Position numbers and translations under genes: made by a program. This document shows positions 1 to 29,134 of a DNA stretch of 29,134 nucleotides, one piece after another. The stretch spans positions 1-29,134 of the IMG/VR virus record IMGVR_UViG_3300008113_000363; one strand, given 5' to 3'. Source of the stretch: a virus. Under the pieces are notes generated by a model. That model was not told where the DNA came from and searched no databases. It saw nothing but the letters and a program-made list of their open reading frames with translations. Each line of letters starts with the position of its first letter. Position 1 is the first letter of the stretch.

Positions 1-137
1 TCTTCAATATCATCTAAACTTAAATGATCTTCAAAGGTTCTTAGTATTGTTTCAGCAAATTCAACTCTATCCTTTTTTGGGACATGTACTTTTACAATAT
101 CCCAAAGTTCGTCAAGAAGTGCTACTTCAGGACTCAT
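1..137 (-). CDS. Partial small hypothetical protein downstream of uvsX
   Basis: Only the first 45 or so codons lie in the window and the frame is open to base 1. The start ATG is at 137-135, inside the last codons of uvsX (11-base overlap). It is preceded by a good ribosome binding site (GGAGGAAT) within the uvsX coding end, so translation is probably coupled to uvsX. The visible peptide starts MSPEVALLDELWDIVK and is rich in acidic and hydrophobic residues, consistent with a small soluble helical protein. I do not recognise a family. A small gene between uvsX and the helicase gene is common in marine T4-like phages, but that parallel is inference. Confidence 0.6.
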   Translation of the reverse strand, partial: MSPEVALLDELWDIVKVHVPKKDRVEFAETILRTFEDHLSLDDIE

Positions 138-1233
138 CTGCATATTCCTCCAAGGTTGGTTCAAAATCAGCAGGGTCTGCATCAACTACTTCAACAGTAT
201 CAGCGTTTGGATTTTGACCCCACTCGTCTATAATTACCTGAAGCTTTTCAGAAGTCCAGCCTTTTCTGAACTCTTTGATAATCTCACCAGTTACAGGAGA
301 AGTATATGCAAGCCTGTTGCCTTCCTTAACAAGAATGCCCTTGGCCTCAAAGAGATCAAGCGCACCACTGTATGGATTCATACCCGACTCATACGGAATC
401 TTGATTTGTACGCTTTCAAACGGCTTGCTGTAACGTGACTTAACTACCTTACATGCACTACGAATACCACGTACTTCAGAAATCTTGTTTCCGTCGTCGT
501 CTTCCTTGAGCTTGAGCTTACGCATGGCAACAACAATACTTGATGCATATACGAAGCCTTGTCCGCCGGAGATCTTGTCGTCTGGATCAAACATATCCTG
601 GCTAGCATATGTGTGATTGGTTGCAACGAGACCAATTGGATATGGGGCAAGCATGTTGACAGTATTACGCACAAGTGCAGTAAGTGCCTTTGGCTTACGT
701 CCCATGTCGCCTTTCATGTCGCCCTTCTGAAACTGATCAACGTCAGTTGGAGTAAGCAACATACCCAAGGAGTCAATGACAAACAATAACTTGGGCATTT
801 CTTCGTATGCAAGACCGCCGTAATTAGACTTGTAATCTTTCATAAAGTCAGAAATAGCCTTAGCAACATCATCGATCATACTAACACTGATACGAAGTAG
901 TTTGTCTGGACTAGTGTCAACGTCTAACGCTTTAAGCCATTCTTCGTCGAGTGCGTTCTCAGAGTCAAAAAGAACTACTTGGCATCCTGATTGCTGTGCA
1001 TGTCGCACAATATTACCGGAACAGATAAAACTTTTACCCGAACCTGATTCACCTGCAAACACACTAACCTTACCCAACGGAATACCCTTATTAAAGTCTC
1101 CACTGATAAGATAGTTTAGTGTGTAGTTACCGGTACTGATCCAATCACGTGGATCGTGAAATCCTGCACTGATGCCGGAGATGCTTTTAGTAAGACCAGT
1201 ACGAAACTTGGTCAAGTCAAATGGTTTTTGCAT
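127..1233 (-). CDS. uvsX: UvsX, RecA-like recombinase
   Basis: This is the T4-type RecA/Rad51-family strand-exchange protein, acting in recombination-dependent replication and repair on gp32-coated single-stranded DNA. The 368-aa length is close to T4 UvsX. A Walker A motif GESGSGKS lies at residues 61-68, a Walker B-like strand LLFVIDSLGML near residue 150, and a RecA-like L2 region with SGGQGFVYAS near residue 222. The C-terminus is acidic, as is usual for the family. The start is set by AAGGAG seven bases upstream of ATG. This ribosome binding site overlaps the gp32 stop codon, so gp32 and uvsX form a two-gene operon with an 11-base gap. No separate promoter is visible, and expression probably comes from the promoter upstream of gp32. 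Confidence 0.95.
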   Translation of the reverse strand: MQKPFDLTKFRTGLTKSISGISAGFHDPRDWISTGNYTLNYLISGDFNKGIPLGKVSVFAGESGSGKSFICSGNIVRHAQQSGCQVVLFDSENALDEEWLKALDVDTSPDKLLRISVSMIDDVAKAISDFMKDYKSNYGGLAYEEMPKLLFVIDSLGMLLTPTDVDQFQKGDMKGDMGRKPKALTALVRNTVNMLAPYPIGLVATNHTYASQDMFDPDDKISGGQGFVYASSIVVAMRKLKLKEDDDGNKISEVRGIRSACKVVKSRYSKPFESVQIKIPYESGMNPYSGALDLFEAKGILVKEGNRLAYTSPVTGEIIKEFRKGWTSEKLQVIIDEWGQNPNADTVEVVDADPADFEPTLEEYADES

Positions 1234-1244
1234 GTATCTGCTCC

Positions 1245-2264
1245 TTAACCGTTGTTACGAGCACGAATCATTGCAAGAATGTCATCTGCTGACTTTTTTG
1301 CTGTACCGCTTTCTGCTGTGAGTGCAGGACCTGGCTGTGGTTCCGGTGCTGCACTAGCTGCTGGTTCGTCTGTGTCAAACGGAGCAACATCATTTTCTAC
1401 TACTGGAGCAGGAGCAACTTTAGGTGCTGCGGCTGGAGCGGAAGCCTTCTGAAGTGTAGGACTCGCTGCACCGGATGGTGCTTCTACGCCATATGGCTTA
1501 TAGAAGTTAGCCCAACGAGCAGGATCGTACAAGTCACCATTCACACTTGCTTCAAACATTTCTGCAATAGCAGTGTAATGTTCAGCAGTTGGACGAGCTG
1601 GGAGGAAGTCATTAAGATTAAACAACCCGTGCGTATCAATTGCAGCAAGTTCTGTTTCTTCTAGACTACGTTCCTTACGAGCCCACTTACTAGTGCTGTA
1701 GTCTGCATACTGGCCCTTAGTGGTCTTTGAAAGACGGAAGTCAGTACCGTTGAGATAGTCAGTTGGAATATTTTCCATATCTGGATCCATCAGCGCACTC
1801 TTAATGATGTTAAAGATCTGCGGACCAATCACGAATCGACGAATCGGGTTGCTGGGCGAGTCTTCATTAAGTGGATTTTCTGTTACGAAGCCCTGGAAGA
1901 TATATGACTTCTTCTTCCAGTATTTGCGGCCCATATCTTCAAGTGAAGGATCCTTAAACCAAGGACGGACTTCAGTGAGGATAGGGCAGTTGTCGCCATA
2001 CATTTCACCGCATGGTACTTGGATAGTAACAGGCTTGTTTTCGCCACCCTTTACGCCAGGGAAGGTTAAACGAATCATCTGACGTTCGACCCAAAAGAAA
2101 TCATTCTTTGAATCACCGTCCGGGAGGAAACGAAATGTTGCTGAAGCGCCTTCGTCAATGTTCCAGAATGGATAAATTGCGTTATCGCTTTGGGTTTGGG
2201 AATTGGAACCTGGTTTTGATTCCATTGCTGCGAGCTTTGCTCGGATATCTGCTAATGAGGCCAT
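1245..2264 (-). CDS. 32: gp32 single-stranded DNA-binding protein
   Basis: T4-type SSB that coats ssDNA and coordinates replication, recombination and repair. At 339 aa it is slightly longer than T4 gp32 (301 aa). The core contains the family pattern of aromatic and basic strands (YPFWNIDEGASATFRFLPDG at residues 31-50, then VERQMIRLTFPG). The T4 zinc site (His64, Cys77, Cys87, Cys90) is only partly kept: Cys85 and Cys93 are visible, but the CPVC motif reads CPIL and the upstream His is absent. The last 80 residues are Ala/Pro/Glu-rich and end in a basic helix rather than T4's acidic tail. The start is supported by AAAGGAG upstream. It is the first gene of the operon with uvsX, behind a strong sigma70-like promoter and a 5' leader hairpin. 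Confidence 0.93.
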   Translation of the reverse strand: MASLADIRAKLAAMESKPGSNSQTQSDNAIYPFWNIDEGASATFRFLPDGDSKNDFFWVERQMIRLTFPGVKGGENKPVTIQVPCGEMYGDNCPILTEVRPWFKDPSLEDMGRKYWKKKSYIFQGFVTENPLNEDSPSNPIRRFVIGPQIFNIIKSALMDPDMENIPTDYLNGTDFRLSKTTKGQYADYSTSKWARKERSLEETELAAIDTHGLFNLNDFLPARPTAEHYTAIAEMFEASVNGDLYDPARWANFYKPYGVEAPSGAASPTLQKASAPAAAPKVAPAPVVENDVAPFDTDEPAASAAPEPQPGPALTAESGTAKKSADDILAMIRARNNG

Positions 2265-2296
2265 AATATTTCTCCTTTGCCATATGTGCCATGTTT

Positions 2297-2313
2297 GTTC
2301 TTTATATAAGAAC
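2297..2313 (-). promoter_or_regulatory. 5'-terminal leader hairpin of the gp32 mRNA
   Basis: A perfect 6-bp inverted repeat (GTTCTT, 5-base loop, AAGAAC) lies immediately after the predicted transcription start of the gp32 promoter and about 33 bases before the gp32 ATG. It could protect the 5' end or take part in gp32 autoregulation, as the pseudoknot in the T4 gene 32 leader does. The fold is seen in sequence and the role is inferred. Confidence 0.5.
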
Positions 2314-2320
2314 TTTTTTA

Positions 2321-2349
2321 AGTATAGTGCCTAGATAGGAAAAAGTCAA
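2321..2349 (-). promoter_or_regulatory. Sigma70-like early promoter for gp32-uvsX
   Basis: On the minus strand TTGACT (2349-2344) and TATACT (2326-2321) are separated by about 17 bases, a near-consensus vegetative promoter. Predicted transcription start is near 2314, at the base of the leader hairpin. It points at gp32 only. Confidence 0.75.
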
Positions 2350-2369
2350 GAACTTTTTTCTAACAATTT

Positions 2370-2377
2370 TATTTATC
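2370..2377 (-). promoter_or_regulatory. Putative T4-type late promoter upstream of gp32
   Basis: GATAAATA on the minus strand, about 105 bases before the gp32 start and just after the terminator hairpin of the preceding unit. T4 gene 32 also has both early/middle and late promoters, which makes this plausible. Confidence 0.5.
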
Positions 2378-2384
2378 ATACAGA

Positions 2385-2420
2385 ACAAAAAGCCCCGTAT
2401 AATGTTACTTATACAGGGCT
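2385..2420 (-). terminator. Rho-independent terminator after the 424-aa gene
   Basis: An 11-bp stem with one mismatch (2391-2401 pairing with 2410-2420) followed on the minus strand by a T run. It lies 24 bases past the stop of the 424-aa gene and before the gp32 promoters, so it separates the late unit from the gp32 operon. Confidence 0.8.
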
Positions 2421-2443
2421 CTATAGTTTACTTATTTTTTTGA

Positions 2444-3718
2444 TTAAAGATTTGTTTCAACTGTAAACTGGTCTAAGAACCTTTCGTACTGTTCCGATTC
2501 CGAAACACTTGCAGGTGTTTTGATTTTTGCTTCAGTTGCACACAGTAAGCAACTCTTAACAGTGGTGTACTCAAATTTATTAAGTGATCCGCCTGCTGTT
2601 AGTTTTTTGCTAATGTTTTGTAGGTAGGTGCCGAGCACTGGATTCTGTGCAGCATACCCCATTTGAGCTACTTGGTGCCCAAGTCTTGCATGTGGTGTTA
2701 CAAAGTCAACTGCGTCATCTTCGTTGAGCATGTTTTTTAAATTTTCAAATGTCTCGTTTGCAACCGCATGTACAATAGTACTTTCAAAGGATTGTTGTCT
2801 TGCCATCGCTCGTTTGATACTGTCCATTGCATTTGCAACACGATCATCAAAATGTGTTTCAACAAATTGTGCTTCTAAGTCTATGCTGTCTTCGAGAATT
2901 TCCACGCTGTAGCGATCTTCAAGACTTTCTACTGCGGTAGCATAAGTCTTAACGCCAGCTAGTTTTTCAAACATGTTTCTAATGGAGTCAACATTCTCAA
3001 CAGCCATGTTAACATACTTCTCATTGGTTTCGTTTACTAAGTTTGCACCTCGGACATAACGAACAAAATCACCTAGTTGGCGATATTCTTTTGCCATTTC
3101 GGTAATAGCTTGACCAGTACGGTCAAACATTTCGCCGCCGTTGTGAATATGACGGGCCATTGCACGAGCTGCTTTTAAACTGTTTTCAGCCATTTTAAAC
3201 TTTTCTTCTCCGCGCTGAATGTAGATACTGTGAATGTTTCTGCTGCGAGCCCCACGTGACTCTTCGTTCACAGGCTTTCTATGTTTAACTACGATTTTAA
3301 TATTATCGAGTGGTTGGTAGCTGGTTTTTGTGCTGCCTGTCATAGTGCCAAAGCCTTCCATTACATCCGCCATATCTTTCTCCGAATTTTTAATTATGTT
3401 AATTGCTTCACCTTTAGCTTTTAGCTTCTTACCAAACACTTTATAATCAAATGTTAGCTCAGGGCTAGTATTATACACAATTTTCTTTAACTGTGTTCGT
3501 AAAGGATCGTTGCTTAAATCTTCACTAGTAGCTAAACTAACTTGCATGTTGTTTAAATCTAACCGCACAAGAACGTTAGGATCATCAACTAAAAAGCGTG
3601 TTGCTTCTTGCGGATTTACCACTAACTTACCCTCTGCATCATATGATTTTACAGCATACCCATAACCCTTTAACAGGTTAAAGATCTTTTCTGCAAGTTT
3701 TTGCGTGTTAACTGCCAT
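2444..3718 (-). CDS. Conserved T4-like phage protein, probably virion-associated (424 aa)
   Basis: I do not know its function. The sequence resembles a family of roughly 400-aa proteins found beside terminase or structural genes in marine T4-like phages, including a stretch PVNEESRGARSRNIHSIYI near residues 150-168 and KAARAMARHIHNGGEMFD near 183-200. This resemblance is from memory and is not tested here. No signal peptide or membrane segment is visible, and the second half looks mainly helical. Start: TAGGAG lies seven to eight bases before ATG. A late promoter octamer sits 18 bases upstream, inside the end of the glycosyltransferase-like gene. A strong terminator follows. Late expression and position favour a structural or assembly role, which is inference. 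Confidence 0.8.
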   Translation of the reverse strand: MAVNTQKLAEKIFNLLKGYGYAVKSYDAEGKLVVNPQEATRFLVDDPNVLVRLDLNNMQVSLATSEDLSNDPLRTQLKKIVYNTSPELTFDYKVFGKKLKAKGEAINIIKNSEKDMADVMEGFGTMTGSTKTSYQPLDNIKIVVKHRKPVNEESRGARSRNIHSIYIQRGEEKFKMAENSLKAARAMARHIHNGGEMFDRTGQAITEMAKEYRQLGDFVRYVRGANLVNETNEKYVNMAVENVDSIRNMFEKLAGVKTYATAVESLEDRYSVEILEDSIDLEAQFVETHFDDRVANAMDSIKRAMARQQSFESTIVHAVANETFENLKNMLNEDDAVDFVTPHARLGHQVAQMGYAAQNPVLGTYLQNISKKLTAGGSLNKFEYTTVKSCLLCATEAKIKTPASVSESEQYERFLDQFTVETNL

Positions 3719-3722
3719 AGTA

Positions 3723-4985
3723 TTATCTCCTAATACTATTTATCAATTCAGCTATCTTATTAAGCGGTGCTGCTACTTGATCTGCTAGAAAGTCTTTGTT
3801 TGTTATTAAATCAAAGTTATGCTGTATTAAATCTTTTTCATGTGTTTGCGTGAGGCTTAGTTCGTTGAGGAAATTTCCAACTGAACGATAATCACTGATA
3901 TCCAAATGCTCTGTTAGTGTTTTAAAACCCAACGTATTTAAGTGCCGCGACATTTCGGGTGGCCCGTAAATTATAGGTGCTGCTGCTGTTAAAAAACACT
4001 TGTAAGTTTTCTCAGTTACGATCCCGCAGCCGCCCAAGGGACTCGACAGCTCATCACCTATATAAGTTTCAGCTACCAAATAATATCTATATTGATTAAA
4101 TATAGACATATCATGTAACACAACACTTTCCCATGTACCATAAGGAGCGTTAGGTAAACTTTTTGGAAAAGTATGATTTGATAAGAATAAATTTATCTGA
4201 TTCATAATTTCAGTGTTACCTAAATGTTGACCATTATTAGATAGTTGGTATCTATCTACCGCATTGCTGTGATTATATCCCATGCTCCATGTACATTTAT
4301 CTAATATGTTTATAGAGTCTAAATAGGATAATATTTTTAATCTGTGTATCCTAGGTTTAAACGTAGGCACTATACAAAAATTTGGCGGCGTATAAGAACT
4401 TATATTATCTAAAAGGCTTTGTTTGTTGTCGAGAATGTGCTCTCGAATGGTAGCGCAAATAACCAACCAATAATCGTAATATATTTTATAAATGTTTAAT
4501 TGCGGATAGTCTTGCATTTGTAATCCGCTGCCAACCAAAAATAATTGTTTTGGCTTAATATTTTGATCTATTAGTAATTTTACTAAATTTAAATTTTCAT
4601 CATGATAGAGATTTCCGCCCTCTTCAAAGTCGTTTAGAATCACAGGATATGATTCTAATAGCGTCTTTAATTTATTTTTAGGTAACGAATTTATAATATC
4701 AACAGATATTTCGATGACTAGATTTTCAATATTTAATGAGGTTGTTAAGAGTTCATTAATGTCGACACCGGTCATGCCAAAATACTTTCCTAATGCTATA
4801 CCTTTTAACTTTGGCAGAACATTGGGAGTAATAATTTGAGAATTTATATAGGTTCGTGCTAATTTTGGCCTACGTTTTTCTAAAATATGTGTACGTGTTT
4901 CTTTTGTGCCTAAAAAATTATCAATAAAGGTCTGCCAACTATATTTTCCAACATTTTTTAAAGAAAGTTTTTCAATGTGGATCAT
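3723..4985 (-). CDS. Probable glycosyltransferase (GT10/fucosyltransferase-like C-terminus)
   Basis: A 420-aa protein whose C-terminal part (residues about 321-355) has the pattern IVTEKTYKCFLTAAAPIIYG followed by PPEMSRHLNTLGF. This resembles the donor-binding motif of GT10-type glycosyltransferases (TEK...A...P..YG) and of many uncharacterised phage proteins annotated as glycosyltransferases. A basic segment FKPRIHRLKILSYL lies near residue 209. The N-terminal half is AT-rich, Ile/Leu/Asn-rich and unlike anything I recognise. Its start overlaps the terminase stop (TAATG), so it is coupled to packaging. Its last codons contain the late promoter and Shine-Dalgarno of the next gene. It might glycosylate virion or host surface material. 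No substrate can be named. Confidence 0.5.
   Translation of the reverse strand: MIHIEKLSLKNVGKYSWQTFIDNFLGTKETRTHILEKRRPKLARTYINSQIITPNVLPKLKGIALGKYFGMTGVDINELLTTSLNIENLVIEISVDIINSLPKNKLKTLLESYPVILNDFEEGGNLYHDENLNLVKLLIDQNIKPKQLFLVGSGLQMQDYPQLNIYKIYYDYWLVICATIREHILDNKQSLLDNISSYTPPNFCIVPTFKPRIHRLKILSYLDSINILDKCTWSMGYNHSNAVDRYQLSNNGQHLGNTEIMNQINLFLSNHTFPKSLPNAPYGTWESVVLHDMSIFNQYRYYLVAETYIGDELSSPLGGCGIVTEKTYKCFLTAAAPIIYGPPEMSRHLNTLGFKTLTEHLDISDYRSVGNFLNELSLTQTHEKDLIQHNFDLITNKDFLADQVAAPLNKIAELINSIRR
3737..3744 (-). promoter_or_regulatory. T4-type late promoter for the 424-aa gene
   Basis: GATAAATA on the minus strand, 18 bases before the ATG at 3718, with AGGAGA in between. The octamer and the Shine-Dalgarno site are encoded by the last codons of the upstream glycosyltransferase-like gene. 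Confidence 0.75.
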
Positions 4986-6562
4986 TAGAGTACCGGCATT
5001 GGTGAATCGTATTCATCCTCTTGGAAGAATTCATCAGTACTCAAGCTGTTGTTAACTGCGCCAAACACTTCATCTTCAAACGTACTGATATAAGTTATCA
5101 TACGCACAGCAATTAACAAGCTCATAACTAAGTCATCAGTTTGTCCTGGTTTAGCACTATAACTGTTTCCGCGAGCTACAAAGTTCTTAAGTTCGCTGAT
5201 CAGCATCTTACTGTTAATAGTAATTTTATCTTTTTCAATTAAACGCTTTAGTGCAATAGCTGCTTCAACTTTGCTCTTGTGGTTAGTGTGGAAGCCTTTA
5301 CGACCCTTATAACCCTGAATACGCTTAGGCTCGTGTAAGAAGTCTCCCGGGAAATTTTCTTCACCGGTGTCGCGGATCACAACTAGTGCTGCTTCGCCAA
5401 TACTGTTATTTTCTACAGACCAATAAATTTGATGTGCCCCGCGCTCCTTAATGTACTGCATGATGTCCATCATTGTACGCATCTGGCCTTCAATGGGGGT
5501 TTTGTTGTTACACCATTCTGCTACCTGTATCATTGAAGGAAGCTCGATAACTTGAATACCGGCATTGTCGCCGCCAGTGCCTGCGCTAGGATCTAATGCA
5601 ACCACATACATATTAGCAGGACTTATATGCTTGTACCAGCGTACTTGCCCCATGCGGGATATTGGATCGATCCCGTCTAAGTCTAATAGCTTAACAGGAT
5701 TGATTAATGTTTCGTCATAGATGATGAATTCACACTCATGTTCGCGGCGGAAGCGTTCATCACCAATACGACTGCGTTCTGCGTCAGCCCAAGATTGATC
5801 TCGTTCAGGATGTTCGTCCCATTTAGCAAACAACGGCTTAAATCCGTTTACACCTACTTCAGTCTCATTACCGTATTCGTCATAGTTCTTATTTGCTGCT
5901 TTCCAAATTTCAGCAAAAGTATCTTCGTCACTGCTAGGAGTACTGGTAACAATACACTTACCACCAGTGCTTAGTGTAGGCGACAGCGAAGCCCAAAATT
6001 CTTTAGCAATAGTATTACGCACGAATGCAAACTCGTCTAAGTAAATTAGCGAAATACTCATACCACGACCAGTGTTTTCTGTTGTAGTAGTACTTACAAT
6101 GCGTGAGCCGTTATCAAATGTGATACTGCCTTTGTTGTATTCAGTAACGCCTGCTCGAATGTGATCAGGAGTGTTTTCGTATGCGTAGCGGATACGTGTC
6201 ATAATTTCACTAGCACCGGTTTGCTTATGTGCAGCAACAAGAATAGTCGAATCTGGCACAAACATTGCGTACCAGAGTAAATAACCAGCAGCAACAGTAG
6301 TTTTACCCATCTGTCTGCCTAACATGTTAATACTATAACGATAGTTGTTGTAATTTTTAATCAGTTCTAGCTGATAATCAAACGGAACAAACTTAATTGC
6401 ACCCTTAGTAGGATGCTGAATCATCATGTACTTTTCCATAAAATATCTAGGACCTGTATCTGGATGACAACAAGCTCTAAATTCTTTTAGTGTATCATTG
6501 CTATATGCTACTTTAGCATATGCCGATTTAGTGAGACTGCTTTCTACTGTACCTTTAGCCAT
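4985..6562 (-). CDS. 17: gp17 terminase large subunit
   Basis: DNA-packaging ATPase and headful nuclease that docks on the portal. 525 aa, slightly shorter than T4 gp17 (610 aa). The ATPase domain has Walker A GRQMGKTT (residues 82-89), Walker B SLIYLDEFAF near 172-181 and the coupling motif VTSTPS near residue 205. The RNase H-like nuclease domain has ALDPSAGTGGDNAG (first catalytic Asp), WSVENNSIGE (Glu) and QTDDLVMS (terminal Asp pair). The next in-frame Met is residue 43, inside the family's conserved N-terminal region, so the first ATG is the likely start. It has no Shine-Dalgarno. The late octamer GATAAATA lies exactly five bases before ATG, suggesting a leaderless mRNA. The stop overlaps the next start. 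Confidence 0.96.
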   Translation of the reverse strand: MAKGTVESSLTKSAYAKVAYSNDTLKEFRACCHPDTGPRYFMEKYMMIQHPTKGAIKFVPFDYQLELIKNYNNYRYSINMLGRQMGKTTVAAGYLLWYAMFVPDSTILVAAHKQTGASEIMTRIRYAYENTPDHIRAGVTEYNKGSITFDNGSRIVSTTTTENTGRGMSISLIYLDEFAFVRNTIAKEFWASLSPTLSTGGKCIVTSTPSSDEDTFAEIWKAANKNYDEYGNETEVGVNGFKPLFAKWDEHPERDQSWADAERSRIGDERFRREHECEFIIYDETLINPVKLLDLDGIDPISRMGQVRWYKHISPANMYVVALDPSAGTGGDNAGIQVIELPSMIQVAEWCNNKTPIEGQMRTMMDIMQYIKERGAHQIYWSVENNSIGEAALVVIRDTGEENFPGDFLHEPKRIQGYKGRKGFHTNHKSKVEAAIALKRLIEKDKITINSKMLISELKNFVARGNSYSAKPGQTDDLVMSLLIAVRMITYISTFEDEVFGAVNNSLSTDEFFQEDEYDSPMPVL

Positions 6563-6567
6563 ACTTG

Positions 6568-6575
6568 TATTTATC
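6568..6575 (-). promoter_or_regulatory. T4-type late promoter of terminase, five bases from ATG
   Basis: GATAAATA-CAAGT-ATG on the minus strand. It lies directly after the T run of the preceding terminator. With T4 late geometry (octamer at -13 to -6) transcription would start at the A of the terminase ATG. Confidence 0.8.
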
Positions 6576-6576
6576 C

Positions 6577-6604
6577 AAAAAAAAGCCCGCCGGAGCGGGC
6601 TTTT
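6577..6604 (-). terminator. Strong Rho-independent terminator between 679-aa gene and terminase
   Basis: GC-rich stem AGCCCGC/GCGGGCT with a 4-base loop, extended by flanking A/T pairs (6581-6590 with 6595-6604), and eight Ts on the minus strand. It ends the unit containing the 679-aa gene. The hairpin is almost symmetrical and could also work on the plus strand. Confidence 0.9.
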
Positions 6605-6627
6605 GAACTACTTTAATTCAGTTACGT

Positions 6628-8667
6628 TTATGCCAATCTTTTTTGTAACTTGTCACGTAAAACATTGATTAATGTCTGTTTGTCTGTGCTATATTTTACG
6701 TCTGCTGGCATTTCATCTTCACAACCACATGGTTCTTCAGCTGGTGCTTCTGGTGCATGTGGTTCAAGAGCTACTGCAACATCTTGCATACTGGGCTCTT
6801 GCTCATCGCCATCGGTATCGTAGTTAATGCCTGCTAACTTAAGAATACGATGTAATTCTTCCATATCTTTAGCCGATGCATTAATGTTTAAAGTTGCATC
6901 GCCCATCTGCTTGCTTTGATTAAAACTAACAGTAGTTGTTTCTTGTGGCCCTACTGCGCCTGGCATTATTTCGGGTCCTGGAGCATAGTAGCCCTCATCC
7001 ATAGGTTGTTCTTCTGATACTATACGAGCACTTTTTGTTGAAGGTTGATCGCGATAATGATTAAGTGCTTTATATGCATTTAGTGGATGTACTGGTACAC
7101 GCTTTGTATGACCTAATACGCTGACAATTTCAATATATTGCTTACTCTTGCTAGAATCTTCACCAACTTTATCTGGTGCTGGTAATTCTTCGACACTTCC
7201 AACAATACTGTCATAGTCGTCCATGCTTAATGGACCATCTTTTGACATTGCAATTAAACGCTCTACTACATCATGTAAAACCATATCATCTTCAACTTCT
7301 TCTCTAGCAAATTCTAAGACACGCAGTAACAGTGGAACATCCATGCTTACTGTATCTACTTCATCGCCGTTACTAGCATCATCAGTTGGGTCTTCGTCAC
7401 CGTCATCTAATGCGCTTTGTGCTGCGCTGCCGGCTGCATGGCCGACTGCACCGGCAACACCACGTGTTACAGCGCCTGCGCCAGCAAATGCTGCGCGGCC
7501 AGCCATGGCACCTAGCATTGGTAGGATTTCATCAAGCTGTTCTGCTTCCTCAACTGGTGCCCGCTGTGAAGCTTTAGCAATAAGATCTTGCGCTTGAGCA
7601 ATGTCCATGTCTGCTAACTTTAGTGCATCCTTGAGATTCTTTGGACCAAAAGTTGCACCGAGTGAAATAAGTGCATCAGCTAGGTTAGCAGCCTTGTTAA
7701 AGTCTGCGTCGTCCCATTTTACACCGCTACCAACATCTAGTGTCTTACGTAGCAAGTGACCAATGTCAACTAGTTTTTGTAACTTTGGGTCAACGCCGTA
7801 TTCAATATCTACCATACCTTCAGTAGCAGGTAAGCCCGAAAGCTCACGAAGTCTTGTCATTTGCTCGACTTCTTCTTTAGTAAGTTTATCAACTGCTCTC
7901 TTGATACCTGTCTCACGATTCTTACGAAGACGCTCTGCCTTGTCGTAAGTTCCTTGATTAAATCTGCTACCAAAGTGTCCTGTTTCACTGTCGCCTTGGT
8001 AGGCAGCAATATTTGTCAAAGGAACATTCTTTGGACTCATTACATTCTTTGGTTTTTCGGCACCTGATGCTTTCTTAACATAAGAACCAAGAGTCTTCTT
8101 TTCTAATTCGTCGATTTGTTCATCTTCTTGAACACTTTCATCTGTAGCAAACATTCTTGCTAACGCTTTACCAGTAGATGATCTAAGCTTCCATGTATTG
8201 ATAATTCTATCAACAGCTTCTTCCGGACTGTCATAGCCCATGTCGTCGTAATAAAATTCTGCTAGGTTCTCTGCTTCGTCTTGAATAACTTCTGGGCTTA
8301 GGCCGCGCTTCGCAACAGCATCGTCGATAGCCTTAACTAACACATTACCATCACTAGAACCCCAATCTTCTTGTACTGCTGGTGCAGCTTGTGCTTGAGC
8401 TTTGTTGTCAGCAGTTTGAATCTGTTTCATCATCTGCATGAATTTATTTCGATACATTGGGTTACTTAAAATCTTTTCAAGTGCGCCTGCATAAGGACTA
8501 AGTGCTTTTGCAAGTGGGCCGCTTAGTGAACTGCCTTGATCTAATTTTCCTAATGCTTTTGAAACCATTGAGCCACTAGTGTTAGCACCCAAAGTCTTCT
8601 TAAGAGCATTAGCGCCCATAGCTGCTGCCTGAGCAGGATCTTGTTCAAAAATATTAGACAGTTTCAT
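6628..8667 (-). CDS. Putative internal head protein / prohead-protease substrate (679 aa)
   Basis: Begins MKLSNIFEQDP: a short amphipathic N-terminus with I-x-E at residues 6-8, as in T4 internal proteins cut by prohead protease gp21. Further sites of that kind occur in acidic linkers: EQIDE at 183-187 (followed by KKTLGSYVKKA, a motif I recall from other T4-like phage proteins) and EQLDE at 376-380. A Gly/Ala-rich stretch at about 385-420 could interact with membranes, followed by acidic low-complexity sequence. This suggests a multi-domain protein packaged in the prohead and processed, perhaps ejected with DNA. Its stop-proximal terminator is strong. Its start lies 3 bases after the 231-aa gene's stop, with AAGGAA upstream. 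The exact function is unknown. Confidence 0.8.
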   Translation of the reverse strand: MKLSNIFEQDPAQAAAMGANALKKTLGANTSGSMVSKALGKLDQGSSLSGPLAKALSPYAGALEKILSNPMYRNKFMQMMKQIQTADNKAQAQAAPAVQEDWGSSDGNVLVKAIDDAVAKRGLSPEVIQDEAENLAEFYYDDMGYDSPEEAVDRIINTWKLRSSTGKALARMFATDESVQEDEQIDELEKKTLGSYVKKASGAEKPKNVMSPKNVPLTNIAAYQGDSETGHFGSRFNQGTYDKAERLRKNRETGIKRAVDKLTKEEVEQMTRLRELSGLPATEGMVDIEYGVDPKLQKLVDIGHLLRKTLDVGSGVKWDDADFNKAANLADALISLGATFGPKNLKDALKLADMDIAQAQDLIAKASQRAPVEEAEQLDEILPMLGAMAGRAAFAGAGAVTRGVAGAVGHAAGSAAQSALDDGDEDPTDDASNGDEVDTVSMDVPLLLRVLEFAREEVEDDMVLHDVVERLIAMSKDGPLSMDDYDSIVGSVEELPAPDKVGEDSSKSKQYIEIVSVLGHTKRVPVHPLNAYKALNHYRDQPSTKSARIVSEEQPMDEGYYAPGPEIMPGAVGPQETTTVSFNQSKQMGDATLNINASAKDMEELHRILKLAGINYDTDGDEQEPSMQDVAVALEPHAPEAPAEEPCGCEDEMPADVKYSTDKQTLINVLRDKLQKRLA

Positions 8668-8669
8668 TT

Positions 8670-9365
8670 TTAGTTCCTTCTCGAGCTTTGACTAATAACA
8701 TCTACTTCTTTTGTTGACTCAGTGCCGCGGCCCATATTAACGCCGTTATTCAGTGTATCCCACATTGGCTTTAAGTTGTCGCCCATAATTTCATCTTTGG
8801 TTGGATAATTTTTAAAATAGTCTGCGCCTTTTTCGGCTTTGATTTTTGCTAGGGTGTCTAAAAACTTTTTGTTATATTCTTCACCAAAATAAACTACATC
8901 TTCAATGCCTTCATTTTGCATTTCATAATGTGATTGGCTATCGTCTTTTGCTAGTACTGCGTCGTCTTCGGTAACAGTACGATCCTTGTTATAAGCTGTA
9001 CGGTCAGCGGCATTGTCTGATTCTAACTTACGTGGATCTTTAACGTTATAGCATAATACTCTATCGTGATCTAAACCTAAGTGTACTGCTAGCCATACTT
9101 CTAAAATTCTTTCATGCACAGGATATTTTAATACTACGTCAGTGCTGCATACTTCGCTGATTAGCTTAACACCTTTAGCACGAACAAATTCCATCGGATT
9201 TTCTTGAATTGGACTGCGTTTGAAAGATGCTACACTAACAACATTGTATTTTGCTAGGCAATTCTCAATAATGTCTAAATGCTCTGGCTTACAGTCAGCA
9301 GCAATCTTTACTCTAAATGAGTATTCTTTCTTGAAACTTTCAGTAATAAAATCTCGTAGTTGCAT
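8670..9365 (-). CDS. Putative capsid-targeted internal protein (231 aa)
   Basis: The N-terminus MQLRDFITESFK closely resembles the capsid-targeting sequence of T4 internal proteins (MKTYQEFIAEA), with I-T-E at residues 7-9 in place of the cleaved I-A-E. This suggests packaging in the prohead and removal of the leader by the gp21-type protease. The body is soluble and charged, with no domain I recognise. The first 90 residues look like alternating strands and helices, and the C-terminus is Gly/Asn/Ser-rich. The start is supported by CAGGAG upstream of ATG, with a late octamer at 9388-9395. It forms a unit with the 679-aa gene that follows after 2 bases. The targeting role is inferred from the motif only. 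Confidence 0.75.
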   Translation of the reverse strand: MQLRDFITESFKKEYSFRVKIAADCKPEHLDIIENCLAKYNVVSVASFKRSPIQENPMEFVRAKGVKLISEVCSTDVVLKYPVHERILEVWLAVHLGLDHDRVLCYNVKDPRKLESDNAADRTAYNKDRTVTEDDAVLAKDDSQSHYEMQNEGIEDVVYFGEEYNKKFLDTLAKIKAEKGADYFKNYPTKDEIMGDNLKPMWDTLNNGVNMGRGTESTKEVDVISQSSRRN

Positions 9366-9387
9366 GGGTTTAGTCTCCTGTTACAAC

Positions 9388-9395
9388 TATTTATC
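9388..9395 (-). promoter_or_regulatory. T4-type late promoter for the 231-aa and 679-aa genes
   Basis: GATAAATA on the minus strand, 22 bases before the ATG at 9365, with AGGAG between. It sits just downstream of the preceding unit's terminator. Confidence 0.75.
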
Positions 9396-9404
9396 ATCTT
9401 TGTC

Positions 9405-9436
9405 AAAAAGAAAGGGGCCTATAAAAGACCCCTTTC
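9405..9436 (-). terminator. Rho-independent terminator after the 114-aa gene
   Basis: 8-bp stem GAAAGGGG/CCCCTTTC (9410-9417 with 9429-9436) followed on the minus strand by a run of Ts. It lies 46 bases beyond the stop of the 114-aa gene. Confidence 0.85.
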
Positions 9437-9482
9437 ATAATTGTTTCTACACATTGACGCTATAGAGCGTATAGTTTTGTAA

Positions 9483-9827
9483 TTAAGATACTACGATGCT
9501 TGTACCAACGGTAACGGTGGCGCCCGCGAAGGAGTAGCCGTTTACGTTGTCTGTGCCAACAGCGATTAGCTGAGTTTCTAGTGCTGTTTCGTCAAACTGT
9601 GAACCATCAACGATGCAGTGGATCTGACCACTTGTGTTTGATGGAATGAAGTATACTAGTGGTTGAATGATTTGTAGAGCACGCTCTACAGCTTCACTTG
9701 GAGCATCATCTTCTGTTTGAAGGTTTGCACCTGTGTCAACCATGATTAGTTTTAGATTGCTTTTAGCAATCAATGAGCCTGTTGCGAATTCTGCAACACC
9801 TTTACCGTTACCTTTTGTCTGTGGCAT
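9483..9827 (-). CDS. Small late protein of unknown function (114 aa)
   Basis: No family is recognised. The predicted product is a compact, beta-rich protein with no Cys apart from one, no signal peptide and no membrane segment (KLIMVDTGANLQTEDDAPSE, then alternating hydrophobic strands to the C-terminus). Its own late promoter, a good Shine-Dalgarno site (TAGGAGAA) and its own terminator make it a single-gene late unit, a layout typical of abundant structural or decoration proteins. That role is inference. The 5' leader contains a small hairpin (AGCCT-AAC-AGGCT, about 9848-9861). Confidence 0.75.
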   Translation of the reverse strand: MPQTKGNGKGVAEFATGSLIAKSNLKLIMVDTGANLQTEDDAPSEAVERALQIIQPLVYFIPSNTSGQIHCIVDGSQFDETALETQLIAVGTDNVNGYSFAGATVTVGTSIVVS

Positions 9828-9867
9828 ATTATTCTCCTAATGTTTTTAAGCCTGTTAGGCTATGTAG

Positions 9868-10362
9868 TTATTTATCACTCTTCCCCAACATTTTAAGCAA
9901 TTCGTTGCGGTCAAATGTTGTAGAGTTAATTTCTTCTGCTTCACCATCACCTAGCTTTTTAGCAGTTTGATCAACACGGGCTTTTTTAAGCATAAGATCA
10001 ACCTGCTTTAACTTACGACTAACTTTACTGTCTTTAGCTTCTAAAGCGATCTTTAACATATTAGCAGCATTGTTAAACACTTGACCTGCTGCCATATCAG
10101 TCATGTTCATACCAAGGCTCATAAGTTGCTGATAACTTTGCATAGCTTCTACTGCAATTGCATCCATTTCGCTATCATGTACTTCCATGCCCCGAACTTC
10201 AGCTAGTGCATTGTCAATTTTTTCGCTAATACTAATTGCTTCTTGTACTTCGTTAATGGTAGCTACTGCACTAAATGCTTCATCATTAGTCTCCTGTTGA
10301 GTGCTAGATAGTACTTCTTCAAGTGGGGGTAGGCCAAATTCTTCTTCAAGTTTCTTAGTCAT
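9868..10362 (-). CDS. 16: gp16-like terminase small subunit
   Basis: 164 aa, the same length as T4 gp16, which recognises DNA and stimulates gp17 ATPase. The central part is a long two-helix region (SEMDAIAVEAMQSYQQLMSL through AKDSKVSRKLKQVDLMLKKA) like the coiled coil of T4 gp16. The C-terminus NSTTFDRNELLKMLG parallels T4's NATVFMGSPTELMDEIG. The assignment rests on length, architecture and this tail. Identity is otherwise low. It overlaps the 56-aa gene by eight bases. Its stop codon lies inside the late promoter octamer of the next gene (GATAAATAA encodes Asp-Lys-stop). Large and small terminase genes are separated here by about 3 kb. Confidence 0.72.
   Translation of the reverse strand: MTKKLEEEFGLPPLEEVLSSTQQETNDEAFSAVATINEVQEAISISEKIDNALAEVRGMEVHDSEMDAIAVEAMQSYQQLMSLGMNMTDMAAGQVFNNAANMLKIALEAKDSKVSRKLKQVDLMLKKARVDQTAKKLGDGEAEEINSTTFDRNELLKMLGKSDK
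9869..9876 (-). promoter_or_regulatory. T4-type late promoter for the 114-aa gene
   Basis: GATAAATA on the minus strand, overlapping the stop codon of the gp16-like gene and 41 bases before the ATG at 9827, which has its own Shine-Dalgarno. Confidence 0.65.
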
Positions 10363-10525
10363 TGTTTGCTTCTTTAACTTTACCCATAGCTAACTCGTAG
10401 TACGGATCATCTGGTGATAATAATGTTTCAGGTGCAGAATTGTCTGCTCTAGTACCTATATCGCTGTTCCATGCTTCACCTGAGTCTGGTAGTACATATT
10501 GTGTACGATATCGTCGCTGTTCCAT
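10355..10525 (-). CDS. Small hypothetical protein between gp4 and gp16 (56 aa)
   Basis: An open frame of 56 codons fills the otherwise empty gap between gp4 and gp16 and overlaps the gp16 start by eight bases (ATGACTAA). The product begins MEQRRYRTQYVLPDSGEAWN, is acidic in its second half (LLSPDDPYYELAMGKVKE) and has no recognised domain. There is no Shine-Dalgarno. AATAAGTA lies exactly five bases before ATG, a one-base variant of the octamer seen in the same position before other genes of this phage. Tight packing with both neighbours is the main support for a real gene. Confidence 0.65.
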   Translation of the reverse strand: MEQRRYRTQYVLPDSGEAWNSDIGTRADNSAPETLLSPDDPYYELAMGKVKEANND

Positions 10526-10530
10526 ACTAC

Positions 10531-10538
10531 TACTTATT
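10531..10538 (-). promoter_or_regulatory. Possible variant late promoter before the 56-aa gene
   Basis: AATAAGTA-GTAGT-ATG on the minus strand: the same five-base spacing as the leaderless class, but with a G at position six of the octamer. The match is weaker than the others. Confidence 0.35.
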
Positions 10539-11004
10539 AGCTTTTCTTTTTAGCTACTCTACTTTTAGGTGTCCGTTTTGTTTTAGTTTGAAAAATTTGA
10601 TCTTCGTTTAATACACGGAATCGTATTCCCTTACGCTGGCACCATTCTTGTGCCGCTGTCCACTTAGCAGAGTTAACTACTGTAGCTGCACGATTCTTTG
10701 CAGTCTTTGCACTTTCTAGTGTGGTTTGATTCTTAGGTTTAATTTCTACAAGTTCAACATGTGTAGTGCCGCTGCTGTCCATATATTGTATCATAAAGTC
10801 AGGAACATAATTTGACCACTTGTTAGTAAGCGGATTCATATATGGTATCTTAACACTTTCACTAGCCCACTTCAATATGTGTGGATGCTGATCGCACATA
10901 CGCATAAATGCTAATTCCCAACTACTGCGGTAGTAAGGAACATTCTGCCCTACATATTTTTCAGGGCGTTGTACTGCATAAGCTGCTTGTGCAAATCTAC
11001 TCAT
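10537..11004 (-). CDS. 4: gp4 head-completion protein (TnsA-like nuclease fold)
   Basis: 155 aa, close to T4 gp4 (150 aa), needed to finish filled heads before tail joining. Family hallmarks are visible: YYRSSWELAFMRMCD at residues 24-38 with catalytic-type Glu30, YVPDF with Asp69, and VEIKPK with Glu87 and Lys89, giving the E...D...ExK pattern of restriction-endonuclease-like proteins such as TnsA. The C-terminal tail is strongly basic (TKTKRTPKSRVAKKKS), suited to DNA contact. Its ATG overlaps the stop of the 148-aa gene (TAATG), so it is part of the operon running from the tail-tube-fold protein to gp16. Confidence 0.88.
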   Translation of the reverse strand: MSRFAQAAYAVQRPEKYVGQNVPYYRSSWELAFMRMCDQHPHILKWASESVKIPYMNPLTNKWSNYVPDFMIQYMDSSGTTHVELVEIKPKNQTTLESAKTAKNRAATVVNSAKWTAAQEWCQRKGIRFRVLNEDQIFQTKTKRTPKSRVAKKKS

Positions 11005-11450
11005 TACGGTTGAATTAACTGTCTAAATTTTGTAGCTGAATTATTTAACGGTCTAACTAAATTAATTCTATTGCCCACTGGACGCATTGCGTTAATAGCT
11101 TCATATGTATCTACCGTTAACTTTAATGAATTATTGTTTACCTCAAAATAATCCATTACATTGACCCGCTCTACAGCCGCAACTCGAATAAGAATATCAG
11201 CCATAGCTCGAGCATTTGCTTCTTTGAATCCGGACTTTATTAAACGCTGTTGTATTTGCTCTAACAGTACAGGGTTGATGGGGTCATCTTTATCCTGAAA
11301 TAGTTTAGATAAGATATCTGTGCTTGCTTCAGGTATCGGAAATTTTACAGTAGCGTTTTCCAAATATGCAATAAGAGTGTTTTGACTGATTTGATACTTT
11401 ACTTCGTTACCAAATGTATCATATAAACTGGTTGAATTTTTTTCTGTCAT
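11004..11450 (-). CDS. Hypothetical late structural-operon protein (148 aa)
   Basis: I recognise no named T4 homologue. The product is soluble and helical in the middle (residues about 60-100, RLIKSGFKEANARAMADILI) with a conserved-looking segment VERVNVMDYFEVNNNSLKLT and a C-terminal NRINLVRPLNN. It follows the tail-tube-fold baseplate gene by six bases and overlaps gp4 by one base, so it is co-transcribed with morphogenesis genes. A baseplate or head-tail assembly role is only inferred from this position. The start has no strong Shine-Dalgarno, and translation may be coupled to the upstream stop. Confidence 0.7.
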   Translation of the reverse strand: MTEKNSTSLYDTFGNEVKYQISQNTLIAYLENATVKFPIPEASTDILSKLFQDKDDPINPVLLEQIQQRLIKSGFKEANARAMADILIRVAAVERVNVMDYFEVNNNSLKLTVDTYEAINAMRPVGNRINLVRPLNNSATKFRQLIQP

Positions 11451-11456
11451 AGTTTA

Positions 11457-12839
11457 TTATCCGTCGTCCGAGGGTGGAATATATGTTGATTCCGCGGTAC
11501 TAGCTGAACCTGTCTCTTGTGCAGTGTTTGGTTGAGTCTTTGCTGGACGGGTTGGAGCTACAACATTAGTTATTCCTTGCACTGCGCCGCCGACTGCGGT
11601 GTTAATTACGGCATTTTTAATGCTAGTACCGTGAATAGCTGCTGATAATGCATTATCTGCAATGTCACCTAATAGTCCACCAATAAATGATTTTCCTTTT
11701 TTTACAGGAGTAGAAAAATCGCCTCTAGCACCGTATACTGATGGTAATGGTGATTCTCGGTCGGCTGAGACTACAATATCCTCCTGTGCTGCTGCGGCTT
11801 CGGCAGCAGCAGCGGTAGCAGCAGCTGGTGTTCCGCTAGTTGGCGGTTGGGCTGGTGCGGAGGTAGGATTATCGCCTTGTGTATCAGTAGGGGTAACTGT
11901 TCCTGCAGAACTAGGGTTGATTGCATCTGATGGCTGGGGCTGAAAAGTTCTAAAATATTCTAATTCGCCACGACTACCGTTACCACTTAATGTTTCCAAT
12001 GTACGTTCCTGTAACAGCACAGGAGTACCGATAGGAACAAATGCAGGTCCTGTAAATCCAGTAGCATTTTCGAATCGCGCAATATCAAACTCACTTAAAC
12101 CAAAATTAACCTGTTCGTATATAGTAAATGATTCGTATTCAAATGTCATGTCAAATTCCATAACGTCCGAACTTGAGTAATCAATGTCTCCAGTTCTAAA
12201 TCGAGTCAGTACAGGATTGATAAGACTATATTGTACCGCTTTATTACCATGATAGATAACATAGTCAATGCGTTCAAAGAAATTTGCTAGTTCGTTTACA
12301 TTATATCCATAGGCATTACTATCCCAGCGGTTGCTTCCTGTTGTGCCAAAGCTAGAATTCTCTGCCATCCGAGTAGAGTCGTCGCGGCGAGGATCTGGGC
12401 CAACATCGCGCTCATTATACTGCTTGTTTCTAGGATTCATATAATGATAGGTAAAATACTTCATAAACATCGTCAACCATTCATTATTGATTGTGTCAAA
12501 GACTTTAATGTCTACGGGTTGATACTCGACCCCAGTATTAACAATACGTTTTCTATTGTATGCATTTTTAGTTTCTGTTTTGAATTCAACTTCAGGTAAG
12601 GTAGCAGTCCTAACCAAACTGCCTAACCTCAATCTAAAATTTGAACTGTTCATATCGCCATAAAGGCTACTATCACCGTATAGCAAACGGTTTACAACAA
12701 AACTTACATATCCTTGGAATTTTTGCCGCGGCGGATTTTGATCTGGACGGAATCCGTATGCGTTGCGAAAGTCTCGTGCATAAAAACCGTTGCCGCCGCC
12801 TGGACCGAAAATGTCTAAAATTTTTCCAACAATGCTCAT
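11457..12839 (-). CDS. Tail-tube-fold baseplate protein (gp54/gp48-like)
   Basis: 460 aa. The central part has features shared by T4 gp54, gp48 and gp19: a strand LPEVEFKTETKNAYNRKRIV near residue 80, VDIKVFDTINNEWLTMFMKYF near 110, and near 220 VMEFDMTFEYESFTIYEQVN, which parallels the final strand of tail-tube domains. These proteins cap the baseplate and start tail-tube polymerisation. I cannot decide between gp48 and gp54. The C-terminal third is a low-complexity Ala/Pro/Thr linker with a poly-Ala run near residues 335-350, then a Gly/Ala-rich hydrophobic segment. It follows gp19 past a hairpin. Start: GGAG upstream, with MSIVGK favoured over an out-of-frame ATG four bases earlier. Confidence 0.7.
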   Translation of the reverse strand: MSIVGKILDIFGPGGGNGFYARDFRNAYGFRPDQNPPRQKFQGYVSFVVNRLLYGDSSLYGDMNSSNFRLRLGSLVRTATLPEVEFKTETKNAYNRKRIVNTGVEYQPVDIKVFDTINNEWLTMFMKYFTYHYMNPRNKQYNERDVGPDPRRDDSTRMAENSSFGTTGSNRWDSNAYGYNVNELANFFERIDYVIYHGNKAVQYSLINPVLTRFRTGDIDYSSSDVMEFDMTFEYESFTIYEQVNFGLSEFDIARFENATGFTGPAFVPIGTPVLLQERTLETLSGNGSRGELEYFRTFQPQPSDAINPSSAGTVTPTDTQGDNPTSAPAQPPTSGTPAAATAAAAEAAAAQEDIVVSADRESPLPSVYGARGDFSTPVKKGKSFIGGLLGDIADNALSAAIHGTSIKNAVINTAVGGAVQGITNVVAPTRPAKTQPNTAQETGSASTAESTYIPPSDDG

Positions 12840-12862
12840 GCATTCGACTCCGCTAAAGAATA

Positions 12863-12890
12863 ATAGTGTAGCCGAAAACGGCTACACTAT
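12863..12890 (-). terminator. Long perfect hairpin after gp19, terminator
   Basis: A 12-bp perfect stem with a 4-base loop (12863-12874 with 12879-12890), 11 bases past the gp19 stop. The T run is better on the plus strand than on the minus strand (TATTATTC), so on the transcribed strand it may be a partial terminator that lets some gp19 transcription continue, or an RNA-stability element. Confidence 0.7.
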
Positions 12891-12901
12891 TTTTACCCAA
12901 A

Positions 12902-13540
12902 TTATACAGTTGTAGTAGTGTTAATTTCAGGTGTATCTTGTGGGAACGGATTACCAGATGTTGTTCTACCGTTAACATCATTATCGCCTTGATAATGTGT
13001 AGCGTTATCGTAACGTACCTGCATAGTAACTGTTACTGGTTCGTTGGTGCTGTAATCACTGTCGCTGTAGTCGACGTTAGTGAAGAAGCAGCCTTCTAAG
13101 AACCAAACTTCACTTGCGCCTGCGTTAACACCGTCTAAGATTTCAATCTGCATGTCAAACTTATAGTCTGAACCTGCTGCTGGTGTTGACTGCTGGAAGT
13201 GGTTTAGCTGGCGCTGGATCTGTCCGCCAACTAGTTTAGTTACGCTGTTAGTGATATCATCACGCACAACAACTGAAATCTGTTCCCAGCTGTGCTTGCC
13301 CTGTAGATACATTCTCGAGTTGTAACTATCAATAGTTACTTCTTCATATGTAATCTTTGGACGGCTAACGTTCTGTACGTTTTGAGTTAGCACTCTTGAT
13401 TCAGGTTCGCCTGCAAACCCACCAAGAAAGCTAACACGGAAACGATACTTTAGCTTAGGCATTAAGATACCTGAGCCTGTGTTACCGGTAACAGGAACAC
13501 CAAATTTACTTCTGGTTTCTGTTGTATTAATATTTGCCAT
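12902..13540 (-). CDS. 19: gp19 tail tube protein
   Basis: Major subunit of the inner tail tube. 212 aa against 163 in T4, with extra residues at the Thr/Asn-rich C-terminus. Visible family features: MPKLKYRFRVSFLGGFAG near 27-44, NVSRPKITYEEVTIDSYNSR near 57-77, and the closing strands EGCFFTNVDYSDSDYSTNEP then VTVTMQVRYDNATHYQ. These match the tail-tube fold shared with other T4-like phages. The start has AGGAGAACAAG upstream, and a late octamer lies 38 bases before ATG. It is the next unit after gp18, the standard T4 order, but here gp18 and gp19 are separated by a terminator and gp19 has its own promoter. Confidence 0.92.
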   Translation of the reverse strand: MANINTTETRSKFGVPVTGNTGSGILMPKLKYRFRVSFLGGFAGEPESRVLTQNVQNVSRPKITYEEVTIDSYNSRMYLQGKHSWEQISVVVRDDITNSVTKLVGGQIQRQLNHFQQSTPAAGSDYKFDMQIEILDGVNAGASEVWFLEGCFFTNVDYSDSDYSTNEPVTVTMQVRYDNATHYQGDNDVNGRTTSGNPFPQDTPEINTTTTV

Positions 13541-13578
13541 CTTGTTCTCCTACGAACGGTTAGTTCTTTCTATGTAAA

Positions 13579-13586
13579 TATTTATC
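13579..13586 (-). promoter_or_regulatory. T4-type late promoter of gp19
   Basis: GATAAATA on the minus strand, 38 bases before the gp19 ATG, between the gp18 terminator and the gp19 Shine-Dalgarno. Confidence 0.75.
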
Positions 13587-13626
13587 ATATAAACGGAAAA
13601 AACATTAACTCTTGTTTTAATTTGAC

Positions 13627-13654
13627 AAAAAAAGGGGCATTACTGCCCCTTTTT
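13627..13654 (-). terminator. Rho-independent terminator after gp18
   Basis: Stem AAAAAGGGGCA/TGCCCCTTTTT (13629-13639 with 13644-13654), 4-base loop, with further Ts on the minus strand, 21 bases past the gp18 stop. Confidence 0.9.
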
Positions 13655-13675
13655 CCGTACAGCAAAGAATAAATC

Positions 13676-16468
13676 TTACTGTGATGAGCCCAACGTATTT
13701 TGGATACGAATTGGAATGTAGATGAACTCAACTGCTTTGACTGGCTGGATAGCGATGTCAATGTGCAATTCGTTACGATCGATTCTTGCAGGTGTGTTAT
13801 TTGTTGTATCACAGACTGTTAGGAAGTCGAACAAACCACGCTGTGTTATTAGCTGACCTAAGAAGCGATCAACTACAACCTTTGCGTTTTGACGAGTAAT
13901 TTCATCATTTGGTTCAAACAAGAATGGTTTCATGATGTCATCTAAGCGTTCACGAATGTAAACAACTAGACGTGCAACATTAACACGATCCAATGCACTT
14001 GATACAGGGTTTAGAGTCTTTTGACCAAACACTGCTAGGCCTCTTCCCGGGAAGTTGCCGATTGGGTTAATCTTGTTAACATATAAGCTATCACGTTGGC
14101 CTTCGCTTAGTGCAACCGATACATATTCTGCACTTGCTGCATCTAAGTAACCTACACTAGTAGCATTGCTTACTAGACCGCGCTGGAAGCCAGCTGGTGC
14201 AAACCATGGGAAAGCTACCTGATCGTTAAACGCTAGTGTACGTAGAGCAATATGACTTGCTGGCTGTAACACGTTTGTACCATTAAGGTTTGTTGTTAGC
14301 GCATGTGGATAGTAAACACCTACATATGGTGAGCTACTTACTAAGCCATCTTCACCGTTCACATCAGCATTATTAGTGTTAGTGGCCCATGCTTGAGTAG
14401 CGGTTGCACTTGAAGCTAGACGTAAAGGAGCATCAGCAATAATAAATGCTGTTTCCTTACGATCAACATTTAGACTGATCATTTCGTCGATTAGCTCAGG
14501 ATAACCTGGAGCAGTGATTAAGTTGAAACGATTTATTTCATTTCTAGCTTCTTCGCTGGCTGCAATTGCTGCCTGCATTTGACGTACAACTGATTGACGC
14601 TGTGCCTTACGTAGCATATATGGTGAACCGTCTGGTTTGTTACCCGAGTAGTCAACCCACTTAGGACCAATATCGTTACCACTGATTATGTAAACGTCGT
14701 TATACTGTTTAACGTTGCCGCCGCTGGCACGCTTATTCCAAGCTAAGATACCAATTGGTAAGTTCTCAGGTCTTGGCGCATCTGCATCCATAGTTGCAGA
14801 AAGCGTATCAGCACGTGGCCTAAAGTCTGCAAAGACGATGCCGTCACCACTGACTTGGTCTGTGTTGTCTACTAACACCCACTCATCATCTGCACTCCAC
14901 TTGTAGATTACAGGGAAGTTTTCTAAATCTCCGCCATCAATCCATAAGTCGCCAGTTGCTAGTGTTGTTGATCCGTCACTTTGTTTAGTTGGCTCGCTAG
15001 CGGTTACCTGAATGTCGTTTGAATATGTTACCCAACCGTTAGCTGATTGATTAACAAGGATGTCAATATTATCTGCACTGACTACGTTATCAAACCATAA
15101 TGTACCATTAGCTGTTTCGCCCACTACTTCAGTAGCACTTGCTTCGTAACTTAGTACTTCCCAGTTTGTATAAGGCGTATCTGCTGTTAGGTTTAAGTTA
15201 GCTGGAGTAAATCCTGAAACGTTACCCGCTGCAAGTAAAATGTCGCGGCCTGAAGTATTAACAATTCTAACTTTTCCGCTTAAATTACTAGCAAGTACAT
15301 TTGTAGTAAAGCTAACAGTGGCGTTTGCACCTGATAATGCGCTGTTGATGTCTGCTACAATATTGTCTACACTAGCAATACCTGCGGTATTTGAACTCAA
15401 TGTTACAGGTACTGCTGTTCCCTCGTTTACTGCAATAGTAAATGATATTTTATTTGCATGAGTGCTTACATTTGTAGCACCTAATGCTGCGCTAGATGTA
15501 ACAGTTAAACTGCTGTTACCGTTGTGACGACGTAGAGTAATTGTTGCATCATCGTTAGTAAAGTCGGCCCAAAGGTCGCCTTCGCTTAAGTTATCACCGT
15601 AGATTGTGAAAGCTGAAGCAGAATTAAGATATTGCTCAACAGTTTCGCTAACCCATTGACCCGAAGTTGCATTATAAACTTTAACTACAATGCTTGTACC
15701 GTTGTTTGGGCTGCTGACTTGTAGCATTAAGTCGCCTTCAGCTAATGCACCGCCACCACTCTTGATTGAAGGTAGGGCAGTATGTCGTGCTGTTTGGAAA
15801 TCTTTGCCGCTTGCGCTGTCCCAGCCAGCTGAACCAACTACGTACCAAACACCTGCTAACTTGTGATGTAATTTAACTGTAGCAGCAGTATCGCCATCAT
15901 TTTCAAAATAAACTGCTGCAAATTCGCCGTTTCTACCAAAAGCAGGTTTAATACTTGTTGGTGAGCTCATATCACTTGGAGCAGGCACTTTAACAGTCTG
16001 GCGTACCCATGCGGTACCGCTCCAGCTCTTCAGTCCCCATACAGTGTTAGCTGTATCTAACCAATAAGAACCGTTTGCTGCTGCTGCTGATGGTGCAGCA
16101 GCACTTGCTGTTAGCTGATCTAAGTCAACGTTTGCTCTCATTACATAAGCACGATTTGCGATACCTAGGAAGCTATAAGCTGCCATTAAGCCGTATTCGT
16201 TTTGCTCATGACCGTGTAGCGGAGTACCGCCACTTGATTTAAAAATTGGATTACCAAAATTTGTGAGCAGGTCTCTTTGGCTGGTAATCAATTGTACCTT
16301 GCCTGCTGTTGCTGCTGTAGTATAAGCTGCTGTGCCACTACCGTCTGGAGTGCTCTTATCTTGCGCTGTTGCAATTACGATAAGAGGTACAGTGCCTGTT
16401 CCGGCCGGAGCATAAAAGCTCTCGTCGGTAACGCTTACACTTACACCAGGTGAAACTAATGTTGCCAT
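13676..16468 (-). CDS. 18: gp18 contractile tail sheath protein, enlarged
   Basis: Forms the contractile sheath around the gp19 tube. The N-terminal domain (MATLVSPGVSVSVTDESFYA) and C-terminal domain (FGQKTLNPVSSALDRVNVARL, then YIRERLDDIMKPFLFEPND and IDIAIQPVKAVEFIYIPIRI) are typical of T4-type sheaths and form the polymerising core. At 930 aa it exceeds T4 gp18 (659 aa). Residues about 121-540 are a surface insertion containing at least five copies of a loose motif G-D/S/T-L/Y-W-x-D followed by a Trp-Val pair: near 133-154, 245-273, 297-315, 455-480 and 506-532. The insertion is rich in Ser, Thr, Asn and Ala. Shine-Dalgarno GGGAGAA precedes the start. A variant late octamer lies 39 bases upstream and a terminator follows. 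Confidence 0.93.
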   Translation of the reverse strand: MATLVSPGVSVSVTDESFYAPAGTGTVPLIVIATAQDKSTPDGSGTAAYTTAATAGKVQLITSQRDLLTNFGNPIFKSSGGTPLHGHEQNEYGLMAAYSFLGIANRAYVMRANVDLDQLTASAAAPSAAAANGSYWLDTANTVWGLKSWSGTAWVRQTVKVPAPSDMSSPTSIKPAFGRNGEFAAVYFENDGDTAATVKLHHKLAGVWYVVGSAGWDSASGKDFQTARHTALPSIKSGGGALAEGDLMLQVSSPNNGTSIVVKVYNATSGQWVSETVEQYLNSASAFTIYGDNLSEGDLWADFTNDDATITLRRHNGNSSLTVTSSAALGATNVSTHANKISFTIAVNEGTAVPVTLSSNTAGIASVDNIVADINSALSGANATVSFTTNVLASNLSGKVRIVNTSGRDILLAAGNVSGFTPANLNLTADTPYTNWEVLSYEASATEVVGETANGTLWFDNVVSADNIDILVNQSANGWVTYSNDIQVTASEPTKQSDGSTTLATGDLWIDGGDLENFPVIYKWSADDEWVLVDNTDQVSGDGIVFADFRPRADTLSATMDADAPRPENLPIGILAWNKRASGGNVKQYNDVYIISGNDIGPKWVDYSGNKPDGSPYMLRKAQRQSVVRQMQAAIAASEEARNEINRFNLITAPGYPELIDEMISLNVDRKETAFIIADAPLRLASSATATQAWATNTNNADVNGEDGLVSSSPYVGVYYPHALTTNLNGTNVLQPASHIALRTLAFNDQVAFPWFAPAGFQRGLVSNATSVGYLDAASAEYVSVALSEGQRDSLYVNKINPIGNFPGRGLAVFGQKTLNPVSSALDRVNVARLVVYIRERLDDIMKPFLFEPNDEITRQNAKVVVDRFLGQLITQRGLFDFLTVCDTTNNTPARIDRNELHIDIAIQPVKAVEFIYIPIRIQNTLGSSQ

Positions 16469-16507
16469 GTTATTCTCCCGTTAATAGGTTAATGTTTCCT
16501 ATGCAAG

Positions 16508-16515
16508 TATTTATG
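16508..16515 (-). promoter_or_regulatory. Late promoter of gp18 (variant CATAAATA)
   Basis: CATAAATA on the minus strand, 39 bases before the gp18 ATG. It differs from the other octamers only in the first base and sits between the upstream terminator and the gp18 Shine-Dalgarno. Confidence 0.65.
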
Positions 16516-16525
16516 CGAAAACGAC

Positions 16526-16551
16526 GAAAACCGGTATTATTTGAATACCGG
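16526..16551 (-). terminator. Rho-independent terminator after dNMP kinase
   Basis: 8-bp perfect stem CCGGTATT/AATACCGG (16531-16538 with 16544-16551), 5-base loop, followed on the minus strand by TTTT. It separates the neck/kinase unit from gp18. Confidence 0.75.
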
Positions 16552-16585
16552 GTGCAACAGAATAGAAGGTTTTTGCTAAATAGCC

Positions 16586-17242
16586 TCAGACTGCAACTAA
16601 GCGAGGCTTTTTAATATCTAAGTCAATTTCTAGTACACGGTGGTGTAAATCTTCAACCGTACCAGTGTTAAAAATAGTGTAATCAGGTTTGAATCCTACC
16701 CAGTTCCATTCACTCTCATGAATATCCCTGTAGCGTGTCTGCATGATCTTTCTGCTTACCGCATTACCAGTGTGTGCGCTAGCAGCAACGTCATACCATT
16801 CAGGTAGTTCGCCTCTGCGTACCCATACAATCTTGCCACCCATATTTTTAATTAACTCAAGTTCATTTTTAAAACGAGCGTCGCTGATAACAATGCATTC
16901 TCTGTTTAGCGTGTTTTTTCTAATGCGATATTCTAAACTGTTAAGCCAAATATCTTGTGAAAATTGATTACGTAGTACATCAGTGCCTACAAGTTGTAGT
17001 GCTAGGCGAGGAGTAAAATTATCGATACCTAGTTTACGAGTCCAAAACATGTCAGGTGTTTCACGAAACTCTCGGCTTTCACCTGTATCGCCCTCTAACA
17101 GCTCGCGAGACCACCCAAACACTGCGGCACACATATCTTTTAGTGGAGCGGCAAAACTATCCTTCTTACAACCAAGTTTCACAAATTCTTGTGCAGCAGT
17201 ATCTTTACCGCTGCCAATAAAACCAACTAAACCAATGATCAT
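16586..17242 (-). CDS. 1: gp1-like deoxynucleoside monophosphate kinase
   Basis: Phosphorylates dNMPs to dNDPs using ATP, supplying phage DNA synthesis. 218 aa against 241 in T4 gp1. The N-terminal P-loop is GFIGSGKDTAAQEF at residues 7-20, followed by the family's SFAAPLKDMCAAVFGW near 29-44, a substrate region WTRKLGIDNFTPRLALQLVG, and a strand CIVISDARFKNELELI near residue 115. All look intact. It starts within a few bases of the gp13-like stop, with only a weak AGG upstream, and so shares the neck gene's transcript. A nucleotide-metabolism gene in a neck/sheath cluster is a little unusual. If the only promoter is the late one, its supply role would be late in infection. Confidence 0.87.
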   Translation of the reverse strand: MIIGLVGFIGSGKDTAAQEFVKLGCKKDSFAAPLKDMCAAVFGWSRELLEGDTGESREFRETPDMFWTRKLGIDNFTPRLALQLVGTDVLRNQFSQDIWLNSLEYRIRKNTLNRECIVISDARFKNELELIKNMGGKIVWVRRGELPEWYDVAASAHTGNAVSRKIMQTRYRDIHESEWNWVGFKPDYTIFNTGTVEDLHHRVLEIDLDIKKPRLVAV

Positions 17243-17245
17243 GTT

Positions 17246-18007
17246 TTAACCTATAATAAAGCCAAGAGGGCTGTTGCCTTCTTCCATATTGTGAATAGCC
17301 ATTTTGAGATTTTCTAATTCTTGCTGGCCCTCTGCTTTGAGCTCTGAGCCATTTAGCTGAATTGCGCCGCCGGCGCCTGGGAGTCCGCTGGCATACTTGC
17401 CACGAGCTTCGCCTAGCATTAGTTTAGACTGTGCTAGCGCATACGAACCTAACCAAGAGCTTGCATAAACATCACCTAATAGTACACTTTCAGGAATAAA
17501 ATTATAAACGCCAACCATTACTTCTTCTGCATGACCAACATTGCGTAGTAATTTTAACACTTTAGTATTGCGATTCCATAAGAAGTTGTATTCGCTTCCA
17601 AACACACGACCAATAGTTTCTTTGTACTGAGCAAACGCATCAAATACTGCTAGGCCGCCGATCTGACCTGCTTGTAGCATGTACATGTTGTTAAATGCTA
17701 CGTCAAACGGATCAAAGTTTGTGCCGCCGCCACTGTTAGTACCAACGCCGCGGCGATATAGTCTACGTACTTCCTGCACTTCGTTAGGCAAAGTGTACTC
17801 AGTTACGCCGTCCTGAGTTTGAATAAATATTAAACTTTCTTCAACAGAACCTGAACTAAGTTGACGATATTTAGAAAGTGCTAGATCAATCGCAACATCA
17901 TAATGTTCTCGATCAAGTTCTACATCTACAATTCCGTCAGCTAGACGAAGTTGTAGCTCACGAATGAGATCCTGTCTGCTTGAATATCCTATACTATTTT
18001 GTGCCAT
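17246..18007 (-). CDS. 13: gp13-like neck (head-closure) protein
   Basis: 253-aa neck protein, a component of the head-tail connector. The pattern matches T4-like gp13-type proteins as I remember them: IVDVELDREHYDVAIDLALS near residue 26, SVEESLIFIQTQDGVTEYTL, then EVQEVRRLYRRGVG, DPFDVAFNNMYMLQAG, and near the C-terminus YALAQSKLMLGEARGKYASG followed by QLNGSELKAEGQQELENL and the final PLGFIIG. The choice of gp13 rather than another connector protein is from family resemblance without alignment. No Shine-Dalgarno precedes ATG. GATAAATA lies exactly five bases upstream, predicting a leaderless transcript. dNMP kinase follows three bases after the stop. Confidence 0.7.
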   Translation of the reverse strand: MAQNSIGYSSRQDLIRELQLRLADGIVDVELDREHYDVAIDLALSKYRQLSSGSVEESLIFIQTQDGVTEYTLPNEVQEVRRLYRRGVGTNSGGGTNFDPFDVAFNNMYMLQAGQIGGLAVFDAFAQYKETIGRVFGSEYNFLWNRNTKVLKLLRNVGHAEEVMVGVYNFIPESVLLGDVYASSWLGSYALAQSKLMLGEARGKYASGLPGAGGAIQLNGSELKAEGQQELENLKMAIHNMEEGNSPLGFIIG

Positions 18008-18012
18008 AATAC

Positions 18013-18020
18013 TATTTATC
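18013..18020 (-). promoter_or_regulatory. T4-type late promoter of the gp13-like gene, five bases from ATG
   Basis: GATAAATA-GTATT-ATG on the minus strand, identical over all 16 bases to the arrangement in front of the gp14-like gene at 23212-23227 on the plus strand. Confidence 0.8.
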
Positions 18021-18023
18021 TTT

Positions 18024-19187
18024 TTAGAAAGTACTGATCAGAATAATATGCTCGTTTAGACGACCGTTCATTACTGTTTCTGTAGCACGAATTTCGTCGT
18101 ATTGCTTTTGCATTTTAGTTCTAGGTAGTTTTCCTGCACCTTTCAGCATCTCAGGCTTACGCACAGTTTTACATACGCTCTTCTTAGGATCAAAACCTAC
18201 AATACTCGTACCTTTAACAGTTAGCACTTGCCCCATAGAATCAGCTACATAGCAGCCCAGCTTACGATTCTTTGTGTTATAAATCCAAAGTGTGTTACAC
18301 TCAATGATACTGAGCGGATTAACACTAGCTAGTCCAATACTAGGCTCACTTTCCTTGTACTTAATCCTAGCAACTAGCTTTTCCTTACTCGGCGCTTTCT
18401 TAACTCGGGTCTTACGAACAGCCTTGCCTGTGTTAATATATGTATCGCAAGCTGTCATAATCTTTTCAAAGAAAGCTAAAAACTCTTTACGCTTTTTAGC
18501 AGTCATGTAAGAGTAGCCTTCTTTGATCTGCTCGTCCGTCCACTCAACTACTTCTTTTGCTTCCTCATATTGACTTTGATACATATCCTTAATAATCTTA
18601 GCATGTGCTGCTTTAATAACACCGCTATTAAACACTTGCATTTGAGAGTGCGGATCGAATTGGTTTAGATCAAACTCACCAAAGCAAAGTTGATCAACCG
18701 CATCGTCCCACTGCCCACAAAGGTCGGATACTTGCTCACGCATACGCTGCTGAATTGAAATAACAATACCATTGTTAACTTTTTGTTTGGCTTCTGCTGC
18801 TTTTACCTTGCTAATTTTTTCAGCCTTAACTAATAGCTCGCTGTACTTCTGTTCTAGGTATACAACAGCAGTGTCTTCGATCTCAGCACCTTTAAGAAAA
18901 ATATATGCATTCTTACCAACACTTGCAAACTCATATTCTGGGAGTAAATTAAGTAGTGCAGCGTTCTTTTTATCAAAACGCTCACAGTACTTGATAAAAC
19001 TTGACTGAAGTGTTTTAACTGAAACTTCGTAATGAACATAATACATAGCAGACTGTAATAGTTGCTTGTAGTCCATCATAACTCCATTAGAAGTTTTAAA
19101 AGGCTTGATGTCCTTTTTTATCAATCCCCACTCGGGTATACTCATACCGTTTATCGAAAGGTTACGTTTTGCTTTAGCTCGAGCCAC
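18024..19187 (-). CDS. Hypothetical early-type protein (387-389 aa)
   Basis: I do not recognise the family. The product is basic and largely helical, with a central coiled-coil-like region (residues about 120-170, YLEQKYSELLVKAEKISKVK) and a Lys/Arg-rich linker near 265-285. The C-terminal 110 residues look beta-rich (NTLWIYNTKNRKLGCYVADS, then TVKGTSIVGFDPKKS). The frame opens at ATG 19193, but AGGAG abuts that ATG. The in-frame GTG two codons later (19187) has correct six-base spacing and is preferred. A sigma70-like promoter just upstream, instead of a late octamer, suggests early expression although it lies between late units. Basic charge hints at nucleic-acid contact, which is speculation. 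Confidence 0.75.
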   Translation of the reverse strand: MARAKAKRNLSINGMSIPEWGLIKKDIKPFKTSNGVMMDYKQLLQSAMYYVHYEVSVKTLQSSFIKYCERFDKKNAALLNLLPEYEFASVGKNAYIFLKGAEIEDTAVVYLEQKYSELLVKAEKISKVKAAEAKQKVNNGIVISIQQRMREQVSDLCGQWDDAVDQLCFGEFDLNQFDPHSQMQVFNSGVIKAAHAKIIKDMYQSQYEEAKEVVEWTDEQIKEGYSYMTAKKRKEFLAFFEKIMTACDTYINTGKAVRKTRVKKAPSKEKLVARIKYKESEPSIGLASVNPLSIIECNTLWIYNTKNRKLGCYVADSMGQVLTVKGTSIVGFDPKKSVCKTVRKPEMLKGAGKLPRTKMQKQYDEIRATETVMNGRLNEHIILISTF

Positions 19188-19217
19188 ATGCATCTCCTAT
19201 GTATCACTTTAGTTATA

Positions 19218-19245
19218 AGCATAGCATCAATATGCAAGTTGTCAA
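19218..19245 (-). promoter_or_regulatory. Sigma70-like promoter of the 389-aa gene
   Basis: TTGACA (19245-19240) and TATGCT (19223-19218) on the minus strand, 16-base spacer, about 31 bases before the likely GTG start. Confidence 0.65.
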
Positions 19246-19255
19246 GTAGTTTTTA

Positions 19256-20212
19256 TCACTTACCTACACTAAATTTCTTTTTAGCATTAAACGATAGATT
19301 GTTATCCACAATATGTTTCCATATTTCGATGGTGCGATCTAATCCTTCATTAATTCCAATCTTAGGTGCCCATCCTAGTTTACTAGAAATTTTAGCGTTA
19401 GAGCTGTTTAACAAATAAATTTCACCTGGACGATTGGGCTTGGTATTCCAATTTACGTGTCCGTCCCACCCAATTTTATCTGCAATCACCTGCACATAAT
19501 CTTTGATCTTTATTGCGTTATTAGGCCCGATACAGAAAATCTCACCTGCACACTGTTCTGGATTAGTAATTACTGTTTCCCACGCATCTAATAAATCGTC
19601 AATGTAGATAAAATTGCGATAGGGCTCACCGTAGCCTAAGTTAATTTCTTTAGGGTTAGTCAGCATCTGATAGATGATTTGCTCAGTAACAAAAAAGTTG
19701 TTATCCTTACGACCGTATGCATTTGTTTGACGAATAGCAGTAAAGGGCAGTCCGTAACTGCGATGTGCGTATTCTAAATATTTTTCGCAAGCATACTTAG
19801 CTACTGCATAAGGAGCATTAGGATTTGGAGGCGTGCTTTCGTCAAACGCAATAATGCCTTCTTCCCTGCCTTCTCTAATTAAATCACTAATGGGTTGCCA
19901 ACCGTACACTTCCATTGTGCTAGCAAACACAAAGTTCTTAAGATTAGATAAGTCTTTTGCGATCTCAATTAAATTAACAGTACCAGTATAATTAATATCG
20001 CTGAACGTAATTTGTTCGTAAAAACTTTGTTCTACTTCGGTGCGAGCTGCGAGATGTACGATAATATCAGGATTAGATTGGCGTAGCTGAAAGCTAACTT
20101 TGTCGTGTGCTCTTAAATCATGTTGCAAAAATTCAAGCTCGTGTTTACCTTGTAAACGCTGTACCATGTGTTGGCCAATAAATCCATCGTGTCCTGTTAT
20201 AAAAATTTTCAT
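19256..20212 (-). CDS. NAD-dependent sugar epimerase/dehydratase (extended SDR)
   Basis: 318 aa, full length for extended short-chain dehydrogenases acting on nucleotide sugars (UDP-glucose epimerase, dTDP-glucose or GDP-mannose dehydratase type). The cofactor site TGHDGFIG lies at residues 7-14, HLAA near 53-56, the catalytic Ser/Thr region VFASTMEVYG near 95-104, and YAVAK near 134-138 giving the Tyr-x3-Lys pair. The C-terminal substrate region includes NFIYIDDLLDAW and NRPGEIYLLNSSNAKISSKL, typical of nucleotide-sugar enzymes. The exact substrate cannot be read from sequence. It is the last gene of the five-gene cassette. Its ATG overlaps the preceding stop (ATGA) and no terminator hairpin is evident after it. 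Confidence 0.85.
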   Translation of the reverse strand: MKIFITGHDGFIGQHMVQRLQGKHELEFLQHDLRAHDKVSFQLRQSNPDIIVHLAARTEVEQSFYEQITFSDINYTGTVNLIEIAKDLSNLKNFVFASTMEVYGWQPISDLIREGREEGIIAFDESTPPNPNAPYAVAKYACEKYLEYAHRSYGLPFTAIRQTNAYGRKDNNFFVTEQIIYQMLTNPKEINLGYGEPYRNFIYIDDLLDAWETVITNPEQCAGEIFCIGPNNAIKIKDYVQVIADKIGWDGHVNWNTKPNRPGEIYLLNSSNAKISSKLGWAPKIGINEGLDRTIEIWKHIVDNNLSFNAKKKFSVGK

Positions 20213-20745
20213 ATAAATGTGTCCTTATCTGCAAATCCAGATACTTGTAGTGTGTATCGATTCTCGTTACCAATATTTATTACCGAATGGATCTTGCCTT
20301 GTTTAATTACAGCAAAGTCACCTTTTGTGTAATTCATGCAAACGTTATTTTCCATTTCAAAAAAATGACCAAGTTTATGGTCTTGTAAAAAAACATTGAT
20401 CCGTACTGCTTCTTTGTTTGTTAAATTTATGCGATGTTCATCAGCGTAATGGCATAATTTTATAAACATATCTTTGTGAGGAGGTATAAAATTACCGGGC
20501 TTAACTAAGTTCACAGTTACCATACTGTGTTCTAAAATACCAGAAAACATATCTTTTACTTGGTGCGCCCATTGTGGTGCATGGGTATCAAATGCTTGAT
20601 ACACTACGGCACAACGTTGAGGCTCTTCGGGTGCCGGGATGCCTAATTCGTTCCAATTTAGATGAACAACATTAATTTCAGGAAATGTTATAGATTTTAA
20701 CATATCATCGGTAATAAAATCAATATTGATGTGCCCTTTAATCAT
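20209..20745 (-). CDS. Cupin-like 2OG-Fe(II) oxygenase candidate, copy 2 (178 aa)
   Basis: A double-stranded beta-helix protein with an apparently complete iron/2-oxoglutarate site: His90-x-Asp92 in FIPPHKDMF, His153 in GKIHSVINIGN and Arg163 ten residues later in NRYTLQV. This spacing is typical of aspartyl/asparaginyl hydroxylase-like and related phage oxygenases. Residues 115-131 (VRINVFLQDHKLGHFFE) resemble the matching region of the neighbouring 165-aa protein, so the two are tandem paralogues. Start and stop both overlap neighbouring genes by four bases (ATGA). The substrate is unknown. Candidates suggested by context are a cassette metabolite or an amino-acid side chain. Confidence 0.65.
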   Translation of the reverse strand: MIKGHINIDFITDDMLKSITFPEINVVHLNWNELGIPAPEEPQRCAVVYQAFDTHAPQWAHQVKDMFSGILEHSMVTVNLVKPGNFIPPHKDMFIKLCHYADEHRINLTNKEAVRINVFLQDHKLGHFFEMENNVCMNYTKGDFAVIKQGKIHSVINIGNENRYTLQVSGFADKDTFI

Positions 20746-21239
20746 AGTCTAACTGTTACCTGCATAGAATAAAAAGGCTCGTCGCCCATATTACCAGCTA
20801 AATGCCAGTCATCTTTATCAAACCTAACCCAATCGCCTGATCGCCATTTTACGAATGGCTGGCTGTGTACCTCATAGTAGTGACCCATTTTCCAATCTTC
20901 TAACATAATTAAATATCGAGAAGTTTTACCTTTGCCGTATTGTTCTTGAACTTTATAGTGTGCATCAACATGATTAGGCACAGTATTACCCGGTTCAAGT
21001 CTGACGATACTTACTACAAAACTTAGAGTTTCGCTAAGACTACTTAGAAGATTCCTAGCTATATCCCATGTCCATTGCGGGCAGTCGCCGTCAAACATCT
21101 GCCATATACTGCTGTTATGTTTGTTATAATAATGTTCTAGATTACCATATTGGCAGTAACACTGTTGCAAATCAACAAAGGTTAACTGCTCTAAGTCTTT
21201 AGAACCCACATCAATATCTAGATGCCCGTACTTAATCAC
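20742..21239 (-). CDS. Cupin-like oxygenase paralogue, copy 1 (165 aa), GTG start
   Basis: Paralogue of the 178-aa protein downstream: the same opening (MIKYGHLDIDV against MIKGHINIDF), His90-x-Asp92 at identical positions in TVPNHVDAHY, a shared LEDWKMGHYYEV segment, and His146 in DDWHLAGNMG. The Arg expected ten residues after the last His is replaced by Phe156 (EPFYSMQV), so 2-oxoglutarate binding may be altered or use another residue, or the protein may be a non-catalytic partner. The start is GTG (21239), overlapping the amidinotransferase stop by eight bases; the first ATG is much further in. Membership in the oxygenase fold is inferred from motif spacing. Confidence 0.6.
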   Translation of the reverse strand: MIKYGHLDIDVGSKDLEQLTFVDLQQCYCQYGNLEHYYNKHNSSIWQMFDGDCPQWTWDIARNLLSSLSETLSFVVSIVRLEPGNTVPNHVDAHYKVQEQYGKGKTSRYLIMLEDWKMGHYYEVHSQPFVKWRSGDWVRFDKDDWHLAGNMGDEPFYSMQVTVRL

Positions 21240-22290
21240 AGTAACTTTCTAACGTACCTTTGCGGCGTAGGTCAAGTGTAGCGCAGTGAATACCACCGCT
21301 TAGTGTCATACTATGACGGAAACGAACTGGTACACTATCAATGCCGTACTTGCTAAGTTCACGCATTAGTGGTTCTTGTGCGACGTCGCAGATGATTGTG
21401 TTTTCGTTTACACTGAGAATATTCATACCAATGTAAGGACTGCACGGTGCAATGTATCCTTGGTCGGCAAGTTTACTACCCTGTACAACACAATCGTCAA
21501 ACCAAATCTTATCCCACTTCTTAAAGATTTCGGGGCAGTTGTCTGGTGTCACTCGACTGCTGTTTAGTAGTACTAGGCCAGGTCGTAGAGGAATAATTGT
21601 ACTGTCAAAATGTGCAAAGCTATAAAGTTCGCTGTAGTGTAGCTTGTAACCCATAGGCTCTAAGAAACGTTTGAGCCACTTGTAACCTTTCATGTTACCA
21701 CTGTTGCTAACTTGATACAACAAATCGCGACCTACACGTACAATATTTGGCGCATCAAAACAAATTTCGTGATCCATCAGTGTTGCTTTACTTAGATCTT
21801 CAAATTGATACATGTTATCATGTAGCTTCGGCTTAGGTGCTTGCAACCATAATGCGCCATCTTCAAAGGCCTCATATAAAATATCTTCATAAAGTCTAGT
21901 TTCAAAATATCTTGCGCGAACTGGGGTTGGCGTTTCGATAAGCATGTCTGCTAATGGTAAGATTAAATCGCGGGGACACCAGCTATACCACCCCTTGGTA
22001 TTCCAGCCTTGCCCAATATCGTAATTAACATTATCCCAATCAATAATCTTAGGACGATGAACTTTAACACCCATCTTAGTGAGCGTATCTGCTAAACCAT
22101 CAGCGTCTTCGTTAGCTTCGTCAATCACCCACTGCGGGTAGGTGCCTTCTAGAGGTAAAACTTTTTCTCTAGGTTGATTCGCATAACTAAAGCTGTGTGC
22201 GCTTATGTCTGTAGCAATGCGACTATGATGTGCATGGCCTACAATAATTTCCTCTAGTGGATCCCAATCGTTGTGTGAATTAACTATCAT
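21232..22290 (-). CDS. Arginine:glycine-type amidinotransferase (GATM/StrB family)
   Basis: Transfers the amidino group from arginine to an amine acceptor through a Cys intermediate. In characterised members the acceptor is glycine (creatine pathway) or an aminocyclitol (streptomycin pathway). 352 aa. Catalytic residues are visible with family spacing: Asp179 in CFDAPNIVRVGRD, His227-x-Asp229 in SFAHFDSTIIPL, and Cys336 in GGIHCATLDLRRKGTLESY. The latter strongly resembles the end of vertebrate AGAT (GGFHCWTCDVRRRGTLQSY). CPRD near 105 and YFETRLYEDIL also match. It overlaps the PLP-enzyme stop by four bases (ATGA), so the two are translationally coupled. The acceptor cannot be assigned. The upstream aminotransferase could supply it. 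Confidence 0.9.
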   Translation of the reverse strand: MIVNSHNDWDPLEEIIVGHAHHSRIATDISAHSFSYANQPREKVLPLEGTYPQWVIDEANEDADGLADTLTKMGVKVHRPKIIDWDNVNYDIGQGWNTKGWYSWCPRDLILPLADMLIETPTPVRARYFETRLYEDILYEAFEDGALWLQAPKPKLHDNMYQFEDLSKATLMDHEICFDAPNIVRVGRDLLYQVSNSGNMKGYKWLKRFLEPMGYKLHYSELYSFAHFDSTIIPLRPGLVLLNSSRVTPDNCPEIFKKWDKIWFDDCVVQGSKLADQGYIAPCSPYIGMNILSVNENTIICDVAQEPLMRELSKYGIDSVPVRFRHSMTLSGGIHCATLDLRRKGTLESYCD

Positions 22291-23159
22291 ATGTCTGTGT
22301 CTCCGAGATACTCACTAATACAAACCCTATTGTTACCAGGAACACCTCTGTTAAATTGTTGGTATTCTTCGCCGCCTAAACCAAAAATTACTGTATCAGT
22401 ATAAACTAAATTACGTTCTTCGCATACATGTTCATACTTGTCCTGATAAGTTTCCCAGTTCCAATCAGGGCTAAAACTTTTCATAAAGTGAACACCTAAA
22501 CTCATACTGTGATTGTTTTGCATGTTTACTTCGTTTAGCATACTTATACCATCATCTGCATAAGTTGTAGTGAACCTGATGCCAACTCTATGATTTTCCA
22601 GTGCATAAAAAGACTTACTAAGACTACAAGTTATTTCTTGTATTGCTGGATAACTTAAATCGAGATGTATATTTTTAGATATACCCCAATATGCTAAATC
22701 TACACAAACAGGAATATCATTTATAGCGCATATGTTTAAGATATCATTAAACTCTGGATGCATACATCCGTAGTCGCTAAAAGGTACACTAATTAACAAT
22801 GCATGTAAACCCTTACCTTGTATTTTATTTACAAGGTCATCGTAGTTAGTAACATATATAAAGTTAACATGTTTGCCTAAACATGCGTGATACTGAAAGT
22901 CACCTTTTAAACAAAAAATTTCCTTGTCTACAGCATGTTTAAGTATAAAGTTATCAAATGTCTGGCTTGTTCCTTGCGTATAATCAGCATAATCAAAACG
23001 ATCTAGATTTTTAATTACTTTTGTATCAGAATAATTAAGCCAATTTCTCCAAACTTCTGCGTATTCGTCGAGAGAAACATCACGATAAACATGATTGTCG
23101 TAATGTTGCTTTATTGCTAGATTTTTGATTGGGCGGGCGCCGCGGGCTGCTTTAGTCAT
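22287..23159 (-). CDS. PLP-dependent fold-type I aminotransferase-like enzyme (290 aa)
   Basis: Shows aminotransferase class I/II landmarks: IPVCVDLAYWG (Asp that contacts the PLP ring nitrogen), SLSKSF with the Schiff-base Lys 28 residues later, and NHRVGIRFT with the phosphate-side Arg. At 290 aa it is about 100 residues shorter than typical enzymes, mostly in the C-terminal domain. The longest frame begins at 23177, but I prefer the ATG at 23159 (MTKAARGARP), because the late octamer GATAAATA ends exactly five bases before it and would otherwise lie inside the coding region. First gene of the metabolic cassette. Substrate unknown. Confidence 0.72.
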   Translation of the reverse strand: MTKAARGARPIKNLAIKQHYDNHVYRDVSLDEYAEVWRNWLNYSDTKVIKNLDRFDYADYTQGTSQTFDNFILKHAVDKEIFCLKGDFQYHACLGKHVNFIYVTNYDDLVNKIQGKGLHALLISVPFSDYGCMHPEFNDILNICAINDIPVCVDLAYWGISKNIHLDLSYPAIQEITCSLSKSFYALENHRVGIRFTTTYADDGISMLNEVNMQNNHSMSLGVHFMKSFSPDWNWETYQDKYEHVCEERNLVYTDTVIFGLGGEEYQQFNRGVPGNNRVCISEYLGDTDI

Positions 23160-23164
23160 AGCAA

Positions 23165-23172
23165 TATTTATC
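23165..23172 (-). promoter_or_regulatory. T4-type late promoter of the metabolic cassette, five bases from ATG
   Basis: GATAAATA-TTGCT-ATG on the minus strand. This spacing decides the start of the PLP-enzyme gene. It is divergent from the late promoter at 23212-23219. Confidence 0.7.
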
Positions 23173-23211
23173 GGCATTATAACACCAGTTAATTTATTTC
23201 AGAACAGTTCA

Positions 23212-23219
23212 GATAAATA
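23212..23219 (+). promoter_or_regulatory. T4-type late promoter of the gp14-like gene, five bases from ATG
   Basis: GATAAATA-GTATT-ATG on the plus strand. No Shine-Dalgarno is present. About 40 bases separate it from the divergent cassette promoter. Confidence 0.8.
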
Positions 23220-23224
23220 GTATT

Positions 23225-24292
23225 ATGCCAAGACTTTCACTGTGGAATCCAATTAAAACTAACGACTACAAGTTTATTGATAAAGTTGTAGGCGAACATC
23301 TTCATGCTGGTGGTACTGGAGTGCATGTTCATAGATATTTAGGGGTACACGAAACTCCGGATTCTGGCGATCCTACTCGCCCCAGCAGTGCTGCAAATAA
23401 CACTGAAGTGTTTATTCAGGACTTATTATTTTTAGAAAACAGAGATCGTAAGTACGATAAAACAATCTATGAGCTAAGGGGCCAGTATAACATACAAGAT
23501 AACGACGGATTTGATTTAACCCAATTTGGTGCATTCTTAGCCAATGATACTGTATTTTTAACTTTTCACATCGAAAGCATGGTCGAAGCTATAGGGCGTA
23601 AACTCATGCCCGGTGACGTGCTAGAGCTACCCCACTTGCGCGACGACTTATTACTAGGCAGTGAAGATGCTGTTAACAGATTTTATGTAGTACAAGAAGG
23701 TGCTAGACCTGCAGAAGGTTATGATCCTCGATGGTGGGCGCACTTATGGCGTGTTAAATGTGGACCAATTAGCGATAGCCAAGAATATCGAGATATTCTG
23801 GGTACAGGCGAAGAAGAAGGCGACTTACGTAATCTTATCAGCAAGTATCAAAACGAAATTACAATCAATGATGCTATTTTAGCTCAAGCGGAGCGCGATG
23901 TTCCGTACGATCCGCAATACAGAAACAACACACACTTATACTTTGACCCCGAGGTTCCGGACAAGCCTGTAATTGGGTTTGACTTTGGAGCAAGCGACGG
24001 TCAGCCTCCGAATGGTCTAAACATTGTTGGCAGTGGGACAAGTTTCCCACCCAGTGGAGTAAGTGACGGTGATTATTTCTTAAGAACTGATTTTACTCCT
24101 AATAGGCTATTCCAAAAATCAAGTAATAGATGGATACGTGTAAGTGACGATGCTCGTAGTGCATGGGCTGCTGCGAACAGACTACTTACATCATTTATTA
24201 ATAATGACAATTTTACAATTAATACAGGCGGTGAGATTACATCTGAAAAGACCAATCTCAGCAAAGTAGTTAAGCCAAAAACGGATAATTAA
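23225..24292 (+). CDS. gp14-like neck / connector protein (355 aa)
   Basis: Resembles the T4-like neck protein family: GGTGVHVHRYLG near residue 29, VFIQDLLFLENRDRKYD near 62, NDTVFLTFHIESMVEAIGRK near 107, then PGDVLELPHLRDDLLL and WWAHLWRVKCGP. The GDVLELPHLRD segment parallels the GD-x3-hP motif of gp14 proteins. The name gp14 is probable but other connector proteins share these features. Larger than T4 gp14 (256 aa): a C-terminal addition contains SDGDYFLRTDFTPNRLFQKS followed by NRWIRV, the same kind of motif as in the gp18 insertion and the gp15 extension. It is the first plus-strand gene, with a leaderless-type late promoter. Confidence 0.7.
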   Translation: MPRLSLWNPIKTNDYKFIDKVVGEHLHAGGTGVHVHRYLGVHETPDSGDPTRPSSAANNTEVFIQDLLFLENRDRKYDKTIYELRGQYNIQDNDGFDLTQFGAFLANDTVFLTFHIESMVEAIGRKLMPGDVLELPHLRDDLLLGSEDAVNRFYVVQEGARPAEGYDPRWWAHLWRVKCGPISDSQEYRDILGTGEEEGDLRNLISKYQNEITINDAILAQAERDVPYDPQYRNNTHLYFDPEVPDKPVIGFDFGASDGQPPNGLNIVGSGTSFPPSGVSDGDYFLRTDFTPNRLFQKSSNRWIRVSDDARSAWAAANRLLTSFINNDNFTINTGGEITSEKTNLSKVVKPKTDN

Positions 24293-24305
24293 AAAGGAGT
24301 AACCA

Positions 24306-24718
24306 ATGGCTACAAAATTAACAGAGCATTTCACATTAGAAGAAATGACAGCATCACCAACAGCTAAAAAGCTAGGTATACCGTAACAATCAATTCAAGT
24401 TATCGTGCGCCTAAGGTTAACACTGCCGTAGGTGGTTCAAAAACCAGTCAGCACGTTAACGGTCAAGCAATTGACTTTGAAATCAACGGTATTTCAAACA
24501 AGATTGTTGCTGACTGGATTGCTGATAACCTAGAGTTTGACCAAGTAATTTTGGAATTCTACGTAGAAGGCGACAAGAACTCAGGTTGGGTACACGCTTC
24601 TATTAAGAAAGAAGGCGGTAACCGCAAACAAAAATTACTCGCTAAAAAGGATGGTAAGTCAACTAAGTACGTACCAACAAACGATTTTGACCCAACAAAC
24701 GCTTGGAAGAATCTCTAA
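24306..24718 (+). pseudogene. Disrupted M15-type peptidoglycan peptidase (internal deletion plus frameshift)
   Basis: A good Shine-Dalgarno (AAGGAG) and ATG at 24306 open a frame that reads MATKLTEHFTLEEMTASPTA and stops after 26 codons at 24384. From 24383, in another frame, 111 codons continue the same family: VTINSSYRAPKVNTAVGGSK, then SQHVNGQAIDFEI (zinc ligands His and Asp), and GWVHASIKK (third ligand), ending at 24718. Compared with Peptidase M15_3 proteins, the segment of roughly 40 residues that should lie between the two halves is missing. All three zinc-binding residues survive in the second piece, which has no ATG near its beginning. It lies just upstream of an intact endolysin. 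An assembly error is possible. Confidence 0.8.
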
Positions 24719-24727
24719 GGAGCACAC

Positions 24728-25342
24728 ATGTCAGTTAAAATTTTACAAGAAAAAGTCGGTGCTAAAGCAGATGGTGCCTGGGGACCAGGTACACTAAAAG
24801 CTGCACAAGCATTTTACAAACTAAGTGATGCAAGAGCAGCACACTTCTTTGCACAATGCGCTCACGAGTCGGGTGGATTTGTAACATTCAACGAAAACTT
24901 AAACTATGGTGCTAAAGGTCTACGTGGTATCTTTGGTAAGTATTTTCCAACAGATGCCCTAGCAGCACAGTATGAGCGTAAGCCAGAGAAGATTGCCAAC
25001 AAAGTTTATGGTGGCAGAATGGGCAACGGCCCAGAAGCATCGGGCGACGGATACAAGTATCGCGGTCGTGGTGCTATCCAGTTGACTGGTAAGAGCAACT
25101 ACGAAGCATTTGCTAAGTATCAGGGTGACCCTGAGATTGTTTCAAACCCAGATGTTGTTTCTACAAAGTATGCGTTTGAAAGTGCTATGTACTTCTTTGA
25201 ATCAAACAAGCTGTGGGCTATTTGCGACAAGGGTGTAAACGATGCAGCTATCCTAGAGCTCACAAAGCGTATCAACGGTGGCACACACGGTTTAGACGAT
25301 CGTAAGGAAAAGACCAAAAAGTACGCTGGCTGGTTAGCATAA
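24728..25342 (+). CDS. GH19 chitinase-like endolysin
   Basis: Cell-wall hydrolase for lysis (muramidase/chitinase fold of glycoside hydrolase family 19). 204 aa. AHESGGF at 45-51 carries the acid catalyst Glu47, NENLNY at 55-60 the second Glu, and YRGRGAIQLTGKSNYEAF is the family's signature. The first 30 residues (VGAKADGAWGPGTLKAAQAF) look like part of a peptidoglycan-binding repeat. No signal peptide or membrane segment is visible, so a separate holin elsewhere is expected; none was found in the window. Shine-Dalgarno AAGGAG spans the end of the preceding disrupted gene. It is probably transcribed from the gp14-like late promoter. Confidence 0.9.
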   Translation: MSVKILQEKVGAKADGAWGPGTLKAAQAFYKLSDARAAHFFAQCAHESGGFVTFNENLNYGAKGLRGIFGKYFPTDALAAQYERKPEKIANKVYGGRMGNGPEASGDGYKYRGRGAIQLTGKSNYEAFAKYQGDPEIVSNPDVVSTKYAFESAMYFFESNKLWAICDKGVNDAAILELTKRINGGTHGLDDRKEKTKKYAGWLA

Positions 25343-25352
25343 GGAAAACATA

Positions 25353-26699
25353 ATGGCAGGTAAGAACTTAGACTTTTGGTATGATGAACAGATAAAACGT
25401 TATCTGATACAAATTATCAGAGTGTTTTCAAACTTTCAAGTAAAAGAATACACTAAGAACGGTGTAAGTTACAACCGTGTGCCTGCTCGTTATGGTGATT
25501 CAAGCAGACTTGTGGCGCATTTGTTACGCAATAACAGCGAAAATATTGTTAACAATGCGCCACAGATTGCTGTGAGTATTCAAAGCATACAGCCTGCTAG
25601 AGATAGAACTGCTGAACCGTTTTTAGTAGACACTCAGCAAGTTGCTGAAAGAAATTTTGATACAAACAATAACAGTTATACTAGTGAACAAGGTAACTTA
25701 TACACTACACAGCGTTACATGCCTGTTCCTTATAATATGACCATCCAAGTAGATATATGGACGACTAATACTGATACTAAGTTACAACTTCTAGAACAAA
25801 TTTTTGTTATTTTTAATCCTAGTATACAGTTACAGAGCAACAGTAACCCACTAGATTGGACCAGTGTGTTTGAAATAGAGCTCACCGACATTACGTGGAG
25901 TAGCAGAGGCATTCCAGCTGGTGTTGATGAGACGTTAGACATTGCAACCATGACATTTAGTGTACCAATTTGGATTAGTCCTCCTGCTAAAGTAAAACGT
26001 CAAACCATCATTCAACAAATTGTTGCCGATATACATAAAGTAAATGATATTTCAGTTCTTGGTTATGATCAAGCATATGCTGACTTTTTTGGAAATATAC
26101 CACAACAAGCCGAAGTTGTTGTTACTCCAGGTGACTACAAAGTATTAGTATCAGGTGCAACTGCTACACTAATTGCGCCAAATAACAATGCAGCTATTTG
26201 GAAAGATATTATCGAAATGAAGGGCGAACTTTCGATGACTAGTTTGTTAAAACTTAACATCAGCAACGACAGCGACAGTGATGAATTTCTTGTTGTAGGC
26301 AGCGTGGTTGCTAATCCGTTAAACAACACATCATTAATTTTTAATCTTGATGTTGACACATTACCGTCGAACACTTTAGCTGACTTAACTAAGATTGTTG
26401 ATCCTACTGCTAGTAGTCCAGGAGATGGACTAGACACAGAAGAATTAGGTCAACGATACTTAATAACAGAATCAATTAGTGCTAGCGGATATCCCAGCTG
26501 GAATGTAGATGCTAACGAAAACGATATTATTCAATACGATGGGTCTAACTGGACTGTGGTATTTAATTCTGCCGCAGTTACATCAACTCAATATGTTACC
26601 AACGATTTTACATCAAAACAATTCAAGTGGACTGGCAGTTCATGGATAAGTAGTTATGAAGGAGAATATAATCCTGGCTACTGGAGACTTGTACTGTAA
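25353..26699 (+). CDS. 15: gp15-like tail sheath stabiliser / tail completion protein, extended
   Basis: Caps the head-proximal end of the tail. The first 240 residues follow T4 gp15: FWYDEQIKRYLIQIIRVFSN then QVKEYTKNG, RVPARYGD, IQSIQPARDRT, YMPVPYNMTIQVDIWTTNTD, QLLEQIFVIFNPSIQL, and the closing MTFSVPIWISPPAKVKRQ. T4 gp15 is 272 aa; here about 200 extra C-terminal residues include GQRYLITESI, NDIIQYDGSNWTVVFNS and SKQFKWTGSSWISSYEGEYN, a beta-rich motif set also seen in the gp18 insertion. A GGAAAA-type ribosome site precedes the start. The stop overlaps the Nudix start (TAATG). It is separated from the gp13-like gene by strand inversion. Confidence 0.88.
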   Translation: MAGKNLDFWYDEQIKRYLIQIIRVFSNFQVKEYTKNGVSYNRVPARYGDSSRLVAHLLRNNSENIVNNAPQIAVSIQSIQPARDRTAEPFLVDTQQVAERNFDTNNNSYTSEQGNLYTTQRYMPVPYNMTIQVDIWTTNTDTKLQLLEQIFVIFNPSIQLQSNSNPLDWTSVFEIELTDITWSSRGIPAGVDETLDIATMTFSVPIWISPPAKVKRQTIIQQIVADIHKVNDISVLGYDQAYADFFGNIPQQAEVVVTPGDYKVLVSGATATLIAPNNNAAIWKDIIEMKGELSMTSLLKLNISNDSDSDEFLVVGSVVANPLNNTSLIFNLDVDTLPSNTLADLTKIVDPTASSPGDGLDTEELGQRYLITESISASGYPSWNVDANENDIIQYDGSNWTVVFNSAAVTSTQYVTNDFTSKQFKWTGSSWISSYEGEYNPGYWRLVL

Positions 26700-27124
26700 T
26701 GACAACTGCCGCGGGCGTGGTATTTTTAGCAAAAGACACTGGTCGCTGCTTATTACAATTACGCAACTCAGATAAGAGATTTAAAAATACCTGGGGATTC
26801 TGGGGAGGCATGATTGAAAAAGGCGAGACTGTCTACGAATGTATCCAGCGTGAGCTCACAGAAGAAATTGGTTTTGTACCCGAACTTGCAAAATTAAATC
26901 CTATTGACGTTTATCAAAGTCGTGATAAAAACTTCTACTATTATAGTTTTGTATATCTAGTCCAAAAAGAATTTAGTCCTCTACTAAACGACGAAAGTGC
27001 AGGTTATGCCTGGGTTAATATAGGTGTTTGGCCGCAACCTTTACACAACGGTGCCCGACTAACATTAAATAAGAACGGCGGAACTGAAAAACTACACACT
27101 ATTCTTGCTATTAATCGAGAATAA
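26699..27124 (+). CDS. Nudix hydrolase
   Basis: 141 aa, a single Nudix domain that hydrolyses nucleoside diphosphates linked to another group. The Nudix box is complete: Gly37, Glu43, then Arg51-Glu52-Leu53-x-Glu55-Glu56-x-Gly58-Phe59, matching G-x5-E-x7-REUxEExGU exactly. The substrate (oxidised dNTP, nucleotide sugar, NAD-type compound or capped RNA) cannot be decided; the N-terminal AAGVVFLAKDTGRCLLQLR and WGFWGGMIEKGE resemble mutT-like and GDP-mannose-type enzymes. The start overlaps the gp15 stop by one base, so it is coupled. Its stop codon lies inside the late octamer of the next gene. Confidence 0.88.
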   Translation: MTTAAGVVFLAKDTGRCLLQLRNSDKRFKNTWGFWGGMIEKGETVYECIQRELTEEIGFVPELAKLNPIDVYQSRDKNFYYYSFVYLVQKEFSPLLNDESAGYAWVNIGVWPQPLHNGARLTLNKNGGTEKLHTILAINRE

Positions 27125-27127
27125 ATA
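27120..27127 (+). promoter_or_regulatory. Late promoter (variant AATAAATA) of the 209-aa gene, five bases from ATG
   Basis: AATAAATA-GTAAG-ATG on the plus strand, overlapping the Nudix stop codon. Same five-base spacing as the other leaderless-type starts. Confidence 0.6.
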
Positions 27128-27132
27128 GTAAG

Positions 27133-27762
27133 ATGAGTGATGATGTAGTTGATTTCGTACTGTTAAGAATACAGCACGAATTACAAAAATATGCTAAATC
27201 CAAAACTATACCTTTTGATTTATTAGAAGGTGCATATTCAATTGACGATATAAAAGTTTATTATTATGGCCAACTTTCAGAGGACTACAAAAAGATTGCT
27301 GATGCACTCATTAACGATTACGAAAAGAAAATAAAAAAAAATTTAGATAGCTTAAAACTTGCGTTAAGGAAAGACTATACTAGCACAATTAATCTGCTCG
27401 AAACCGACTCATCAGATTTTAAATTTCCCTCTGTCTTATCAAAATATCGACGCAATATAAATCCGATTCGAGCATTGTTCTATGAAATAAGAGAGCTGGT
27501 TAGAAGTTTTAATACTGATAACGAATATCATCATTGGCTTTATGGTTTAATTACAGACAACGATTATAATAACAAAATAATAGATGCTCTAAGCATAGAT
27601 ATTAAACGACTAGAAAAAATAGTTAGCAGATATTATTTACCTATGACAAAATATACAGATAAAATACCGCTAGAACTATTTCATGCTAGACAACTAATAA
27701 AAGACTTTCAACACTATAAAAATACATTTACTCGTATTAAATATTGGAATCCTGACGAGTAA
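27133..27762 (+). CDS. Hypothetical helical protein (209 aa)
   Basis: Not recognised. The protein is Lys, Tyr, Asp and Ile-rich, almost entirely helical by eye, with a probable coiled coil near residues 60-90 (DALINDYEKKIKKNLDSLKL). No signal peptide, membrane segment or catalytic motif is visible. The DNA is more AT-rich than its neighbours. It has the leaderless-type late arrangement (octamer five bases before ATG, no Shine-Dalgarno). Its 3' end overlaps the convergent 58-aa gene by 26 bases. Late timing and adjacency to gp15 may suggest a virion or assembly role, but nothing in the sequence shows it. Confidence 0.7.
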   Translation: MSDDVVDFVLLRIQHELQKYAKSKTIPFDLLEGAYSIDDIKVYYYGQLSEDYKKIADALINDYEKKIKKNLDSLKLALRKDYTSTINLLETDSSDFKFPSVLSKYRRNINPIRALFYEIRELVRSFNTDNEYHHWLYGLITDNDYNNKIIDALSIDIKRLEKIVSRYYLPMTKYTDKIPLELFHARQLIKDFQHYKNTFTRIKYWNPDE

Positions 27763-27913
27763 CTGGAATAAAATTTTTACTAGCGTATTCTAAATCGTTG
27801 TCTTTTGCGCGAGCCAGTACTTCGGATGCAAAAGATAAATTTTTAGTTGCTAGTAATATTTTATTATTAGCTATTACAAAATAGTTACCGTTATTATATT
27901 CAAGTTTAATCAT
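27737..27913 (-). CDS. Small protein coupled to the cyclase gene (58 aa)
   Basis: 58 codons beginning MIKLEYNNGNYFVIANNKIL, ending VTRQDSNI. The ATG overlaps the cyclase stop by four bases (ATGA), indicating translational coupling, and the frame fills the space between the two convergent blocks. The N-terminal half looks like a beta hairpin and the middle (SFASEVLARAKDNDLEYA) like a helix. No family is recognised. Coupling suggests it is made with the cyclase, but a functional link is untested. Confidence 0.65.
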   Translation of the reverse strand: MIKLEYNNGNYFVIANNKILLATKNLSFASEVLARAKDNDLEYASKNFIPVTRQDSNI

Positions 27914-29134
27914 TTTGATGTAGCCCTGTATACGCCATCAAAATCTTTAGGCGGTTTTTCGGATGTACGTTCTGCCATCATAGTATAATATCCTTTTAGC
28001 TCTCCGCTCCATATGCCAGTCATCGCTTCGCACATGTTTCTTGCTCGATTCCAATCGCCGCTGCGGTAAGCGGCTAACATTTTGTTGTGTGCAATTTCTG
28101 CTTTGTCATCAAACTTTTCTAGCACCGTGTAAATTTTTACAGGTTCTGTTTTGCCTTTTACTGCGAGTAAATCGAGCTCAATGACTTGGTATGTTTCTTG
28201 CACATATTCAGCCGTTTTTGGTCCGATAATGATTTTAACTCCGTAGGGTTTGGATTGACCTTCAAGGCGAGCAGCAAGATTAACCCCATCGCCAAGACAG
28301 GTATAATCAAAACGCTGATCGCTGCCCATATTGCCAACAACCACAGTATCAGTATTGATACCGAGACCCATACCAAAAGCTGGGATACTTTCTGCCTTAA
28401 TTTCTTCATTGAATTCCTTTAGTGCTGATAACATTTGAAATGCTGTTCTAACTGCATCTTTGGCGTGCTGCTCGTTGTTCACAGGAGCATTCCAAAACGC
28501 CATTTGGGCATCGCCAATATACTTATCAAGCGTACCTTTGTTCTCAAGAATTGCTTTAGTCATTGCAGTCATATAGCGATTCATAATCTTAGTTAGACCC
28601 TGAACATCTTTACCGTAGTGTTCGCTAATTGTAGTAAAGCCTCTTACGTCTGTGAACATGATGCTTAGTTCTTGTTCGTTGCCACCAAGCTGTAATAGCT
28701 CTGGTTGACGTTGTAGCTGTGCTACTAGGTCTGGGCTTAGGTATGTGCCAAACTGTTTCTTAATTTGCTGCTTCTGTAAGAACTCGCTTACAAACTTAAC
28801 ACCATACACATGGAGGGCAACAAGGATAAGACCCAATGCGGTTGCTGTTGCATCTGTGAGCATGTTGTGGTTAACAAACAACCAATAAGAGCCACCGATG
28901 CTGGTAGCAATGCCCGCAACGGTGGTGATTAAACCCACATATGTCCAGCGTGATAGTAAAATTATAATTAAGCCCAGTGCTAATAACGCAGCAATTTCTG
29001 CAAAGTCTGCATAGTCTGGACGTTGAATGTTTACGCCGTTAAACATAGTACCAACTACTGCTGCCTGTAATTCATGTGGATGAACTGGGCCTAGTGCTGT
29101 TGGTACTGGGTTACTAATACCTGCTGCTGTTGGA
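27910..29134 (-). CDS. CHASE2-type membrane adenylate/guanylate cyclase (5' end beyond window)
   Basis: Class III nucleotide cyclase. The first ATG-initiated frame starts at 29046, but the same frame is open to the window end and encodes TALGPVHPHELQAAVVGTMF followed by NGVNIQRPDY, which resembles the end of an extracytoplasmic CHASE2 sensor domain. The true start therefore lies outside. After it come about three hydrophobic segments (residues about 15-32, 36-56 and 66-82 counted from 29046), then the catalytic domain: FTDVRGFTTISE (metal Asp133), DKYIGDAQMAFW (Lys175, Asp179) and CLGDGVNLAARLEG (Asp253, Asn256, Arg260). All key residues are kept and the Lys/Asp pair favours ATP. Such receptors are bacterial, and I know of none as a standard T4-like phage gene. 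Confidence 0.9.
   Translation of the reverse strand, partial: PTAAGISNPVPTALGPVHPHELQAAVVGTMFNGVNIQRPDYADFAEIAALLALGLIIILLSRWTYVGLITTVAGIATSIGGSYWLFVNHNMLTDATATALGLILVALHVYGVKFVSEFLQKQQIKKQFGTYLSPDLVAQLQRQPELLQLGGNEQELSIMFTDVRGFTTISEHYGKDVQGLTKIMNRYMTAMTKAILENKGTLDKYIGDAQMAFWNAPVNNEQHAKDAVRTAFQMLSALKEFNEEIKAESIPAFGMGLGINTDTVVVGNMGSDQRFDYTCLGDGVNLAARLEGQSKPYGVKIIIGPKTAEYVQETYQVIELDLLAVKGKTEPVKIYTVLEKFDDKAEIAHNKMLAAYRSGDWNRARNMCEAMTGIWSGELKGYYTMMAERTSEKPPKDFDGVYRATSK

Follow-up and report, generated by a model that had tools for sequence, protein, structure and literature searches.

The presence of csgF and csgG in pelagimyophages was reported by Zaragoza-Solas et al. (2020; PMC7029224), and a pelagiphage type VIII secretion (curli) cassette that also carries FecR and an adenylate cyclase was described by Wittmers et al. 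(2022; PMC9599517), who regard the module as alphaproteobacterial. A pore that times lysis was suggested by Buchholz et al. (2022; PMC9004378), in whose work cells infected with phage Melnitz did not clump. In bacteria, the signal to which the CHASE2 cyclases of Sinorhizobium meliloti respond is relayed by an outer-membrane protein, NsrA (PMC13001267). Because the cassette has already been published for pelagiphages, the gene analysed here adds a member to a known cassette; a literature search that covered few subscription papers gave no report of this cassette from jumbo phages.

The DNA analysed here, which we call the window, is an IMG/VR virus record of 29,134 bases that is probably a fragment. 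A gene at its very end had been put forward, in an original prediction made from the letters alone, as a receptor-type CHASE2 nucleotide cyclase in a T4-like phage. The features on which the comparison depends are as follows.

4985-6562, minus strand: terminase large subunit, 59% identical to those of PA5oct, MIJ3 and Paride.
25353-26699, plus strand: tail sheath stabiliser (T4 gp15-like), the convergent neighbour of the cyclase (PF16724, E 1e-27; phrog_11196, E 3e-101).
27737-27913, minus strand: gene of 58 aa whose start overlaps the stop of the cyclase (ATGA) and which is probably coupled to it in translation, with homologues that have a matching overlap.
27910-29133, minus strand: CHASE2-type class III adenylate cyclase, C-terminal 407 residues and stop, read as an open frame whose 5' end lies outside the window.
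27913-28125, minus strand: C-terminal tail of the cyclase (profile positions 569-677).
28126-28674, minus strand: class III catalytic domain (PF00211 and residue census).
28750-29010, minus strand: three predicted membrane helices following CHASE2 (309-329, 331-356 and 363-395 of the full protein; AlphaFold2).
28966-29133, minus strand: end of the periplasmic CHASE2 domain, its last ~56 residues (268-323 of the 674-aa L006 protein) and the only part of it within the window.

The cyclase frame stays open for 407 codons as far as the window edge, matches PF00211 above the cut-off (E 7e-21) and corresponds to positions 275-681 of the 681-position phage family PHROG 35576 (E 8e-137). As predicted, it runs on beyond position 29,134. 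The full-length protein was read from a second contig, L006 (IMGVR_UViG_3300042868_009224), which extends beyond the window end, matches the window's final 4752 bases at 98.9% identity and encodes the same 407 cyclase residues without a difference. The L006 protein has 674 residues and consists of an N-terminal transmembrane segment, a CHASE2 domain (Pfam PF05226, residues 15-323, E 5e-35), three further transmembrane segments, a catalytic domain at 421-603 and a tail. AlphaFold2 places helices at 9-25, 309-329, 331-356 and 363-395, the last of which extends as a signalling helix, and hydropathy marks 309-327 and 364-382 as clear membrane segments, the middle helix being less clear. The structure model was made without the Melnitz and HTVC008M rows. 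Its catalytic domain is poor, with pLDDT below 50 in parts, and the scores to the nearest solved structure by fold, CyaB (3r5g), are modest because this part of the model is weak. By sequence, the nearest solved relatives are CyaB of Pseudomonas aeruginosa, Cya2 and CyaC. The extension through L006 thus completes the CHASE2 domain of which the window holds only the end, and the predicted membrane segments and catalytic domain of the original prediction stand with it.

The catalytic domain carries each of the residues expected of a class III cyclase of the adenylate type, namely two Asp for metal (D429 and D475 in full-length numbering), Lys and Thr or Asp for ATP selection (K471 and T545), and Asn and Arg for the transition state (N552 and R556). 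Across 84 aligned sequences these positions are near-invariant: D429, K471, D475 and R556 are present in all 84, N552 in 83 and T545 in 81. The sole exception at N552 is the cyclase of Melnitz (L002:11191-13242), which has Ser for the transition-state Asn and Asp for the Thr; since the Asn is replaced, this enzyme may be weak or of reduced activity. In comparisons of the window cyclase with relatives showing enough synonymous change, dN/dS is 0.03-0.19, indicative of purifying selection. Judged from its coding sequence, the gene is therefore under selection as an enzyme, and the Lys/Thr pairing predicts that its product is very probably cAMP.

Directly downstream, the 58-aa gene gave no match in Pfam or PHROG. 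The proposed coupling to the cyclase is borne out by the ATGA overlap and by homologues placed in the same way in the closest ~16 loci, none being found in more distant ones. The window side of the cyclase is occupied by phage genes, and on the far side L006 carries the curli cassette and a tail-fibre-like gene. A location at the end of a contig invites the explanation that a bacterial cyclase was misassembled onto phage genes. The junction is, however, kept in independent contigs from different samples (L006-L022), and in complete cultured phages the gene likewise lies beside structural genes; on these grounds we exclude a chimera, to which we leave a vanishingly small probability. From its sequence and surroundings, the gene at the window edge is a real membrane-receptor CHASE2 class III cyclase of a large uncultured phage.

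Two matches labelled as Acinetobacter phage (H7 and H8) were set aside, since the one inspected is flanked by the bacterial genes mfd, iscR and hscA. The 108-kb 'Acinetobacter phage MD-2021a' (CAKLQH020000011.1, L004), with mfd and an isc operon around the cyclase, looks like a mislabelled bacterial contig.

The description of the phage as T4-like holds in a broad sense only. A gp15-like protein is present, but the core genes do not have T4, a cyanomyovirus or a pelagimyophage as their closest relatives, as the narrow use of the term would imply. By terminase (59% identity) the nearest phages are PA5oct, MIJ3 and Paride, Pseudomonas phages of ~287 kb, and the terminase, a structural protein, SSB and UvsX follow the gene order of Paride (Arenbergviridae), with identities of 59, 34, 50 and 63-75%, respectively. 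A terminase related to that of the window was found in 11 of 20 cassette-bearing contigs, mostly at 55-74% identity and in two cases in pieces, and these contigs include ones of 250-372 kb. Judged from these terminases, the cassette is thus at home not only in pelagiphages but in a lineage of jumbo phages too.

Several other features of the window are recorded here. The region 11457-16468 encodes a very large tail sheath protein of 930 aa (13676-16468, phrog_10581) and a second, larger tail-tube-like protein of 460 aa (11457-12839) beside the normal one of 212 aa (12902-13540). A NUDIX hydrolase (26699-27124, phrog_1198) is flanked by the tail sheath stabiliser and by an unknown gene of 209 aa. 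About 88 bases that are present in L006 (14752-14839) and L007 are absent at window position 24382/24383; the gap breaks a 166-aa gene, leaving a 55-codon remnant at 24551-24718, and is either an assembly error or a real deletion. Scans for tRNA genes and Rfam families gave no match.

The cyclase is no lone signalling gene: in L006 and at other loci, it is found at the end of a cassette. The gene order in L006 is csgF, csgG, curlin, fecR, a second curlin, the cyclase and the 58-aa gene, followed by the convergent phage structural genes, and all five partners of the cyclase pass Pfam cut-offs (PF10614, PF03783, PF07012 and PF04773). The window contig ends before these genes, which were accordingly read on L006. 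The cultured phages Melnitz and HTVC008M carry the cassette in identical order. The loci compared were the best matches of pattern scans rather than an unbiased census; in this sample, CsgG and FecR were found by profile search, with profiles built from the cassettes of L006, Melnitz and HTVC008M, in 117 of the 118 phage cyclase loci that have 6.5 kb or more of upstream sequence. In a few phages the cyclase and the cassette are on opposite strands, still within a few kilobases of each other (for example L031, L072 and L083). The reciprocal comparison, of 45 CsgG loci with full flanks, gave FecR and CsgF in all 45 and a cyclase nearby in 41; three of the remaining four have the cyclase elsewhere on the contig, so that 44 of 45 have one on the same contig, and the last is a 31-kb fragment. 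Across distant phages the cyclase is thus linked near-obligatorily to CsgG and FecR, and gene order argues that the cyclase is almost certainly part of the curli cassette, as its last gene.

This linkage bears directly on what the cyclase might be for. It could serve general host takeover, its cAMP reprogramming host metabolism independently of the curli machinery, and an intact cyclase, the absence of a phage-encoded receiver and the host CRP-type receptors that are common in bacteria (control genomes) would all suit such a role. It would, however, leave unexplained why CsgG and FecR accompany the cyclase at 117 of 118 loci and do so even after rearrangement, and because the receptor domain is conserved the output is probably conditional. 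We therefore regard general takeover as an unlikely explanation, and the linkage in particular tells against a cyclase that acts on its own.

Also to be weighed is the proposal of a lysis-timing or pore device, with CsgG-CsgF as a pinholin or gated secretin and the cyclase as a sensor of envelope state rather than of fibres. The proposal of Buchholz et al. and the lack of clumping that accompanied it (PMC9004378) speak for this, and CHASE2 could report on the envelope equally well; a pure pore, however, would have no need of the curlin-repeat proteins that are encoded in the window-type cassette (PF07012) and in most loci. A pore device seems to us improbable, if somewhat less so than general takeover.

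Further small genes lie at the head of the cassette. Immediately upstream of csgF in L006 (3804-4614) are two small proteins with hydrophobic starts (98 and 116 aa) and no convincing family. Just upstream of csgF in a number of phages is a stand-alone ORF of 99-128 aa that is homologous to the cyclase tail (profile 569-677; L031, L036, L072, L073, L074, L085, L339, L343, L345, L359, L361, L366, L378 and L394), and uncharacterised phage proteins of ~104 aa in BFVD match the fold of the tail. Such stand-alone tails could be regulators that bind or compete with the cyclase.

The candidate for a link between exporter and receptor is FecR. The L006 protein matches PF04773 (E 4e-11), and the model of phage FecR comprises a signal-peptide-like helix, a beta domain, a further helix and a confident C-terminal beta domain. 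In Foldseek the beta domain matches the cell-surface-signalling domain of PupR (6ovk, E 5e-4). The signal-peptide-like helix is followed immediately by the beta domain, leaving no cytoplasmic anti-sigma domain, and the L006 cassette contains no sigma factor. The last strand of 160 of 204 phage FecR proteins bears, at most a few residues from the C-terminus, the motif [ITVLSA]-x-[ITVLA]-x-Q, which 142 of 225 phage curlins also show; the motif, which was defined after inspection of the data, occurs in 6% of shuffled sequences, in one of 39 bacterial FecR proteins and in one of 215 phage cyclases. As the Pfam curlin model gives no match on the FecR C-terminus, the likeness is one of motif, and that phage FecR ends in a curlin-like strand is suggestive only.

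A phylogeny against bacterial cyclases, which the original prediction had called for, separates 100 phage from 58 cellular sequences by a single branch with support of 100 (FastTree; the cellular sampling was the best 80), consistent with long residence in phages. Most of the nearest cellular cyclases (33-38% identity) come from Alphaproteobacteria, matches that make a bacterial origin likely. That the gene might be decaying or passenger bacterial DNA without phage function would follow naturally from such an origin, but the low dN/dS (0.03-0.19), the retained catalytic residues and the position of the phage sequences on their own side of the branch make this highly improbable.

The surroundings of the cellular genes suggest how the cassette may have been put together. 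Directly upstream of the cyclase and on the same strand, 24 of 56 cellular loci have a FecR-domain protein, and neither CsgF nor CsgG was found in any of the 56. Among these upstream FecR proteins, two of those scanned (L088 and L137) also have cadherin, Ig and RTX or serralysin-type repeats, which are characteristic of surface proteins that are secreted; others, of 480-600 aa, have no domain but FecR. Conversely, FecR and cyclase are absent within 19 kb of five strong alphaproteobacterial curli loci, CsgG is absent from 14 of 15 genomes with close cyclases, and among ~400 genomes sampled none was a bacterial source with the whole cassette. By gene neighbourhood, FecR and the CHASE2 cyclase are a separate bacterial sensor pair, and we take the phage cassette to be a curli exporter joined to such a pair, which refines the view of FecR and the cyclase as extras in a curli region. 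Adhesin-type repeats are fused to the FecR domain in some bacteria; in phages a piece of curlin-like strand seems to take their place.

The explanation that we favour overall, at a probability of roughly 60%, is that a receptor adenylate cyclase closes a phage type VIII (curli) cassette and would report the state of the curli as cAMP. According to this model, FecR would inform the CHASE2 domain that curli are being exported or that a fibre has docked at the CsgG-CsgF pore, the cyclase would make cAMP, the cAMP would act on a host CRP-type receptor, and host physiology would change while the infected cell displays fibres or the pore is open. In the infected cell, the phage would thus probably use the cyclase to convert the state of its fibre machinery to a cAMP signal. 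The steps differ in how firmly they can be held. Reading of CHASE2 through FecR, a contact suggested by the gene pairing, would be the simplest mechanism and is reasonably likely, with precedents in the NsrA-dependent cyclases of S. meliloti (PMC13001267) and in the Burkholderia pairing of FecR with a CHASE2 kinase (PMC5192318); that the signal is export or fibre state falls a little short of an even chance. The absence of clumping in Melnitz infection (PMC9004378) counts against the model. A search of 40 phage records gave no cNMP-binding domain (PF00027, the cAMP receptor family), and consequently a host protein would have to receive the cAMP; a CRP-type receptor has an even chance of being that protein. 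The rewiring of host signalling that was originally proposed is for the same reason possible but would depend on the host. More tentatively, and on balance doubtfully, the whole may amount to a self-monitoring amyloid exporter, assembled from two bacterial modules and common to pelagiphages and jumbo phages, in which a FecR whose end resembles curlin links the CHASE2 cyclase to curli secretion and so renders fibre state as cAMP.

Membrane receptors that make a second messenger are uncommon in phages, and this one hardly ever occurs apart from an exported amyloid machine. Should the cyclase indeed read the curli machine, phages would govern the surface of their host cell through a feedback loop. 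Since cultured phages with the cassette exist (Melnitz and HTVC008M), the idea of a sensor is directly testable.

Comparison with described systems places the locus as follows. Like the published pelagiphage cassette (PMC9599517; PMC7029224), that of the window lineage has CsgF, CsgG, curlin, FecR, curlin and cyclase beside structural genes; it differs in that its phages are close to the jumbo phages PA5oct and Paride, and the word CHASE2 does not appear in the text of PMC9599517. Podovirus cassettes start with a histidine kinase (PMC9599517), whereas the histidine kinase A domain (PF00512) was absent from 19 cassette-bearing phage records here and no kinase is annotated beside csgF in HTVC008M or Melnitz, the published myovirus versions. 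The cyclases of Methylophilales phage Melnitz (QZI95054) and Pelagibacter phage HTVC008M (AGE60353) are full-length homologues, 38% identical to the window protein, that share both the receptor-cyclase layout and the cassette. Melnitz has Asp and Ser where the window cyclase has Thr and Asn; HTVC008M has Ser for the Thr and lacks the C-terminal tail.

Among bacteria, alphaproteobacterial pairs (Bradyrhizobium, Thalassospira and others) have FecR directly upstream of a CHASE2 cyclase that is homologous over its full length, but their FecR is longer, in some cases fused to cadherin, Ig or RTX repeats, and no curli genes are nearby. In the Burkholderia BiofilmReg operon, which is tied to biofilm formation, a FecR likewise adjoins a CHASE2 receptor, the output of which is a histidine kinase and response regulator rather than cAMP (PMC5192318). 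CyaD1, CyaD2 and CyaK of S. meliloti, with NsrA, resemble the phage system by description, being CHASE2 cyclases that raise cAMP on a signal relayed from the outer membrane; they are bacterial and act on Clr in symbiosis (PMC13001267). The value of the present locus lies in its context, the almost obligatory pairing of a receptor cyclase with an amyloid exporter, which extends well beyond SAR11 phages: its occurrence on contigs of 250-372 kb shows that the cassette is no peculiarity of that group.
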